Assembly (NCBI GenBank): GCA_030848545.1 | Contig: JAVDCA010000007.1 | Location: forward strand, 124,001-188,000 | DNA from: Astrobacterium formosum | GTDB lineage: Bacteria; Pseudomonadota; Alphaproteobacteria; Rhizobiales; Xanthobacteraceae | Direction of reading: 5' to 3' | DNA: 64,000 nt | In this document: positions 1 through 64,000 of the stretch, in pieces | Layout: each line of letters begins with the position of its first letter | Position numbering within the stretch: position 1 is the first letter of the stretch | The notes under the pieces: model-generated | The model's database searches: none | The model's input: the letters and a program-made list of their open reading frames with translations, nothing else | Told to the model about the DNA's origin: nothing | Program-made: the position numbers and the translations under genes

Positions 1-1351
1 TCATGAAGTTCATCTCGAGCATCTCGCCGAGCACCATGCCGAGGATGATCGGGGCCACCGGAAAGCCGTTCTCCTCCAGGACCCAGCCGAGGATTCCGAG
101 CACCAGGAGGATGACGACCGCCAGGATCGAGTTGGTGATCGCAAAGGCGCCAACGATGCAGAACATCAGGATGATCGGGATCAGCAGCTGACGCGGCAGC
201 CTGAGGATCTGCTTGGCACTCTTGATGGCGATGAGGCCGAGCGGCACCAGCATCAGGTTGGCGATGATGAAAATGATGAACACGCCGTAGATGAGTTGCG
301 GATTGTGCAAGAACACGGTCGGGCCCGGATTCATGCCCTTCATGTAGAGCACGCCGATCACGATGGCGGTGATCGAATCGCCCGGGATGCCGAACACCAG
401 TGCCGGGATCCAGGCGCCCGCGAGCGCCGCGTTGTTGGCCGAGGTCGCGTCCACTATGCCTTCGATGTGACCGGTGCCGAACTTCTCGGGCTCTTTCGAG
501 AACTTCTTCGACACCGCATAGGTGATCCAGGCTGCGATGTCGCCGCCGGCTCCGGGCAATGCGCCGATCGCGACGCCGATCGTCGAAGAGCGTAGGAAGT
601 TGAACTTATAGCGCCGGATCATGGCGCCGATGCCCTTGAAGATGTTGCCGATATGGGCGCTGACCTGCTCGACCGGATCGCCGATCACCAGCGCTTGGCG
701 CAGCACCTCGCTGACGGCGAACAAGGCGATCATGGCGGGGATGAAGCTGATCCCCTGCAGGAGTTCGATCGAACCGAACGTGAAGCGTGGATGCCCGACC
801 ACCGGATCGATGCCGACGGTCGCGAAGGCAAGGCCGAGGAACAGCGAGGCGAAGCCCTTCACGGGATCGGTCGTGGAAATGAACACCGCACAGGTGAGGC
901 CGAGGCAAGCCAGCCAGAAGTACTCGAAGGACGAGAACTTCAAGGCCACTTCGGCGAGCCATGGCGCGGCGAATACGAGGATCGCGACACCGAACATGCC
1001 GCCCATCGCCGAGAAGACGACGTTTGTTCCCAGCGTCAGATCGAGCATGCCTTTCTTGCCGAGCTTGTAGCTCTCGTCCGTATAGGCCGCCGAGGCGGGC
1101 GTCCCGGGCATGCGCAGAAGCGCCGCCGGAATGTCGCCCGAAAAGATCGCCATGGCGCTGGCGGTGACGATGGCGCCGAGCGCCGGAATAGGATCCATGA
1201 AGAAGGTCACCGGGACCAGCAGCGCCGTTGCCATGGTGGCGGTGAGCCCCGGAATGGCGCCGACGAACAGGCCGAACAGCGACGCCAACAGGATCGTCAC
1301 GATGACGTCGGGCCGCACCACCAACAGAAATGCTTGAATGAGAATGTCCAT
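1..1351 (-). CDS. tctA: Tripartite tricarboxylate transporter permease TctA (3' end outside window)
   Basis: Large membrane subunit of a tripartite tricarboxylate transporter, which imports carboxylates across the inner membrane using ion gradients and a periplasmic binding protein. The frame is open from an ATG at 1351 to the window edge, giving about 450 residues of a family that is usually near 500, so only the C-terminus is missing. Typical TctA features are seen: an N-terminal membrane segment followed by FVGAIPGLTATMATALLVP, then GDIPAALLRMPGTPASAA, and strongly hydrophobic segments throughout. It lies 10 bp after tctB. The substrate cannot be read from the sequence. Confidence 0.93.
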   Translation of the reverse strand, partial: MDILIQAFLLVVRPDVIVTILLASLFGLFVGAIPGLTATMATALLVPVTFFMDPIPALGAIVTASAMAIFSGDIPAALLRMPGTPASAAYTDESYKLGKKGMLDLTLGTNVVFSAMGGMFGVAILVFAAPWLAEVALKFSSFEYFWLACLGLTCAVFISTTDPVKGFASLFLGLAFATVGIDPVVGHPRFTFGSIELLQGISFIPAMIALFAVSEVLRQALVIGDPVEQVSAHIGNIFKGIGAMIRRYKFNFLRSSTIGVAIGALPGAGGDIAAWITYAVSKKFSKEPEKFGTGHIEGIVDATSANNAALAGAWIPALVFGIPGDSITAIVIGVLYMKGMNPGPTVFLHNPQLIYGVFIIFIIANLMLVPLGLIAIKSAKQILRLPRQLLIPIILMFCIVGAFAITNSILAVVILLVLGILGWVLEENGFPVAPIILGMVLGEMLEMNFM

Positions 1352-1361
1352 CTGTGCGCCC

Positions 1362-1835
1362 TCAGACGAAGAGATCGAGGATGCCGCGCGGCAACGGCAC
1401 GCGCATGATCGAACCGAAGAAATAGTTGATCGCCAACGTGGCCACCAGCGCCGCGACCAGTGCCCAGAAAGGCCGTCCGCCGAATGCGATCGCCAGGACC
1501 GCGATGATGATGAAACTCACCGGCAGGAAACCGAGCGGATCGCCGGCGAAGATGTAGAACAGCAGCGCCGCGATCACGAGCAGCAAACGCATGACCTTGA
1601 TGGGAACGCCCAGCCAGGCCGGCCGCGTGAACCAGGGATCGCCCTGCCCGCGCGCCTGCCAACCGCGCTTGATCAGCAGCGCGCCGCAGATCGCCAGCGC
1701 CACCGACAAGATGCGCGGCAGGAGATCGGGCCCGTAGTTCTGTCCGGGAAATTCAGGAAACGGAATCGTCAGCGCCGCCATCACGGCAGCGAGGACCAAC
1801 AGCACAAGGCCGCAGATGGCATCGTTGGCTCGCAT
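1362..1835 (-). CDS. tctB: Tripartite tricarboxylate transporter small subunit TctB
   Basis: Small membrane subunit of the tripartite tricarboxylate transporter, 157 residues, the usual size for TctB. It shows an N-terminal hydrophobic helix (LVLLVLAAVMAALTIPFPEF), a conserved-looking PGQNYGPDLLPRILSVAL stretch, and two or three further membrane helices. It sits between tctC and tctA in the usual tctC-tctB-tctA order and is probably in one transcript with them. Its role is structural, since no catalytic residues are known for the family. Confidence 0.9.
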   Translation of the reverse strand: MRANDAICGLVLLVLAAVMAALTIPFPEFPGQNYGPDLLPRILSVALAICGALLIKRGWQARGQGDPWFTRPAWLGVPIKVMRLLLVIAALLFYIFAGDPLGFLPVSFIIIAVLAIAFGGRPFWALVAALVATLAINYFFGSIMRVPLPRGILDLFV

Positions 1836-1964
1836 CAGACAGGCTCCACAACTCGGCGTCGCCGCAGCGGCGCACGACCCTTGAATGCCACCTCGGCCCG
1901 GCAGAGACCGGGCCGAGGGTCAGCTTCCGATCGGGCCGTTTTCGGCCCGCGCAGTATGATCGGC

Positions 1965-2948
1965 CTATTTGGCGAGACCGGCCGACTTCATCGATTCACC
2001 CATGGCGGCGTCCGCCTTGACCATGAAGGCACCAAAATCCGGTCCTGCGGACCATGACATGCCGAAGTTCCGGTTGGTCATGAATTCCTTGTATTCCTTG
2101 GAGTCGTACGCCTTCTTGAGCGACGCCAAGAGCTTGTCGAATATGGGCGCCGGCAGATTCTTGGGTCCGGCAATGCCGCGCCACACGCCGGTCGCATACT
2201 CCGCGCCGGTGATTTCCTTCAGGGTCTGAAGATCCGGCAGCGTCGGATCGCGGCGTGGGGCCATCACGGTGAGGTACTTGACGCGGCCGGCATCGACCAG
2301 CGACTTGCCCTCGGGCGCAGAGCAGCACACGATGTCGACACCGCCGGCAACGAGGTCCTGCAGGCCGGCCGCGGCCCCGGTCGAGGGGACCCACGGGACG
2401 GCCGACGGCGGGATCTTCAACGCCTGCAACATGCCCACCAGCGCCAGGTGCCAGATGCCGCCTTGCGCAGTGCCGGAGGCTTTCAGCTTGCCGGGGTTGG
2501 CCTTGATGGCGTCGATGAGCGCCTTGAGATCCTTGTAGGGGCCATCGGATTTGACGATCACCACCGGAGCATCTTCGTTCACCAGCCCGATCGGCGTGTA
2601 ATCGGCCGGACCGAGCTGGGTGAGCCCCATCCAGTGCATCATCACGATCTCAACGGTGAGGAGGCCGATCGTATAGCCGTCCGGCGCCGCAGTCGCGATG
2701 GCACTGTGACCGACGACACCGTTGCCGCCAGTACGATTGACGACCGTCACCGGCTGGCCGAGATCTTTTTCCAGGAGCGTACCGACGATGCGCGCCACCG
2801 CATCGGTGCCGCCGCCCGCACCCCACGGGCAGATCAATTGGATGGGACGTGACGGATAGGCTTGCGCGAAGCTCGGCGCACCGAGCGTCGCAGTCGCCGC
2901 AGCACCGGTGGCCGCGGTCATGAACGTTCGTCTGGTCAGCCTTGTCAT
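1965..2948 (-). CDS. tctC: Tripartite tricarboxylate transporter substrate-binding protein (TctC/Bug family), copy 2
   Basis: Periplasmic binding protein of 327 residues that would deliver a carboxylate to TctAB. The start at 2948 is chosen because it follows an AGGAGG-type ribosome site and opens a twin-arginine signal (TRRTFM, then an Ala-rich segment ending SFAQA). A longer upstream open frame has no family similarity. Bug-family hallmarks are present: YPSRPIQLICPWGAGGGTD, VVNRTGGNGVVG and TAAPDGYTIG. About four residues in five match the neighbouring copy at 3237-4223, so this is a tandem duplication. It is 129 bp upstream of tctB and is probably the binding protein closest coupled to it. 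Confidence 0.93.
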   Translation of the reverse strand: MTRLTRRTFMTAATGAAATATLGAPSFAQAYPSRPIQLICPWGAGGGTDAVARIVGTLLEKDLGQPVTVVNRTGGNGVVGHSAIATAAPDGYTIGLLTVEIVMMHWMGLTQLGPADYTPIGLVNEDAPVVIVKSDGPYKDLKALIDAIKANPGKLKASGTAQGGIWHLALVGMLQALKIPPSAVPWVPSTGAAAGLQDLVAGGVDIVCCSAPEGKSLVDAGRVKYLTVMAPRRDPTLPDLQTLKEITGAEYATGVWRGIAGPKNLPAPIFDKLLASLKKAYDSKEYKEFMTNRNFGMSWSAGPDFGAFMVKADAAMGESMKSAGLAK

Positions 2949-3236
2949 GGAGAACCCCTCCTCGCGAGCCCGATGATCGGTACTCGCTTGATGCAGGCGC
3001 ATGCTAGGCGTAGCGGAACGGTAGACAAGTGGGGCAAACGGAGAAAATCTCGCCGCGCCACGATGAAAGACCGTCACGCGGCATGACGTGCGGGTTCCGA
3101 GGCGCGAACCGCGATCGAAGGCGCGGAACGTGCGATGCGCGCGTGACACTTCGCAAGGCATCGAGCGACATCGTGGCGCCGCTCGATGCCGAGCCGAATT
3201 ATCGTCGTGCGCAGAGCACCGTCTGCGCCGACGGAC

Positions 3237-4223
3237 CTACTTGGCGAGCCCAGCCGATTTCATCGAGTCGCCCATGGCGGCGTCCGACTTGGCCATGAAG
3301 GCGGCGTAGTCTTTGCCCGCGGCCCAGGACATGCCAAAATTTCGATTGGTCATGAAGTCCTTGAACTCCTTGGAGTCGTAGGCCTTCTTGAGCGACATCG
3401 TCAATTTTTCGAGGATCGGGGCCGGCAGGTTCTTGGGCGCCGCGATGCCGCGCCATGTGCCGGTCGCATAATCGGTGCCGGTGGCTTCCTTCATGGTCGG
3501 GATATTAGGCAGAGACGGATCGCGCTTTTCCGACATGACGCAAACATACTTGACGCGACCCGCGTCGACCAACGCCTTGCCCTCGGCGGCCGAGCAGCAG
3601 ACGATATCGACACCGCCCGCCATGAGGTCCTGGAGGCCCGCCGCCGATCCGGTCGACGGCACCCACGGCACCGCCGTGGCCGGAATTTTCAGCGCCTGCA
3701 GCATGCCGACCAGCGCCAAGTGCCAGATGCCGCCTTGAGCGGTGCCGGACGCCTTGAGCTTGCCGGGATTTGCCTTGATGGCGTCGAGCAACCCCTTGAG
3801 GTCCTTGTAGGGGCCATCCGCCTTCACGATGACCACCGGTGCGTCCTCATTGACGAGGGCGATCGGGGTGTAGTCGGCCGGGCCAAGCTGGGTCAGGCCC
3901 ATCCAGTGCATCATCACGATCTCGACGGTGATGATGCCGATCGTGTAGCCGTCCGGCGCCGCAGTCGAAATGGCGCTGTGTCCGACGACGCCGTTGCCGC
4001 CAGTGCGATTGACCACGGCGACCGGCTGTCCGAGATCTTTCTCCAGGAGCGTGCCGATGATGCGCGCCACCGCGTCGGTTCCACCGCCGGCGCCCCACGG
4101 GCAGATCAGCTGGATCGGCCGGGACGGATAAGCAGCTTGGGCAAAACCGGAGTTGCCGAGCGTGGCGGTGGCGGCGACACCGCCGGCAGCGGCCATGAAA
4201 GTGCGGCGAGTCAGTTTCGACAT
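3237..4223 (-). CDS. tctC: Tripartite tricarboxylate transporter substrate-binding protein (TctC/Bug family), copy 1
   Basis: Periplasmic binding protein of 328 residues, first gene of the transporter locus. The chosen ATG at 4223 follows a GAGGAGG ribosome site and opens a twin-arginine signal (LTRRTFM, cleavage expected after GFAQA). The mature part carries the same Bug signatures as copy 2 (CPWGAGGGTDAVARI, GGNGVVGHSA). The copies differ mostly in the signal peptide and in a segment near residues 235-265, which may alter ligand choice. The 288 bp between the copies hold no gene. Two binding proteins sharing one TctAB pair would widen the substrate range; that is inference. Confidence 0.93.
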   Translation of the reverse strand: MSKLTRRTFMAAAGGVAATATLGNSGFAQAAYPSRPIQLICPWGAGGGTDAVARIIGTLLEKDLGQPVAVVNRTGGNGVVGHSAISTAAPDGYTIGIITVEIVMMHWMGLTQLGPADYTPIALVNEDAPVVIVKADGPYKDLKGLLDAIKANPGKLKASGTAQGGIWHLALVGMLQALKIPATAVPWVPSTGSAAGLQDLMAGGVDIVCCSAAEGKALVDAGRVKYVCVMSEKRDPSLPNIPTMKEATGTDYATGTWRGIAAPKNLPAPILEKLTMSLKKAYDSKEFKDFMTNRNFGMSWAAGKDYAAFMAKSDAAMGDSMKSAGLAK

Positions 4224-4672
4224 TGAGTATCCTCCTCGCGAAGCGTTGTGGAATGCGCTCGCTCGATGCGGCGGAATGCTAAGCGCCGCGACGTGGCGGG
4301 CAAGGTAGGGGAACAACGCAAATCCCGTAGCTGCACACTGGCAGATCACGACACGTGCGTGAATCTGTTTTGCCGCCGCGTGCCTGAAATTCACACTGTC
4401 GCGTCCACGCGACGCGTCATCGAGTGCGCCGCCGTCGCACACGCGGCTGCGCCGTCGCGCGCGACGCGCGTCGATGATTGTCGCGAGGGCTCGCATGTCC
4501 GACCCGTCATCGTTCGGGATGCGCCCAAAAAATGCCGCAGGAAAAACTCACGAAAGTCTATGTTGCCATGCGAAACGCATGTGCTGCTATGCAGCATTCC
4601 ACTCTACTGCCTAGTGAATTTTCCCCTATATCAGGATCGCAACGTTATTCTGATTAGGAGTTACTCACCCCC
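4224..4672. other. Intergenic region between divergent tctC and DUF1127 gene
   Basis: No gene is supported in these 449 bp. The stretch separates two divergent transcription units and should hold both promoters. The last 100 bp before the DUF1127 gene are noticeably more AT-rich than the surroundings and contain two close palindromes, listed separately. Confidence 0.6.
4568..4596. promoter_or_regulatory. Two adjacent palindromes upstream of the DUF1127 gene
   Basis: ATGCGAAACGCAT at 4568-4580 (5-3-5 palindrome) is followed one base later by TGCTGCTATGCAGCA at 4582-4596 (5-5-5 palindrome). They lie about 80-105 bp before the DUF1127 start codon, in an AT-rich stretch. Adjacent palindromes of this kind are typical regulator sites, but no regulator can be named. 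Confidence 0.35.
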
Positions 4673-4876
4673 ATGAGCACCGCAACCCTCGCCCTTCCCC
4701 GTCCGCGCCGTCTGCGCGTCTTCGAATTTTTGGCCAATGTCATTGCCGGCATGCAGGACGGCCTGCGCATCTCCCGCCGTTACCATGAGCTCGCCGCGAT
4801 GACGGATGCCGAGCTCGCTGGCCTCGGTCTCACCCGCCAGGATATCGCCCGCGTCGCCATCCAATCGGCCGACTGA
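4673..4876 (+). CDS. DUF1127 domain small protein (YjiS-like)
   Basis: A 67-residue protein with a C-terminal DUF1127 motif (YHELAAMTDAELAGLGLTR followed by QDI). DUF1127 proteins are small basic proteins common in alphaproteobacteria; some are linked to phosphate and carbon metabolism and RNA turnover, but no function is assigned to this one. AGGAG lies about 11 bp upstream of the ATG. The gene stands alone, with its own AT-rich upstream region and a strong terminator at 4917-4970, so it is probably a monocistronic and well-regulated transcript. Confidence 0.85.
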   Translation: MSTATLALPRPRRLRVFEFLANVIAGMQDGLRISRRYHELAAMTDAELAGLGLTRQDIARVAIQSAD

Positions 4877-4916
4877 TGATTCGCCGCCGCCCCCGCGGCG
4901 GCAAAAAAATCCCCCG

Positions 4917-4970
4917 CGGCGCACCGCCGGCCTCGAACATGTTCGGGTGCCACGGTGCGCCGAATTTTTT
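4917..4970 (+). terminator. Rho-independent terminator of the DUF1127 gene
   Basis: A 9-bp stem (CGGCGCACC with GGTGCGCCG) encloses a second internal hairpin (CGAACATGTTCG) and is followed by AATTTTTT. It lies 40 bp after the stop codon. Confidence 0.75.
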
Positions 4971-5010
4971 CTCGGTCCAAGATTTGGTTCGCTCAGGTCG
5001 AATTCACGCT

Positions 5011-5038
5011 TTGCAAAGCCGGCGGGCGTTTGTTATAC
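5011..5038 (+). promoter_or_regulatory. Probable promoter of tRNA-Asn
   Basis: TTGCAA at 5011-5016 and TTATAC at 5033-5038 are spaced by 16 bp and end 19 bp before the tRNA. This fits a housekeeping sigma-factor promoter. Confidence 0.45.
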
Positions 5039-5057
5039 GGCGCGGGCTATCGCGCAT

Positions 5058-5132
5058 TCCCCGGTAGCTCAGTGGTAGAGCAACCGGCTGTTAACCGGTT
5101 GGTCGCTGGTTCGAATCCGGCCCGGGGAGCCA
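5058..5132 (+). tRNA. tRNA-Asn (anticodon GTT)
   Basis: A full cloverleaf can be folded. The acceptor stem is TCCCCGG with CCGGGGA, the D-arm follows GCTCAGTGGTAGAGC, the anticodon stem is ACCGG/CCGGT with loop CTGTTAA (GTT at 5090-5092), and the T-arm is GCTGG-TTCGAAT-CCGGC. The discriminator is G and CCA is encoded at 5130-5132. It has its own promoter and terminator. Confidence 0.98.
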
Positions 5133-5141
5133 CGCTTTTCG

Positions 5142-5175
5142 AGAGGTTCGGCTTGATAGGCCTGACCTCTTTTTT
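5142..5175 (+). terminator. Rho-independent terminator of tRNA-Asn
   Basis: An 11-position stem (AGAGGTTCGGC with GCCTGACCTCT, one mismatch) runs straight into a T-tract, ten bases after the encoded CCA. Confidence 0.8.
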
Positions 5176-5370
5176 CATTTTTGGATGCAACGCACCCGGT
5201 CCACGCGTTCCCATTGTCCCACCTGCGCACCGCCGCGCGCCGCGCTTTTTCGGTCAACCATCGACAAAGACACAGGATTCCTCCGGGGTTGCCGATCCGG
5301 CCGGGGTACAATACCGGTCCAGGCAATGCTCGCGTGACCCGTCCGCCGCGTGGAGCCAGGAACCTCGATC

Positions 5371-6336
5371 GTGACCAGCAAGAATCCTCCTCGCGACAAC
5401 TCTCCCACGCCCGCACCCGCCGACCCGAAGCGGCGGCACGAATCACTGCCTGGCGCGGCCCCCAAACCGGCGCAGGAAGATCCCGGCGCCACGGCGCGAA
5501 TCCAGGCGATCCTCGCCAGCGCGGGTTACCGCCGCGCCGATCAGGATATCGATTTCCTCGATCGCGACAGCACGCGGGGCGTGCGCTTGCAGATGGACTA
5601 CGCCAAGGCCGAGTTCTTGATGCAGGAGCATCGGGTCGGGCAGACCATCGTGGTATTCGGCAGCGCCCGCATCGGCGAGCCGGCGGCAGCGCGCCAGAAA
5701 GTCGACGCCTTGAAGGCCCTGATGGCAAGCGGGACAAACGATCCCGGGCTGGCACGGCGGCTCGCGGTCGCCGAACGGGTGCTGGCCAAGAGCGCCTACT
5801 ATGACGTGGCGCGCGACTTCGCGCGGCTCGTCAGCACCTGGAATCGCGCCGCGTACGGACCCGATCTGGTGGTCGTGACCGGCGGCGGGCCCGGCATCAT
5901 GGAGGCCGCCAATCGCGGTGCGTTCGATGTCGGCGCCAACACGGTCGGCTTCAACATCGACCTTCCGCACGAGCAATACCCGAACCCCTACGTCACACCG
6001 GACCTGTGCTTCCAGTTCCGCTACTTCGCCATGCGCAAGCTGCACTTTCTCCTGCGCGCCAAAGCGCTGGTCGCATTTCCGGGCGGGTACGGCACGTTCG
6101 ACGAGCTGTTCGAGATTCTCACCCTGGTCCAGACCCGCAAGATCAGGCCAATTCCCGTCGTCCTGGTGGGCGAGAAATTCTGGCGCCGCGCGGTCGATTT
6201 CGATTTCCTGGTTGACGAAGGGGTCATCGATGCGGAAGACCGCGAGCTGTTCTGGTTCGCCGAAACCGCCGCGGACATCTGGAACGGCATCCTGAAGTGG
6301 TACGAGGCGAGCGGCACGCCGCTGAAGCACGTGTGA
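5371..6336 (+). CDS. LOG family (TIGR00730-like) Rossmann-fold protein
   Basis: LOG-family proteins are phosphoribohydrolases that release cytokinin-type bases from nucleoside monophosphates, or nucleotide hydrolases of PpnN type. The catalytic nucleotide-binding signatures VVTGGGPGIMEAANRGA and FPGGYGTFDELFEILTLVQ are both intact. At 321 residues it is longer than plant-type LOG (about 200) because of an N-terminal extension, which is closer to the long bacterial forms. The GTG at 5371 is preferred because AGGA lies about 9 bp upstream; an in-frame GTG at 5350 would add seven residues. It converges on the DsrE/lipoyl operon with 26 bp between the stops. Confidence 0.88.
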   Translation: MTSKNPPRDNSPTPAPADPKRRHESLPGAAPKPAQEDPGATARIQAILASAGYRRADQDIDFLDRDSTRGVRLQMDYAKAEFLMQEHRVGQTIVVFGSARIGEPAAARQKVDALKALMASGTNDPGLARRLAVAERVLAKSAYYDVARDFARLVSTWNRAAYGPDLVVVTGGGPGIMEAANRGAFDVGANTVGFNIDLPHEQYPNPYVTPDLCFQFRYFAMRKLHFLLRAKALVAFPGGYGTFDELFEILTLVQTRKIRPIPVVLVGEKFWRRAVDFDFLVDEGVIDAEDRELFWFAETAADIWNGILKWYEASGTPLKHV

Positions 6337-6362
6337 ACGGTACTCGCCGCGGCTGCACCCAT

Positions 6363-6806
6363 TCATGGTTGCGGCGCGTTGGACCCAAGCCACGCCGCGA
6401 AAGCATCGGCGACGTCGGAGCCGGTGACAAGCCCGGCTCGCCAATCGTCGCCTGCCGCTCGGACCACCATCATCCAGCCCTGCCCGAACGCATCCGCGTC
6501 CATCAGTCCCGGATTGCCGATCAGCGCCTCGTTGTGGGCGATCACGACGCCGTCGAAGGCGGCGCGCGCCGAGCCCACCCATTTGCCGCCCTCGAGGACC
6601 GCGAAGCCTCGCCCCCTCTCGAAGTCGCGCCCGATCCGCTTCGGCGTGAACACCAGGACTTCGCCCATGAGCGCCACGGCCCATGGCGTGAACCCGGCCT
6701 TGAGCGTGCCGTCACCGAGCGGCTCGTACCAGATCTGGTTGTCGACGTCGTAGTAGAAATGTTCGGGATAGTCCCTGCCCTCCACGATCGCCACGGTTCG
6801 CCTCAA
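6363..6806 (-). CDS. GcvH-like lipoyl-domain protein, last gene of the selB-linked cluster
   Basis: A 147-residue protein resembling the glycine cleavage H protein. The C-terminal half aligns with GcvH: the hairpin around the lipoyl lysine appears as LEGGKWVGSA (Lys75 here) instead of ESVKAAS, followed by NEALIGNPGLMDADAFGQGW, which matches the GcvH tail. No gcvT or gcvP is nearby, so a role in glycine cleavage is unlikely. GcvH-like proteins outside that system serve as lipoate-bound carriers, for instance in sulfur oxidation. The start is taken as TTG at 6806, overlapping the dsrE-like stop (TTGA); GTG at 6794 is an alternative. Lipoylation is inferred only from the kept lysine. Confidence 0.72.
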   Translation of the reverse strand: MRRTVAIVEGRDYPEHFYYDVDNQIWYEPLGDGTLKAGFTPWAVALMGEVLVFTPKRIGRDFERGRGFAVLEGGKWVGSARAAFDGVVIAHNEALIGNPGLMDADAFGQGWMMVVRAAGDDWRAGLVTGSDVADAFAAWLGSNAPQP

Positions 6807-7198
6807 TAGGTCAGGACGCGGTATTCGCCGTCCATGATGTCCTGGATCATGGTGGCGGCGCCCATCAGGCCGCTGCACTCCTCTATCAGATCGCTCTCAG
6901 CCATATCGAACAGGTCGAGATTGGCGGGACAGGCCCAGAAGCGTGCACCCTGCTCGTGCGCCTCCCTGATCCAGTCGCGCACCGTCTTGGGATGGCCCGG
7001 CTTGATCGTGATGGCGTCGGCGACGCCACGCCGCATCAGCTTGCCGGCCGTCGCCGTGCAGACCACATCGACCTCGTAGTCGAGCGCGGCCGCCACCGCG
7101 GCGTGATAGAACGGCGCCGCGAGCTCCTCGGGATTGCGCGGATCGGTGTTCATCAGCACGATCAGGAGCCGCCGGCTCTTCGCGTCTGGCACGCTCAC
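6803..7198 (-). CDS. DsrE/DsrF-fold family protein
   Basis: A 131-residue protein with a DsrE-like alpha/beta pattern: LLIVLMNTDP strand, AAPFYHAAVAAALDYEVDVV helix and strand, and a closing MGAATMIQDIMD helix. Members of the fold carry persulfide sulfur on a cysteine. Candidate cysteines here are Cys47, Cys90 (FWACPANLDLF) and Cys108 (EECSGLMGA). It starts with GTG overlapping the previous stop (GTGA) and its own stop overlaps the lipoyl gene, so it is translationally coupled on both sides. Downstream of selB and fdhE it could move sulfur or selenium, but which one is unknown. Confidence 0.78.
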   Translation of the reverse strand: MSVPDAKSRRLLIVLMNTDPRNPEELAAPFYHAAVAAALDYEVDVVCTATAGKLMRRGVADAITIKPGHPKTVRDWIREAHEQGARFWACPANLDLFDMAESDLIEECSGLMGAATMIQDIMDGEYRVLTY

Positions 7199-7578
7199 TG
7201 GATCACTTCCTCGATTTTCAGCCGCCGCCCCCAGGCGTCGAAGAATTCACCTTCGTTCAACACCAGCCGGTCATCGGCAAGACGGCTTTCGAGCGTGCGC
7301 AACCGCAACCGCGCCGTCGCGTTGTCGAGCGGCCCGCCGCCCGGCGCGGCGACTGGAAAGAAGGCGGCGCCATCCCAGTCGACCCCGGCGCCGGCGAACA
7401 TCGTCACGATGTCTCCCCAGGTGACCTCGTCGCCGATCACGTTGAAGAAGGTGGAGCGCAACGGCGTCACGGCGGGCCCGGAAATCTCGACCAGCACCAC
7501 CAGCGCGGTGAAATCGCCGGTGGCGGCAAAGCGCGCTCCGAGCCAGGTCTCGAACGCGGTCGGTTCAACACTCGACAA
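7195..7578 (-). CDS. Unknown protein, second gene of the selB-linked cluster
   Basis: Not recognised. A protein of about 127 residues if it starts at the TTG at 7578, which has GGAG seven bases upstream inside the previous gene; no ATG fits. It is acidic, with alternating hydrophobic strands (FTALVVLVEI) and a central segment ITWGD-like (EVTWGDIVTMFAGAGVDWDG), and ends in a charged tail (RRLKIEEVIQ). No signal peptide, membrane helix or cysteine cluster is seen, so it is probably cytosolic. It overlaps the genes on either side, which supports a shared function with the DsrE-like and lipoyl-domain proteins. Confidence 0.6.
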   Translation of the reverse strand: MSSVEPTAFETWLGARFAATGDFTALVVLVEISGPAVTPLRSTFFNVIGDEVTWGDIVTMFAGAGVDWDGAAFFPVAAPGGGPLDNATARLRLRTLESRLADDRLVLNEGEFFDAWGRRLKIEEVIQ

Positions 7579-8014
7579 GGGGAAGCTCCACCACGCTCTG
7601 CTCGAACAGGACCCAGAACGGCCGGCCACGGCTTTCGAGATACCAGGCCTCGAAGGCGGCGAGCTCGGCGGCCACGTCCGGCACCGCGCCGTCCACCGGC
7701 GTCATGGCGGCGAACATCGCCCGCGCGACCGCATCGAAGCGCACCTGCACTTCGGCACGGCTTTCGTCCTGCGTCTCCCAGCCGAGCCTGTCCGTCAGTG
7801 CCGCGCGTATCCTCGCCAGTGCGGCCGTTTCGTCCTCGGCGTCCGCGATGGCGCCGGCCACCGCCTTCATCCAGTTGAGGCGGCGATACGAAAACGCCCG
7901 TTCGGTCTCGAGCGTGGCGATACGCGCCGACGCGTCGCGTCGGAATTCGGCCTCTGCGGCTTGGGCATTACGCGCGGCGGCGGCGAGCGCGTCGAGATAG
8001 GTGACTTGCGTCAT
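7565..8014 (-). CDS. Unknown helical protein, first gene of the selB-linked cluster
   Basis: Not recognised. A 149-residue protein that is almost entirely helical by composition, with an Ala/Glu/Arg-rich N-terminal half (residues 5-60, possible coiled coil) and a segment LNWMKAVAGAIADAEDE. Its ATG at 8014 overlaps the selB stop (ATGA), so it is read directly after selB and past tRNA-Sec. It ends VVELPLVEC, with one C-terminal cysteine. It is soluble, with no export signal. The tight overlaps on both sides argue that it is real and belongs with the next three genes. Confidence 0.68.
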   Translation of the reverse strand: MTQVTYLDALAAAARNAQAAEAEFRRDASARIATLETERAFSYRRLNWMKAVAGAIADAEDETAALARIRAALTDRLGWETQDESRAEVQVRFDAVARAMFAAMTPVDGAVPDVAAELAAFEAWYLESRGRPFWVLFEQSVVELPLVEC

Positions 8015-10083
8015 CGGGCGCTCCGTGAAAGTGGCGGAAGAGAGTGGGAGTCGAACCCACCAAGGACCGGCTCGCGGCCCTTCCCAGATTTGAAGTCTGG
8101 ACGCCCCACCAGGGACGCTTCCCTTCCATTGTCGTTCGTCTCAGGCCCGCTCTCTTCCGCCGGCCGGCGGAAAAGGTCGAGCCGGTGCTTGTTGATGCGG
8201 CGCAGATCGCCGCGCCGCAACGTGACGCCATGGCGGTCGAAGAATTCGAGAATCTGGATCGCGACCTTGCGACCATTGTCGAGGCGGTCGCGGAACTGGG
8301 CGGCGGTGAACTGGCCGTCGGGCGCCTGGGCAGCGAGATCGACGGCGATCGCCACCATGTCGGCGACGGTGCCGCGCAGGAAGAAGTGGTCGTGGGCGAT
8401 CTCGTCGATGCGGCCCAGCCGACCGAGCAACTTGAACATGTGACGCACGTCCATTTCGGCGGCCCCGAGCTGGCCGCCGATGTCCCGCACCCGTGGCGGA
8501 CGAAAGCGCTCGCTGCCGGCGATGAGCGGCCGCGCCCGTCGCCACAGCGTCTCGTCCTGCGGCGTCAGGCGCACTTCGTGGCCGACGAGCCGCACCCAGG
8601 CGCCGTCGAGGGCGATCTCCTTCTGCTTCGCCATCCCCTGCAGCACCGCCGCGAAGGCCGGCGCCGGCAGCCGCGGCGTCGACGCCATGCGCAGGCGCTC
8701 GAGCCCCATGCCGGCGAGATCGGGATTGTCCTTGTGGTAGGCTTCGAGCGTCACCAGGAGGCCGCGCCTGAGGGTGAGCCAGTTCGCCGGCGAAAGCGCG
8801 ATCGTCGTCGCCTGCACGGGCACCCGGGTGAGCGCCAGTTCGTCGGTCAGGCGGTCGATCTCGTCGGAGCCGAGGGCACGGTCGCGGGCAAAGACCTTGA
8901 GGTCGACGAAGGCGGGCGGCGCCGCGACGAGAGCCGCCAGCGCCTGTCGTGGATCTTCAATGCCATGAGCGGCGAGTTGCGCCATCCGCTCGGGGGTGCG
9001 GCGCCGGCGCGCCGGCGCGCGCAGGTCGAGGAAACGGCCGCCCCCGATGGTCCTTTGCGCCGAGGTGTCGCGGATGACGAAGCGGTCGCCGGCCGCCGCC
9101 GCGATGGGACGGTCAAGGACGAGTTGGACCTGCCCCTCGCCACCAGGCATGATGGTGTCGCCGATCAGCACGATGCGGGCGCCGACTTCGGCTGCCGCAT
9201 GATGCAGCCGCACCGGCATCCATTGCGTGAGCGGTTTGGTTTCGCTTGGCAGGAGCCGCAGTCCGGCGTCGATGCGATCGGAGGGCGCGTGCAGCTCCGG
9301 ATCGAGGACGACGTCGCCGCGATGGATGGCATCCTTGGTGATGGCTTCGCCGGCGAGGTTGAGGGCACAGCGGTCGCCCGCCTGGCCGGTCTCGGCGGGG
9401 TGGTTCTGCGCATGGATCGAGCGTATGCGGGCCGTGAGGCCGCGCGGACTGACCATGACGCGGTCGCCGACCGCGACCGTGCCCGACAACACAGTTCCGG
9501 TCACCACCGTGCCGGCGCCCGCGAGGGTGAACGAACGGTCGACGGCGAGGCGGAAGCGCCCTGCCCCGGCCCGGCGGGCGGCACCGGCGGCTTCCGCCAA
9601 CAGGCGCGCGCGCAGCACATCGATGCCCTCGCTCGTGACGGCCGAGACCGGCAGAATATCCATTTCGGACAACCTGGAGGCGGTCAGGAGGTCTCGGATT
9701 TCGGTCTCCACCTCGGCGCGGCGGCTGGCATCGGCTAGATCGGCCTTTGTAAGCGCGACGATGCCGCGCTCGACGCCCAGCAGGTCGATGATGGCGAGGT
9801 GTTCGCGGGTCTGGGGCATGACGCCGTCGTCGGCCGCGACCACCAGGAGGACGAAATCGATGCCGGTCGCACCGGCTAGCATGTTGTGGACGAATTTTTC
9901 GTGGCCCGGCACGTCGACGAAGCCGAGCGTGCCGCCGCCCGGGATCGGCACATAGGCGAAGCCGAGATCAATGGTGATGCCGCGCGCCTTCTCTTCCTTG
10001 AGGCGGTCCGTATCGACACCGCTGAGCATACGGACCAGCGCCGTCTTGCCGTGGTCGATATGGCCGGCGGTGCCGATAATCAT
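8011..10083 (-). CDS. selB: Selenocysteine-specific elongation factor SelB
   Basis: SelB brings Sec-tRNA to ribosomes stalled at UGA with a SECIS hairpin. The ATG at 10083 opens [17 protein letters not shown] (G1 loop), followed by [11 protein letters not shown] (G2), [12 protein letters not shown] (G3) and LTKADLAD (G4). The beta-barrel domains and C-terminal winged helices follow, giving about 650 residues before the frame enters tRNA-Sec. No stop occurs there: the frame continues through the whole tRNA gene and adds about 38 residues before a TGA at 8011 that overlaps the next gene. The ATG overlaps the stop of the Sel1-repeat gene (ATGA). The family call is certain; whether the tail is made is not. 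Confidence 0.93.
8032..8127 (-). tRNA. selC: tRNA-Sec (selC, anticodon TCA)
   Basis: The minus-strand sequence folds as the long selenocysteine tRNA. It has an 8-bp acceptor stem (GGAAGGGA with TCTCTTCC, one G-U), anticodon arm CCAGA-CTTCAAA-TCTGG with TCA at 8091-8093, a long variable arm, and T-arm GTGGG-TTCGACT-CCCAC. The discriminator is G and CCA is encoded at 8032-8034, giving 96 bases in all. It lies wholly inside the 3' end of the selB reading frame on the same strand, so it must be processed from the selB transcript or have a promoter inside selB. Confidence 0.96.
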
Positions 10084-10877
10084 GGGCCGGCCTCCAGCGG
10101 CGCGGCGGCGCGCCGCCCTGCCTCCGCCACCTGGTCCGGCGTCAGCGGGGCGCGGGCCGGGTCGAGGAACGGTTCGGCGAGGGTCGAACCGCCGGCGCGG
10201 GCGCGGATCAGCCAGGCCAGTGCGGCAACGCCGTCCTTGGCGACACCGCTGCCGAGCACGTGAGCGGCACCCAGCATGGCCTGACCGTCGGCGTCGCCGC
10301 GCGCCGCCGCCTTCGTCCACCACGCCGCCGCCGCAACGGGATCGCGTTCGACGCCCAGGGCGTTGTGGAACAGCATGCCGAGGCGCGTCATGGCGGCGGC
10401 AACGCCCTGCGCCGCCGCGGCTTCTGCCCACCGGCGCGCTTCGGAGGTGTCAGGCGCGATGCACTCGCCTTCCAGGAGCATCCAGCTCAGCATGTCCTGG
10501 GCCGGGCCGTCGCCCTGCTCGGCGGCAGCTCGGTAGAGTTCGGCGGCGCGGCCGAAATCCTGCTCGACCCCCTCGCCCTTGAAATAGAGTGCGGCGAGAT
10601 TGCGTCGTCCGACCGGATCGCCGGCCTCGGCGGCGAGCGTGAGCCAACGCACCGCCAGCGCCGGGTCACGGGCAACGCCGAGCCCTTCGGAAAAGCAGGC
10701 CCCCACATTATTCTGCGCCCTGGCGACCCCGGCATGGGCGAGCGGTCCCCAGATTTCCAGTGCGGTCTCATGGTCGCCGGCCGCCGCCGCCTCATAGGCT
10801 TGCGCCATGCGGGATGCGACATCGTCGCCGTCGGAGCGGCGCAGCGCCGCCAGCCGGTTACGCCAGCCCATCGCCAT
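10080..10877 (-). CDS. Sel1-like (SLR/TPR-like) repeat protein between selA and selB
   Basis: A 265-residue protein built of about six Sel1-like repeats, for example [39 protein letters not shown] and [19 protein letters not shown]. Such helical repeats are protein-interaction scaffolds. There is no signal peptide or membrane segment. It overlaps the selA 3' end by 20 bp and selB by 4 bp, so it is translated as part of the sel operon. The placement suggests an adaptor for selenocysteine insertion or formate dehydrogenase assembly, but this is inferred from position only. Confidence 0.85.
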
Positions 10878-12291
10878 CTCCGTCCGACAGAGCCGCCGGG
10901 TTGGCCGCCAGATTGGCGACGAAGCCCGCTTCGTCCTCCAGGCAGCGCAGGTCGAGCACCAGGGCGCCGTCGGCGATGTGGCCGATCACCGCCACCGGCA
11001 GGGCGCGCAACGCGGCGGCGAGGCTGTCCAGCGCCCGGCCCGCCCCGCGCTCGGCGCGCGGCCGGATGGCGAGGCCAGCGCTGGCGATGGTCTGTTGCGG
11101 CAGCGAACCCGAACCGATCTGGCTGGCGCAGTCGACCACGGTGACGGCGACGCCGTCACCCAGTCGCGCCGCAACGACGGGGGCGAGCCGGCCGGCGAGT
11201 GCGGCGATCTCCGTCTCGGGCCGCGCCATCGCCCGCAGGGTCGGCAAGCGCTCGACCAGGCGGTCGGGGTCGCGATAGAGGGCGAGCGTCGCCTCGATGG
11301 CAGCAAGGCGGATCTTGTCCATCCGCAGCGCCCGCTTCATCGGGTTCTTGTTGATGCGCGCGATCAGGTCCTTACGACCGACGATGAAGCCCGCCTGCGG
11401 GCCGCCCAACAGCTTGTCGCCCGAGAAGGTGACGAGGTCGGCGCCGTCGGCGACCGCCTCGGCGACGGTCGGCTCGTGGGCGAGACCGTAGCGGGCAAGA
11501 TCGATCAACGTCCCCGAACCGAGATCGTTGACCAGGGGCACGCCGCGCCCGTGGGCGATCACAGCGAGGTCACGGGCCGGCACCTCGGCGACAAAGCCCT
11601 CGATCCGATAGTTGGAAGTATGGACCTTGAAGACGAGGCCGGTTCGGTCCGTCAGCGCCTCCGCATAGTCGCGCGCATGGGTGCGGTTGGTGGTGCCCAC
11701 TTCGACGAGGCGGCAGCCGGCCCGCGCCATGATGTCCGGCATCCGGAAGGCGCCGCCGATCTCGATCAACTCGCCACGCGACACGATGGCGTCGCGATTC
11801 CTGGCAAGCGTGTTGAGGACGAGCAGCACCGCGGCGGCGTTGTTGTTGATGACGGTGGCGTCCTCGGCCCCGGTCAATTCGCACAGGAGACCGCGCAAGA
11901 GGCTGTCGCGCTCGCCGCGCTTGCCGGTCGCGAGGTCGAATTCGAGCGCGATCGCGCGGCGCATGGCGGCGACGGCCGCCTCGATCGCCGTCTCGGCGAG
12001 CACGGCGCGGCCGAGATTGGTGTGCAGGATGGTACCGGTGAGGTTGAACACCGGCTTGACCGACGGCTTCGCGGCATGGTCGAGGCGCGCCAGCGCCGAG
12101 GCGGCGACCAGGTCGGCTTCGAGCGCGGCGGCGCCGCCGCTACGCACCTCGGCCCGGATGGCGTCGAGGGCGGCGCGCACGGCGGCGACGACTTGGAGGC
12201 GGCCGAAGCGCTCGACCGCGACGCCGGCCGTGCCGGTCTTGAGCACCTCGTCCACGGACGGAATGCGGCGCATGAGCGTCTCGACCGCCAT
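10858..12291 (-). CDS. selA: L-seryl-tRNA(Sec) selenium transferase SelA
   Basis: SelA is the PLP enzyme that converts seryl-tRNA(Sec) to selenocysteinyl-tRNA(Sec) with selenophosphate. At 477 residues it has the normal length. The PLP lysine is Lys293 in [17 protein letters not shown]; the N-terminal [10 protein letters not shown] and the [15 protein letters not shown] stretch are typical. It lies 12 bp after fdhE and overlaps the Sel1-repeat gene. With selB and selC next to it and selD 10 kb away, the Sec pathway is complete within the window. Confidence 0.97.
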
Positions 12292-12303
12292 CCGAACCTC
12301 CCT

Positions 12304-13221
12304 CTAGTAGCCGAGGAGGAACGGATTGACGGCGCCGCGCCGGTAGCCGGCCTCGCGCACCAAGAGATCGAGCGCCAGCGAGGCGATGTCGTCGGCGACC
12401 GGATCGAGCGAGGGATCCTTGGTCTGGTGCATCACCTTCACATAGGCGTGGCAGGCGTCGCAGGTTTCAGCCTTGACGGTACCGCCGCTGCCTTCGACCT
12501 CCTGGTAGGCGATGCTCTTGTTGGAGCCGCACACCGTGCAGGTGATCCGCACCATGTTCCACAGGGTGCCGCACAGCGAGCATGCGCAGAACCGCGCCCC
12601 ATGCGCGCCAATCCACCCGACCACCACGGACGACACCGGCGGGCCGCCGCAGCACGGACAGACCCCGTCGCCGACCGCGACCAGCCGGGCCGCGTCGAGC
12701 CCGGCGGCGAGGCGGGCGAAATGCACTTGCAGGGCCGCGGCGGTGAAGACGTGTTCGGCCATGGCCTCGACCGCGACCGCATCGGCGAGCACGTCGGCCA
12801 CCATGCCGGCCTGGCGGGCCGCGTCGGCTTCGCGCACCCTCGTCAGCGCCGCGCGCGCGGCCTCCGGCATGGCGATGTCTTCGGCAGCGGCCAGGAGCCG
12901 CGTCCAAGTGGCGTCATAGGCGGCGTCGCCGGTGAATCGGCCGCGATCGATGGGCGGCATGGCGTGTTCGTGGGCGCGGACGAGCGCATCAGGCGTCGGC
13001 AGTTCGACCGCCGGCAGGCCATCCTGGATGGCGTGCTGGACCTCGCTCAGGTCGGCGAGAAACGACAGGTAGGCGCCGAGGCCATGGCCCGGCGCCAGCG
13101 CGCGCAAACGCTTCGCCCGCGACGCAAATAGCGTCCCAGGATCGGGCAGTCGGACGAAAGGAGCTTGCGAGATGCTCCCGATCGGGATCGGGTCGTGGGT
13201 TGGCGCACCGATTTGACTCAT
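12304..13221 (-). CDS. fdhE: Formate dehydrogenase accessory protein FdhE
   Basis: FdhE is a cytoplasmic chaperone that binds the Tat-exported formate dehydrogenase catalytic subunit and is needed for its activity. It has 305 residues, the usual size, with the rubredoxin-like cysteine pairs in the C-terminal half: CPCC, CACSLC, CTVC and CDAC. The ATG at 13221 follows GGAG by 8 bp; an in-frame start 36 bp upstream lacks a ribosome site. It follows fdnI across a 131-bp gap holding a very stable hairpin, and precedes selA by 12 bp. Confidence 0.93.
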   Translation of the reverse strand: MSQIGAPTHDPIPIGSISQAPFVRLPDPGTLFASRAKRLRALAPGHGLGAYLSFLADLSEVQHAIQDGLPAVELPTPDALVRAHEHAMPPIDRGRFTGDAAYDATWTRLLAAAEDIAMPEAARAALTRVREADAARQAGMVADVLADAVAVEAMAEHVFTAAALQVHFARLAAGLDAARLVAVGDGVCPCCGGPPVSSVVVGWIGAHGARFCACSLCGTLWNMVRITCTVCGSNKSIAYQEVEGSGGTVKAETCDACHAYVKVMHQTKDPSLDPVADDIASLALDLLVREAGYRRGAVNPFLLGY

Positions 13222-13302
13222 CGACTGTTCTCCACGAACCACACGGGCCACGTGCACGCGACTTCGGCCACTTCAGTGCAACGCGTTTTCCGGCTCACCT
13301 CG

Positions 13303-13333
13303 CTCCGGCCCGGCCATCGCGGCCGGGCCGGAG
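13303..13333 (-). other. Strong intercistronic hairpin between fdnI and fdhE
   Basis: A perfect 13-bp stem (CTCCGGCCCGGCC with GGCCGGGCCGGAG, 5-base loop) without a T-tract on either side. It is the only sizeable gap inside this operon. It may protect the 3' end of the abundant fdnGHI message and so lower expression of the accessory genes downstream; this is inferred from position and structure. Confidence 0.6.
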
Positions 13334-13352
13334 ATACAAACGTGCCGCTAGC

Positions 13353-14051
13353 TCACTCCGCAGGCGTCCCGCGCGGTGTCTGGTCGCTCTTGCCGGTGGC
13401 CAGTTCACGCAGCCACTTGCGGTGATGCCGCCACGCCCAGCCGCCGGTCACCCGGCCCTTGAGCATGGCGGTGAGCGTGCCGCGCGCCCACAGGGCGCCG
13501 TAGACATGCACGATGACGATGCAGATCATCACGATGGCGCACATTGAGTGGACCAGAACGGCGAGCCGCTTCTGGTCGACCGTCGTATAGGCGGCGAAGT
13601 ACTGCTCCCAGATCACCAGGCCGGTGCCGATCATCACCAGGATGAAGGCCGTCATCGACCAGAACACACATTTCTGGGCGAAGTTGTAGCGGCCGACCTC
13701 GGGCATGTCCTCCTCGTGGCCCCTCAGGAAGACGTGCAGCTTGGCGAGCCAGGTGCCGTCCGTCGGCGTCCACAGATTGTACTTCCAGAAGCGGATGAAC
13801 AGTCCGAGATAGCCGATGAACAGGAACGTCCCGAGCCAGGGATGAATGGCGCGCGTCCAGGACCCGCCACCGAAAAGTCCGGTCAGGAAGTAGAGGCTCG
13901 GATGGAATAAAGCGAGCCCCGACAAGGCGAGCAGGACGAAGCTCCCGGCGGTCAGCCAGTGGTTGATCCGCGCATCGACCTTGTAGCGGTCGACGATGAC
14001 GGGATCGCCCCGATGGATGGCATCGCCCGACGCGACTTCACCACCTTTCAT
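13353..14051 (-). CDS. fdnI: Formate dehydrogenase-N gamma subunit, cytochrome b556
   Basis: Membrane anchor that passes electrons from the Fe-S subunit through two b hemes to quinone. It has 232 residues with four predicted membrane helices. Likely heme ligands are histidines in [20 protein letters not shown], the AIHPWLG loop, and the C-terminal [19 protein letters not shown] helix. The ATG overlaps the fdnH stop (ATGA), and the two genes are coupled as in other formate dehydrogenase-N operons. Confidence 0.95.
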
Positions 14052-15004
14052 GGCGTTTTCTCCTTCATCATGTTCTTGTCGGCCAGCATCTTGGCATTGC
14101 GCTCGTCGTCGGCCGAGACGACGCTACGGCCGGCCACGACGCGATGCAGGACGCTGATCGCCGCGAAGGCGCCGATCGCCGCAAAGCCTGCATACCTCGT
14201 CATGCCCTTCCACAGTTCGACGATCGGGCTGATCGCCGGATTGTTGGGAAGGCCCGAGTAGAGCTGCGGCTTGTCGGCGTGGTGGAGCACATACATCACG
14301 TGCGTGCCCTTGACGCCGGGCGGGTCGTAGAGGCCCGCATTGGCGAATCCGCGCGACTTGAGGTCAGCGATGCGCTTGTCGGCCCACTTCTTCATCTCGT
14401 CCTTGGTGCCGAACACGATGGCCTGGGTCGGGCATGCCTTCTGGCAGGCCGGTCCCTGGCCGACCGCGACACGGTCGGAGCAGAGCGAGCACTTGTAGGC
14501 CTTGTTGTCGACCTTGGAGATGCGCGGGATGTTGAACGGGCATCCCTTCACGCAATAGCCGCAGCCGATGCAGTTCTCCTTCTGGAAGTCGACGATGCCA
14601 TTCGAATACTGCACGATAGCGCCCGGGGCCGGGCAAGCCTTGAGGCAGCCCGGATCCTCGCAGTGCATGCAGCCGTCCTTGCGGATGAGCCACTCGAGAT
14701 TGCCCGTCTGCGGGTTCTCGTACTCGGCGTAGCGCATCAGCGTCCAACTGGCCGGCGTCAGGTCGTGCGGGTTCTCGTACACGCCCGTATTGACGCCGAC
14801 CTCCTCGCGCAGGTCGTTCCATTCCAGGCATGCCGTCTGGCAGGCCTTGCAGCCGATGCACTTCGATACGTCGATGAGCTTGGCCACCTCGGTCTGCCGC
14901 TTCTCCGGCGGCGTGATCGAGGTGGCGGAGCGCCGCAGCAGGTCCTTGTCGCCGAACTTGGGCGGCACCGGCTGGGTGGTGGGATTGGGGAGAGGAGGAA
15001 ACAT
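14048..15004 (-). CDS. fdnH: Formate dehydrogenase-N beta subunit, iron-sulfur protein
   Basis: Periplasm-facing electron-transfer subunit of 318 residues with four [4Fe-4S] clusters. The cysteine motifs are in order [41 protein letters not shown] and [22 protein letters not shown]-terminal hydrophobic helix ([17 protein letters not shown]) anchors it to the membrane as in E. coli FdnH. The start has GGGAG 8 bp upstream and lies 12 bp after the fdnG stop. Confidence 0.96.
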
Positions 15005-15016
15005 GTTCGTTCTCCC

Positions 15017-18000
15017 TTATGCCACCGGCCCGGAGATGGGCTCGATATCGACCAGGAACGCCTTGAACTCCGGCGTCTGCGAATTGGCGTCGCCGACCGG
15101 CGGCGTCAGGGTGTTGATCGGCGACGCCTTCTTGGCCTCGCCGATGAAGCCGTAGTTGAGCGGCATGCCGACCGTGTGCACGGTCTTGCCGTCGATCTTG
15201 AGCGGCTTGAGCCGTTTGGTGACGACCGCCTTGCCTTTGACGGCACCGCGGTTGGACCACACTCTCACCCAGCCACCGCGCGTGATGCCTTTCTCCCGTG
15301 CGAGTTCCTCCGAAATCTCCACGAAGAATTCGGGCTGAATGACCGCGTTCGCGTGCACCCCCTTGGTCCAGTAGTGGAAGTGCTCCACCAGCCGGTAGGT
15401 GGTCGCCACGATGGGGAATTCCTTGGCGGTGCCGAAGACTTCCATGTCGCCCTTGAACACCCGTGCGACCGGGTTGCCCTTGATCTTCGGGAACAGGGGA
15501 TTGGCCACCGGCGCCTCGAACGGCTCGTAGTGCACCGGGAACGGGCCTTCCGCCATCATGCCGCGGGCAAACAGGCGCGACACGCCTTCCGGGTTCATGA
15601 TGAACGGGCCCGCGCCCCGCGACGGCGGCAAGGTGGGCACGTAGTCCGGAATGTCCGCACCGGTCCACTTGGCGCCGTCCCAGAACACATACTTCTTGGC
15701 CTCGCTCCACGGCTTGCCGTCCGGATCCGCCGAGGCGCGGTTGTAGAGAATGCGACGGTTGGCCGGCCAGGCGAAGCCCCAGCTGCCGTACACATTCATC
15801 CCCGACGGATCGCTGTTGTCGCGCCGCTGGGCGAGATTGCCGTTCGGACCGAAGACGCCCGTGTAGATCCACTGCACGCCGTCGGTCGAACCGTCGTCCC
15901 GCATTTCGGCGAAGCTGGCGAGCTGCTGGCCGGCGGCTCGCGTCACCTTGCCCTCGCCGTCCTTCAAATCCACCAGCGCCTTGCCGTTGAGCTCCTTGAG
16001 GACCTCCTCGGCGTGGGGATGGAGCGGGTCCTTGTAGCTCCAGTCGACGGCCATGAGCGGCTCGATACCCTTGCCGCCGTCCTTCTCATAGAGCTTGCGG
16101 ATGCGCAGGAAGAGATCGGCGAGGAAGTCCGCGTCACGCCAGGACTCGTGATACGGTTCCGCCGCCGCCCACTTCCAGCTGACACAGCGGCTGGAATTGG
16201 TGAGGCTGCCTTCCTCCTCGGCGAACGACGCGCACGGAAGCATGAACACTTCCGTCTGGATCTTGGCCGGATCCACGTCATTGTACTCGCCGTGGTTCTC
16301 CCAGAACCGCGCCGTATCGGTCTCGATCGGGTCGATGCTGACCAGGAACTTGAGCTTCGAGAGACCCGCGATGCTCTTTTTGGTATGGGCGATCGACATC
16401 AGCGGGTTGAAGCCCTGGCAGATGAGACCATTGGTCTTGCCTTGGTACATGGTCTCGAACATGCGCAGGCAGTCGTAGGCGACGTCGAGCTTCGGCAGCC
16501 AGTTGTAGCCGAACTCGTTCTCCTTGGTCGCCTTCTCGCCGTACATGCCTTTCAGGAAGCTGACGTAGAACTTCCTGTAGTTCTGCCAATAGCTCGTCTG
16601 GTTGGCCTGCAGCGGCTTGAAGGTCCGCTTGCCCAGATGCGATTCGAGCGTCGGCTCGCTGTCGGTCGGCATGGCCAGATAGCCGGGCAGCGACGCCGTC
16701 AACGTGCCGATGTCGGTGATGCCCTGGACGTTGGAATGACCGCGCAGGGCGTTGATGCCGCCGCCCGGCACGCCGATGTTGCCGCACAAGAGCTGGATCA
16801 TCGCCGCGGTGCGGATGTTCTGCGCACCGTGCGAATGCTGCGTCCAGCCGAGCGCGTACATGATGGTCATGGCGCGATCGCCGGTGGCGGTCGAAGCCAC
16901 CCAGTCGGCCACTTTGAGGAACTTGTCCTTGGGTGAACCGGTGATGCGTTCCACCGTCTCCGGCGTGTAGACCGAGAAGTGCTGCTTCATCAGCTGATAG
17001 ACGCTGCGTGGGTTCTCGAGCGTGAGGTCGCGGACGGCGAAGCCGTCGGGACCGATCTCGTATTCCCAGCTGCTGCGATCGTAGCTGCGGTTCGCCTCGT
17101 TGTATCCGGAGAACAGGCCTTCGTTGAAGGCGTAGCCCTCTTTCACGATATAGGCCGCGTTGGTGTAGTTGCGGACGTATTCCTTGTGGATTTTGTCGTT
17201 GCTGAGCAGATAGTTCACCACGCCCGACAGAAACGCGATGTCGGTGCCCGGCCGGATCGGGGAATAGTGATCCGCAACGGCCGCCGAGCGCGTGAAGCGC
17301 GGGTCGACCACCATCAGCTTGGCGCCACGCTCGGCCTTCGCCTCGGTGACCCACTTGAAGCCGCACGGATGCGCCTCGGCGGCATTGCCGCCCATGATCC
17401 AGACGACATCAGCGTTCTTGATGTCGGTCCAGGAGTTCGTCATTGCACCGCGACCGAATGTTGGGCCCAGACTGGACACCGTCGGTCCGTGTCATATCCT
17501 TGCTTGGTTTTCGAGCTGCAGCAGCCCGAGGCCGCGCGCGACCTTCCAGGTGAGCCAGCCGGTCTCGTTGGTGCACGAGCTGCCGGACAGGAAAGCCATC
17601 GTGGTCCAGCGGTTGACGGTGGTGCCGTCGTTGTTCTTCTCGATGAAGTTCTGGTCGCGATCGTCCTTCATCAGTTTCGCGATGCGCTCCATCGCGAAAT
17701 CCCAGGAAACGCGCTCGAACTTGTTCGCGCCCGGCTTCCTGTACATCGGGTATTTGACCCGCGTCTCGGACCGGATGTAATCGAGCGCGGCCGAGCCCTT
17801 CGGGCACAGCGTGCCGCGGTTGACCGGATGGTCGGCGTCGCCCTCGATGTGAACGATTTCCATCTTGCCGGGCGCGCTCTTGCTCTGCGCCGAGAAGATC
17901 ACCATGCCGCAACTGACCGCACAGTACGGACAGGTGCTGCGTGCTTCCTTGGTCTGGGCCAGCTTGAAGGGCCTGATCGACACCGCATGCGCTGATTCGA

Positions 18001-18091
18001 CATCGCCGAATCCCAGCGCCGCGATGGTCGTGCCCGCCAGGCCCGCGCCGCTGCCAGCCAAGAACTGGCGCCGCGAGAGCTCCATATTCAT
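15017..18091 (-). CDS. fdnG: Formate dehydrogenase-N alpha subunit, selenocysteine-containing
   Basis: Catalytic subunit oxidising formate to CO2, with Mo- or W-bis-MGD and selenium. The two open segments 18091-17495 and 17491-15017 are one gene joined through an in-frame TGA at 17492-17494, giving 1024 residues with Sec at position 200. The context NQARI-Sec-HGPTVSSLG is the E. coli FdnG context. Other marks are a twin-arginine signal (SRRQFLAGSGAGLAG), the CPYCAVSCGM Fe-S site and RGAMTNSWTDIKNADV. A conventional gene caller would split it in two. It is first in the operon; TTGACA-17-TAGCGT at 18218-18190 is a weak promoter candidate. Confidence 0.97.
17455..17494 (-). promoter_or_regulatory. 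Bacterial SECIS element of fdnG
   Basis: Right after the UGA the message can fold an apical stem GTCC/GGGC (17477-17465) with loop AGUCU. It lies at the distance and has the loop type seen in the E. coli fdnG SECIS, whose loop is also AGUCU. SelB would bind this loop to direct Sec insertion. Confidence 0.8.
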
Positions 18092-18639
18092 GGACCTTCC
18101 CTCCTATATGACTTTTTGCCCCCGCCGGGGGACGTTCATCGGAATTCCTCAGCCGGACTCCCGATCAACGGCTTTCCGTTATGGTAGCCACGCTATTTTG
18201 GAAGAATACCAATGTCAATCTGCGCATATGAATCGCGACAACGCATCACAGCGGCGCGACGTGGATCTCGGACGGTTTCACCCGCAATGCTGAAGTGCCG
18301 GCGCAGCGATCAGAACGACTGCGGAGACGTTCAGCGTTCCGTTCGCAAGAAATTGCGTTGACGCCGGTGCGGGAGAGACTTCAAGGTGTGGGCGTGACGG
18401 CCTTTGCGGCTCCCGAGGCTCGGGGCGACCATGACGATGATCGCAGGGGGCACGATCGTGTTTGGCATGATCGTGGTCAGTATGATTTTGATGCGCATGA
18501 CTTTGGCGCACACGGCTTTGGCGCACACGGGCGTAACGCCGTTGCGTCCTTCCTGAGTGGTAAAGGCGGTTCGGCCGATCGGTGCGTTGCGGCGTATTAC
18601 TGCAGCGCAATAACCAGCATTGCCGCATTCGCCAAATCC
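18092..18639. other. Divergent intergenic region fdnG / tlpA-like, with tandem array
   Basis: 548 bp without a convincing gene. The frame of the TlpA-like gene is open through most of it from a GTG at 18295, but the sequence there is repetitive and lacks family similarity. It should contain the fdn operon promoter and the promoter of the plus-strand selenium genes, and it holds the 15-bp array listed next. Confidence 0.5.
18430..18540. repeat. Degenerate tandem array, 15-bp period, upstream of the tlpA-like gene
   Basis: Six units in register at 18451, 18466, 18481, 18496, 18511 and 18526, for example CATGACTTTGGCGCA and CACGGCTTTGGCGCA, preceded by a less regular unit from 18430. Read in the tlpA frame it gives a five-residue periodicity (HDFGA, HGFGA). 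Confidence 0.75.
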
Positions 18640-19167
18640 GTGACCACCCTCCGCGTCGGGCTCATCGCTGCCGTTTTGGCGACGACCGGACCGGCGGCGG
18701 CGACAGCTTTGACGCCGTGGTCAGGCGGCCCGCGCGTGGAATTCACGCTTGAAAACATGGCTGGTGGCCGCGCCCAGCTCTCCGAATTCCGTCACCGCAT
18801 CGTGCTGCTGCATTTCTTCGCCACCTGGTGCGAGCCCTGCCGCGCCGAGATGGCATCGCTACAAAACCTCTTCGAACGTCATGCCGGTCGCCCGCTGGCG
18901 ATCGTCGCCGTCAACGTCGCCGAGGTGAAGCCGCGCGTCGAACGTTTCCTGGCCGCCAATCCGGTATCTTTTCCGGTCCTCCTCGACAGCGACCGTACGG
19001 TCGCCAGAGCGTGGCGGGTCGCGGCGTTGCCCACGACCATCATCCTCGATGCACAATCGGTTCCGGTCCTCATCGCCGAGGGGGATGTGGATTGGGGCCA
19101 TCCCGACATCGACGCCAAGATCAAGGAACTGCTTGCCAAGGAACTGCTTGCGAAGTCCGATCCCTAG
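18640..19167 (+). CDS. Exported TlpA-like thioredoxin-fold protein
   Basis: Periplasmic thiol-disulfide protein with the motif ATWCEPC (Cys64 and Cys67) and a cis-Pro loop (ALPTTIILD). Residues 1-23 from the GTG at 18640 form a plausible signal peptide ending PAAATA, giving 175 residues. No ATG exists in frame, so the start is uncertain and could lie further upstream. The C-terminus carries a 15-bp duplication that encodes KELLAKELLAK. It is 36 bp ahead of the transglutaminase gene and diverges from the formate dehydrogenase operon. A role in maturing exported redox enzymes is possible. Confidence 0.78.
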   Translation: MTTLRVGLIAAVLATTGPAAATALTPWSGGPRVEFTLENMAGGRAQLSEFRHRIVLLHFFATWCEPCRAEMASLQNLFERHAGRPLAIVAVNVAEVKPRVERFLAANPVSFPVLLDSDRTVARAWRVAALPTTIILDAQSVPVLIAEGDVDWGHPDIDAKIKELLAKELLAKSDP

Positions 19168-19203
19168 TCGACCCAGAAACAGAATACCCCCAAGGAGGAA
19201 ACG

Positions 19204-20316
19204 ATGACCACCCGACGCCAATTCCTTTCGACCATGGCTGCGTTGTCGGCTGCGAGCACCCTGCCCCAGTCCGCGTTCGCCCAGGCAAGCGCCCCTGTCT
19301 TCGCGCCGCGACCCGGCTCCTGGCGCAATTTCCAACTGGTGACCCGTCTCGAAATCGCCGCCGCGGACGGTCGCGCCCAGGCTTGGGTGCCGCTGCCGTC
19401 GCTGACCGAATCCGAGTGGATCCGCCCGGGCGGCAACGAATGGACCACCAATGCGGGATCGGCCGAGGTCCGCCGCGACGACAAGTACGGCGCCCAGTTC
19501 CTGCATGTGGAATGGGCCGCGGGCGAAAAGGCTCCGGTTGTCGAAGTCACCAGCCGTTTTGCGAGCCGGGATCGTGCGGTGGATCTGGCCAAGCCCGGAA
19601 ACGCGCCGGCGCTGAGCGAGGCGGAACGTCGGCTTTATACCGAAGGCACCGACCTCATCCCGGTCGACGGTATCGTCAAGGAGACCGCCGGCAGGATCAC
19701 CACCGGCAAGACCACGGATATCGACAAAGCCCGTGCCATCTACGAGTGGGTGGTCGACAACACCTTCCGCAATGCCGCCACTCGCGGCTGCGGCATCGGC
19801 GACATCGCCGCCATGCTCAAGACCGGCAATCTCGGCGGCAAATGCGCCGACCTCAACGCCCTTTACGTGGGCCTCGCCCGCGCCGCCGGCCTGCCCGCCC
19901 GTGACGTCTACGGCCTGCGGGTGGCGCCATCACGGTTCGGCTACAAGAGCCTCGGCGCCGGCTCGGAGATCGTCACCAAAGCTCAGCATTGCCGCGCCGA
20001 AGTGCACCTATCGGGCCATGGCTGGGTACCGGTCGATCCCGCCGACGTGCGCAAGGTCGTCCTCGAGGAGCCGCCCGGCAAGCTCGCCATCGACGACGCC
20101 AAGGTGGTCGCCGCCCGCCATGCGCTGTTCGGTGCGTGGGAGGGCAACTGGCTCGGCTATAACGCCGCCCATGATCTGACGCTGCCGGGAGCCAAGGGAC
20201 CGAAGCTCGAATTCCTGATGTATCCACAGGCCGAGACGGCGGCCGGCCGGCTCGACTGCCTCGATCCCGACACCTTCAAATACACGATCCGGGCGAAGGA
20301 ACTCACGGCAGCCTGA
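19204..20316 (+). CDS. Tat-exported transglutaminase-like domain protein
   Basis: 370 residues. A strong AAGGAGG site precedes the ATG. The N-terminus is a twin-arginine signal (TTRRQFLSTMAALSAASTL, cleavage near SAFAQA). The transglutaminase-like core lies at about residues 150-290: the nucleophile region GGKCADLNALYVGLARAAG, the histidine in CRAEVHLSGHGWVPVDP and the following Asp. Proteins of this superfamily act as peptidases or cross-linkers. Sitting between tlpA and tusA, it probably shares their transcript, but its substrate is unknown. Confidence 0.85.
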   Translation: MTTRRQFLSTMAALSAASTLPQSAFAQASAPVFAPRPGSWRNFQLVTRLEIAAADGRAQAWVPLPSLTESEWIRPGGNEWTTNAGSAEVRRDDKYGAQFLHVEWAAGEKAPVVEVTSRFASRDRAVDLAKPGNAPALSEAERRLYTEGTDLIPVDGIVKETAGRITTGKTTDIDKARAIYEWVVDNTFRNAATRGCGIGDIAAMLKTGNLGGKCADLNALYVGLARAAGLPARDVYGLRVAPSRFGYKSLGAGSEIVTKAQHCRAEVHLSGHGWVPVDPADVRKVVLEEPPGKLAIDDAKVVAARHALFGAWEGNWLGYNAAHDLTLPGAKGPKLEFLMYPQAETAAGRLDCLDPDTFKYTIRAKELTAA

Positions 20317-20446
20317 TGCCGTCCCGGACAATGACGAAAGGCGGACGTTGCCAGCCGGCAACGTCCGCGATGCTTGGCCCCTATGGTGAGGTGACCAGAG
20401 CGTGGAGCCACGATCAAACCGCATTGGCGACGATTCATCGACGGCG

Positions 20447-20683
20447 ATGGCCGTCGGCGAGGAAACCGTCGTCGATCTGCGCGGACTGCGGTGCCCATAC
20501 CCGGTCCTGCGCGCCAAGAAGGCGATGCGCACGGTGCCGGTGGGGACCGTGCTGGTGCTCGAATGCACCGACCCGCTGTCCGTCGTCGATGTTCCCCATT
20601 TCTTCAACCAGACCGGTCACGAGCTTATCGACCAGGCGAGCGACGGCACGCTGCACGTCTTCCGCATCCGCAGGACGAAATGA
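20447..20683 (+). CDS. TusA family sulfurtransferase-like protein
   Basis: A 78-residue TusA-family protein that carries persulfide, or here perhaps selenide, on a cysteine. The signature is LRGLRCPYPVLRAKKAM, a CPxP motif at the start of the first helix, with the fold ending VFRIRR. The start is taken as ATG at 20447; GTG at 20402 is possible. It lies 28 bp before a cysteine desulfurase and just upstream of selD, so selenium mobilisation for selenophosphate is the most likely use. Confidence 0.83.
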   Translation: MAVGEETVVDLRGLRCPYPVLRAKKAMRTVPVGTVLVLECTDPLSVVDVPHFFNQTGHELIDQASDGTLHVFRIRRTK

Positions 20684-20711
20684 TACCGGGCCTTTGCGCA
20701 AGGTGCTGTGA

Positions 20712-21878
20712 ATGAAGCCGATCTATCTCGACCACAACGCCACTACCCCGGTCGATCCCGCCGTGCTCGATGCCATGCTGCCGTTCCTGCGCGAGGAGTT
20801 CGGCAATCCGTCCTCGGCCCACGTCCTCGGCCGGCGCGCGCGCAATGCGGTCGAACAGGCGCGAGCCGAGGTGGCGGCGCTGATCGGCGCCCGTACCGAC
20901 GAGATCGTCTTCACGGGCGGCGGCACCGAGGCGAGCAACATGGCGATCCGCGGCAGCCTTGCCGGAGGTCGCGGCGGGATCGTCACCTCGGCGATCGAAC
21001 ATCCGGCGACGGAGGAATGCTGCAGCCGACTCGAACGCGAGGGGCACGCGGTTCGCCGCGTGTCGCCGGATCCGCATGGCCGTCTCGATGCGCAGGCCGT
21101 CGTCGACGCCATCGACGACGGTGTTGCGCTGGTCACGCTCATCCATGCCCAGAACGAGATCGGCACGCTGCAGCCGATCGCCGAGATCGCTCCGGCCGCC
21201 CACGACCACGGCGCCCTCGTCCACGCCGATGCCGCCCAGTCGCTCGGCAAGGTGCCGGTCCATGTCGACGCGCTCGGGGTCGATCTCCTGTCCATCGCCG
21301 GCCATAAGCTGTATGCGCCCAAAGGGGTCGGCGCTTTGTTCGTCCGGCGCGGGGTCGAGCTTCAACCGATCGTGGTCGGTGCCTCTCAGGAGCACGGGCT
21401 GCGGCCGGGCACGGAGAATGTCGCCTTCATCGTCGGTCTCGGCACCGCCTGCCGTATCGCCGCCGAACGGCTGGTGATCGATCGAGCGCGCATCAGTGAA
21501 TGCACCGCCGACCTTGCCGCCCGGCTCGCGCGCGCGGTGCCCGGTTTGATCGTCGTCGGTGAGGAGGTGGAGCGGCTGCCGAATACGCTCAACGTCCTGT
21601 TCCCGTCGGTCTCCGGCCGTCGGCTCCTGGAACGCTGCCCGCAGGTCCTGGCCTCGACCGGGTCGGCTTGCCATGCCGATCGTGAGGACCCCTCCGCCAT
21701 CCTGACAGCCCTCGGCATCGACGCCGAAGCCGCACTCGGCGCCGTGCGCCTGTCGCTCGGCCGCTCCACCACGGCAGCCGATATCGAACAAGCGGTCGTG
21801 CATCTCACAGAGGCCTGGCATTCCCTTCGATTTGCCGAACCCGCCGTCGCCCATACGACTTCGGAGTCCCTCCCATGA
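20712..21878 (+). CDS. Cysteine desulfurase (NifS/IscS-type)
   Basis: PLP enzyme of 388 residues that takes sulfur or selenium from cysteine or selenocysteine. The marks are [30 protein letters not shown], the PLP lysine in [17 protein letters not shown], and the catalytic cysteine loop [14 protein letters not shown]. The selD start overlaps its stop (ATGA) and tusA precedes it. This fixed order TusA-desulfurase-SelD suggests a dedicated selenium donor rather than the housekeeping Fe-S enzyme, as no iscU, iscA or suf genes are near. Confidence 0.93.
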
Positions 21879-22927
21879 ACATCCATCAACCCGTTCGTCT
21901 CACCAGCCTCGCCCACGGCGGCGGTTGCGGCTGCAAGCTCGCACCTTCCGTCCTGCAGCAACTGCTGGCCGGGCAGGCGAACAACATGCCATTCAAGGAG
22001 CTTCTGGTCGGGACCGAGACCGGCGACGACGCCGCCGTATGGCAACTCGACGAGAATACCTGCGTGATCGCCACCACCGATTTCTTCATGCCCATGGTTG
22101 ACGATCCGTTCGACTTCGGCCGCATTGCGGCGACCAATGCGATCTCGGACGTCTACGCCATGGGCGGACGCCCCATCATGGCGCTGGCGATCCTCGGCAT
22201 GCCCATCGACAAGATGCCGGCCGAAATGGTGCGCGAGATTCTGCGCGGCGGCGCCGCCGTGTGCGCCGACGCCGGCATTCCGGTGGCCGGCGGCCATTCG
22301 ATCGACTCGCCGGAGCCCATTTACGGCCTCGCCGTCATCGGCACCTGCCGGCCCGAACAGGTGCGCCGCAACAGCGGCGCTCGCGCCGGTGACACGCTCA
22401 TCCTGACCAAGGCACTGGGGGTCGGCATCTATTCTTCGGCGATCAAGAAAGGAATGTTGCCCGACGACGGCTATGCCGAGATGATCGCTTCGACCACGCT
22501 GCTCAATCGCATCGGTGCCGAACTCGCCCGCGATCCGGACGTGCACGCCATTACCGACGTCACCGGCTTCGGCGTGCTCGGTCACGGCCTCGAAATGGCT
22601 CGCGGCTCGGGTGTCGGATTGACGGTCTCGCTCGCCCATATCGCCCTTCTCGCCCACGCGGACAGGCTGGCGCAGGCGGGGTGCATCACCGGTGCTTCGC
22701 ATCGCAACTGGGCAAGCTACGGCGGTGAGGTCGACCTGCCGGCCGATCTGCCGGACTGGCGGCGCCATCTACTCACCGATCCGCAGACTTCGGGCGGCCT
22801 CCTCGTCGCCTGCGCAGCCGAACGCGCCGACGCGATCCTGCTGTCGATCCGCGACGCCGGCAATCCCCACGCACGCCGCATCGGTGCCGCCGAATCCGGA
22901 CCGGCGCGGATCCGGGTCAGGGCTTGA
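21875..22927 (+). CDS. selD: Selenophosphate synthase SelD
   Basis: Makes selenophosphate from selenide and ATP, the donor for SelA. It has 350 residues with catalytic Cys18 and Lys21 in [11 protein letters not shown], so this is a cysteine, not a selenocysteine, form. ATP-binding stretches [10 protein letters not shown] and [19 protein letters not shown] are intact, and the C-terminal [12 protein letters not shown] is typical. Last gene of the plus-strand group, coupled to the desulfurase by a 4-bp overlap. Confidence 0.97.
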
Positions 22928-22943
22928 GCCCTCAATCCTTCAC

Positions 22944-22978
22944 AAACGAAAACCCTCCGGCGGGTGACCGCCGGGGGG
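22944..22978 (-). terminator. Rho-independent terminator downstream of the porin gene
   Basis: An 11-bp stem (CCCTCCGGCGG with CCGCCGGGGGG, GTGA loop). On the minus strand it is followed by TTTTCGTTT, so it stops transcripts from the porin side; it could also slow transcripts leaving selD. Confidence 0.75.
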
Positions 22979-23022
22979 CTCGGAGTTCTTAGGGTTTGGA
23001 GTTCTAGGCTCGGATCAGACGA

Positions 23023-24375
23023 TCAGGGCCAGAAGTTCCGCTGCACGCGGATCATGCCCGAGAACACGTCCTGGTCCGCGACCGTGTAGGTGGTCGCCGG
23101 CTTGCCGACATTGGTCATCGTCGTACCGGTGAGCTGCATGGTCGAGCCACCCGCGTCAGTCTCGAACTTGGTGTAGAGCAGTTCGAGGCCGACATCGAGG
23201 TTCCGCACCGGGTTCCACACGGTCCGGGTACCGACCTGGTACATGTTCCAGTCCGGATTGCAGCCGGCCTGCACGGCACCGGCCGGCGACAGGAACGGCG
23301 ACGAAGCGCAGATCAGGCCGGACGCAGTGTCGTTGAAGTCGACGCTCACATAGGAACCGAACACCGACGAACGCAGTGTCGGGGTCCAGTAGTGCTCGAG
23401 ACCGGCGTTGACGCCGAAGATCTTCGTCAGCTGAAGGTCGGAGCCGGCAGCGCCGTAGACGCCATCGACGAGCATGCCCGAGAAGACTTCGGTTCCGTGA
23501 TAGACGCCGAGGTTCGACTTGCCGTTGGAGTTGCCGAAGACGTAAGCGGTTGCGCCTTCGCTATAGCCCGCCTGTACCGTGAAGGCGTCGCCCGCGGCCC
23601 ACGGCAGCTTGAACTGCAACGCGCCCTGGACGGCGAAGCCCCACTTATCCTCGGGATAGCCATTCCCTTCCAGATAGGTCAGCGGTGCGCCGGCTCCGTA
23701 GTAGGTTGCCCGCACTTGCTGCAGGGCGGCCGACAACTGCGCCGTGCCCCAAGCCTGATCGACGCGCAGGTTGCCGACGATGTCCGGCACCTGCTGTCCA
23801 CCGTACCGGCTCGTAAGCGCGAGACCGGGGCGATAGTCGGTGTCGAGGTTCGAATAGATGCCGGCGCGGCGCATCACGGCGTCTTCGATTGAAATCGTGC
23901 CGGTGAAGCCATTGCCGAACTGCGCCGTATAGGCGGCGACGTTGGTGCCGTTGCCGGTATCCGAAGCGCCGGCCAGGGTGGTGTAGGAGGCAAAGCCACC
24001 GGAGAACGCGTCGTAGAACGACAGCGTCTTGCCGAAGGTGAACCCGCCCAGCTGGATGAAGGCGCGATCATAGTAGATCTGACCGTCGATCGAGGTGCCG
24101 TTGACAGTCGAGTACTGCATACCGGCGCGGATGTAGGAGCGCAGGGTGCCGTACTCGGTCTGGGTGCGGGCGTCGAGCGTCATGTTCCAGCGCACGCGCG
24201 TCTGGAAGTCGTGCGAGTAACGGTTGTTGGCGGCATTGCCGCCATCCCAGTACTGGCCGTGGCTGCCGCCGGCGTTGGCCGCATAGTCCGCCCGTACGAA
24301 GCCGCCGATCTTCAGACAGGTGTCGGTGCCAGGGATGTAATAGAAGCCAGCGCCGTAGAGCGCACAGACCTTCAC
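23023..24375 (-). CDS. Porin of the alphaproteobacterial Omp2/rhizobial type, signal peptide missing
   Basis: Outer-membrane beta-barrel with the family start VKVCALYGAGFYYIPGTDT and the closing motif VQRNFWP; 450 residues from a GTG at 24375. The frame also stays open upstream over a stretch reading AADFPARARLFEY, which looks like the mature N-terminus of such porins, but it meets an in-frame TAA near 24432 and no signal peptide exists in any frame. The gene therefore seems cut almost at the signal cleavage site. Either it is a pseudogene, or a rearrangement or sequence error lies at about 24400-24430. A terminator follows. Confidence 0.8.
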   Translation of the reverse strand: MKVCALYGAGFYYIPGTDTCLKIGGFVRADYAANAGGSHGQYWDGGNAANNRYSHDFQTRVRWNMTLDARTQTEYGTLRSYIRAGMQYSTVNGTSIDGQIYYDRAFIQLGGFTFGKTLSFYDAFSGGFASYTTLAGASDTGNGTNVAAYTAQFGNGFTGTISIEDAVMRRAGIYSNLDTDYRPGLALTSRYGGQQVPDIVGNLRVDQAWGTAQLSAALQQVRATYYGAGAPLTYLEGNGYPEDKWGFAVQGALQFKLPWAAGDAFTVQAGYSEGATAYVFGNSNGKSNLGVYHGTEVFSGMLVDGVYGAAGSDLQLTKIFGVNAGLEHYWTPTLRSSVFGSYVSVDFNDTASGLICASSPFLSPAGAVQAGCNPDWNMYQVGTRTVWNPVRNLDVGLELLYTKFETDAGGSTMQLTGTTMTNVGKPATTYTVADQDVFSGMIRVQRNFWP

Positions 24376-24747
24376 GTACTCGAAAAGTCTGGCCCGAGCC
24401 GGAAAGTCGGCCGCTGGAGAGTCAATCCCTTACCGGCAGCGCTGCTCGACCCGGCAGGCGCAGCGGTTTCGCACTGCAAGGCGGGCGCCGGGACGCCACC
24501 CGTCCGTCACCCCTGGCAGTCACGCCCTCGAGGGCTGGCAGACGGGCCGAAAACGGCACGCCGGGCGTCGGCATGGGCTGGGTTCGCCCTTTGGGGCGCA
24601 CGTCGCCGCCCCTGCGGCCGCCCATCCCCGCACCGCGACCAGCCCCGCCGCCGCCCCGTTCCCGCCCCACAAAGCTCGACTTCCGCCGCCAGTTTCGCGA
24701 CCATGCGGCCGCCGGCTCGACCGCTCGAATCAAGATGAGGATCACGG
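24376..24747. other. Intergenic region between porin and DUF2147 gene
   Basis: 372 bp without a recognisable gene. It should contain the porin promoter and signal-peptide codons but neither is found. Part of the stretch is extremely C/G-rich. Confidence 0.5.
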
Positions 24748-25215
24748 ATGATCGAACATCGATGCGCATGCGCCGTCCTCGCCGCCGCCTTCTTAGGGCT
24801 GGCGGGCGGCACGGCCATCGCCGATCCCAGCGGCCGATGGCTGGTGGCCGACCGCTCGGCGGTGATGAAGATCGAGGCTTGTACCGACGGCTACTACGCG
24901 AGCATCGATTGGGAGCGGGTGCCGGGGATCGACGCCAAGAATCCGGACAAGGCCAAACGCGGCCGTCCACTCTCCGGCATCTCGATTCTCCTGGGCATGA
25001 AGCCGACGGGCACGAACGAGTGGGAAGGGCGCGTCTACAATCCCAAGGACGGCAACACCTACCCGGCGCAGATGAGCGAGCCGCGTCCCGATCAGGTCCG
25101 GATCGAAGGCTGCGTCCTCGGTGGCATGATCTGCGACGGCGAAACCTGGACGCGGGTGCCGACAGCAACGACCGGAGCGGCTCCCGTCGACGACAAGAGC
25201 TACTGCCCTAAGTAG
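24748..25215 (+). CDS. DUF2147 family exported protein
   Basis: A 155-residue protein with a signal peptide (AAAFLGLAGGTAIA, cleavage near residue 25) and the DUF2147 pattern: GRWLVADRSAVMKIEAC, a NPDKAKRGRPLSGISILLG core, and GRVYNPKDGNTYPAQM. The family is a lipocalin-like periplasmic fold of unknown role. Three cysteines near the C-terminus may form disulfides. It stands alone in a short plus-strand unit. Confidence 0.85.
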   Translation: MIEHRCACAVLAAAFLGLAGGTAIADPSGRWLVADRSAVMKIEACTDGYYASIDWERVPGIDAKNPDKAKRGRPLSGISILLGMKPTGTNEWEGRVYNPKDGNTYPAQMSEPRPDQVRIEGCVLGGMICDGETWTRVPTATTGAAPVDDKSYCPK

Positions 25216-25436
25216 GACGGAGCCGCGTCAGGAGCTTTGCGCGAGACTACCTCGAAATAATCATGCTCCGGGCGCGGCGCGGCATGAGCTCTTGCGAATG
25301 ACGCGGCGCAGAACCGGGGCCTTGCGCTGGCTCTGGTCGGGGGCAAGCGCCGGGGCACGAGCGAAACTGATCTGCGAAGGGCAATGAGGCCACAGGGGCC
25401 ACGCGACACGCCGAGCTGCCTCGCCCGCACTCGGGG

Positions 25437-28043
25437 CTAGGCTTGGCTTTCGTCCTTCACGCGCGGCGGCCCCATGAGGGCCGGTTGGAACAGGACGGCC
25501 GCCAGCATGGTGGTGCACAGCGAGAGCGCCAACAGCTCGCCCATGCTCGACGTGCCGGGATGGCTGGAGAACCACAGGCTGCCGAACGCCGTCGCGGTGG
25601 TGAGCGCGCTATAGACGACGGCGCGGGTGAGGCTCGATTGCAGGAGATCGGTCTGCCCTGCCCGCCACGCCATCACATAATAGATCTTGAAGGCCACGCC
25701 GACGCCCAGGAGCAGCGGCAGCGCGATGATGTTGGCGAAATTCATCGGAAAATCGATGAGCACGCAGATCTCCAGCGTCAGCACGCCGGCGAGCAGCAAC
25801 GGCACCAGCGTGAGGAGCACGTCGCCGAACCGGCGCAGCACGATCCACAACAGCAGCGTGATGGACGCCAATGCCCACATGCCGGCATGCAGGAAGGCGC
25901 GCACGACGGTGTCGCCGGACTCCAGAATGCCGACGGCTTCGCCGACCGCCTCGGGCTCGGCGGCGAGCACCGCCTCGGCGAAATGGCGGATGGTATCGTT
26001 TTGGCTGGTGTCTCCCTTCGGCGCCACTTCGACGCGGGCGCGGCCGTCCGGCGCGACCCAGTTGCCGGCCAGTTCCGCCGGCAGCGTCTCGCGCGACACC
26101 GCCTCGGCGGACAGCGCGTTCGAAAGCCCGGCGAGGCTCACCACGAGCGGCGGCACCATGGCGTCGGCGACGGCGGCGCGCTTGTCGGGAGTGGCGTCGG
26201 CGAGCTTGACGAGATCGGCGGAGAGGCGGCGGGCGGTGTCCGAACCCTTGCCGGGCCCGGCGCGGTCGGCGGCGATCTTGAGATTGGTGGCGCCATTCCG
26301 GAGCGCGGTGACGACCTCGGCATCGCTCGGCGCCGGTCGCTTCGAGGCCGGCTTCAATTGCGCCTGCAGGGCCTTGGCGGTCTTCTGGATGATCGCCAGC
26401 TTGGCGTCCTGATCCTCGGGCACGAAACTGTCCAAAGTCATGACGCGGGCGACCTGCGGAAGGGCCGAGAGCTTCTTGGCCTTCTCCGCCGCCGCGTCCA
26501 CCGACGGCGCCAGGACTTCGGCAGTGTGAACGCTCATCTGCGGGTCCTTGGCGAGATCCAGATAAGTGGCGATGGACTCCACCGTGGGGCTGCGCAGATT
26601 CATGGGATTGAAGTCGAAGCGCAGATGCATCAAGAGCGGCAGGCCGCCGATCGCGACCAACAGCGTCACCGCGATCACCGGGATACGGTAGCGCTCGAAG
26701 AAGCGGTCGAGGGGCGCCATGAACGAAAAGCCGAGCGCTTCCGGCTCGCCGGGCGGATTGAACAGCTTGATGAGTGCCGGCAGGAGCGTGATGGACGACA
26801 GGAAGGCGATGCTCATGCCGCAGCCGGCGATGAGGCCGAGCTCGGAAATGCCGCGGTATTCGGTGGGCAGGAACGAGAAGAACGCCGCCGTCGTCGCCGC
26901 CGCCGCCAGAGTGAGCTGGGCGCCGACCGACTTGCCGGCCCGGATCAGCGCTTCGCGCAGGTCCGAACACTCATAGCGTTCGGCGCGGTAGCGTACGCTG
27001 TACTGGATGCCGAAATCGACCCCGAGCCCGACGAACAGGACCGCGAAGGCGATGGAGATGAGGTTGAGGGCTCCGACCATGTAGAGGCCGAGTGCCGCCG
27101 TCGTGACGAGGCCGACGATGAGATTGAGGAAGACCGCGAGGATGATCTTGCCGGACCGCAGCGCCAGAAACAGGATACCGAGCACCACCGCGATGGTGAT
27201 TGTGGCGTTGAGCTCGGCATTTTCCTTGAGCGAGCCGAATTCGTCGTCGGCGATCGGTACCGGGCCGGTCAGGCGGACGGTGGCGCCGTATTTCTGTTCG
27301 AGCCCGAGATCGGCGGCCGCCTTGCGGATGGCCGTGCTTGCCTTCTCGCCAGGCTCGAGGGCATTGTAGTCGAGCACCGGCCGGATGGTCAGAACCTGGC
27401 GCAGTTCCGAGTCGGTCGCCGGACGCGCGTTCACAAGTTCGTACCAGGAAAAGACGCCGCGCCGCCCGGCGAGGACGTTCTCGACCGTGTCGGCCGCCAT
27501 GGTCAGGGGCCGTTCCATGCCGTCGAGGGTGATCTCGCCCGAGCGCACGCCCATGAGGCCGAACGTCATCGCCTGCACGAGGCCGCGCAGGCTCGGATCC
27601 GCCGACAGGGCGCCGAGCAGCGGACCGGCGCGGGTGAGCGGGGTTAGATTCTGCGCCAGTTCCTCGGTCGACATGAACAAGAGGCGATGGCGGGCGAAGA
27701 ATTCGCCACCGCCGGCGCTTTCCTGGACCGAGCGAAACAGGTCGGTCTGCGGCACCAGCTTGGCGGCGAGTTCCTTGCTGGCCATACTGGCGAGCTCGGG
27801 CGATGGCGCCGTCACGACGGCGACGATCAGTTCCATTCCCTGTGGAAAGGCCTTTTCGAAGGCCAGTTCCCGTTGCCGCCACGGCAGATCGTTCGAGATC
27901 AGGTTCTGGATGTCGGTGTTGATGGCGAAATGCTTGGCCGCATACTGCCCGCAAACGGCAGTCACCGCGACCGAGGCGGCGATGATGATCCAAACGTGAC
28001 GGGTGCAGACACCGACAAGTCGCGCGATCAGAGAACTCAGCAT
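25437..28043 (-). CDS. hpnN: Hopanoid transporter HpnN (RND/MMPL superfamily)
   Basis: 868-residue RND-type inner-membrane protein. HpnN moves hopanoids to the outer membrane in Rhodopseudomonas and Burkholderia. The layout fits: one N-terminal helix, a large periplasmic loop (about residues 40-260), a block of helices (TIAVVLGILFLALRSGKIIL), a second loop and a second block ending near residue 860. The segment GLGVDFGIQYSVRYRAER is typical of MMPL-type RND proteins. It diverges from ispH and adjoins the hpn genes, which supports the call over a generic MMPL exporter. Confidence 0.88.
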   Translation of the reverse strand: MLSSLIARLVGVCTRHVWIIIAASVAVTAVCGQYAAKHFAINTDIQNLISNDLPWRQRELAFEKAFPQGMELIVAVVTAPSPELASMASKELAAKLVPQTDLFRSVQESAGGGEFFARHRLLFMSTEELAQNLTPLTRAGPLLGALSADPSLRGLVQAMTFGLMGVRSGEITLDGMERPLTMAADTVENVLAGRRGVFSWYELVNARPATDSELRQVLTIRPVLDYNALEPGEKASTAIRKAAADLGLEQKYGATVRLTGPVPIADDEFGSLKENAELNATITIAVVLGILFLALRSGKIILAVFLNLIVGLVTTAALGLYMVGALNLISIAFAVLFVGLGVDFGIQYSVRYRAERYECSDLREALIRAGKSVGAQLTLAAAATTAAFFSFLPTEYRGISELGLIAGCGMSIAFLSSITLLPALIKLFNPPGEPEALGFSFMAPLDRFFERYRIPVIAVTLLVAIGGLPLLMHLRFDFNPMNLRSPTVESIATYLDLAKDPQMSVHTAEVLAPSVDAAAEKAKKLSALPQVARVMTLDSFVPEDQDAKLAIIQKTAKALQAQLKPASKRPAPSDAEVVTALRNGATNLKIAADRAGPGKGSDTARRLSADLVKLADATPDKRAAVADAMVPPLVVSLAGLSNALSAEAVSRETLPAELAGNWVAPDGRARVEVAPKGDTSQNDTIRHFAEAVLAAEPEAVGEAVGILESGDTVVRAFLHAGMWALASITLLLWIVLRRFGDVLLTLVPLLLAGVLTLEICVLIDFPMNFANIIALPLLLGVGVAFKIYYVMAWRAGQTDLLQSSLTRAVVYSALTTATAFGSLWFSSHPGTSSMGELLALSLCTTMLAAVLFQPALMGPPRVKDESQA

Positions 28044-28519
28044 TGCGGGCGGTTATCCTTGGAACCCGGTCGGGTGCAATGCCGGTCGGGTGCAATGGGT
28101 GGAAACTATCGAAAGGCCTGTGGACAGCTAGTCCATGGCGCCCTCTTAGGCAAATCCGTTGGACGCCGGCGCCACCAAACAGAGGCATCCCGAGCCCGGA
28201 AACATGTCCCTATCATGACTGGTCGCCAGCGCCTGTCAGAGCCCGGGCCCATCAGCCGAGTCAACGGGCGAAGATGCGACCGGTTGCCACCTCCAATGGG
28301 TGGACCGGAACCCATCGGGAGCGCCAGAGAGGTGCTATGCTGGTGAATTTAAACGGTTTCAATGCCCCGCGGGGCGTGTTAGCTTCATCCTCGGGCATCG
28401 GGCTCGCAGAGGTTCGAAGCCCTTTTTGTTATGGCCGGCCGGCCCCACAGCCGGTGTCGGTCGAACCCGTTCCTGGAAACCCCGTTCCGCAACGATCTGC
28501 TCATCCCTACGTATACTGA
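28044..28519. other. Divergent intergenic region hpnN / ispH
   Basis: 476 bp without a supported gene. It starts with a 16-bp direct repeat (CCGGTCGGGTGCAAT at 28066 and 28082), just upstream of hpnN. It should carry both divergent promoters; none stands out clearly. Confidence 0.5.
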
Positions 28520-29446
28520 ATGCGCATCATCCTGGCTCAACCGAGAGGCTTCTGCGCGGGCGTCGTCCGCGCCATCGATACCGTCGAGCGGGCGCTCGAG
28601 AAATACGGGCCGCCGGTCTATGTCCGCCACGAAATCGTGCACAACAAGTTCGTGGTCGAGAGCCTCAAGGCCAAAGGGGCCGTCTTCGTCGAGGAGCTGT
28701 CCGAAGTTCCCGCCCACGCCGTCACCATCTTCAGCGCCCACGGCGTGGCGAGGGCCGTCGAGGCGGATGCCGAAGCCCGCGGCCTCAATGTCATCAATGC
28801 CACCTGCCCTCTGGTCACCAAGGTCCACAATCAGGGCAAGCGCTATGCCGGCCAGGGCCGCGAACTGATTCTCATCGGGCACGCCGGCCACCCCGAAGTC
28901 GACGGCACGCGGGGGCAGATTCCGGCGCCGGTGCACCTCGTGCAGACAGTCGCGGAAGTGGACACCTTGCCCATCGAAAGCGACACGCCGGTCGCCTACG
29001 TGACCCAGACGACGCTGAGCGTCGACGACACGCGCGACATCATCGCGGCGCTGGAGCGCCGGTTCACGGATATTTTGGGTCCTGACACCAAGGACATCTG
29101 CTATGCGACCCAGAACCGCCAGGCGGCGGTGCGCGAACTCGCCAAGCTGGTCGATCTCGTGCTCGTTGTCGGAGCTAAGAATAGTTCCAATTCCAATCGG
29201 TTACGGGAGATTGGTGCGGAGTTGGGAGTGCCCAGCTACTTGATTGCCGACGGCAGCGAGCTAAAACCAGAGTGGGTGCGAGGCGTCGCCACGGTCGGTA
29301 TCACGGCCGGCGCCTCGGCGCCGGAAGTGCTGGTGGAAGACGTGATCGAGGCGCTCGGCCGCCTCGGTCCGGTGGAAGTGTCGACGCTGCCCGGCCGCCA
29401 GGAAACTATCGAATTCCGCCTGCCGACCGAACTGGCGGCAGTCTAG
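28520..29446 (+). CDS. ispH: 4-hydroxy-3-methylbut-2-enyl diphosphate reductase IspH (LytB)
   Basis: Last step of the MEP pathway, making IPP and DMAPP. It has 308 residues with the [4Fe-4S] cysteines at Cys12 ([14 protein letters not shown]), Cys96 ([13 protein letters not shown]) and in [21 protein letters not shown] and KNSSNSNRL are also in place. Placed ahead of hpnH and with ispA in the same region, it would feed isoprenoid units into squalene and hopanoid synthesis. Confidence 0.97.
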
Positions 29447-29519
29447 CGACGACGAACGCGTTCAGGACGGCTACGTTCAGGACGAATGCAGTCAAGACGA
29501 AAGCGTTGAGAAAAGAGCG
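29445..29519. repeat. Degenerate tandem array, 15-bp period, between ispH and hpnH
   Basis: Five 15-bp units in register from 29445, including GTTCAGGACGGCTAC, GTTCAGGACGAATGC and AGTCAAGACGAAAGC. It fills nearly the whole gap between the ispH stop and the hpnH start. Confidence 0.75.
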
Positions 29520-29531
29520 AAAGACCACAGC

Positions 29532-30680
<1,149 letters not shown>

Positions 30681-31304
30681 CCCCGCAAAGGCGCGGCCGG
30701 CGTCTTCGCCGGCCCGGATGAGCATGCCGATCTGCGACGGCGCCCGCGCGACTCCGGCCATCACGGCCGTGAGGTCGATGCGGCCGTCGGGCTTGAGTGC
30801 GTTTTTCGCCAAGGACGGCAGCGCCCGCTCGGCCGGATCGCTGATCACCCGGATGGCAGCGAAAGGCAGCCCGCGCGAGGCCGCATAGGCGGCGCCCACG
30901 TGGGACTCCATGTCGACGGCGACCGCCTGGGTCTCACGCCGCAACGCCGCCTTGCTGGCCGGCACCAGGATGGGTTCCTCCACCCCGACCACGGCTCCGT
31001 TGGCGGCGGTGACGCCGTGGCTGCGCACCTGATCGGTGATGGCGGCGAGGATCTTCGGCTGCACCTTCCACACGCCCGTCTCGGCGACCACCGAGCTGGC
31101 GATGACGACGTCGCCCGGGCGCAACGACGGATCGAGCCCGCCGGCGATGCCGAACGAGAGGACGGCGCGCAGTTCACCGTCGTCGATACCGGACAATTCC
31201 GAGCGCAAGCGGTCAGGATCGCTGCCACTGCACACGATACGGCTGACGCCCGGTCCAGCCGCAATTTGCGATTCACGCGCCAGACCGGTCACTACCAAAA
31301 GCAT

Positions 31305-31724
31305 TTTTCAGATCACATCCCGAAAGCCACGGTCGGAGGCAAAGCACACGCGTGACGTCAAAGTCGCCGTGCCGGCCCCACGGTGGAAGGCAGATCGAGT
31401 ATCCGTAGCAACGGAGATTGAAGACTCGCGGAGACCCCGGGGCAGTCTAGCGTGGCGTGCTTCAAAATCCATCGGAAGATTGCGTAGGTGCAAGGTCATC
31501 CACCCCACCAACCACCGGCCGACAAGCAAATTCGCCGACAGCGATGCATCATGGCAACGCTGTTGTCCGCCCGCACGAGATACCAGGGTGCGGATTTCCG
31601 CCCCGCTCGACCCGTCTCGACCTCCGCACAATCTCCCGACACCTCTGCCACCCCCGAAAAGAGTGCCATACGAAGCAAGACGCTTGCCAGCCCCGTTCGG
31701 AAACGGTGGTCGCCAATGACCTGA
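31305..31724. other. Gap between hpnE and hpnG where squalene-hopene cyclase is usually found
   Basis: No frame in these 420 bp resembles squalene-hopene cyclase (hpnF/shc, about 2 kb; QW repeats and DXDD motif) or any other known gene. If the cyclase was once here, it has been removed cleanly. The stretch could hold the hpnG promoter. Confidence 0.6.
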
Positions 31725-32975
31725 TCACGCCGTCGCGACCAGCTCGGCGGCCCGGAATCCGGATCGGATCGAACCCTCGATGGTGGCCGGCAACCCCGTC
31801 GCGGTCCAGTCGCCGGCGAGGAAGAGGTTGGCCCAGCGACTGGAAGCTGGCGGCCGCTTGCGATTTTCCGATGGCAGCGCCGCGAAGGTCGCCCGGCGTT
31901 CGCGTACGATCTGCCATGGAGGCAATGCGCCGCCCTCGGGCAGCCCGGCCACCCGCGCGACCTCGCGCCAGATACTCTGTGCAAGCTCTTCGCGGGCGAC
32001 GTCGAGCAGGCGATCGGCGCCGCTTACGGTCACAGACAGCCGGTCGTCGAACGCGAACAGCCATTCGGTGGTGCCGTTGACGACACCGGTGATGGGCGCC
32101 ACGCCCGCCGGCGGCGTCACTTTGAAATGGGCGTTGACGATGGCACGGAATTCGGTCGGCACGCTGAGGTCGGGTACGAGTGCCGCGGCCACCACCGGCG
32201 GCACCGCCACGATCGCGGCGGCATCGGTGCCGAGGCCGACATCCTCATCGCCAAAGCGGAGTACAACCGCCCTGCCCGCCTCGTAGTCGATGGCGCGCAG
32301 GCGCCGGCCGAAGCGAATGTCGGCGCCGTGGCGGCGGAGGAACGCGAGCGCGGGATCGACGAAAGCCGCTCCAAGTCCGGCATGGGCGATCAGCGGCCGG
32401 CACGCCGCGCCGCCCTCGAGTAGTGTTCCGCGCAGGATCGCGCTGGCGAGCGCTGCCGAGGAGTCCCGCGGCTCGGTATTGAGCGCGGCGAGCATCAACG
32501 GCCGCACCAGCCGCTCGTAGAGCGGACCGCGGCAATCCACCACTTCGCCGATGGCAGCCTCCGCAGGCGGCCACAGAAGCCGCGCCAGCGCCAGATAGTC
32601 GCGCGCGCGCGTTCCCGGCACGCGCCGTGCCGGATCGAAGATCCACCACGGCAGGCGGCCATCGCTGATTGCGATCGTCCAGCGCGCCCCGCTCGCGAGA
32701 TCGCAGAACGGGAAGCGGGCATGGTCGGGACCCGACAGCATGTTTTCGGCGCCGACAACGCGTAGAAAGTCCAGCGCCGCGTGGTTGCCCGACAACAGAA
32801 GATGATTGCCGTTGTCGATCACCATGTCGAGGGCGGGATCGTGATAGGAGCGGCAGCGCCCGCCCGCTTGGCCCGCGGCTTCGTGCACGTGTACTTTCAA
32901 GCCACGCCCGGCCAGCCTGACGGCGGCGGCCAATCCGGACAGGCCGGCGCCGATGATGTGGACCTGTTGCGCCAT
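31725..32975 (-). CDS. hpnE: Hydroxysqualene dehydroxylase HpnE
   Basis: FAD-dependent amine-oxidase-fold enzyme that reduces hydroxysqualene to squalene, the third step of the HpnC-D-E route. 416 residues. The dinucleotide site is HIIGAGLSGLAAAVRLAGRG, followed by GGRCRSY and NGNHLLLSGNH; the C-terminal FAD contact is LAGDWTATGLPATIEG. Its ATG follows the hpnD stop without a gap, so both belong to the hpnB-C-D-E transcript. Confidence 0.95.
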   Translation of the reverse strand: MAQQVHIIGAGLSGLAAAVRLAGRGLKVHVHEAAGQAGGRCRSYHDPALDMVIDNGNHLLLSGNHAALDFLRVVGAENMLSGPDHARFPFCDLASGARWTIAISDGRLPWWIFDPARRVPGTRARDYLALARLLWPPAEAAIGEVVDCRGPLYERLVRPLMLAALNTEPRDSSAALASAILRGTLLEGGAACRPLIAHAGLGAAFVDPALAFLRRHGADIRFGRRLRAIDYEAGRAVVLRFGDEDVGLGTDAAAIVAVPPVVAAALVPDLSVPTEFRAIVNAHFKVTPPAGVAPITGVVNGTTEWLFAFDDRLSVTVSGADRLLDVAREELAQSIWREVARVAGLPEGGALPPWQIVRERRATFAALPSENRKRPPASSRWANLFLAGDWTATGLPATIEGSIRSGFRAAELVATA

Positions 32976-33827
32976 CTAGATGATCGCGTATCGGAGGATG
33001 ATCCAGAGGAGGCGCGGCTTTGCGAGCCTGACGCGCTCGCGCGGCGGCGCGAAGCCCCGCTTGGTCAAGGCCGCATGGTAGGCCTTGTAGGCCGCCGACA
33101 TGATGCGCGGCGCCTTGACGACGCGGCGGCGCGTACGATGCATCACCTTGTCGGCTTCGGCGAAATGCTCGCGCGCACGCGCCAGCATCGGCTGGCAGGC
33201 TGAAGCCACCCCGTCCTGGGCGAGCACCGCCTTCGGATCGGTATCGGCGAGGTCGACGCCCGCCGCTTCCAAGTCCTCGCGCGGCAGATAGAGCCGGCCG
33301 ATGCCGGCATCCTCGTCGATGTCGCGCAGGATGTTGGTGAGTTGCAGGGCGCGGCCGAGATGGTGGGCGAGCAGAAAGCCCTCTGTCTCGGTCATGCCGA
33401 AAACTTTGATGGACAGACGCCCGACCGCACTCGCGACGCGGTCGCAGTAGAGATCGAGGGTGGCGAGGTCGGGAGCGCGGATATCGGCGGCCACATCCAT
33501 GGCCATACCGTCGATGACCGCCTGGAAATCCTCGCGGCGCATGCCGAACTGCACCACCACCGCCGCGAGACCGGCGAGTTTCAGAGGCGGCGCGCCGCGA
33601 TAGAGCGCGTCGATGTCGCGCCGCCACTCGTCGAGCTTGGCGGCGCGCACGCCACGGTCACCGCCGTCGTCGGCGATGTCGTCGACAGCGCGGCAAAACG
33701 AATAGATCTCGTACATCGCCTGGCGCTGCGGCTTCGGCAGGATGCGCATCGCCGTGTAGAACGACGAACCGGAGGCACGCTTCTCGGCCTCGTCGGTCGC
33801 CGCAACTGGTACGCTCGACTGGCTCAC
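32976..33827 (-). CDS. hpnD: Presqualene diphosphate synthase HpnD
   Basis: Condenses two farnesyl diphosphates to presqualene diphosphate. 283 residues of the squalene/phytoene synthase family. The first Asp-rich motif is YEIYSFCRAVDDIADD and the second region is LTNILRDIDEDAGIGRLYLP. It starts with GTG at 33827, overlapping the hpnC stop (GTGA). Confidence 0.95.
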   Translation of the reverse strand: MSQSSVPVAATDEAEKRASGSSFYTAMRILPKPQRQAMYEIYSFCRAVDDIADDGGDRGVRAAKLDEWRRDIDALYRGAPPLKLAGLAAVVVQFGMRREDFQAVIDGMAMDVAADIRAPDLATLDLYCDRVASAVGRLSIKVFGMTETEGFLLAHHLGRALQLTNILRDIDEDAGIGRLYLPREDLEAAGVDLADTDPKAVLAQDGVASACQPMLARAREHFAEADKVMHRTRRRVVKAPRIMSAAYKAYHAALTKRGFAPPRERVRLAKPRLLWIILRYAII

Positions 33828-34702
33828 GCGTCCTGGTGCTCCGCCAAGGTGGCGCCTCGCCGCGCCAACCGGCGCCGCAGGCCCCTTCCGATTCCGATGA
33901 GCGCGATGCCGGCGAATGCCGTCTTGCCGAGATGCACGCGCTCGCTCAAGGGATCGCGCAGCATCAGCATCTGTACGATGCGCTCGGCGAGCGTATGGAT
34001 CACCGATATCTCCAGGCTGAGCCTGAGATCACGGACCTGGTCCGGCAGACCGGCGCCGTCGCGCAGGAGGCCGGCGGTACGGTCGGCGAGATGGCGCAGG
34101 CAGGAGCGCAATTGCGGCGAGGCCTCGCGCGCCCCGATGGCCTCGACGCTGGTGCCATAGCCGGTCAGCACGTCGAGCGGCACGTAGACCCGGTCCAGCG
34201 TCAGATAGTCGGCCTTGCAGTCCTGCAGATGGTTGTTGATCTGCAAGGCGGCGCAGATGGCGTCGGAGGCGGCCCAGGTCGAGCGACTCTCGCCGTGGAC
34301 ATCGAGCACGTAGCGGCCGACCGGCATGGCGGACAGGCTGCAGTAATGAATGAGCTCGTCCCAGTCGCGGTAACGCAGCTTGTTGACGTCAAGCCGGAAG
34401 GCCGCGATCAGGTCTTGGGCGTGGCGCGGGCTCAAGGATCGTTCGGCGAGAATGCGCTTCAGCCGCACGCCCTCCGGGTCTTCCTCGCTGTCGCCGAGGA
34501 GGCTCGCTTCCAGGCGGTCCAGAAGCGCGAGTTTTTGGTCCGGCGTCAGTTCGGCATGGTCGGCGATGTCGTCGGCCACCCGCACGAATTCGTAGAAGGC
34601 CAGGATCGGCGCGCGATGCCGCGCGGCAATGAGATGGGAGGCGACGGGAAAATTCTCGTCCCGGTGCCCCTTGCCCGATCTCAACTCTCCCGCCCGCGTC
34701 AT
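33824..34702 (-). CDS. hpnC: Hydroxysqualene synthase HpnC
   Basis: Converts presqualene diphosphate to hydroxysqualene. 292 residues from the ATG at 34702, which overlaps the hpnB stop (ATGA) and opens GKGHRDENFPVASHLIAARH. Asp-rich motifs EFVRVADDIADHAE and INNHLQDCKADY match the squalene synthase family. A longer upstream open frame belongs to hpnB in another phase. It is followed by hpnD and hpnE, so the whole route from farnesyl diphosphate to squalene is present. Confidence 0.95.
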   Translation of the reverse strand: MTRAGELRSGKGHRDENFPVASHLIAARHRAPILAFYEFVRVADDIADHAELTPDQKLALLDRLEASLLGDSEEDPEGVRLKRILAERSLSPRHAQDLIAAFRLDVNKLRYRDWDELIHYCSLSAMPVGRYVLDVHGESRSTWAASDAICAALQINNHLQDCKADYLTLDRVYVPLDVLTGYGTSVEAIGAREASPQLRSCLRHLADRTAGLLRDGAGLPDQVRDLRLSLEISVIHTLAERIVQMLMLRDPLSERVHLGKTAFAGIALIGIGRGLRRRLARRGATLAEHQDA

Positions 34703-35853
34703 CGTCTCACTGCCTCCGCCTGCGCCCGGCCCTTCCACAGACCGCCGCGTCCGCGCCCATGCTGATAGGCGGAATCGATCGTAAAAGCCACGTAAGCGAG
34801 CGCGATCAAAGGCAACGCCACGCCCCACAGGGGGGAACGTCCATAGAACCGCAAGGTCGGCTGGAACGCGAGCCCCATCAACGCCCATGCGAGCCCGCCC
34901 AGCAGCCGGGGCCAGCCGGAGGCGAACACGGCCAACAGGGGGGCGGCGAGATAGACGAGCGCCATCCCGGCGACGGTCCCGGCCAGCCACAGCGGCGAAT
35001 AGCCGAGCTGGGCATAGGCGGATCTTGATACCATTCGGCGGATATGCTCGAAACGCTCATATGGCCGGATGCTCACAACGTTTTGGGTCAGTCCGAGCCA
35101 GATGGGCCCATGGGGCTTGAGGGCGGCTGCCAGGGCGCAATCGTCGATCAGGGCGCCCCGGATGGCGGCAATGCCGCCGGCGGTCGCGAGCGCTTTGGGC
35201 CGCACCAGCATACAGCCGCCGGCTGCCGCCGCCGTGGCGCGGTCGGTCCTATTGACCCTACGGAATGGGTAAAGCATTTGGAAAAAGAAGATGAATGCCG
35301 GCACCAGGGCACGCTCGGCAACGCTCCGGCACCTGAGCTTCGCCATCAGCGACGTAAGCAAGTACCCGCCAGCCAGAGCGCGCGCCACCAGGCGCCTGAG
35401 AGTCGCCGGTGCGTAAGTGATATCGGCATCGGTCAACAGCACGAAATGGGGCGGTTCGGGCGTCAGCGCCTGGGCAATCCCCTGTTCGAGAGCCCACAAT
35501 TTGCCCGTCCAGCCCTGCGGCAGCGGTTGGCCGCTGAGCACCGTCAACCGGTCGCAGGCCCCCGCCCGCGCGGCGGAGTCGCGGGCGACGGCGCCGGTGC
35601 CATCCTGGCTTTCATCGTCCACCAGCACGACCCGCAACTGCCCGGGATAATCCTGGGCGAACAGCGAAGCGACGGTCTCTCCTATGCTTTCGGCCTCGTC
35701 GCGGGCCGGGATGACGGCGGTGACCGACGGCCAGACTGCCGGCATCGGCGGCATGTCCCGGTCGTCCCGCTCGCCGCACAGCCAGAAACGGCCATGACCG
35801 AAAACGAGATAGGTCCAAACCGCCAACACCAGGAGGGAAAGCCCCAGCAGCAT
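34699..35853 (-). CDS. hpnB: Hopanoid-associated glycosyltransferase HpnB
   Basis: 384-residue family 2 glycosyltransferase with an N-terminal membrane helix (LLGLSLLVLAVWTYLVFG) and C-terminal helices near residues 300-365. Nucleotide-sugar site: VTAVIPARDEAESIGETV, VDDESQDGTGAVA, and DADI followed by TYAPATLRRLV. Its exact acceptor is not established. First gene of the hpnB-C-D-E unit and divergent from hpnA, with about 107 bp between them for both promoters. Confidence 0.92.
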   Translation of the reverse strand: MLLGLSLLVLAVWTYLVFGHGRFWLCGERDDRDMPPMPAVWPSVTAVIPARDEAESIGETVASLFAQDYPGQLRVVLVDDESQDGTGAVARDSAARAGACDRLTVLSGQPLPQGWTGKLWALEQGIAQALTPEPPHFVLLTDADITYAPATLRRLVARALAGGYLLTSLMAKLRCRSVAERALVPAFIFFFQMLYPFRRVNRTDRATAAAAGGCMLVRPKALATAGGIAAIRGALIDDCALAAALKPHGPIWLGLTQNVVSIRPYERFEHIRRMVSRSAYAQLGYSPLWLAGTVAGMALVYLAAPLLAVFASGWPRLLGGLAWALMGLAFQPTLRFYGRSPLWGVALPLIALAYVAFTIDSAYQHGRGRGGLWKGRAQAEAVRR

Positions 35854-35960
35854 TCTCTAAGAACCAATTCCTTTGGCGCAATTTAGGGGTTACTTTCGAC
35901 GCTCTCTTAGGTAACTGAACGGCCAGACGCAATTGTGCCATTGGCATCGACCCTGCCAGA

Positions 35961-36962
35961 ATGAATAATCAACCTGTGCTCGTCACCGGCGCCTCCGGCT
36001 TCGTCGGATCGGCGGTTGCCCGCGTACTGTTGGAGGCCGGATATTCCGTGCGGGCGCTGGTGCGCGCCACCAGCCCCCGTTTCCACCTCGCCGATCTCGA
36101 CATCGAATACGCGCTCGGCGATTTCCGCGATGCGCATTCGGTGCGTCGGGCCATGGCAGGCGTCCAGTACGTCTTCCACGTCGCCGCCGACTACCGGCTG
36201 TGGTCGCGTGACCGCAACGAGATCTATACGAACAACGTCGTCGGCACCCGCACCGTGATGGAAGCGGCGCTGGCGGAAGGGGTCGAGCGCATCGTCTACA
36301 CGTCGAGCGTCGCCACCCTGGCGCTCGCGATCGGCGGCGAGCCTTCCGACGAGACCCACCCGCTCGACGAGGTCAAGGCGATCGGCGTCTACAAGCGCAG
36401 CAAGGTGGCGGCCGAACGGCTGGTGGAGACGATGATCGCCGAACGCAACCTGCCGGCGGTGATCGTCAATCCGTCGACGCCCATCGGGCCGCGCGATGTG
36501 AAACCGACACCGACCGGCCGCATCATCGTCGAAGCGGCGCGCGGCCGCATGCCGGGCTATGTGGATACCGGCCTCAATCTCGTGCACGTGGACGACGTCG
36601 CGCAAGGGCACCTCGCCGCGCTCCGGCACGGCCGCATCGGCGAGCGCTATATCCTCGGCGGCCAGAACGTGAGGCTCGCCGACATGCTGGCCGACATTGC
36701 CCGCCTGACCGGCCGCCGGCCACCGCGACTGAGAATACCGCGCCGCGCTATCTTTCCGTTCGCGTTCGGGGCCGAGGCGGTGGCGCGCTTTACCGGCCGC
36801 GAACCGTTCGCCACCATGGACGGCCTGCGCATGTCCAAGTACCACATGTTCTTCACGGCGGCGAAAGCCGAACACGAACTCGGAATCACTCCCCGGCCCT
36901 ATACGCAGGCGCTCGAGGACGCCATCGCCTGGTTTCGGGATGCCCGCTACCTGACGCGCTGA
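35961..36962 (+). CDS. hpnA: Hopanoid-associated sugar epimerase HpnA
   Basis: NAD-dependent short-chain epimerase/dehydratase of 333 residues. The Rossmann motif is VTGASGFVGSAVARVLLEAG, and the active-site Tyr-Lys appears as YKRSKVAAE with Ser in YTSSVATL. Members are tied to hopanoid clusters, but the precise sugar step is unproved. It precedes ispA by 50 bp on the same strand; the gap holds a run of nine C. Confidence 0.94.
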   Translation: MNNQPVLVTGASGFVGSAVARVLLEAGYSVRALVRATSPRFHLADLDIEYALGDFRDAHSVRRAMAGVQYVFHVAADYRLWSRDRNEIYTNNVVGTRTVMEAALAEGVERIVYTSSVATLALAIGGEPSDETHPLDEVKAIGVYKRSKVAAERLVETMIAERNLPAVIVNPSTPIGPRDVKPTPTGRIIVEAARGRMPGYVDTGLNLVHVDDVAQGHLAALRHGRIGERYILGGQNVRLADMLADIARLTGRRPPRLRIPRRAIFPFAFGAEAVARFTGREPFATMDGLRMSKYHMFFTAAKAEHELGITPRPYTQALEDAIAWFRDARYLTR

Positions 36963-37012
36963 TATCCCGCCCCCCCCCACTCCCGCCTTTTGAAAAAATC
37001 TGGACCACCACC

Positions 37013-37942
37013 GTGAACAGCCACGACGCCTTCACCGCCCGACTGACCGAAATCGCCGAACAGACCGAAAGCCTGCTCGGCCAGCTTCTGGCCCCAACCC
37101 TGCCCGAGGGTGAACGCGCCCGTCCCAAGCACCTGCTCGAGGCCATGCGCTACGGCAGCCTGGGCGGCGGAAAGCGCTTTCGGCCGTTCCTGGTGGTGGA
37201 GTCCGCCGCGCTGTTCGGCGTGCCGCGCTCGCAGGCCCTGATGGCGGGCGCGGCGCTCGAATTCGTCCATTGCTATTCGCTGGTCCATGACGACCTGCCC
37301 GCCATGGACAACGACGACCTGCGCCGCGGCCGGCCGACAGCCCACAAGGCCTATGACGAAGCGACCGCGATCCTCGCCGGCGATGGTCTCCTGACTTTGG
37401 CGTTCGACGTACTGGCCCGGCCGGAGACACATCCGGACGCCGAGGTGCGGGTCGCGCTCGTCACCGCGCTGGCACGTGCCGCCGGCCTCGGCGGCATGGT
37501 GGGCGGACAGGTCCTCGACCTGGCCGCCGAGGGACGGTTCGGCGACATGCCGCGCCCGCAGACTCTCGCCGAGGTGGAAACCCTGCAGGCGATGAAAACC
37601 GGAGCGCTGATCAAGTTCGGCTGCGTCGCCGGCGCGCTCCTGGGCAAGTCCGGGCCCGAGCGGCTCGATGCGCTGGCTCGCTACGGCGCCGCCATCGGCC
37701 AGGCATTCCAGATCGCCGACGATCTCCTCGACATCGAGGGCGACGCCGCCACGGTCGGCAAGCAGACCGGCAAGGATGCCGCCGCCGGCAAGGCGACCAT
37801 CGTCGCTGTGCTCGGCCTCGCGCCGTCGAAGGAGCGGCTCTCGGCGCTGGTCGCGGAGGCCAATGGGGCGCTCGAACCGTTCGGCGCAAGCGCCGACATT
37901 CTCAAGGCGGCCGCCCGATTTGTCGCAGAGCGGCGGGCGTAA
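37013..37942 (+). CDS. ispA: Farnesyl diphosphate synthase / polyprenyl synthetase IspA
   Basis: Makes the C15 substrate for HpnD. 309 residues; the Asp-rich motifs are HDDLPAMDNDDLRRGRPTAH (first) and QIADDLLDIEGD (second). The start is GTG at 37013. The chain-length region (LEFVHCYSLVHDDLP) looks like a short-chain synthase, fitting FPP. Its last 41 bp overlap the 3' end of the convergent AI-2E-type permease gene. Confidence 0.94.
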   Translation: MNSHDAFTARLTEIAEQTESLLGQLLAPTLPEGERARPKHLLEAMRYGSLGGGKRFRPFLVVESAALFGVPRSQALMAGAALEFVHCYSLVHDDLPAMDNDDLRRGRPTAHKAYDEATAILAGDGLLTLAFDVLARPETHPDAEVRVALVTALARAAGLGGMVGGQVLDLAAEGRFGDMPRPQTLAEVETLQAMKTGALIKFGCVAGALLGKSGPERLDALARYGAAIGQAFQIADDLLDIEGDAATVGKQTGKDAAAGKATIVAVLGLAPSKERLSALVAEANGALEPFGASADILKAAARFVAERRA

Positions 37943-39011
37943 CGGCGGACTTCTCATCGTCTTCCCGCCACGGGCCGCCGAGGGCGTCCTTCACGTAGAG
38001 TTCTTCGATCAGGACTTTCGCCGCCGCCGTCAGCGGCACCACGAAGGCGACACCCAGTAGTCCGAACAGGAGGCCGACGATCAACTGCATCGCCAGCGTG
38101 ATCGCCGGCGGCAGGCGGACGGTTTGCTGCTGGACGATGGGCGTGACCAGATTGCCCTCCAGGAACTGGATCGCCAGATAGACGCCCAGGCCATAGAGCG
38201 CCATGGTGGGGCTGTCGGAAAATCCGGCGAGGACGATGACGATGCCGGCCACGAAGGCGCCCAGCGTCGGCACGAAGACCAGGAGACCGGCCTGAACAGC
38301 GAGCAGCGTCGCGTAGGGCATGCCGATCGACTTCAGCGCCACCAACGAGAACACGAAGATCACCGCCATGCTGATGCATTGGCCCACCAGCCATTCGCGC
38401 ATGGCGGCGGCGGCCAGATCGAGGACTTCGTTCACCCGGTGGCGTTTGTCGTGCGGGATGATGCTCAGGACGGCCGCCTTGTAGGCCGCCGGCGACCAGG
38501 TCAAGAAGGCACCAAGGAAGATCACGACGCCGATGGTCACCAGGCCACCGAAGACGGAGGTGAAGGCCGCGGTAGCACCTCCGAACACGGTGGCGGCGGA
38601 AGGCAGAAACTGCGAAATCTCGATCGAGCCCTCAGGAAGGATCCCGATGCCGCCATCCGCCAATTCACGCCCGATCCTCGCCAGCGCATTGCGGACTGCC
38701 GACGTCAACTGCCCGGCCTGGGTCGCCAACGTCGCCCCACCCCAGACGGCCGCAACGGTGACGACGAGCGTCGCCGTCACATAGACCAGGATAAGCCGGA
38801 TGGACCGCCGCCAACCGACCAGGCGGCCGAGCCCGCGGGCGCCGGCGTCGAACATGACGGCGATCACGATGCCGACCAGGACGACGACGATCGCCCCGGA
38901 TGCGAACCAGAGCACGGCGAGAGCGGTGACGAAGGCGAGCACGATGGCGGCGATGAGCGCCGTCTGGCGCGCCAAGTCGGCGGTCGAATGATCGTGGCCG
39001 TGCTGGCTCAT
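37902..39011 (-). CDS. AI-2E family transporter (PerM/UPF0118 type)
   Basis: 369-residue inner-membrane protein with about seven helices: two N-terminal (LIAAIVLAFVTALAVLWFAS and VVVLVGIVIAVMFD), a long central loop, and a C-terminal helical group. The stretch PTLGAFVAGIVIVLAGFSDS and LEGNLVTPIVQQQTVRLPP are family marks. Members include quorum-signal exporters and Na+/H+ antiporters, so the substrate is open. ATG at 39011 has GAGG six bases upstream, better than the GTG 18 bp earlier. Confidence 0.88.
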   Translation of the reverse strand: MSQHGHDHSTADLARQTALIAAIVLAFVTALAVLWFASGAIVVVLVGIVIAVMFDAGARGLGRLVGWRRSIRLILVYVTATLVVTVAAVWGGATLATQAGQLTSAVRNALARIGRELADGGIGILPEGSIEISQFLPSAATVFGGATAAFTSVFGGLVTIGVVIFLGAFLTWSPAAYKAAVLSIIPHDKRHRVNEVLDLAAAAMREWLVGQCISMAVIFVFSLVALKSIGMPYATLLAVQAGLLVFVPTLGAFVAGIVIVLAGFSDSPTMALYGLGVYLAIQFLEGNLVTPIVQQQTVRLPPAITLAMQLIVGLLFGLLGVAFVVPLTAAAKVLIEELYVKDALGGPWREDDEKSAVTPAALRQIGRPP

Positions 39012-39083
39012 GGCTGCCCTCGTGGTCACAACGATGCAACCGAGCTTCCCGTTCCGCCGGCGGCCACTCCGGCGTCATTGGGA

Positions 39084-39112
39084 TAAAAAAACCCCGGGCT
39101 TTGATCCCGGGG
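39084..39112 (-). terminator. Rho-independent terminator of cspA
   Basis: A 7-bp stem CCCCGGG/CCCGGGG with a 7-base loop. On the minus strand it runs into seven T, 40 bp after the cspA stop. Confidence 0.85.
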
Positions 39113-39152
39113 GCCACGAATTTCATCTTGATGCCGGTTTCCCGGCCGAGGC

Positions 39153-39356
39153 TCAAGAAACCTTGAGGTTCTCTGCGGAGGTCTTGCCACGGTTGGTGAC
39201 GAGCTCGTACTCGACAACCTGGCCCTCGTTGAGGGTGCTCAGCCCCGCCCGCTCGACCGCGGAGATGTGGACGAAAACGTCCTTATCGCCCGTGGAAGGC
39301 CGGATGAAACCATAGCCCTTCGTAGGATTGAACCATTTGACGGTGCCTTTTTGCAT
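39153..39356 (-). CDS. cspA: Cold-shock domain protein (CspA family)
   Basis: 67-residue single-stranded nucleic-acid binding protein. RNP1 is KGYGFIRP and RNP2 is DVFVHISAVERAG, both intact; it starts MQKGTVKWFNPT. Monocistronic, with a terminator 40 bp downstream and a gene-free upstream stretch of over 450 bp, room for the long 5' leader often seen in cold-shock genes. Confidence 0.95.
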   Translation of the reverse strand: MQKGTVKWFNPTKGYGFIRPSTGDKDVFVHISAVERAGLSTLNEGQVVEYELVTNRGKTSAENLKVS

Positions 39357-39813
39357 CGTCTGTCTCCCAGTCAGTCATACGCGATGTGAAAGCGCGAGGC
39401 GTCGCTGCCGTCACGCTACAACCCGGGTTTTGGAGGGATCCGAACGAGAACGCCTGCCGCGCGCAGCGCCGGATAGGGCGCCAAAATCCGATTGTGCCGC
39501 ACACCAAATACGAGAATCCCGACTGAAGCAAGGCTCGTCAAAGTAGCTAGTATCTTGAAAAGTGTCGGATCCGGAGCAGCACACCCGGTTTCCACGTTTG
39601 CGCTCGCACAGGCGTCGATTTCTCAAATGACAGCAAGGAAATGTGCCGAGGCTCGCGCCGCGCCTTGCCGGCTGCAAGCCGACACCGCCCGGTACGGGCA
39701 CGGAAAACCCAGACCGCATGAGCGTCGTCAATCTCACCAAATAAGAAGATCGCCCGCCTGAAGCGGGCGATCCGTTCTTGTTCACCACCGGCAGCTGCCG
39801 GGACTGTCGAGAC
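39357..39813. other. Intergenic region between cspA and terC
   Basis: 457 bp with no supported gene. The cspA side is AT-richer than average and probably carries its promoter and leader. The far side holds the terminator at 39745-39775. Confidence 0.6.
39745..39775 (-). terminator. Rho-independent terminator of terC
   Basis: A 10-bp perfect stem GATCGCCCGC/GCGGGCGATC with a 5-base loop, about 40 bp after the terC stop. T-rich bases flank both sides, so it may act in both directions. Confidence 0.75.
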
Positions 39814-40617
39814 CTATTCGGCCGGCTGCTTGGTTTCCAACACCGGGTGCGGATTGACCGCTTCCTGCCTGGCGATTTTGGCTCGCCGCCACATTCCGCC
39901 GACCGTAAGCACCGCAACCGCACCGATGGTTGCGAAGGTCAGCTCGATGGTGTGGAACACGGGCTGACCGAACTGGGCGATCAACGTCTCCTGAATCGCC
40001 GGATCGGTGGCGATCACCTCGCCCGTGATCCACCCCAGGAGCGCCGCGCCGGCCCAGATCAGGATCGGGTAGCGGTCGAGCAGTGACATGATCAGGGCGG
40101 CGCCGGCGATGATCAGCGGGATGCTGACCGCAAGCCCGATGACCAAGAGCAGTAAGCTGCCCTGCGCCGCCGCCGCGATGGCGATGACGTTGTCGAGGCT
40201 CATGATGATGTCGGCCACGGCGACCATCTGGACGGCCCGCCACAATTTGTCGGCGGCCTCCACGTCCTTGTGTTCGTCCTCCGGCACCAGCAGCTTGACG
40301 GCGATGTAGAACAGCGCCGCTCCGCCGACGAGCTTGAGGTACGGCATCATCATCAGCGAGGCGATGATGACCGTGAACACGATGCGCAAAGCGACCGCGA
40401 CACCGGCGCCGAGGACCATGCCCCAGAAACGCTGTCGCGCCGGCAGGCTGCGGCACGCCATGGCGATGACTACGGCGTTGTCGCCCGACAACAGGATGTT
40501 GATCCACATGATCTTGCCGAGCGCGACCCAGAACATCGGCGTCGACATCTCATGCCAAGCATGGGCGATCAGGCCGCTCCAGGTGGCCGGATCAAGAAAT
40601 TGCAAGAACGAAGCCAC
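39814..40617 (-). CDS. TerC family integral membrane protein
   Basis: 267 residues with about seven membrane helices. TerC marks are INILLSGDNAVVIAMACRSL and the second acidic repeat IIMSLDNVIAIAAAAQG; the two conserved Asp-Asn sites probably bind a metal. Family members are linked to manganese export and tellurium resistance. Single gene, with its own terminator, 73 bp from ndk. Confidence 0.92.
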   Translation of the reverse strand: MASFLQFLDPATWSGLIAHAWHEMSTPMFWVALGKIMWINILLSGDNAVVIAMACRSLPARQRFWGMVLGAGVAVALRIVFTVIIASLMMMPYLKLVGGAALFYIAVKLLVPEDEHKDVEAADKLWRAVQMVAVADIIMSLDNVIAIAAAAQGSLLLLVIGLAVSIPLIIAGAALIMSLLDRYPILIWAGAALLGWITGEVIATDPAIQETLIAQFGQPVFHTIELTFATIGAVAVLTVGGMWRRAKIARQEAVNPHPVLETKQPAE

Positions 40618-40690
40618 TGTCTTCTCCTCTCGCGCCGCGCCCGCTCATCGCCGCGCCGCCCCGGACTAATTCCCGCCTATCCCCGTCGCC

Positions 40691-41113
40691 TCAACCGACG
40701 ATCTCGTTACCGGAGAAGAATTGGGTGATTTCCTTTGCCGCCGTATCGGCCGCATCGGAACCATGCACAGAGTTCTCGCCGATCGATTTCGCATGGGTCT
40801 TGCGGATCGTCCCTGCCGCCGCCTTGGCGGGATCGGTCGCACCCATGACTTCGCGATAACGTGCGATTGCGTTGTCGCCTTCGAGAACCTGAACCACTAC
40901 GGGGCCTGAAGTCATGAAGTCCACCAGTTCGCCGAAGAACGGACGCTCGCGGTGCACTCCGTAGAAGGTTTCGGCCTGATCGCGGGTGATCCGCACCCGC
41001 TTCTGCGCCACGATGCGCAAACCGGCCTGCTCGATCATCGCATTGACGGCGCCAGTGAGATTGCGCGCCGTCGCGTCGGGCTTGATGATCGAAAATGTAC
41101 GCTCGATCGCCAT
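40691..41113 (-). CDS. ndk: Nucleoside diphosphate kinase
   Basis: 140 residues. It transfers phosphate among nucleoside di- and triphosphates through phospho-His117 in [12 protein letters not shown]. The N-terminus [17 protein letters not shown] and the [10 protein letters not shown] loop are typical. Probably a single-gene unit. Confidence 0.97.
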
Positions 41114-41324
41114 CGGGTCGTCCTTTGCCTCGGCTACAAAATGCGGACTAAAAACCGCCGGGGAGGCTTATACCCGCTGGGCTCCGGGCCGGGCAAGCAT
41201 AACCGGACAAGCCGAGCCGGATTGGCTGTTCATACTTTGGAGGCGAGGCCGTCCGCGCTCACGTACCGCCCGCTGTGGTTACCAGCCCGTTCGGCGACAC
41301 GCGCTCTCGCTTGATCGCCCGCGT

Positions 41325-41669
41325 TGCAGCTGGCCCACCATGTTCCGCGGGGCGAACGAAAGGTGCGCGCCAAGTCGCCGGCGGCGGCGAAAGGCCCCTT
41401 GGCTTTGGCAGAACTCATCGCGAGGATCGTACGCAAATCCGTGATACCGTCGCTATCCCCGCCGCGATCAGGACGGCAGCCTCTGGGTCTCGCTCGGAGC
41501 TTCACCGGTGGGAGGAAATCGTACTCCCCGAAGTTGAAATGGTAGCCGATCAGCCGGCCGCCGGTCTTGGAAAGAAGTCGCGACATGGCGTCGGCGCGAT
41601 CCTCGGGGCGTCGGTCATGCCTTTGATCGCGTCGCGGGTCTATCGTCCTTGTTTGATGTGAATCGGCAT
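41325..41669 (-). pseudogene. GYD-domain protein gene, disrupted
   Basis: From the ATG at 41669 the sequence reads MPIHIKQGR, then meets an in-frame TAG. It continues TRDAIKGMTDAP, then shifts frame to give DRADAMSRLLSKTGGRL and IGYHFNFGEYDF, the family hallmark. Two further frame changes join GEAPSET, AAVLIAAGIATVSRI and ILAMSSAKAKGPFAAAGDLA. Pieced together, this is a full-length GYD-domain protein of about 105 residues, with one stop and at least three frameshifts. GYD proteins are small stress-linked proteins of unknown role. So many lesions make sequencing error unlikely. Confidence 0.7.
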
Positions 41670-41847
41670 GGTCGTTCTCACGGTCGTTCTCCCGAAATCT
41701 GTCTGTATTCTACCATATTTGCAGCGGCCATTGCCGCGCCGATCTCCCCATTGTCCTCACTCCCGCGGGACGGATATCCGGGTCGACCGGAACCATCGTC
41801 GTCACCGCGTGTTCTTGCAGCAAAGCAACGTTCACCGAGATCGGCCG

Positions 41848-42054
41848 ATGCGGATGTTCCTTGGTTTGGTTCTAGGCGCGCTGCTGACCGTGACGGGCGC
41901 CTATGCGTATGACAACTATGCGCCGCGAAACGACCCCGCCGCGCGGCCGATGGTGAATTGGGACGTGGTTCGCTCCCACTGGAACGGCGTCGAGGCGAGC
42001 CTGCGCGACATGGGCAACCGCGTCCACGACGAATGGGCGAAGCGTGCGGGCTGA
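41848..42054 (+). CDS. Small exported or membrane-anchored unknown protein
   Basis: Not recognised. 68 residues from the ATG at 41848: an N-terminal hydrophobic helix (FLGLVLGALLTVTGAYAY) that could be a signal peptide or anchor, then a short hydrophilic part (NWDVVRSHWNGVEASLRDMG). A strong terminator follows 70 bp after the stop, which supports a real single-gene transcript. The start could also be the ATG at 41854. Confidence 0.65.
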   Translation: MRMFLGLVLGALLTVTGAYAYDNYAPRNDPAARPMVNWDVVRSHWNGVEASLRDMGNRVHDEWAKRAG

Positions 42055-42123
42055 TGTGCCGGTGGCGCGCGATCGGCCGGGATGCCGGCGACGATGCGCT
42101 CAATCGTCCCAGTCCGACGGAGG

Positions 42124-42150
42124 AAAGCCCGGTCATGTGCCGGGCTTTTC
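42124..42150. terminator. Bidirectional rho-independent terminator
   Basis: A 9-bp stem AAAGCCCGG/CCGGGCTTT with T-rich sequence on the plus strand. It sits between the convergent small genes ending at 42054 and 42185 and can serve both. Confidence 0.8.
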
Positions 42151-42184
42151 CTTGTTCAGCCAAGCATAGCCTTGTTTGGAAGCC

Positions 42185-42427
42185 CTATGTCGTCGCACCG
42201 GCGCGGGCAAAGTGGCCGTGCTGCAGCATCGCGGTGATCTCCTGGCGGCCGAAGGACGAGCCGTCGTCGCCTTCGATCAGCAACGCGGTTTGGCCGGTTC
42301 GGTCGAGATGCTGGGCGAAGCCGAGCGCCTCGTCGAGCGAGGTGAACGCCTTGAACAGCATCTTGTCTTTTTCGATGGCGCGGATCTGTTCGGCTCCGCG
42401 TGGGCCGCTGTAGAGACGGTATTGCAT
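42185..42427 (-). CDS. Small unknown protein (80 residues)
   Basis: Not recognised by family name. The ATG at 42427 follows a strong GAGGAGG site. The sequence MQYRLYSGPRGAEQIRAIEK and LDEALGFAQHLDRTGQ suggests a compact alpha/beta fold without export signal. It has a consistent codon pattern and is closed by the shared terminator. Function unknown. Confidence 0.75.
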   Translation of the reverse strand: MQYRLYSGPRGAEQIRAIEKDKMLFKAFTSLDEALGFAQHLDRTGQTALLIEGDDGSSFGRQEITAMLQHGHFARAGATT

Positions 42428-42875
42428 CTTCTTTCCTCCTCGTCTGGAGTGCCCCTTACGATTCACCGGTTGCCGCGGCAACCGCGCTCCGCGGCGGTCG
42501 CAACGAGGCGCTGACGAGACGCGAACGGGTTCGCTCAACGGCTGGTTCCGCCCTTCCGTGTCGACGTCAGCGCAAATATTGGGCGTTGCATGCGCGCGAC
42601 GAAGTCGCGGCCGCCCTTGAGGCGGTGCAGAATGGCACCGTCGCCGTAAATATGGTGATCCGCGTTCCAATGGCGAGCCCCCTGTCCGGGCCTCCGCACA
42701 ACCCGACCCGATACGACCTCATTGTTCGCCCATGATTCACGGGCGCTTAACGCCCGTTCATGAGACATCACTTTTGATCTCCGGCGGAGTGCGTCCGGAA
42801 CTCGGCATCGAACGGAGCGTTGGTCGGGCACTGCAAACCTCACGGGCACGGCGGGGGCCACAAGGAGACAGCCCG
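42428..42875. other. Intergenic region upstream of the DUF1236 gene
   Basis: 448 bp between divergent genes. Several open frames cross it on both strands, but none has a ribosome site or a protein-like composition. It should hold two divergent promoters; no clear boxes were found. Confidence 0.5.
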
Positions 42876-43679
42876 ATGACGAAATCCAGGTTCCTGATCG
42901 CCACCGCCGCCGCGGCCCTGATCGCGGGGGCGGCCTACGCCCAGAGTCCCGCCTCGCCTCCGGCCCAGAGCGGTCCGTCCGCTGGCGCGTCCGGCTCGAT
43001 GGGTGGCGCAGGCGCCCCGAGCGGCTCGATGAATTCCGGTGCCGGCATGGACCGGCAGGGCGGTGCCAATGCCCAAGGGGCCGGTGCGGCGACGACCGGC
43101 GCGGGCCCGGGCGCCACCACCGAGACCAACAAGGCCGATGACTTCAAGACCAAGGGAGCGTCCGACAACAAGTCCATGCCCAGCCAGAAGGGCGCGCAGG
43201 ACTCCCGGTCCAAGTCCGACAAATCGGAGACCACCGGACAGGCGCCGAACAACCGTTCCGGTCAATCCGAAACCAACTCCCAACAGCGCAGCGGCACCGG
43301 CACCCCCCCGAGCGGCCAGAAGAGCCAGTCGCAGGAGATGAACCGCTCGCAAACGCAGGGCAATCAACGCGACGGCCAGAGCGGCGACAACGCCCGCGCC
43401 GGCAGCGACACCAATGTCAACGTCAACCTTTCGACCGAGCAGCGCACCCGCATCAAGGAAGTGATCGTGCGCGACAAGAGCGCGCCGCGCATCGCCGACG
43501 TCAACTTCTCCATCAATGTCGGCACCGCCGTGCCGAGGACCGTGAAGCACGTGGTCGTGCCGCAGACGATCGTCGAGATCCACCCGGCCTGGCGCGGCTT
43601 CCATTATTTCATGGCCGGCGACCAGATCGTCATCATCGATCCGGCGACATTCCGCATCGTCGCGGTCCTGGACGCGTAA
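42876..43679 (+). CDS. DUF1236 domain exported protein with low-complexity region
   Basis: 267 residues from the ATG at 42876, which has AAGGAG 8 bp upstream. Residues 1-22 are a signal peptide ending GAAYAQ. Residues 25-190 are a low-complexity Gly/Ser/Gln/Asn-rich stretch. The C-terminal half (VNLSTEQRTRIKEVIVRDK to HPAWRGFHYFMAGDQIVII) carries the DUF1236 fold found in alphaproteobacterial envelope proteins. No function is known. A strong terminator follows. Confidence 0.87.
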   Translation: MTKSRFLIATAAAALIAGAAYAQSPASPPAQSGPSAGASGSMGGAGAPSGSMNSGAGMDRQGGANAQGAGAATTGAGPGATTETNKADDFKTKGASDNKSMPSQKGAQDSRSKSDKSETTGQAPNNRSGQSETNSQQRSGTGTPPSGQKSQSQEMNRSQTQGNQRDGQSGDNARAGSDTNVNVNLSTEQRTRIKEVIVRDKSAPRIADVNFSINVGTAVPRTVKHVVVPQTIVEIHPAWRGFHYFMAGDQIVIIDPATFRIVAVLDA

Positions 43680-43700
43680 CACCAACCGCTGACGACGAAG

Positions 43701-43727
43701 GGGGCGGCCAGCGCGGCCGCCCCGTTT
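43701..43727 (+). terminator. Terminator of the DUF1236 gene
   Basis: A 9-bp perfect stem GGGGCGGCC/GGCCGCCCC with a 5-base loop and a short GTTT, 21 bp after the stop. The T-tract is short. Confidence 0.6.
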
Positions 43728-43746
43728 GACTTGGTGGTCGCCTCGA

Positions 43747-44698
43747 TCAGGCCCTCACCTCCTGACGCTGGAAAGCGACATAGCCTGCGGCGAACAAAAC
43801 GATCATGCCGGCGACCAGCGCCACGGCCTGCGGCCAGGCAACCGCGAGGCTGTCGGCAAAGGCGAGCGGAGCACCGCCGACCGCCCCCTGCAACTGGTCC
43901 ATGAACACCGGACCGAGCGAGCGCGTTGATGGCGACAACAGCGCCAGCACCACCTCGCCGAACAGATGGCTCGGCGAGATGCGCATGAGCGCCTGCGTCC
44001 ATTCCAAGGTCGCCAGCGTCGGCAGCCCGAGGATCTGCAACCGGACGTTCGGCGGCGCGATCGCTTCGGCGAGTGCCGGCGCCAGCATCGGCCACAGCAC
44101 TGCGAGCAGGAGCCAGGTGCCGAGCGAGGTCAGGGCCGCCGTCGCCGGCGACCGGAACAGGATCGAGTACAGCATGGCGAGCGCCAGCCACACGCCCGCA
44201 TAGGCGAGCGCGAAGACGAGAAAGACCAGCGAACGCGCGATCTCCTCGCCGCTCGGCGGCACGCCGAGCATGAAGACCCCGAGCCCCACCACCAGCAGCC
44301 ATAGACACAAGAGGCTGATCGCGATGGTCGCCAGGCCGGCGAGGAATTTTCCCGCCAGCAGCGCGTCGCGGTAGATCGGCTGTGCCAGGATGCGTGACAG
44401 CGTACGCCGATTGTGCTCGCCATTGACCGCGTCGAAGCCGAGCCCGATGGCCATCAGCGGAATGAGGAACCCGAGGATGGCGACGAAGGACGGCAACTTT
44501 CCCTGACTGACGGTGAACAGCTTCAGAAGAACGAATGGGTCCTCCTGGGTGGTTTCCCGTATGGCCGAGATCGCCCCGTAGAGGGCCGCGACGGCGGTGA
44601 GCACGACGAGCCATTCCAGCACCCGCATGCGGACGCTGGAAAGATGGTCGGCGAGTTCCTTGAGGAAGACGCCCGACAGCCCTTGCCAGGGCGAACCT

Positions 44699-44709
<11 letters not shown>
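43747..44709 (-). CDS. ABC-2 type transporter permease
   Basis: 320-residue inner-membrane protein with six predicted helices. The first ([20 protein letters not shown]) is followed by a long loop. [20 protein letters not shown] then RDALLAGK is the usual cytoplasmic coupling segment of ABC-2 permeases of the NosY type. It starts at 44709, overlapping the ATPase gene by 11 bp. It forms one exporter with the ATPase; the substrate is unknown. Confidence 0.88.
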
Positions 44710-45691
<982 letters not shown>

Positions 45692-45700
45692 GGGACCCCC

Positions 45701-46864
45701 TCATCGCCGGCCGAAACGTGACACAGCGCCGACCATCAGGAGCAGCGCCGCGCCGATGATGCCCGCCCCCGCCATGCCCCAGGCGGTCGAGGTGGAGACG
45801 GCGACACGGAACTGGGTCGTGGCGCTCTCGCCGCGCGAGGAGGCACGGATCGTCGTCATATAATCGCCGGCGAGCGACTTCGCCGTCGGCGTGATCTGCG
45901 CCTGCACTTCGGCGTCCTTGCCGGGCGCGATCATGTCGATGGTCTTGGGCTCGAAAGTCACTTTCCAGCCGCTCGGCGCGGTCGCGCTGAGTTCGACATT
46001 ATCGGCCGGCGCACTGCCCGTGTTGGCGACCACGACCGGAATATTCGACTGCGCCCCGGCCTCGGCACGGCCGCTCACCAGGCCGTCGCGTCCCGAGATC
46101 GTCAGCTGCGGCTGACCGACCACCTCGAGCGACAGCGCCGTCTTGGCGGTTGCGTCTTCGGCGCTGACCGCGACGGAGATCGGATATTTTCCGGCGTCGA
46201 TGGTCGACGGCGGCCGCACCTTGAGCTTGATCTCCTTGGACTGCCCGGCCTCGATCGGGATCGAGGACAGCTGCTGAGTGCCGTATGCTTCGGTGAACGA
46301 GGTTTCGAAATTGCGCGGCGCCTCGGCGGCGAAGCTCGCCGTGAGGTTGCGGCCGGAATCGTTCTTGATCTTGAGGCTGTAATCGAAGCTCGACTTGGGC
46401 GTGCCGCGTAGCGCCGGCAGGGTCGCCTCCACGGCGAGCTTGGCAGGAAGTTCCTTGGCGAGCGTGACGGCGATCGGCAGCTCGACGCGGTTGCCCTGCC
46501 CCGCCGCACTGACCGTCAGGTTGTGAGTGCCGAGGCCCGCGTTGGCCGGCACGTCCAGGCGAAGCTGCAAGGGCACGTTGGCGTCAGCTGCCGGCATGGC
46601 GGCGGCGACCGGCTGGCCGCCGCCGAGCAGGGTCGCGACCCAGCCCTGCGGCACGCCTTCGACCGAGAGCGCGAAACGTTCCGGCGCGAGACCGTAATTC
46701 TGCAGCCGCAATGACAGTGTCGACGTGGTCCCCGGCCGCACCGACACGGCCGGATAGTCGGTGAGCAGATAGAGTCCCCTCACGTCCTTCGGCGTTTCGG
46801 CCGAAGCGGCAGCAACGGCAAGACCGAGGATGACGGGTATGGCAAAGAGCGCGGAAGCGCGCAT
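45701..46864 (-). CDS. NEW3-domain exported protein, membrane-anchored, ABC-linked
   Basis: 387 residues. The ATG at 46864 follows GGAG and opens a signal peptide (ALFAIPVILGLAVAAASA). The body consists of repeated beta-sandwich domains of NEW3/COG1470 type (YPAVSVRPGTTSTLSLRLQN, TFEPKTIDMIAPGKDAEV), and a C-terminal helix (GMAGAGIIGAALLLMVGAVS) anchors it with a short basic tail. It would face the periplasm next to the ABC exporter. Domain role: probably protein or glycan binding. Confidence 0.85.
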   Translation of the reverse strand: MRASALFAIPVILGLAVAAASAETPKDVRGLYLLTDYPAVSVRPGTTSTLSLRLQNYGLAPERFALSVEGVPQGWVATLLGGGQPVAAAMPAADANVPLQLRLDVPANAGLGTHNLTVSAAGQGNRVELPIAVTLAKELPAKLAVEATLPALRGTPKSSFDYSLKIKNDSGRNLTASFAAEAPRNFETSFTEAYGTQQLSSIPIEAGQSKEIKLKVRPPSTIDAGKYPISVAVSAEDATAKTALSLEVVGQPQLTISGRDGLVSGRAEAGAQSNIPVVVANTGSAPADNVELSATAPSGWKVTFEPKTIDMIAPGKDAEVQAQITPTAKSLAGDYMTTIRASSRGESATTQFRVAVSTSTAWGMAGAGIIGAALLLMVGAVSRFGRR

Positions 46865-47191
46865 GGCGGCTTCTCCTTTCAGTTCGACTTGTTCAGAGTC
46901 GCGCCCCTCCCAGCGAAACCGAGAGGATCGGCACCGTTGGATCAGTACCCATTTTTTCGCTGATCGTGGCAAAATCTGAACAAAGTCGGGGAATTTTTGG
47001 GACAATCGGCGAGCAGCGTCGGCGAGCCCATGTCGACGTCAGGCGGCGGGACACCAGGACAATCGAGGACAGCGCGCGGCGATATCACGATCAATATGTA
47101 TGGGGCAGAAGAAGAAAGCCGGAGCGGTGCCGGCGCCGGCTGACAGGCAGGGCGCATTCTGCTTGGGCGAACGCGCTACGATCGAACAGGC
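46865..47191. other. Intergenic region upstream of the NEW3-ABC operon
   Basis: 327 bp with no supported gene. It should hold the promoter of the minus-strand NEW3-ABC operon, and the part next to that gene is locally AT-rich. No terminator is seen for the binding-protein gene that ends at 47192. Confidence 0.5.
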
Positions 47192-48196
47192 TCACATCTT
47201 CTCGATCTTGGCGTCCTCGATCACCTTGGTCCACTTCGCCACCTCGATCTTGATCCGCTCGGTGAATTGAGCCGGCGTGTTGGCGATCGGGGTGAAGCCG
47301 AGTTCGAGGAACTTCTCTTTCATGCCGGGAGCGACCACGATCTTGTGGATCTCCTGGTAGAGAAAATCGACGATCTCCTTCGGGGTCTTCGCCGGCACCA
47401 GGAAGGCCTGCATGGTGGTGGCCTCCTGTCCGGTCATGCCGACCTCGTTGAGGGACGGTACGTCCGGAACCGTCGGGAAACGGCCCGGGCTCGTCAGGCC
47501 GAGCCCGATGATCTTCTTGTCGTTGACCAGCGGCACCGCCGGCGGCAGTGCCACACAGGCGAACGGATTGTGGCCGGCGACCACCGACTGCACCGCCGGA
47601 CTGGCGCCGCGGAACGGCACGTGGGTGAGATCGAGCTTGTAGGACAGCTTCAAGAGCTCCGCCGACAGATGTGGTCCGGTGCCGGCGCCCGGCGAAGCGT
47701 AATTGTATTTGCCGGGATTGGCCTTCACGAGACCAACGAACTCCTTCATCGATTTCACCCCGGTGGAGGGGTGGGCGAGGAAGATGTGCGGCGAGTCGCC
47801 CGCAATGGTGATGGCCTCGAAATCCTTGAAGGGATCGTAGGGGATCCTGGCGTACAAGCCCGGATTGACGACGAAACTCGACGACACTACGAGGATCGTC
47901 AGGCCGTCGGGCGCCGCCCGTGCCACCGCCCCCATGCCGATATTGCCGCCGGCGCCACCCTGATTGTCGACGAAGAACTGCCGGCTCAGGTTGTCCGAAA
48001 GTCTGCCGCCGATCAGACGCGCCATCACGTCGGTCGGCCCACCGGCCGCGAACGGGACCACCAACTTGACGGGCCGATCCGGATAGCCGCCGGCCTGAGC
48101 GAAGGCCCCAGGCGCCCCCTTGATCATACCGGCGCCGGCTGTTCCCAGCATCAACGCCATCGTCGCGCGTCGTGAAAACCCGGTCTTGCCTTCCAT
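47192..48196 (-). CDS. Tripartite tricarboxylate transporter substrate-binding protein (Bug family), orphan
   Basis: 334 residues; ATG at 48196 after GGGAG. A twin-arginine signal (SRRATMALMLGTAGAGM) ends near GAFAQA. Bug signatures are YPDRPVKLVVPFAAGGPTD and NQGGAGGNIGMGAVARAAPDG. It is clearly distant from the two copies at 2-4 kb. No tctA or tctB lies nearby, so it must use another locus' permease or act as a sensor. Next to it, across a 577-bp gap, are a TetR regulator and a small catabolic-looking unit. Confidence 0.92.
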   Translation of the reverse strand: MEGKTGFSRRATMALMLGTAGAGMIKGAPGAFAQAGGYPDRPVKLVVPFAAGGPTDVMARLIGGRLSDNLSRQFFVDNQGGAGGNIGMGAVARAAPDGLTILVVSSSFVVNPGLYARIPYDPFKDFEAITIAGDSPHIFLAHPSTGVKSMKEFVGLVKANPGKYNYASPGAGTGPHLSAELLKLSYKLDLTHVPFRGASPAVQSVVAGHNPFACVALPPAVPLVNDKKIIGLGLTSPGRFPTVPDVPSLNEVGMTGQEATTMQAFLVPAKTPKEIVDFLYQEIHKIVVAPGMKEKFLELGFTPIANTPAQFTERIKIEVAKWTKVIEDAKIEKM

Positions 48197-48393
48197 CTCA
48201 TTCTCCCTGGTCACGGGACTGGCGATCACGCTCTTGAACGACCGTCTGGCTGGATCGAGAGGGTCAAGTCGGCCTATGCAAGCCGACCCTGCAAACCGCT
48301 TACGATCGGGTTCGCAGGGCGAAGATCAACCGCTTACGCCACCTGGTGGCGGATTTTCCCCTCAGTCTGCCGAGGGCGCGCACGCCCCGCATC

Positions 48394-48453
48394 TTGGAAC
48401 GACGCCTATTGGAACGACGCCTGCTGGAATGACGCTTCTCGGCATCGCGCCGC
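48394..48453. repeat. Tandem array, 15-bp period
   Basis: TTGGAACGACGCCTA, TTGGAACGACGCCTG and CTGGAATGACGCTTC, then a fourth more divergent unit, in exact 15-bp register. Confidence 0.8.
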
Positions 48454-48696
48454 ATTGCCCGACACCAAACATTTTCTTGCCGATGGAAATCCCGTCATCA
48501 AGATCGATGCCGAGATGGACGAACCGCGTGTCCACAGTAGCGGCCTCGAAGGCCGCGTTGGCGATTTCTTCAGATGCGCGCGGCAAACTCGCGCACGGAA
48601 TTGTTTCGTCCGACTGCTGGCCACCGCCCCGATGGTCTCGTGTGCAGCCATGCCAACTCCGCATCCTGTCGCGCCGTGCGTCCGGCGCCGAGCCGA

Positions 48697-48725
48697 TTGA
48701 CATCAAACAAACGACTGTTTAATCT
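48697..48725 (+). promoter_or_regulatory. tetR promoter with operator-like palindrome in the spacer
   Basis: TTGACA at 48697-48702, a 17-bp spacer, and TAATCT at 48720-48725, 48 bp before the tetR start. The spacer contains AAAC-GACT-GTTT (48709-48720), a symmetric site of the type bound by TetR-family dimers. This placement suggests autorepression. Confidence 0.6.
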
Positions 48726-48773
48726 ACCCTAAGTTGTGGCAGATCGCGCCAGTCAGGTCAAGAGTGCCCATTC

Positions 48774-49484
48774 ATGACAGCGCTCAAAGAACATTCTTCG
48801 ACATCGACCACAACTGCCCGGCGAAAGAGACGAAAACAAGCGAGCGCGGTTTCGGGGCCGGCGCGCGAGCGCATTCTGCAGGCGGCCGAACACCTGTTCG
48901 CCGAACACGGCATGTCGGGCGTCGGCCTGCGCACCATCACGGCCGCCGCCAAAGTCAACCTTGCGGCGATCTCCTATCATTTCGGCTCCAAGGACGGACT
49001 GCTCGAAGCGCTGTTCGCGGCGCGCGCCGCTCCGATTGCCGAAGAGCGCATGCGCCTCCTTGCGGAGTGCACGAAGGCGGCCGACGGCTCCCCTGCCCTG
49101 GAGAACATTCTCGACGCTTTCGTGCGCCCGACGCTGACGCTCGGACCGCAAACGCCCCAAGGTGGCCATGCATTCGGGCGCCTGCGCGCGCGCCTCGCCA
49201 CCGAACCCGAAAGACTGGCGCGCAAGATTCTCGCCAAGGCGTTCGACCATTCGAGCAAGATGTTCATCGAGGCGATCGTCGCCGCGCTGCCCGAAATTCC
49301 CCGCCCCGATATCGAGTGGCGCTTCCACTTCATGCTCGGGTCGATGTTCTACACCATGGCCAATTCCGGCCGCATCCAGGCCCTGACCGACGGGCGCTGC
49401 GATCCCGGCGACGCCCAGCGCGCGCTTCATCACATGATCCCGTTCCTGGCAGCCGGATTCCGTTCGCCGCCGGTCCCGGAATGA
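48774..49484 (+). CDS. TetR family transcriptional regulator
   Basis: 236 residues. After a basic 28-residue N-terminal tail, the helix-turn-helix lies at about residues 40-80 (GMSGVGLRTITAAAKVNLA then AISYHFGSKDGLLEAL), a textbook TetR pattern. The C-terminal part is the ligand domain. It precedes the cyclase and ThDP enzyme genes on the same strand and diverges from the Bug protein, so these are its likely targets besides itself. Confidence 0.93.
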   Translation: MTALKEHSSTSTTTARRKRRKQASAVSGPARERILQAAEHLFAEHGMSGVGLRTITAAAKVNLAAISYHFGSKDGLLEALFAARAAPIAEERMRLLAECTKAADGSPALENILDAFVRPTLTLGPQTPQGGHAFGRLRARLATEPERLARKILAKAFDHSSKMFIEAIVAALPEIPRPDIEWRFHFMLGSMFYTMANSGRIQALTDGRCDPGDAQRALHHMIPFLAAGFRSPPVPE

Positions 49485-49526
49485 GCCCGTCCTCAAGACA
49501 TCTGCCCGCAAGAAGGACCCGCGTTG

Positions 49527-50498
49527 ATGACCACCCGCAAGATCACCCGCCAGGACCTCACGGAGGCGGCGGAGAAGTACAAGAACTGGGGCATGTGGGG
49601 CCCCGAAGACGAGGTCGGCACGCTCAACTACACGACGCCCGAGGACATCGTCGCCGCCGCCCAGCTGGTGAAGAAGGGAAAGGTCATCTCTCTTGCACTC
49701 GATTTCGACCATCTCGGCCCGCAGGGCGCCAAGAGCAAATATCCGGCCATGGGCCGCATCAATCCGCTGCACACCATGCTGCGCACCGGCACCGACGCCT
49801 ATGCGGGCGTGCTCGACCATCGCGGCATCCGCGCCGCCGACGACATCGCCGTGATCCCGCTGCAGTGCGGCACCCAGTGGGACGGCCTCGGCCACGTGTT
49901 CTATGAGAACTTCATGTGGAACGGCTACGACTGCCGCGAAGTGACGTCCGCCGGCGCGCAGAAGTGCGGCATCGAGAAGACCAAGAACAAGATGGTGGGA
50001 CGCGGCGTGCTGCTCGACGTCGCCCGCTTCAAGGGCGTCGAGTGCCTCGACGATGGCTACGGCATCACCAACAAGGATCTCTACGACACCGCCAAGACGC
50101 AGAACATCGAAGTCAGGCGGGGCGATTTCGTGATCGTGCGCACCGGCATGATGGAGCGCTGCATCAAAGCCGGCTCGTGGGACGGCTATCCGGGCGGCGA
50201 CGCCCCCGGCATGGCGTTCGAGACGCTGGAATTCGTCAAGAAAACCGAGCTCGCCGCACTCGCCACCGACACCTGGGGCGCGGAGGTGCGACCCAACAAC
50301 ACCGAGGGCAACATCAACCAGCCCTGGCACTGGATCACCATCCCGATCATGGGCATGACCATGGGCGAGATCTTCAACCTCGCGGAACTGGCCGACGACT
50401 GCGCCGACGACGGCGTCTACGAATTCCTGTTCGTCGCCCCCGTGATCCCGATCACCGGCGCGGTCGGCTCACCGGTCAATCCACTGGCGATCAAGTAA
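49527..50498 (+). CDS. Cyclase family hydrolase with altered metal motif
   Basis: 323 residues of the cyclase/kynurenine-formamidase-like family (PF04199). Start ATG at 49527 with AAGGA upstream. The family motif HxGTHxDxxxH appears as QCGTQWDGLGH (Gln113, Gln117, Asp119, His123), so two metal-binding histidines are replaced by Gln. Other family parts are present: GRINPLHTMLRTGTDAY and RRGDFVIVRTGMMER. Members of this branch hydrolyse cyclic amides or esters; here either the metal site differs or the reaction does. It lies 42 bp after tetR. Confidence 0.83.
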   Translation: MTTRKITRQDLTEAAEKYKNWGMWGPEDEVGTLNYTTPEDIVAAAQLVKKGKVISLALDFDHLGPQGAKSKYPAMGRINPLHTMLRTGTDAYAGVLDHRGIRAADDIAVIPLQCGTQWDGLGHVFYENFMWNGYDCREVTSAGAQKCGIEKTKNKMVGRGVLLDVARFKGVECLDDGYGITNKDLYDTAKTQNIEVRRGDFVIVRTGMMERCIKAGSWDGYPGGDAPGMAFETLEFVKKTELAALATDTWGAEVRPNNTEGNINQPWHWITIPIMGMTMGEIFNLAELADDCADDGVYEFLFVAPVIPITGAVGSPVNPLAIK

Positions 50499-50520
50499 CC
50501 CCCACCGTCTTGCACGTGAA

Positions 50521-50587
50521 GCGAAGCAATCCAGTCCTTGCTTCGCGGCCGCTGGATTGCTTCGTCGCTTCGCTCCTCGCAATGACG
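50521..50587. repeat. Dispersed REP-like palindrome
   Basis: GAAGCAATCCAG (50523-50534) and CTGGATTGCTTC (50552-50563) form a 12-bp inverted repeat, followed by GTCGCTTCGCTCCTCGCAAT (50564-50583) and GACG. Palindromes of this wording are scattered in intergenic DNA of rhizobial relatives. Confidence 0.6.
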
Positions 50588-50646
50588 ACTCCGTTCGGCA
50601 AGCCTCCACGGATATTCGACTCTGGAATCTCGGAAGTCACATCCAT

Positions 50647-52341
50647 ATGCTCGGACACAATCGCACGAAGATCTCCGGCGCGCAGTGCCTCGCCGACATG
50701 CTGGCCGGCTACGGCGTCAGCCACGTCTTCATGGTGCCGGCGGTCCTGCGCCGCACCTTCTACGAAATGGAAAAGCGAACCAACATCAAAAGGCTGCACA
50801 TCCACGGTGAGAAGGCGGCCGTCTATATGGCCGACGGCTACGCCCGCGCCACCGGCAAGCCCGGCGTGTGCATGGCGCAGGTCATCGGCGCCATGAACCT
50901 GGCGGCCGGTCTGCGCGAGCCCTGGTTCGCCCACTCCCCCGTGATCGCCTTCACGGGCGGTCGTCTCCCGGAGACCAAGTTCCGCAAGGTCTACCAGGAG
51001 AACGATGACATGCCGACCTTCGAGCCGGTGACCAAGTTCAACGCCACCGTCGACGACGTCACACGCTTCCCCGACATGGTGCGCCAGGCATTCCGCGCCG
51101 CCGTCACCGGCATGCCAGGCCCCGTGCATCTCCAGTTCCGCGGCAATGAGGGCCAGATCGACATCGAGGAGGCCGAGATCGAGCCCTTGGTCGAGCCGAT
51201 GTTCTCGCGCGTGCCGCCGTTCCGGCCCCAGCCCGACAGGGACGCCGTCATCAGCGCACTCGAGATCCTGCACAAGGCCGAACGTCCGGTGATCGTCGCC
51301 GGCGGCGGCGTGCGCCATTCGGGCGCCGGACCCGAGGTGGTCGCGCTCGCCGAGGCGCTGCAGATCCCGGTCGCCACCTCGCACAACGGCAAGGACACGA
51401 TCCTCGGCTCGCATCCGCTCGCCGTCGGCGTCGTCGGCACTTATTCGCGCGAGAGCGCCAATCGCGTCGTCAACCGCGCCGATCTCGTGGTCTATATCGG
51501 CTCCGAGACGGGCGGCATGACCACCCACTTCTGGGCGGTGCCGCCGATCGGCACGCCGACCATCCAGATCAACATCGACCCGGAGGCGATCGGCCGCAAC
51601 TATCCCTTCCAGGCGGCAATCAATGCCGACGCTAAGGCGACCGTCGCCATGATGCTCGCCCTGGCGGACCGTTCGAGCGCCGAGCGGCGCAAGGCGTGGG
51701 TCGCCGAGACGCGCCACATCTGCGCCCAGTGGCGGGCAGAATACGAACCGCACCTGACATCGGACGCGGTGCCCATGCGACCCGAGCGGCTGTGCGCGGA
51801 GTTGACCCGGCACGTACCCGACGACGCTCTGATCGTCGCCGACACCGGCCATGCCGGCATGTGGATGAGCCACATGTTCGACCTCACGAGCCCGAAGCAA
51901 TCCTATTTGCGCTGCGCCGGCCATCTCGGCTGGGCGTTCCCGGCGGGGCTCGGAGCCAAATGTGGCGTCGGCGGCCGGCCCGTCGTCGTGTTCACCGGCG
52001 ATGCCGGTTTCTGGTATCACATCGGCGAACTGGAGACCGCAGTGCGCTGGAACATCGCCTCCGTCACGGTGGTCAACAACAATGGCGGCGGCAGCCAGTC
52101 CAAGCGCGGCTATGACCGCGCCTATCTGGATCCGGAAGGCGACGACCGCCGGCGCGAATTGTGGACCTACACGCAGCAGAACTTCGCCGCCATCGCCCAG
52201 CAGATCGGCGCCATGGGCATCCGGGTGGAAAAGCCCTCGGACTTCCCCGCAGCACTCACCAAGGGGCTCGCCGCCAACCGCCCGGTGGTCATCGATGTCG
52301 TCACCGACATCGAGTGCCTGGCGCCGCTGGCGGTGAGCTGA
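50647..52341 (+). CDS. Thiamine-diphosphate enzyme of the acetolactate synthase-like family
   Basis: 564 residues from the ATG at 50647. Catalytic Glu55 lies in HIHGEKAAVYMADGYAR. The middle domain has VIVAGGGVRHSGAG; the ThDP site is VVVFTGDAGFWYHIGELE ending VVNNNGGG, where GDA replaces the usual GDG. It resembles acetolactate synthase, benzoylformate decarboxylase and oxalyl-CoA decarboxylase; no regulatory subunit gene is present, so a catabolic carboligase or decarboxylase is more likely than branched-chain synthesis. It forms a unit with the cyclase, under the TetR regulator. Confidence 0.88.
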   Translation: MLGHNRTKISGAQCLADMLAGYGVSHVFMVPAVLRRTFYEMEKRTNIKRLHIHGEKAAVYMADGYARATGKPGVCMAQVIGAMNLAAGLREPWFAHSPVIAFTGGRLPETKFRKVYQENDDMPTFEPVTKFNATVDDVTRFPDMVRQAFRAAVTGMPGPVHLQFRGNEGQIDIEEAEIEPLVEPMFSRVPPFRPQPDRDAVISALEILHKAERPVIVAGGGVRHSGAGPEVVALAEALQIPVATSHNGKDTILGSHPLAVGVVGTYSRESANRVVNRADLVVYIGSETGGMTTHFWAVPPIGTPTIQINIDPEAIGRNYPFQAAINADAKATVAMMLALADRSSAERRKAWVAETRHICAQWRAEYEPHLTSDAVPMRPERLCAELTRHVPDDALIVADTGHAGMWMSHMFDLTSPKQSYLRCAGHLGWAFPAGLGAKCGVGGRPVVVFTGDAGFWYHIGELETAVRWNIASVTVVNNNGGGSQSKRGYDRAYLDPEGDDRRRELWTYTQQNFAAIAQQIGAMGIRVEKPSDFPAALTKGLAANRPVVIDVVTDIECLAPLAVS

Positions 52342-52358
52342 GGAAATCCTCTCGTCTC

Positions 52359-52382
52359 CCTCTCCCCGCTTGCCGGGAGAGG
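52359..52382. repeat. Short inverted repeat between convergent genes
   Basis: CCTCTCCC and GGGAGAGG with an 8-base spacer, between the ThDP-enzyme and GST stops. Its wording is that of a common dispersed element in GC-rich alphaproteobacteria; it may also help to end both transcripts. Confidence 0.45.
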
Positions 52383-52396
52383 TGAAGCGGCTCGTC

Positions 52397-53071
52397 TCAC
52401 ATCCGATGCACGGTCGGCCAGTCGGGTTCGTCTTCGGGCAACACCCAGGATTCCTTGAGCGCCGCCTCGTTCCATTCCCGCCACGCCGGCAGCGCCATCA
52501 TGGCCTGCATGTAGGCGGCTGAGACGTCGTCCACCTCGACCTTGTAGGTCGCAAAGCGCGCCACCACCGGGGCGTACATGGCGTCGGCCGCCGTGAAGGC
52601 GCCGAACAGGAAGGGCCCGCCGGCGCCGAAGCGCTTGCGGCAGTCTCCCCACATCGCCTCGATGCGTCTCACATTGGCGGCGACGTCCGGCGGCAGATCG
52701 CGCGCCATTGCGGGCCGCCACATGTTCATGGGCAGGTGCCGGCGCAGCGGCACGAAGCCGGCATGCATCTCGTTCGCCACCGCCCGCGCGTGCGCCCTCG
52801 CCTTGACGTCGGCCGGCCACAGATGCACGTCGGGAAATTTTTCAGCCAGGTATTCAAGGATCGCGAGCGACTCCCAGACATGAACGTCGTCGTCGATCAG
52901 TACCGGCACCTTGCCGGTGCCCGACAGCTTTCCGAGCCGCTCCTTGAAGTCGGGCGCGTTCAGGGACACGACCGTTTCGTCGAACGGAATACCGGCCACC
53001 TTGAGGCCGAACCATGGCCGCATCGACCATGACGAATAGTTCTTGTTGCCGATCACCAGATGAAGGCCCAT
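52397..53071 (-). CDS. Glutathione S-transferase family protein
   Basis: 224 residues. The N-terminal thioredoxin-like domain begins HLVIGNKNYSSWSMRPW, with catalytic Ser likely in the SSWS stretch, GKVPVLIDDD (cis-Pro) and WESLAILEYLAEKFP (gamma-glutamyl contact). The C-terminal helical domain has FGAFTAADAMYAPVV. The start at 53071 follows GGAG by nine bases; an ATG 15 bp upstream lacks one. Likely role is detoxification or maleylacetoacetate-type isomerisation. Confidence 0.9.
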   Translation of the reverse strand: MGLHLVIGNKNYSSWSMRPWFGLKVAGIPFDETVVSLNAPDFKERLGKLSGTGKVPVLIDDDVHVWESLAILEYLAEKFPDVHLWPADVKARAHARAVANEMHAGFVPLRRHLPMNMWRPAMARDLPPDVAANVRRIEAMWGDCRKRFGAGGPFLFGAFTAADAMYAPVVARFATYKVEVDDVSAAYMQAMMALPAWREWNEAALKESWVLPEDEPDWPTVHRM

Positions 53072-53324
53072 GGCTTTCGTCTCCATTTTAATTCAATTGC
53101 CTTCGGCCGATCTCTGGCCAAGCTTTAATTGGTGAACATGCCGTAGCGCCAATCGCAGAGCGAAAACCCATTAATGTTCATGCGCCCGCGGCCGCGTCCG
53201 TTTATGGGTTCTGCCTTCGTCCATAGCAATCGTAAATGGCGCCGAACATCCGCGAACGCCACGTAAATGCTTTGTTTCCAGCGGGGTACAACAGCGACGC
53301 ATCGCATTAAGGGCGCCGACGTTT

Positions 53325-53735
53325 TCATGCTTTCGGGTTCGTTTCCGCCGCTTCGACCGGGCCCCCGGCCGCCTTCCAGGCAGCGAACCCACCGCCGATA
53401 TGGGCAACCGGAGAAAGCCCCATGCGCTGCGCCATTTGGGTCGCGAGCGCGGAGCGCTGGCCGGCGGCGCAGAAGAACACGAACCGCTTGTCCGCGCCGA
53501 ACACCGGCTTGTGGTACTTGCTCGCCGGGTCGATCCAGAACTCGAGCATGCCACGCGGGCAATGGAATGCGCCCGGCACCCTGCCCTCGCGCGCGAGTTC
53601 GCGGACATCGCGCAGGTCGATGAAGACGATGTCGCCGCGACCATGGAGTGCGACCGCCTCGGCGGCCGCAAGGGTCTCGATCTCCGCTTCGGCCGCAGCG
53701 ACCAGCTGGGCGACCGGAGTGATGGTGTGAGGCAT
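53325..53735 (-). CDS. Rhodanese-like domain protein
   Basis: 136 residues, one rhodanese domain. Catalytic Cys89 lies in RFVFFCAAGQRSALA; DIVFIDLRDVRELAREGRVP and HIGGGFAAWKAAGGP are family marks. The start at 53735 follows GGAG. It would move persulfide sulfur in the cytosol. Its upstream stretch carries a 15-bp repeat array. Confidence 0.9.
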   Translation of the reverse strand: MPHTITPVAQLVAAAEAEIETLAAAEAVALHGRGDIVFIDLRDVRELAREGRVPGAFHCPRGMLEFWIDPASKYHKPVFGADKRFVFFCAAGQRSALATQMAQRMGLSPVAHIGGGFAAWKAAGGPVEAAETNPKA

Positions 53736-53757
53736 CGACGCTCTCCATGGGCGTTGC

Positions 53758-53830
53758 GGATCGAACAAATGCGGATCGAGCAAATGGATCGAACAGCTGT
53801 GGATCGAACAGCTGTGGTCGAAAATCCGCG
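53758..53830. repeat. Tandem array, mostly 15-bp period, upstream of the rhodanese gene
   Basis: Units GGATCGAACAAATGC, GGATCGAGCAAAT (13 bp), then GGATCGAACAGCTGT twice, and a degenerate fifth unit. The rest of the 382-bp gap to the DUF599 gene shows no gene. Confidence 0.75.
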
Positions 53831-54117
53831 GCTCGATGGTGTCCACCACCATCAAGGGCAGCTTCATTCCGCTACCGCTTTTAAGAGGCTCTGCCGATAC
53901 TCGCAAGTCGCATGAAGCACGCACTCCGGGACAAGCCTGCCGCCCGTTTCGAGACGAACGGCCACACCTTGCCGGCGATGTCCGGTCCGCCGCCATGCAA
54001 GGGGGCGGCAGGACCATGATGGGAGGCGGGCCGACCGTCCTGCATCCTGGAGGCGAGGATGGGGTGGGTCGGCGACAAGACTCGGGTACAATGGGAATCG
54101 GACCGACGAGACCCACC

Positions 54118-54810
54118 ATGAACATATTTCCTCCCGCCGACCTCATCGCCCTCGGCCTGTTCGTCTTCGCCTGGGGAGGTTACGCCCTTGCGCTCGAATG
54201 GAACGAACGCGGCAAGGACAGCCTCAACGCCCGCATGCACCGCTTCCGCGAGGTGTGGATGCAACGGGCGCTGGAGCGCGACGTGCGTATCATCGACACT
54301 CAGATCATGGGCAGTCTGCAGAACGGCACGGCGTTCTTCGCGTCCACGACGCTGCTCGCCATCGGCGGCGTCCTGAGCCTGTTGCGTTCGTCCAGCGAAA
54401 CCCTCGCCATGGTGGCCGATCTGCCCTTCGCCATCGCGACCACCCGCACCCAGTGGGAGGTGAAGGTGGTCGGCCTCGTGATCATCTTCGTCTATGCGTT
54501 CTTCAAGTTCGCGTGGTCGTACCGGCTGTTCAACTACGCCGCCATCCTGCTCGGTGCGATGCCACCCCGCGAAGCCTTCGGCACGCCCGAGGGCGACTCC
54601 CATGTGCGCAAGGTCACCGGCATGATCGAATCGGCGGGCCGCCACTTCAATCGCGGCCAGCGGGCGTTCTTCTTCGCTCTCGGTTATCTGGGCTGGTTCG
54701 CCGGCCCCTACGCCCTGATGGTGGCGACGGTGGCGACGGTGGCGGTCATGTGGCGACGGCAGTTCATCTCGCAGTCGCGCCGTGCCCTCGACGAGACGGA
54801 GCCGAGCTGA
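54118..54810 (+). CDS. DUF599 family membrane protein
   Basis: 230 residues with four membrane helices: residues 6-24, 75-95 (FASTTLLAIGGVLSLL), 116-136 (VVGLVIIFVYAFFKFAWSY), and 190-215. The stretch GSLQNGTAFFASTTL and the arginine-rich first loop fit DUF599. Function unknown. Start ATG at 54118; two in-frame starts further upstream lack protein-like sequence. Confidence 0.8.
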   Translation: MNIFPPADLIALGLFVFAWGGYALALEWNERGKDSLNARMHRFREVWMQRALERDVRIIDTQIMGSLQNGTAFFASTTLLAIGGVLSLLRSSSETLAMVADLPFAIATTRTQWEVKVVGLVIIFVYAFFKFAWSYRLFNYAAILLGAMPPREAFGTPEGDSHVRKVTGMIESAGRHFNRGQRAFFFALGYLGWFAGPYALMVATVATVAVMWRRQFISQSRRALDETEPS

Positions 54811-54835
54811 CCATCGCAGCGCCGCCCCACCCTCC

Positions 54836-54865
54836 TCCCACTGAGACGTCCCCCACTGAGACGTG
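54836..54865. repeat. Two-copy 15-bp direct repeat
   Basis: TCCCACTGAGACGTC followed directly by CCCCACTGAGACGTG, between convergent genes. Confidence 0.6.
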
Positions 54866-54867
54866 GA

Positions 54868-55041
54868 TCAGGAGAGCTCGAAGGCGACCCCGACGATGGC
54901 GATCGCAGCGATCGTCACGACGGCCACGACGGTGGTGAAAAGCGATTCGACGAATTGGCGGCGGCGCTCCCTAGCCGCCGCGACGTCGTCGCCATCGGCG
55001 GTGACCGGCGGGGCATGCAGCGCGGGCACGTGCATCGACAT
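54868..55041 (-). CDS. Small single-helix membrane protein
   Basis: 57 residues from the ATG at 55041, preceded by GAGAGG six bases upstream. A charged N-terminal part (DDVAAARERRRQFVES) is followed by one membrane helix (LFTTVVAVVTIAAIAIVGVA) at the C-terminus, a tail-anchored layout. Not assigned to a family. Confidence 0.6.
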   Translation of the reverse strand: MSMHVPALHAPPVTADGDDVAAARERRRQFVESLFTTVVAVVTIAAIAIVGVAFELS

Positions 55042-55187
55042 GGTCGGCCTCTCGGAACCAGCAGTTCCCGGCGCCACGGACCGGTCTTGACGGCCCGCAC
55101 AGCGTCGGCGCGAATCTCAAAAACAATCTCAAGTTTCGACCCCAGTGGTAAATAACTGGTAACCATGACGGGCTCTTTTCCGGAGCT

Positions 55188-55982
55188 TCAAGGTCCAGGA
55201 AACAGCATCTGGGTCCGGCCCGTGAGCCAATAAACAACGAGCCCTGCCCACTCCCTCACGGCCGTATCGGTCCGCCGCAGGCCGGCGCTGACGGTGTCGA
55301 ATGGAAAGAGTCCATCGCCAGCGGCCGTTCGCCAATCGACCGGATAGGCTTCCACCGGGAATTGTGCTGCGCGAAAGACGGCCATGGCGCGTGGCATGTG
55401 ATAGGCGGATGTGACCAGAAGCCAGCGTTCCCCCGGTTTCGGCGCCGCCAGCGTTCGGGAGAATTCCGCGTTTTCCACGGTGTTGCGTGAGCGCCCATCG
55501 AGGATGAGGCGCTCGCGCGGAAGGCCGATCGACTCGAATAGGCTGGCGGCGATGTCGGCTTCGGCGCCGTTGGGGAGAATGACGCGATTTGTGCCACCGC
55601 TGTAGATGATACGGGCCTGCGGATAGGTCCGCGCCAGCGCCGCCGCGGCGGTGATCCGCTCCGCTGACTCGTTGAGATAAGGGGCCCCCCGCGCCAGCGA
55701 CAATTCCGAGCTGATGGCCCCGCCCAGGACCACGATGCCGTCGGGAGCCCCGCGCCCGGCGTCCCAAGCCGGAAAGCGTTCTTCCAGCGGCGCGATCAGC
55801 CAATTACCCAGCGGAGACAGCCCGGCAACCACCAGGAGGACGAGGCTCGCGGCCGTGAGTCCCCGACCGATGCGCCGCCACCGCGTCAGACCCAGGAGGA
55901 GCCCGGCGAAGCCGAGGCAGAGAAGGAGATTCGACGGCGAGGCGAAGAAGCCGAGTGTTTTCGAGATGATGAAGAACATCAC
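55188..55982 (-). CDS. YdcF family (DUF218) protein
   Basis: 264 residues. Two N-terminal membrane helices (NLLLCLGFAGLLLGLTRW and LTAASLVLLVVAGLSPLG) precede the DUF218 domain: DGIVVLGGAI, IIYSGGTNRV, DGRSRNTVENAEFSR and LLVTSAYHMPRAMAVFR. The family includes ElyC/SanA-type envelope proteins. It probably acts in the envelope on a glycan or lipid carrier. Confidence 0.88.
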   Translation of the reverse strand: MMFFIISKTLGFFASPSNLLLCLGFAGLLLGLTRWRRIGRGLTAASLVLLVVAGLSPLGNWLIAPLEERFPAWDAGRGAPDGIVVLGGAISSELSLARGAPYLNESAERITAAAALARTYPQARIIYSGGTNRVILPNGAEADIAASLFESIGLPRERLILDGRSRNTVENAEFSRTLAAPKPGERWLLVTSAYHMPRAMAVFRAAQFPVEAYPVDWRTAAGDGLFPFDTVSAGLRRTDTAVREWAGLVVYWLTGRTQMLFPGP

Positions 55983-56031
55983 GGCTCCGGGTGACGTACC
56001 GATCAGACGGCAGCGACCCGAACGCCACCGC

Positions 56032-56607
56032 TTACACGGGCGCCAGGCCGAGGCGGGCGTCCCGCCGTCGCAACCAGGCGACGAAGGGCACCGACAACAG
56101 GACCATCCAGGCCTTCCCCAGCACCTGACCGGGGAGGAAATCGAGCGATCCGAAGGCGAGCCACAGGAACACGATCGAATCGATCACCAGCCCGACCAGT
56201 CCCGAGGCGACCACCGCCACCACCAGGCGGCGGCGGGCGAGCGGGGTATAGACCAGGAGATCGGCCAGTTCGGACAACAGGAAGGCGGCTGCCGAGGCCG
56301 CCACCAGGGCGGGTGGCGCGAGCAGCGCCGACAGGCCGGCCCCGGCCAGGATCGCGAACGCGGCAATGCCGGTGCCGAGCCGCCGCTGCACCAGATCGCG
56401 CAGCACCAGAGCGGCGCCGATCATGGTGACGCCGGAGGGCGCCAACAGGTGCGGGGCGACCGGAATCAGGCACGGGCCCTGTGCCGTGCAGACGGTGCCG
56501 ACATTCCCGATCATCCAGTTGGCGAGCGGAACCGTCAGGGCGAACAGGATCAGGAAGACATAGCCTTCGATACGGCGGCGGTCGAAATCGGTCGTGAGTG
56601 TGGTCAT
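56032..56607 (-). CDS. VUT family queuosine-precursor transporter (YhhQ-like)
   Basis: 191 residues, six membrane helices. The motifs YVFLILFALTVPLANWMIGN, SGVTMIGAALVLRDLVQRRL and SELADLLVYTPLARRRLVVA fit the VUT/YhhQ family of queuine or preQ0/preQ1 importers. It sits 6 bp after queC, so import and synthesis of 7-deazaguanine are encoded together. Confidence 0.9.
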   Translation of the reverse strand: MTTLTTDFDRRRIEGYVFLILFALTVPLANWMIGNVGTVCTAQGPCLIPVAPHLLAPSGVTMIGAALVLRDLVQRRLGTGIAAFAILAGAGLSALLAPPALVAASAAAFLLSELADLLVYTPLARRRLVVAVVASGLVGLVIDSIVFLWLAFGSLDFLPGQVLGKAWMVLLSVPFVAWLRRRDARLGLAPV

Positions 56608-56613
56608 GCGTCT

Positions 56614-57363
56614 CTAAGTAGCGGTTGTTGCGCCTGCGGCGCCCGCCATCCATCGCGAAAATCCATCCGCCCGCAACCGGCAGGCCGGGCATTCGCCACA
56701 GCCGTACCCCCAAGGGTGCCGGTGGGAACGGTCGCCCAGATAGCAGGTATGGGTCTCCTCGACCAGCAGCTCGACCAGCGGGCGGCCGCCGATCGCCTCC
56801 GCGAGCGCAAAAGTTGCAGCCTTGTCGATCCACATCAGCGGTGTATGCACCGTGACGCGGCGGTCCATGCCCAGTGTGAGGGCCACCTGCATGGCCTTGA
56901 TGGTGTCGTCCCGGCAGTCCGGGTAGCCCGAATAGTCGGTCTCGCAAACGCCGGTGACCAAGTGGCGGGCGCCGCGCCGGTAGGCGAGCGCGGCGGCAAA
57001 CGACAGGAAGATCAGGTTGCGGCCGGGCACGAAGGTGGTCGGCAGGCCGTTATCCGCGACCGCGATCTCGACATCCCGGGTCAGGGCCGTTTCGGAAATG
57101 GCGGCCAGCGCGTCGAGCCGGATGACATGGTCGTCGCCCAGCCTCTCCGCGAAGCCGGAGTCGAGGGCCGCGATCCGCTTGCGCACGCGCGGGCGGACCG
57201 CGAGCTCGACCGCGTGGCGTTGGCCGTAGTCGAAGCCGATGGTTTCGACCTGTGCGAAGCGTTGCAGCGCCCAGGCGAGACAAACGGTGGAATCCTGGCC
57301 GCCGGAGAAGAGGACCAGGGCGGTGTCGGCCGAGACCGGCACGGACGAAGCCGGGATCATCAT
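56614..57363 (-). CDS. queC: 7-cyano-7-deazaguanine synthase QueC
   Basis: Makes preQ0 from 7-carboxy-7-deazaguanine with ATP and ammonia, for queuosine in tRNA. 249 residues; PP-loop [16 protein letters not shown], then GFDYGQRH and [10 protein letters not shown]. The zinc site is the cysteine group CYLGDR and [10 protein letters not shown]. The ATG overlaps the aldo/keto reductase stop (ATGA). queD and queE are not in the window. Confidence 0.96.
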
Positions 57364-58154
57364 TCCCGCACGCTGCCGGTCGGGGTCGCCAGAGTGGCGA
57401 TCTCGGCCATCTCCTCAGGCGTCAATTCGAAATCGAACACCGCCATGTTCTCCGACAGCCGTTCCACCTTCGAGGTGCTGGGAATCACGATGGCGCCCTG
57501 CTGCAGCAGCCAGCGCAAGGCCACCTGCCCGCCGTTCTTGCCGTAGTTCATCCCGACGGTGGACAGGATGTCGTTGGCGACGGTCTTGCCCTTGGCGAGC
57601 GGGCTGTAGGCCGTCACCGACAGCCCATGCCGGGCGCAAGCCGCCACCAGGGTGCGCTGGTCGATGAACGGATGCCACTCGATCTGATTGGTGACCAGGG
57701 GTTCGCTGGCGAACTTGATCGCCTCGTCCATCAGCGCAGCGGAGAAGTTCGACACGCCGATATGGCGGGCATAGCCTTCCTGCTTCATGCGGCACAGGGC
57801 GGCGATGGTCTCGGCGAGCGGGACGCGCGGGTTGGGCCAGTGGATCAGCAACAGGTCGACGTCCGACAGGCGCATCTTGGCTAGGCTGTCCTTGGCGGCG
57901 CGGGCGAGTTCGCCGGGGGCGAGGTGGGTCGACCACACCTTGGTGGTGATGAACACCTCGTCGCGCCTGACGCCCGAAGCCCGCAGGCCTTCGCCCACCT
58001 CACGCTCGTTCTCGTACATCTCGGCGGTGTCGATGTGGCGGTAGCCGAGCCGGAGCGCCTGCTGGACAAGACGGGCGCAATGGCGACCGCTCAGCTTCCA
58101 GGTCCCCAGGCCGAGCGCCGGAATCTTGGCGCCGTTGGCGTCGACGGTCTGCAT
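57360..58154 (-). CDS. Aldo/keto reductase
   Basis: 264-residue NADPH-dependent (beta/alpha)8 reductase with the full catalytic set Asp42, Tyr47 ([11 protein letters not shown]), Lys72 (TTKVW) and His105 (LLLIHWPNP). The nucleotide site near the C-terminus is [13 protein letters not shown]. First gene of a three-gene unit with queC and the VUT transporter; its link to queuosine is unclear and may be only transcriptional. Confidence 0.94.
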
Positions 58155-58379
58155 AACGTCTCCGTCAGAATTGCGCGATTCACCTGCTTAGCGCGAATCC
58201 TGAGGTCCGCCAACGGGTCCGGCGAACTAGAGGAGCGAATCTCACCCTTTGGCGATGCTCACGACCGCCGCGGCGGCCCACCGACGAAAATGAAAATCGC
58301 AGGAGTGCTGGATCGCGAATGCAGACGGAGAGCAAATAAAGCGCTCCCGTCTGCAACTCGTAATAAGACCGGGCTGCGT

Positions 58380-59984
58380 TCACGCCCACGGCTTCTCCGC
58401 CGCCGCATTGCGGCCGGCGATCTGGCCGAACACCATGCATTCGGCGATGTTGCTCGCCCCCTGGAACACCATGCCCCACATGGAACCGAGCTCGCCGGCG
58501 CTGTAGAGGCGCGGGATCGCCTTGCCGTAAACGTCGAGGATCTGGGCGCGCACGTCGCGGCGCGGCCCACCCTGGGTGTTGAACATCGCCGGATAGATTT
58601 CCATCGCATAGAACGGCGCTTTTTCGATCGGGGCCGACCATACCGCGCGCACGTGCTCGGGATTGGCGGTCTCGTCATCGGTCGGCCGGTTGACGGCGCG
58701 ATGGAACAAGGTGTCGGCGCCGGTCTTGATGTCGCGGTTCCACCTGTCGAGAGTCTTTTCCAGCGCTGCCGGCTTGATCTTGATCTTGCCGGCAAGTTCC
58801 GCGACCGTGTCGGCCTTGAGAATCCAGCCCTTCTCGATCTCGGCGGAATTGTCCGCGCTCCACTTATAGCGTTTGCCGGCATAGCCGCGGCCCGCAGAGG
58901 TGGAAATCGGCCCCTTCAGGCGGGTCTGCTCATCGAAGATCGCGTAGCACGGAATGCGCGGGTACTGCAGGCGCGAGGTGTCGAACCAGTCGACCGTGAG
59001 CAGCGCCGCATGGGCCTCGATGGTCTTCTCATTGACGAAGCGCTCGCCGAACTTATCGACATAGACGAAGCCCGGCTGGCCGATGGCCATGTACAATGCG
59101 GACTCGAACTCCTTCACCTTGATGCCGAAGGTGACGCCGGCCCCGTTCATGTGCCACAGGGCGGCTCCGACGCTCTGCGCCATGATGACGCCATCGCCGG
59201 TATTGGCAGGCGTCCCCATGGCGTGGATGGGATAGCCCTTCATATGGTTCTTGATCATCTCCTGATTGAACTCGTAGCCGCCGCAGGTCAGAATCACGGC
59301 GCGGCGGGCCCGAACGGAGATCGTCTTGCCCTTCTGCTCGGCGATGACGCCGACGATCATGCCCTTGTCGTCGACCACGAGCTGCTTGGCGGGCGTTTCG
59401 TACATCACCGGGATCTTACGCTTCTCCTCCACCGCATAGGAGAAAACCTCCCAGAGATTGTCGGACGATCCACTCATGCCGCGGCCCTTGCCCTGCACGG
59501 CGAATTTGCGGATCGACTTGGCGCCCGGCATTTTCGGATAGCCGGCAGTGCCGTAGACGGCCGCCTTCGAACCCTCCTTGAGGCTGGAGATCCAATCGGC
59601 GTTCTTCACCGCTTCCTTAGTGAAGACCCGCACCAGATCCTCGTGCCAGTCGGTGTGGGAATATTCATAGAGGCCGGACAGGTATGTGTAGGCCTCGTCG
59701 GCGTCAGAGGGGCACAGGAAGCCGCCCGCCGACACCGAGGTGTTGCCACCGCCATGCGGCATCTTCTCGAGGATGACGACCTTGGCGCCCGCATCATGGG
59801 CGGTGATCGCCGCCGTCGCGCCGGCACCGCCGTAACCGATACACACAATGTCGGCGTCGTGGTCCCACTTCTGCGGCATCGGCGCAGCTTCGGCCGGCAC
59901 TCCCATGGCGGCCGCCCCGGCGAGCGCCGCCCCGGCCCCCATCAAGCCTCTGCGGGTGATGTGCGAAAGCGTCTTGACGGTCAT
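58380..59984 (-). CDS. Tat-exported FAD-dependent oxidoreductase (fumarate reductase flavoprotein family)
   Basis: 534 residues; ATG at 59984 after GGAG. A twin-arginine signal (ITRRGLMGAGAALAGAAAMG) marks it for export. The FAD site is VCIGYGGAGATAAITAHDAG, with GGGNTSVSAGGF downstream; the C-terminal part ends with AGELGSMWGMVFQGASNIAE. The fold is that of soluble fumarate reductase, urocanate reductase and ketosteroid dehydrogenase. No heme motif (CxxCH) or partner gene is seen, so substrate and electron partner are open. Confidence 0.87.
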   Translation of the reverse strand: MTVKTLSHITRRGLMGAGAALAGAAAMGVPAEAAPMPQKWDHDADIVCIGYGGAGATAAITAHDAGAKVVILEKMPHGGGNTSVSAGGFLCPSDADEAYTYLSGLYEYSHTDWHEDLVRVFTKEAVKNADWISSLKEGSKAAVYGTAGYPKMPGAKSIRKFAVQGKGRGMSGSSDNLWEVFSYAVEEKRKIPVMYETPAKQLVVDDKGMIVGVIAEQKGKTISVRARRAVILTCGGYEFNQEMIKNHMKGYPIHAMGTPANTGDGVIMAQSVGAALWHMNGAGVTFGIKVKEFESALYMAIGQPGFVYVDKFGERFVNEKTIEAHAALLTVDWFDTSRLQYPRIPCYAIFDEQTRLKGPISTSAGRGYAGKRYKWSADNSAEIEKGWILKADTVAELAGKIKIKPAALEKTLDRWNRDIKTGADTLFHRAVNRPTDDETANPEHVRAVWSAPIEKAPFYAMEIYPAMFNTQGGPRRDVRAQILDVYGKAIPRLYSAGELGSMWGMVFQGASNIAECMVFGQIAGRNAAAEKPWA

Positions 59985-60311
59985 ATTCCGTACTCCGAAT
60001 GTCAAAAGGCAAAACGGCGCCGCCGAGCGTCAACCCGGGGGGTGGAAAGTCGACTCGTCGGTGGACGGCTAAGGATTGAGCAATACGGGTGGTCCGTCTA
60101 CGCATCGGCATGACGTTACGTCGCCGCAGTGCCCGCGTTCCGGGAGCCGCACCAGCTTTAGTCCCGTGATGGAGTCGCGGCTTCGGCTACGCAATTCGGG
60201 TCGCGGCCCGCGACCACCGTCGATCGGTGGATCGCGAAACCGCGACGGACACTTCGGCGCCGCGCCGCGACCTGCGCGGCTACCCGTGAATGCTGCGGAC
60301 GGCCCGCGTTC
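59985..60311. other. Intergenic region between FAD oxidoreductase and argC
   Basis: 327 bp without a gene. Two adjacent hairpins, GGTCGCG/CGCGACC at 60199-60215 and CCACCG/CGGTGG at 60214-60230, lie about 100 bp after the argC stop. They lack T-tracts and may end or stabilise the argC transcript. Confidence 0.5.
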
Positions 60312-61367
60312 TCACGGGAACAGCGCGACCTGCTCCAGCCCGGCGGTCTCGGCGAAGCCGAGCACCAGGTTCATGTTCTGCACCGCCTGCCCGGCCGCCC
60401 CCTTGACCAGATTGTCGAGCGCCGAGCCGATGATGGCGCGGCCCGGCTGGCGGTCCGCATGGACGCCCAGGAAGGTCATATTGGAACCGCGCACGTGCCG
60501 GGTCTGCGGCATCTCGCCGAACGGCAGCACTTGGACGAATGGTTCGTGGGCGTAGGTGGCCGCCAGTATGGCGTGCAGATCCTGCGGCGACTTTCCCAAG
60601 CCGCGCACATAGATGGTCGACAGCATGCCGCGGTTCATGGGCACGAGGTGCGGCGTGAAACTCACGATCACCTCACGGCCGGCGGCGAGCGAGAACTCCT
60701 GGTCGAGTTCGGCCATGTGCCGGTGGTGGCCGACGCCGTAGGCGTGAAAGCCTTCCGATACCTCCGAGAACAACATGTTCTCCTTGGCGGCCCGCCCCGC
60801 CCCGGTCACGCCCGACTTGGCATCGACGACGATCTCGTCGGGATCGATGGCCTTGGCTTTCAGGAGCGGCACCAGCGGCAACTGGGCACAGGTGGTGTAG
60901 CAGCCCGGATTGGCGACGAGCCGCGCCGTCCTGATGGCGTCGCGATGCACTTCGACGAGGCCGTAGACCGCCTCCTTCTGCAACTCGGGCGCCGAATGCT
61001 CCTGACCATACCAGCGCGCATAGGCGGCGGTATCGGCAAGGCGGAAGTCGGCAGAGAGATCGACCACCTTGGTGTTCGGCGCCGCCGCCAGGAGAGCGGC
61101 GAGCACCTTCTGGGTGGTCGCGTGCGGCAGGGCGCAGAAGACGAGGTCGAGGGCGGCCGCCGCCCAGTCGACGCTGTCGATGGAGACGAGCTTGGGTAGC
61201 CCGAAGGGCGCGAACTGGGGGAATACGTCGCGCATCTCCTGGCCCGCCTTGCGGTCGGCCGTGAGCAGCACGATCTCCACCTGCGGGTGGCGCAGGAGCA
61301 GGCGTACGCATTCCGAGCCCGTGTAGCCGGAGGCGCCGAGAATTCCGATTTTCGCTTTGTGAGCCAT
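60312..61367 (-). CDS. argC: N-acetyl-gamma-glutamyl-phosphate reductase ArgC
   Basis: NADPH-dependent third step of arginine synthesis. 351 residues: the Rossmann motif is IGILGASGYTGSECVRLLLR, catalytic Cys in VANPGCYTTCAQLPLVP, and the C-terminal His region MNRGMLSTIYV. It is the long (type 1) form. Other arg genes are not nearby. A short arginine-rich open frame and a terminator hairpin sit directly in front of it. Confidence 0.96.
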   Translation of the reverse strand: MAHKAKIGILGASGYTGSECVRLLLRHPQVEIVLLTADRKAGQEMRDVFPQFAPFGLPKLVSIDSVDWAAAALDLVFCALPHATTQKVLAALLAAAPNTKVVDLSADFRLADTAAYARWYGQEHSAPELQKEAVYGLVEVHRDAIRTARLVANPGCYTTCAQLPLVPLLKAKAIDPDEIVVDAKSGVTGAGRAAKENMLFSEVSEGFHAYGVGHHRHMAELDQEFSLAAGREVIVSFTPHLVPMNRGMLSTIYVRGLGKSPQDLHAILAATYAHEPFVQVLPFGEMPQTRHVRGSNMTFLGVHADRQPGRAIIGSALDNLVKGAAGQAVQNMNLVLGFAETAGLEQVALFP

Positions 61368-61429
61368 GGGGCGGTCCTTTCCGCGCTCGAATGTAATCGC
61401 CGGACGGATCGCTGCGGAGGAGATTTTTC

Positions 61430-61460
61430 AAAGAAAAACCGCCGCCGGGATCCGGCGGCC
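61430..61460 (-). terminator. Rho-independent terminator / possible attenuator ahead of argC
   Basis: An 8-bp perfect stem GCCGCCGG/CCGGCGGC with a 3-base loop, followed on the minus strand by GG and TTTTTCTTT. It lies 63 bp before the argC start and 120 bp after the XRE stop. It can end the XRE transcript, or act as an attenuator for argC. Confidence 0.75.
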
Positions 61461-61472
61461 AGGGGCGACGAT

Positions 61473-61547
61473 CTAGACGCGATCGAGCGCCGCGGCCGCG
61501 GAGCGGCTACGGCGACGGCGCAAGCGCAAGGTCGTATTCGTCGTCAT
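61473..61547 (-). CDS. Candidate arginine-rich leader peptide of argC
   Basis: A 24-codon open frame from ATG at 61547 to TAG at 61473, encoding seven arginines with four in a row (LRLRRRRSRS), 13 bp before the terminator hairpin. Codons 17-18 (GCGGCC) can pair with GGCCGC at the left arm of the terminator, as an antiterminator would. No clear ribosome site is seen, and arginine runs arise by chance in GC-rich DNA, so this is a hypothesis. Confidence 0.35.
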   Translation of the reverse strand: MTTNTTLRLRRRRSRSAAAALDRV

Positions 61548-61579
61548 GGCGGCTCACATAACGATACGCGCCGCCGCCG

Positions 61580-62200
61580 TCAACAGCGGGCGTCGACCGC
61601 TGTGCCGACCGGCTCCGCCGGCACCGTGCGCACCAGGCGGGCGAACGAGCCGTCGGAGAGCGGAAACCGCACCCATTCGCACCGGCCGGGATGGATCGGC
61701 ACCTCGCGGGAGCGGTTGGCGTTGGTCGTGACGGTCACCGCCGGCGCCGCTGGCGCAAACCAGCCCAGTTCGCCGAGCCTCGCTTCAGCGGCACGGATAT
61801 CGTCCGAAGCGTAACGCCACAGCGACACGCCGACCAGCTCCCGCTCGTCGACCCGCCACTCCCGCGCCCGCGGCCCGGACACCGCCAACAGCCGATGGGT
61901 GAGATCGCAGACGAGATGCACCGTTTGGCGCGACGCCGACACGAGGCGGATCAGCTCACGATCGGCGGCGCCGTCAGGGCGCGCTGCCAGGAGCGCGCGC
62001 AGCCGCGCCTCCTGGTCCGGCGTCGGCGCCAGCACGCCGTTCTCCCAGCGCGACACGGTGGGCTGCGACACGCCGAGCAGCACGGCGGCATGGCCCTGCT
62101 TGATGCGGCGAAGCGCCCGCCATCCGCGCAGCAGGCGGCCGAGCCCCGCAGTTCCGGTCGCCACCACTTCGCAGTCTGTCAACGCCGCCTGCGTCACCAC
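61580..62200 (-). CDS. XRE-family helix-turn-helix regulator
   Basis: 206 residues. The HTH lies at about residues 20-75 (LRRIKQGHAAVLLGVSQPTVS then RWENG), a clear Cro/C1 type. The C-terminal 110 residues (LVCDLTHRLLAVSGPRAREW onwards) resemble a PAS-like sensor part, with no known ligand. It diverges from the epimerase gene, with about 100 bp between them, and may control it. On its other side is argC. Confidence 0.88.
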   Translation of the reverse strand: MVTQAALTDCEVVATGTAGLGRLLRGWRALRRIKQGHAAVLLGVSQPTVSRWENGVLAPTPDQEARLRALLAARPDGAADRELIRLVSASRQTVHLVCDLTHRLLAVSGPRAREWRVDERELVGVSLWRYASDDIRAAEARLGELGWFAPAAPAVTVTTNANRSREVPIHPGRCEWVRFPLSDGSFARLVRTVPAEPVGTAVDARC

Positions 62201-62302
62201 TCGTCCCTCGCCTTGGCCGGCGTTCCGGCCCAGCCTGAATATTATATGCGTTGGCCACCGCCGGCCAGCGTGGCAGGAACACGGTGCATGACGGAGGCGG
62301 GG

Positions 62303-63241
62303 ATGCGCGTACTGGTGACGGGATCATCCGGTTATCTCGGGCGGACGCTGGTGAGGCGCCTGCGCCAAGATGGCCACGCGGTGATCGGCCTCGATGCCCG
62401 GCCGGCGCCGACCACGACCCTGGTCGGCTCGGTCGCCGAGCGCGCGCTGGCACGCACCGCCATCCGTGACCACGGCATCGATGCCATCGTGCATTCGGCG
62501 GCACTGCACAAGCCCGATATGATCGCGCAGCAGCGCGCCGATTTCCTCGCCGTCAACACCACCGGCACGCTCAACCTGCTCGAAGAGGCGGTCGCCGCCA
62601 ATGTCGATCGCTTCGTCTTCACCTCGACGACGTCGCTGATGATCTCGCGCACGATCCGCGCCGGCCGTGCCGGCGGCGCAACGCGGGCGGCCTGGATCGA
62701 CGAGGATCTCGCGCCACTCGAACCGCGTAACATCTACGGCGTCACCAAGCTCGCCGCCGAGCATCTCTGCCGCCTGTTCCACGACCTGTACGGGATCGCG
62801 ACGATCGTCCTGCGCACCGCGCGCTTCTTCCCCGAGGCCGACGACATGGCGCATGCCATCGCCCAGTCAGATGCCAACACCAAGGCGAACGAGTTCCTGT
62901 TCCGCCGCTTGAGCGTGGCCGACGCTGCCGAGAGCCACGTCGCCGCCCTCGCCAAGGCTCCCGAGATCGGCTTCGACACGTTCATCGTCTCGGCCATGCC
63001 GCCCTTCGTGCCGGACGACTGCGAGGAGCTGATCGCGGACGCGCCCGCGGTGGTGGCGCGGTATTTCCCGCACTATCGCGACCTCTACGCCCGGCGCGGC
63101 TGGACCATGTTCGACAGCATCGACCGCGTCTACGACCCGCGCGGGGCGGCGCGCCGGCTCGGCTTCACGTGCCGGACCGACTTCGCCGCCGTCCTGCGCC
63201 AGCTCGAGACGAGCCCGCAGGTCGCGGCCGATGCGTGGTGA
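62303..63241 (+). CDS. NAD-dependent epimerase/dehydratase family protein
   Basis: 312 residues. The start ATG at 62303 has GGAGG five bases upstream; an ATG at 62288 would add five residues. The Rossmann motif is RVLVTGSSGYLGRTLVRRLR, the active site is YGVTKLAAEHLCRLF (Tyr-x3-Lys), with Ser in FTSTTSLM. It is an extended short-chain dehydrogenase acting on a nucleotide sugar or similar; substrate unknown. It converges with the MBL hydrolase. Confidence 0.9.
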   Translation: MRVLVTGSSGYLGRTLVRRLRQDGHAVIGLDARPAPTTTLVGSVAERALARTAIRDHGIDAIVHSAALHKPDMIAQQRADFLAVNTTGTLNLLEEAVAANVDRFVFTSTTSLMISRTIRAGRAGGATRAAWIDEDLAPLEPRNIYGVTKLAAEHLCRLFHDLYGIATIVLRTARFFPEADDMAHAIAQSDANTKANEFLFRRLSVADAAESHVAALAKAPEIGFDTFIVSAMPPFVPDDCEELIADAPAVVARYFPHYRDLYARRGWTMFDSIDRVYDPRGAARRLGFTCRTDFAAVLRQLETSPQVAADAW

Positions 63242-63274
63242 GCACCGGCCGCCGCAGAAGAGCGTCGCCTCGTC

Positions 63275-64000
63275 TCAGATCGACGGATTCCAGGCGATCG
63301 GCACCAGGCGATAATTGTTGCCGTCTTTCTCCACGTGACCGGCGGCCGGGAACGGGAAATGGAAGCCCTGCACGGTGATCTTCTCGGCCGCCATGCGGTC
63401 GTAGAACTTGCGGCGGGTCGCCTCCGCCATGGCGGCGTCCATGTCGAAGGTGACGTGCCAGCCGGGATTGCGCAGGAACAGGGCCGGATGATTGGTGATG
63501 TCCGCCTGTAGGGCCACCGTGGCGTTGCCCGACGACAGGATGTGCGAGCAGTGCCCCGGCGTGTGGCCGGGCGTGGCGATCGCGGTGATGCCGGACACCA
63601 CCTCCTTGTCGGCCTCGTATTGGGTGACCTTGTTGCCCAGCGCGCCGAACACCCGCTTGACGTTGGCGAAATTTCCCTCCGACTTGCTCGGGTCGGTCCA
63701 GAACTTCCATTCCGCCGCCGGCACCAGCACCTCGGCATTGGGATAGGCGGGCTTGTTATCGGCGGTGATGAGGCCGTTGATATGGTCGCCGTGGAAATGG
63801 GAGATCACCACCGCGTCGACGCTGTTGCGGTCGATGCCGGCGGCGGCGAGATTGGCATGCATCTGCCCGACCGCGCCTTTGCTCTGCTCGAACGCGCCCG
63901 GGCCGTTGCCGGTGTCGATGACCACGAGCTTGGAGCCGGTGTTGACGACGACCGGATTGAACGCGATCGTCATCTTGTCCTTTTCCATGTAGGCCGCCTG
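63275..64000 (-). CDS. MBL-fold metallo-hydrolase (5' end outside window)
   Basis: Metallo-beta-lactamase fold: SHFHGDHINGL metal motif, TPGHTPGHCSHILSSG and an ADITNHP stretch. The frame stays open to the window edge, and the visible N-terminus (MTIAFNPVVVNTGSKLVVID) starts inside the fold, so the true start, probably with a signal peptide, lies outside. About 240 residues are seen of some 300 expected. A quorum-quenching lactonase or a general hydrolase is possible. Confidence 0.9.
   Translation of the reverse strand, partial: QAAYMEKDKMTIAFNPVVVNTGSKLVVIDTGNGPGAFEQSKGAVGQMHANLAAAGIDRNSVDAVVISHFHGDHINGLITADNKPAYPNAEVLVPAAEWKFWTDPSKSEGNFANVKRVFGALGNKVTQYEADKEVVSGITAIATPGHTPGHCSHILSSGNATVALQADITNHPALFLRNPGWHVTFDMDAAMAEATRRKFYDRMAAEKITVQGFHFPFPAAGHVEKDGNNYRLVPIAWNPSI

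What the first reader, a model, noticed from the sequence alone, without database searches (positions are those of the whole stretch)
6363..8014. Four overlapping genes with a DsrE-fold and a lipoyl-domain protein, coupled to selB
Directly downstream of selB and tRNA-Sec lie four genes that all overlap at start/stop codons. Two are unknown proteins, one has a DsrE fold with three cysteines, and one is a GcvH-like protein with a lysine at the lipoyl position (EGGKW). No glycine cleavage, sHdr or dissimilatory sulfur genes are near. The order fdn-fdhE-selA-Sel1-selB-selC-four genes suggests a sulfur or selenium relay, or an assembly system, for selenoprotein formate dehydrogenase. I know of no description of this set as a system.
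Basis: partly seen in the sequence, partly recalled or inferred. Interest (0 to 1): 0.78.

Follow-up and report, generated by a model that had tools for sequence, protein, structure and literature searches.

The report
Lipoate-armed selenium relay beside selB
Next to the genes for a selenium-containing formate dehydrogenase, some bacteria carry two proteins related to a pair used elsewhere for oxidising sulfur; here the pair likely hands selenium to its activating enzyme on a predicted lipoic-acid arm, which would help to answer the open question of how selenium reaches that enzyme.

Summary
The four genes are real and end the run fdnGHI-fdhE-selA-sel1-selB(selC)-orf1-orf2-dsrE-lbpA. selB stays open through selC and overlaps orf1; that nesting, and two unnamed ORFs there, were already published (Mukai 2021). 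The new part is the last pair. Both proteins are sisters of the DsrE and LbpA of the sHdr-LbpA sulfur-oxidation system, not glycine-cleavage parts. Of the 80 best DsrE loci in named genomes, 44 lie in selenocysteine/FDH loci, 31 in sHdr operons, none in both, 5 in neither. One branch splits the two DsrE types (100/83). Of 16 sel-type genomes searched, none has a close sHdrB1 (one has a 34% identical protein). Many sel-type loci also carry a lipoate-ligase-like gene, a few LipS2. I read the pair as a lipoate-dependent chalcogen relay of sulfur-oxidation kinship, most likely delivering selenium to SelD. Kinship and linkage are well supported; the selenium cargo is inferred. Against it: 60 of 66 SelA-positive genomes of a class sample lack the pair's DsrE; this window's LbpA lacks the Cys pair that marks LbpA; its genome shows no dedicated ligase. 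Sulfuration of the FDH cofactor is the main rival.

The parts
6363..6794 (-). lbpA: GcvH-like lipoate-binding protein, lipoyl Lys in EGGKW, no cysteine (GTG start preferred; TTG 6809 possible)
   Evidence: PF01597 69 bits; LbpA side of the tree, apart from GcvH at 100/100; Cys count 0
6803..7198 (-). dsrE: DsrE-type sulfurtransferase, Cys47, Cys90, Cys108
   Evidence: PF13686 and PF02635 over cut-off; sister of sHdr-operon DsrE
7195..7578 (-). orf2: 127 aa, predicted alpha/beta, unknown function
   Evidence: No Pfam/NCBIfam match; 8 of 41 relatives, all SelA-positive; model mean pLDDT 91.9
7565..8014 (-). orf1: 149 aa, predicted all-helical, unknown function, coupled to selB by ATGA
8011..10083 (-). 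selB, open through selC and ending on the ATG of orf1
   Evidence: published arrangement
8032..8128 (-). selC (tRNA-Sec)
   Evidence: ARAGORN, Rfam RF01852 77.4 bits
10080..10877 (-). Sel1-repeat protein
   Evidence: PF08238
10858..12291 (-). selA
   Evidence: TIGR00474 582 bits
12304..13257 (-). fdhE
   Evidence: TIGR01562 293 bits, over cut-off
13353..14051 (-). fdnI-like cytochrome b subunit
   Evidence: ORF; name by order and sight, found in the same order in relatives
14048..15004 (-). fdnH-like Fe-S subunit
   Evidence: ORF; name by order and sight, found in the same order in relatives
15017..18091 (-). fdnG: selenoprotein formate dehydrogenase alpha; Sec TGA at 17494-17492, SECIS_3 at 17497-17439
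20712..21878 (+). NifS-like cysteine desulfurase or Sec lyase, 4-nt overlap with selD
   Evidence: TIGR03402 411 bits, under its cut-off of 531
21875..22927 (+). selD
   Evidence: TIGR00476 432 bits, over cut-off

Best explanation
dsrE and lbpA are a sulfurtransferase and lipoate-binding-protein pair of sHdr-LbpA kinship that lies in a selenocysteine/formate-dehydrogenase operon without sHdr genes, where it likely relays selenium to SelD on a predicted lipoyl arm. Shown by sequence: kinship, linkage, lack of a close sHdrB1 in the sel-type genomes searched, two invariant DsrE cysteines, an invariant lipoyl Lys, and in many loci a neighbouring lipoate-ligase-like gene (in a few LipS2). Inferred: a NifS-like desulfurase or Sec lyase loads a Cys of DsrE with perselenide (or persulfide); the dihydrolipoyl arm of LbpA takes or reduces it; HSe- is released at SelD, which makes selenophosphate for SelA. 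Also inferred: orf1 and orf2, translationally coupled to selB, are Sec or FDH biogenesis factors of the same operon that do not depend on the pair.
For: Of the best 80 of 277 DsrE loci, 44 sel-type, 31 sHdr-type, 0 both, 5 neither; lbpA in 42 of the 44. Of 7 non-Hdr genomes without selA/selB in the stretch, 6 have SelA. DsrE types split at one branch, 100/83, in all 200 bootstrap trees looked at. LbpA apart from 12 GcvH at 100/100, sel-type one clade at 76/98. No close sHdrB1 in 16 of 16 sel-type genomes, 3 of 3 controls positive. Lipoyl Lys in 51 of 51, DsrE Cys90 and Cys108 in 54 of 54 sel-type rows; lplA-like gene in 30 and LipS2 in 7 of 54 loci. selD within 80 nt of lbpA or dsrE in 9 of 54 loci. 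Linked FDH has TGA at the Sec site in 16 of 16 readable rows. In a class sample the 6 non-Hdr DsrE genomes are all SelA-positive, against 66 of 387. Precedents: dihydrolipoate accepts sulfane sulfur in vitro (PMC6067878 section 13); the DsrE-domain protein YedF/FdhU is linked to SelD and Se-dependent FDH (PMC5322559 passages).
Against: No biochemistry. 60 of 66 SelA-positive genomes in the class sample lack a sel-type DsrE, so the pair is not needed for Sec as such. 8 of 11 sHdr-type DsrE genomes there are SelA-positive too, so genome co-occurrence does not tell the types apart; linkage does. One genome (L108) has the pair without SelA, and in G085 and G234 it is not near sel genes. The window's LbpA has no Cys (31 of 51 sel-type LbpA lack both hallmark Cys), and the own genome's one PF21948 protein is LipB by sight, so its lipoylation is only predicted. 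Linkage cannot separate Sec synthesis from FDH assembly, since both sit in the operon.
Confidence: 0.45

Rival explanations
1. The pair carries sulfur, not selenium, to the molybdenum cofactor of the formate dehydrogenase, helping or replacing FdhD.
For: fdnGHI and fdhE lead the same run; in sHdr the pair handles sulfur (passages).
Against: FdhD-family genes in 14 of 14 genomes, 12 over cut-off, with and without the pair; no Cys-FDH seen at the Sec site among 16 readable rows.
Confidence: 0.2
2. LbpA is a dithiol redox partner that keeps SelD, SelA, DsrE or the Sec of FdnG reduced; it carries no selenium.
For: Most sel-type LbpA have lost the two hallmark Cys but all keep the lipoyl Lys; a TlpA/ResA-like gene lies near selD in the window.
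Against: DsrE with two invariant Cys next to lbpA in 46 of 54 loci points to chalcogen transfer.
Confidence: 0.17
3. The pair hitches a ride in the operon and serves an unrelated sulfur task.
For: Accessory presence; L108 has it beside an ABC transporter in a genome without a SelA hit.
Against: Linkage kept across many genera and 6 of 7 unlinked carriers have SelA.
Confidence: 0.1
4. It is a remnant of sHdr sulfur oxidation or a second glycine-cleavage H protein.
For: Homology to both.
Against: No close sHdrB1 in 16 of 16 sel-type genomes (G016 has a 34% identical match); the own genome has a separate, better GcvH (134.5 against 68.9 bits); LbpA stands apart from GcvH at 100/100.
Confidence: 0.04

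Closest known systems
sHdr-LbpA sulfur oxidation system (DsrE3C, sHdr, LbpA, sLpl(AB), LipS1/LipS2; Hyphomicrobium denitrificans)
   Same: DsrE and LbpA are sisters; lipoyl Lys; lipoate-ligase-like gene and LipS2 in part of the loci
   Different: No close sHdrB1 in 16 sel-type genomes; Ala-Cys in place of Cys-Cys in DsrE; Cys pair of LbpA often lost; lies in a Sec/FDH operon
YedF/FdhU (TusA+DsrE fusion linked to SelD)
   Same: DsrE domain tied to selenium and FDH (PMC5322559 passages)
   Different: No TusA/SirA domain, no TIGR03527 match; paired with LbpA
Nested selBC with ORF1/ORF2 (Mukai 2021, PMC8124441)
   Same: selC inside the selB frame, stop overlapping the next ORF
   Different: That text names neither DsrE nor GcvH and gives no function for the ORFs
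Glycine cleavage H protein
   Same: Fold and lipoyl Lys
   Different: Separate clade, under the equivalog cut-off

Membership tests
sHdr-LbpA system | sHdr core subunits in the genome (sHdrB1 tested) | tested here: not met
   No close match in own genome or in 15 other sel-type genomes; 3 of 3 controls positive
sHdr-LbpA system | LbpA lipoyl Lys | tested here: met
   51 of 51 sel-type rows, window included
sHdr-LbpA system | LbpA N- and C-terminal Cys pair (PMC6067878 section 6) | tested here: not met
   Window has no Cys; 18 of 51 sel-type and 24 of 26 sHdr-type rows have both
sHdr-LbpA system | LbpA groups with LbpA, not GcvH | tested here: met
   100/100
sHdr-LbpA system | Dedicated lipoate ligase beside lbpA | tested here: not met
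   None in the window run; the own genome's one PF21948 match is LipB by sight. Met in 30 of 54 sel-type loci
sHdr-LbpA system | Sulfite formation from sulfane sulfur | not testable with these tools
   Needs biochemistry
Glycine cleavage GcvH | NCBIfam gcvH equivalog cut-off | tested here: not met
   44 bits against 115.85
YedF / FdhU (TIGR03527) | TusA/SirA domain fused to DsrE; model match | tested here: not met
   131 aa with DsrE only; no TIGR03527 or SirA match at E up to 1
DsrE2 (NF047629) | Equivalog cut-off | tested here: not met
   28.6 bits against 210
DsrE family (PF02635) | Gathering score | tested here: met
   30.5 against 22.7 bits
Nested selBC (Mukai 2021) | selC wholly inside the selB frame, stop overlapping the next start | tested here: met
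Mukai ORF1/ORF2 | Sequence identity with orf1/orf2 here | tested here: inconclusive
   Same position and class, but the sequences are in figures that are not held

The most novel reading that the evidence does not exclude
Lipoic acid has a selenium job: a DsrE-LbpA pair that parted from sulfur oxidation, often kept with its own lipoate ligase, is a protein-bound perselenide relay that feeds SelD for selenocysteine formate dehydrogenase, so that no free selenide is needed.
Probability: 0.38. Interest if true: 0.9.

Novelty: new variant of a known kind. Interest (0 to 1): 0.72.

Why it matters
The form of selenium used by SelD in vivo, and its delivery system, are called incompletely elucidated in a 2026 review (PMC13188914, passages). 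A linked carrier pair with a nameable prosthetic arm would make the question testable. It would also give protein-bound lipoate a role outside 2-oxoacid dehydrogenases, glycine cleavage and sulfur oxidation, and explain a lipoate-ligase-like gene in a selenium operon. It warns annotators as well: relatives of this DsrE carry names such as 'peroxiredoxin', and the LbpA scores as a glycine-cleavage H protein.

Tried and rejected

A literal sulfur-oxidation reading was tested and dropped. FdhD replacement was tested and weakened: FdhD-family genes in 14 of 14 genomes, 12 over cut-off.

I first took the selB frame through selC as a find of my own; it is published and is not claimed. In the quick DsrE tree the fragment row L167 spoiled the root; it was dropped, with the same-genome rows L095, L125 and L112. 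In the first LbpA tree several GcvH rows were read in a wrong frame; one search replaces it, also without the fragment L161.

Print searches for such a pair in selenium loci: (open-licence PMC only; listings, of which I opened the papers named in the report). None of the papers opened describes DsrE-LbpA in Sec/FDH loci; most subscription papers and all preprints were out of reach.

Full report
OBSERVATION. On the minus strand the window holds fdnG (in-frame TGA with SECIS_3), fdnH, fdnI, fdhE, selA, a Sel1-repeat gene, selB, selC, then four small genes at 8014-6363. DsrE and GCV_H are over Pfam cut-offs; the first two genes have no Pfam match and no significant NCBIfam match. selD is in the same window on the other strand, overlapped by 4 nt by a NifS-like gene. 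The selB frame stays open through selC and ends on the ATG of orf1. Among 46 loci with selB and selC this nesting holds in 43, the window included (L112 and L211, both without it, are one genome), and 33 of the 43 put an ATGA or GTGA in frame with orf1. It was published for Alphaproteobacteria by Mukai in 2021, with two unnamed ORFs limited to that class (whole text read; figures not held). My orf1/orf2 are most likely these.

DISTRIBUTION NEAR HOME. Among 41 genomes (own and 40 relatives) SelA over cut-off is in 13. orf2 is in 8, all SelA-positive. In these 8 the order fdn-fdhE-selA-sel1-selB-orf1-orf2 recurs as far as the contigs reach, with tRNA-Sec in each of the seven others. A close dsrE is in 4 (G000, G016, G023, G033; one weak hit at 32% identity in G002), and close LbpA relatives are in the same 4. 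Thus orf1/orf2 follow Sec more closely than dsrE-lbpA, which is an accessory pair. In G023 the run is orf1-orf2-lipoate-ligase-like-dsrE-lbpA with selD convergent 30 nt off. In G033 (84% complete, no SelA hit) the DsrE and LbpA sit with HdrA/B/C-like genes, LipS2 and a ligase-like gene: the sHdr-LbpA layout.

DISTRIBUTION IN NAMED GENOMES. A DsrE alignment found 277 relatives in the genome collection; the best 80 were kept. Scored by neighbours: 44 sel-type, 31 sHdr-type, 0 both, 5 neither. Sel-type loci come from Rhodoplanes, Pseudorhodoplanes, Pseudolabrys, Bradyrhizobium, Pseudaminobacter, Paracoccus, Amaricoccus, Azospirillum, Tagaea and others. Of the 44, 37 hold selA or selB, 42 lbpA, 35 orf1, 31 orf2, 23 a ligase-like gene, 6 LipS2. 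Seven genomes whose stretch shows no sHdr and no selA/selB were searched (L108, L115, L123, L124, L137, L138, L139): 6 have SelA, L108 has none and lies by unrelated genes. 4 of 4 sHdr-type genomes in that call lack SelA. With eight further stretches (window, L009, L014, L207-L211; L095, L125 and L112 dropped as the same genomes) the non-Hdr set is 54, of which 40 hold selA or selB. dsrE and lbpA are adjacent on one strand in 46 of 54, two more are 156-160 nt apart, three are further apart, three lack lbpA.

CLASS SAMPLE. In 387 genomes drawn evenly from the class, 17 have a DsrE at E below 1e-40. 11 lie with sHdr genes, 6 do not; all 6, own included, are SelA-positive, against 66 of 387 (own genome left out, hypergeometric p 1.2e-4, not corrected for kinship, and several share a family). 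Of the 6, the own genome and three others have sel genes in the stretch read, G085 and G234 do not. Told against my reading: 8 of the 11 sHdr-type genomes are SelA-positive as well, so linkage, not genome co-occurrence, separates the types, and 60 of 66 SelA-positive genomes lack a sel-type DsrE.

KINSHIP. The DsrE tree (86 rows) needs one change between types, support 100/83. The LbpA tree rooted on 12 GcvH separates LbpA from GcvH at 100/100 and makes the 51 sel-type rows one clade (76/98, not starred), with the sHdr rows around it. This favours a move from sulfur oxidation to the selenium locus but does not prove the direction. Residues (numbering): DsrE Cys90 and Cys108 are invariant in 54 sel-type rows; the residue before Cys90 is Cys in 31 of 33 sHdr-type and Ala in 50 of 54 sel-type rows. 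The LbpA Cys pair, a family hallmark (PMC6067878 section 6), is in 24 of 26 sHdr-type and 18 of 51 sel-type rows. Within sel-type loci the pair goes with a ligase-like gene (17 of 18), and its absence mostly without one (23 of 33; Fisher p 8e-6, not corrected for kinship). The window is of the Cys-less, ligase-less kind. Of 16 sel-type genomes searched with sHdrB1, none has a close match; G016 has one at 34% identity; three controls, one of them the source of the query, match at 74-100%.

MECHANISM. Shown: linkage, kinship, residues, no close sHdrB1. From knowledge of the families: in the sHdr pathway DsrE3C and LbpA handle protein-bound sulfane sulfur (PMC12423496 and PMC11582611, passages; PMC6067878 section 13, part 1), and dihydrolipoate accepts sulfane sulfur in vitro (same section). 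Inferred: without sHdr the pair no longer oxidises but passes on or reduces the chalcogen. The neighbours that use a reduced chalcogen are SelD (within 80 nt of lbpA or dsrE in 9 of 54 loci) and the FDH. FdhD-family genes, which serve the FDH cofactor, are in all 14 genomes tested, 12 over cut-off. The linked FDH is a selenoprotein where readable (TGA in 16 of 16 rows out of 92 stretches searched; in L124 a SECIS_3 lies 0.7 kb behind dsrE, in L137 about 7 kb). I therefore commit to selenium delivery to SelD at 0.45, with cofactor sulfuration at 0.2 and a redox role at 0.17. orf1 is predicted all-helical and orf2 alpha/beta, both confident models without a usable PDB match; I place them as Sec or FDH biogenesis factors by linkage alone.

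NOVELTY. A selenium-linked DsrE has a precedent in YedF/FdhU. A DsrE-LbpA pair in a selenium operon was not described in the papers I opened; PMC10332631 and PMC6067878 hold no word beginning 'selen' or 'formate', nor PMC12423496 'selen' or 'formate dehydrogenase'. I rate it a new variant of a known kind.

Noticed in passing
window 8011-8128, minus strand: selB is open through the whole of selC and ends on the ATG of the next gene; so in 43 of 46 loci. Published by Mukai 2021.
   Followed up: yes
window 18295-22927, plus strand: A TlpA/ResA-like thioredoxin (under cut-offs), a transglutaminase-like gene (by sight) and a NifS-like gene lead up to selD, the last overlapping selD by 4 nt.
   Followed up: partly
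L108 10001-10900: dsrE-lbpA beside an ABC transporter, in a genome without a SelA hit: the one carrier found that has no sign of Sec.
   Followed up: partly
L011 8943-9623, L012 9042-9725, L013 10197-10868: Where dsrE-lbpA are missing, a D-Ala-D-Ala dipeptidase-like gene (by sight) faces orf2 in three genomes.
   Followed up: no
window 1965-4496, minus strand: Two similar neighbouring genes that look like tricarboxylate-transporter binding proteins (by sight).
   Followed up: no
L071 7886-9186: LipS2 of the sHdr-type operon in G033 is split over two overlapping ORFs (profile positions 1-167 and 162-285), perhaps an assembly frameshift.
   Followed up: no
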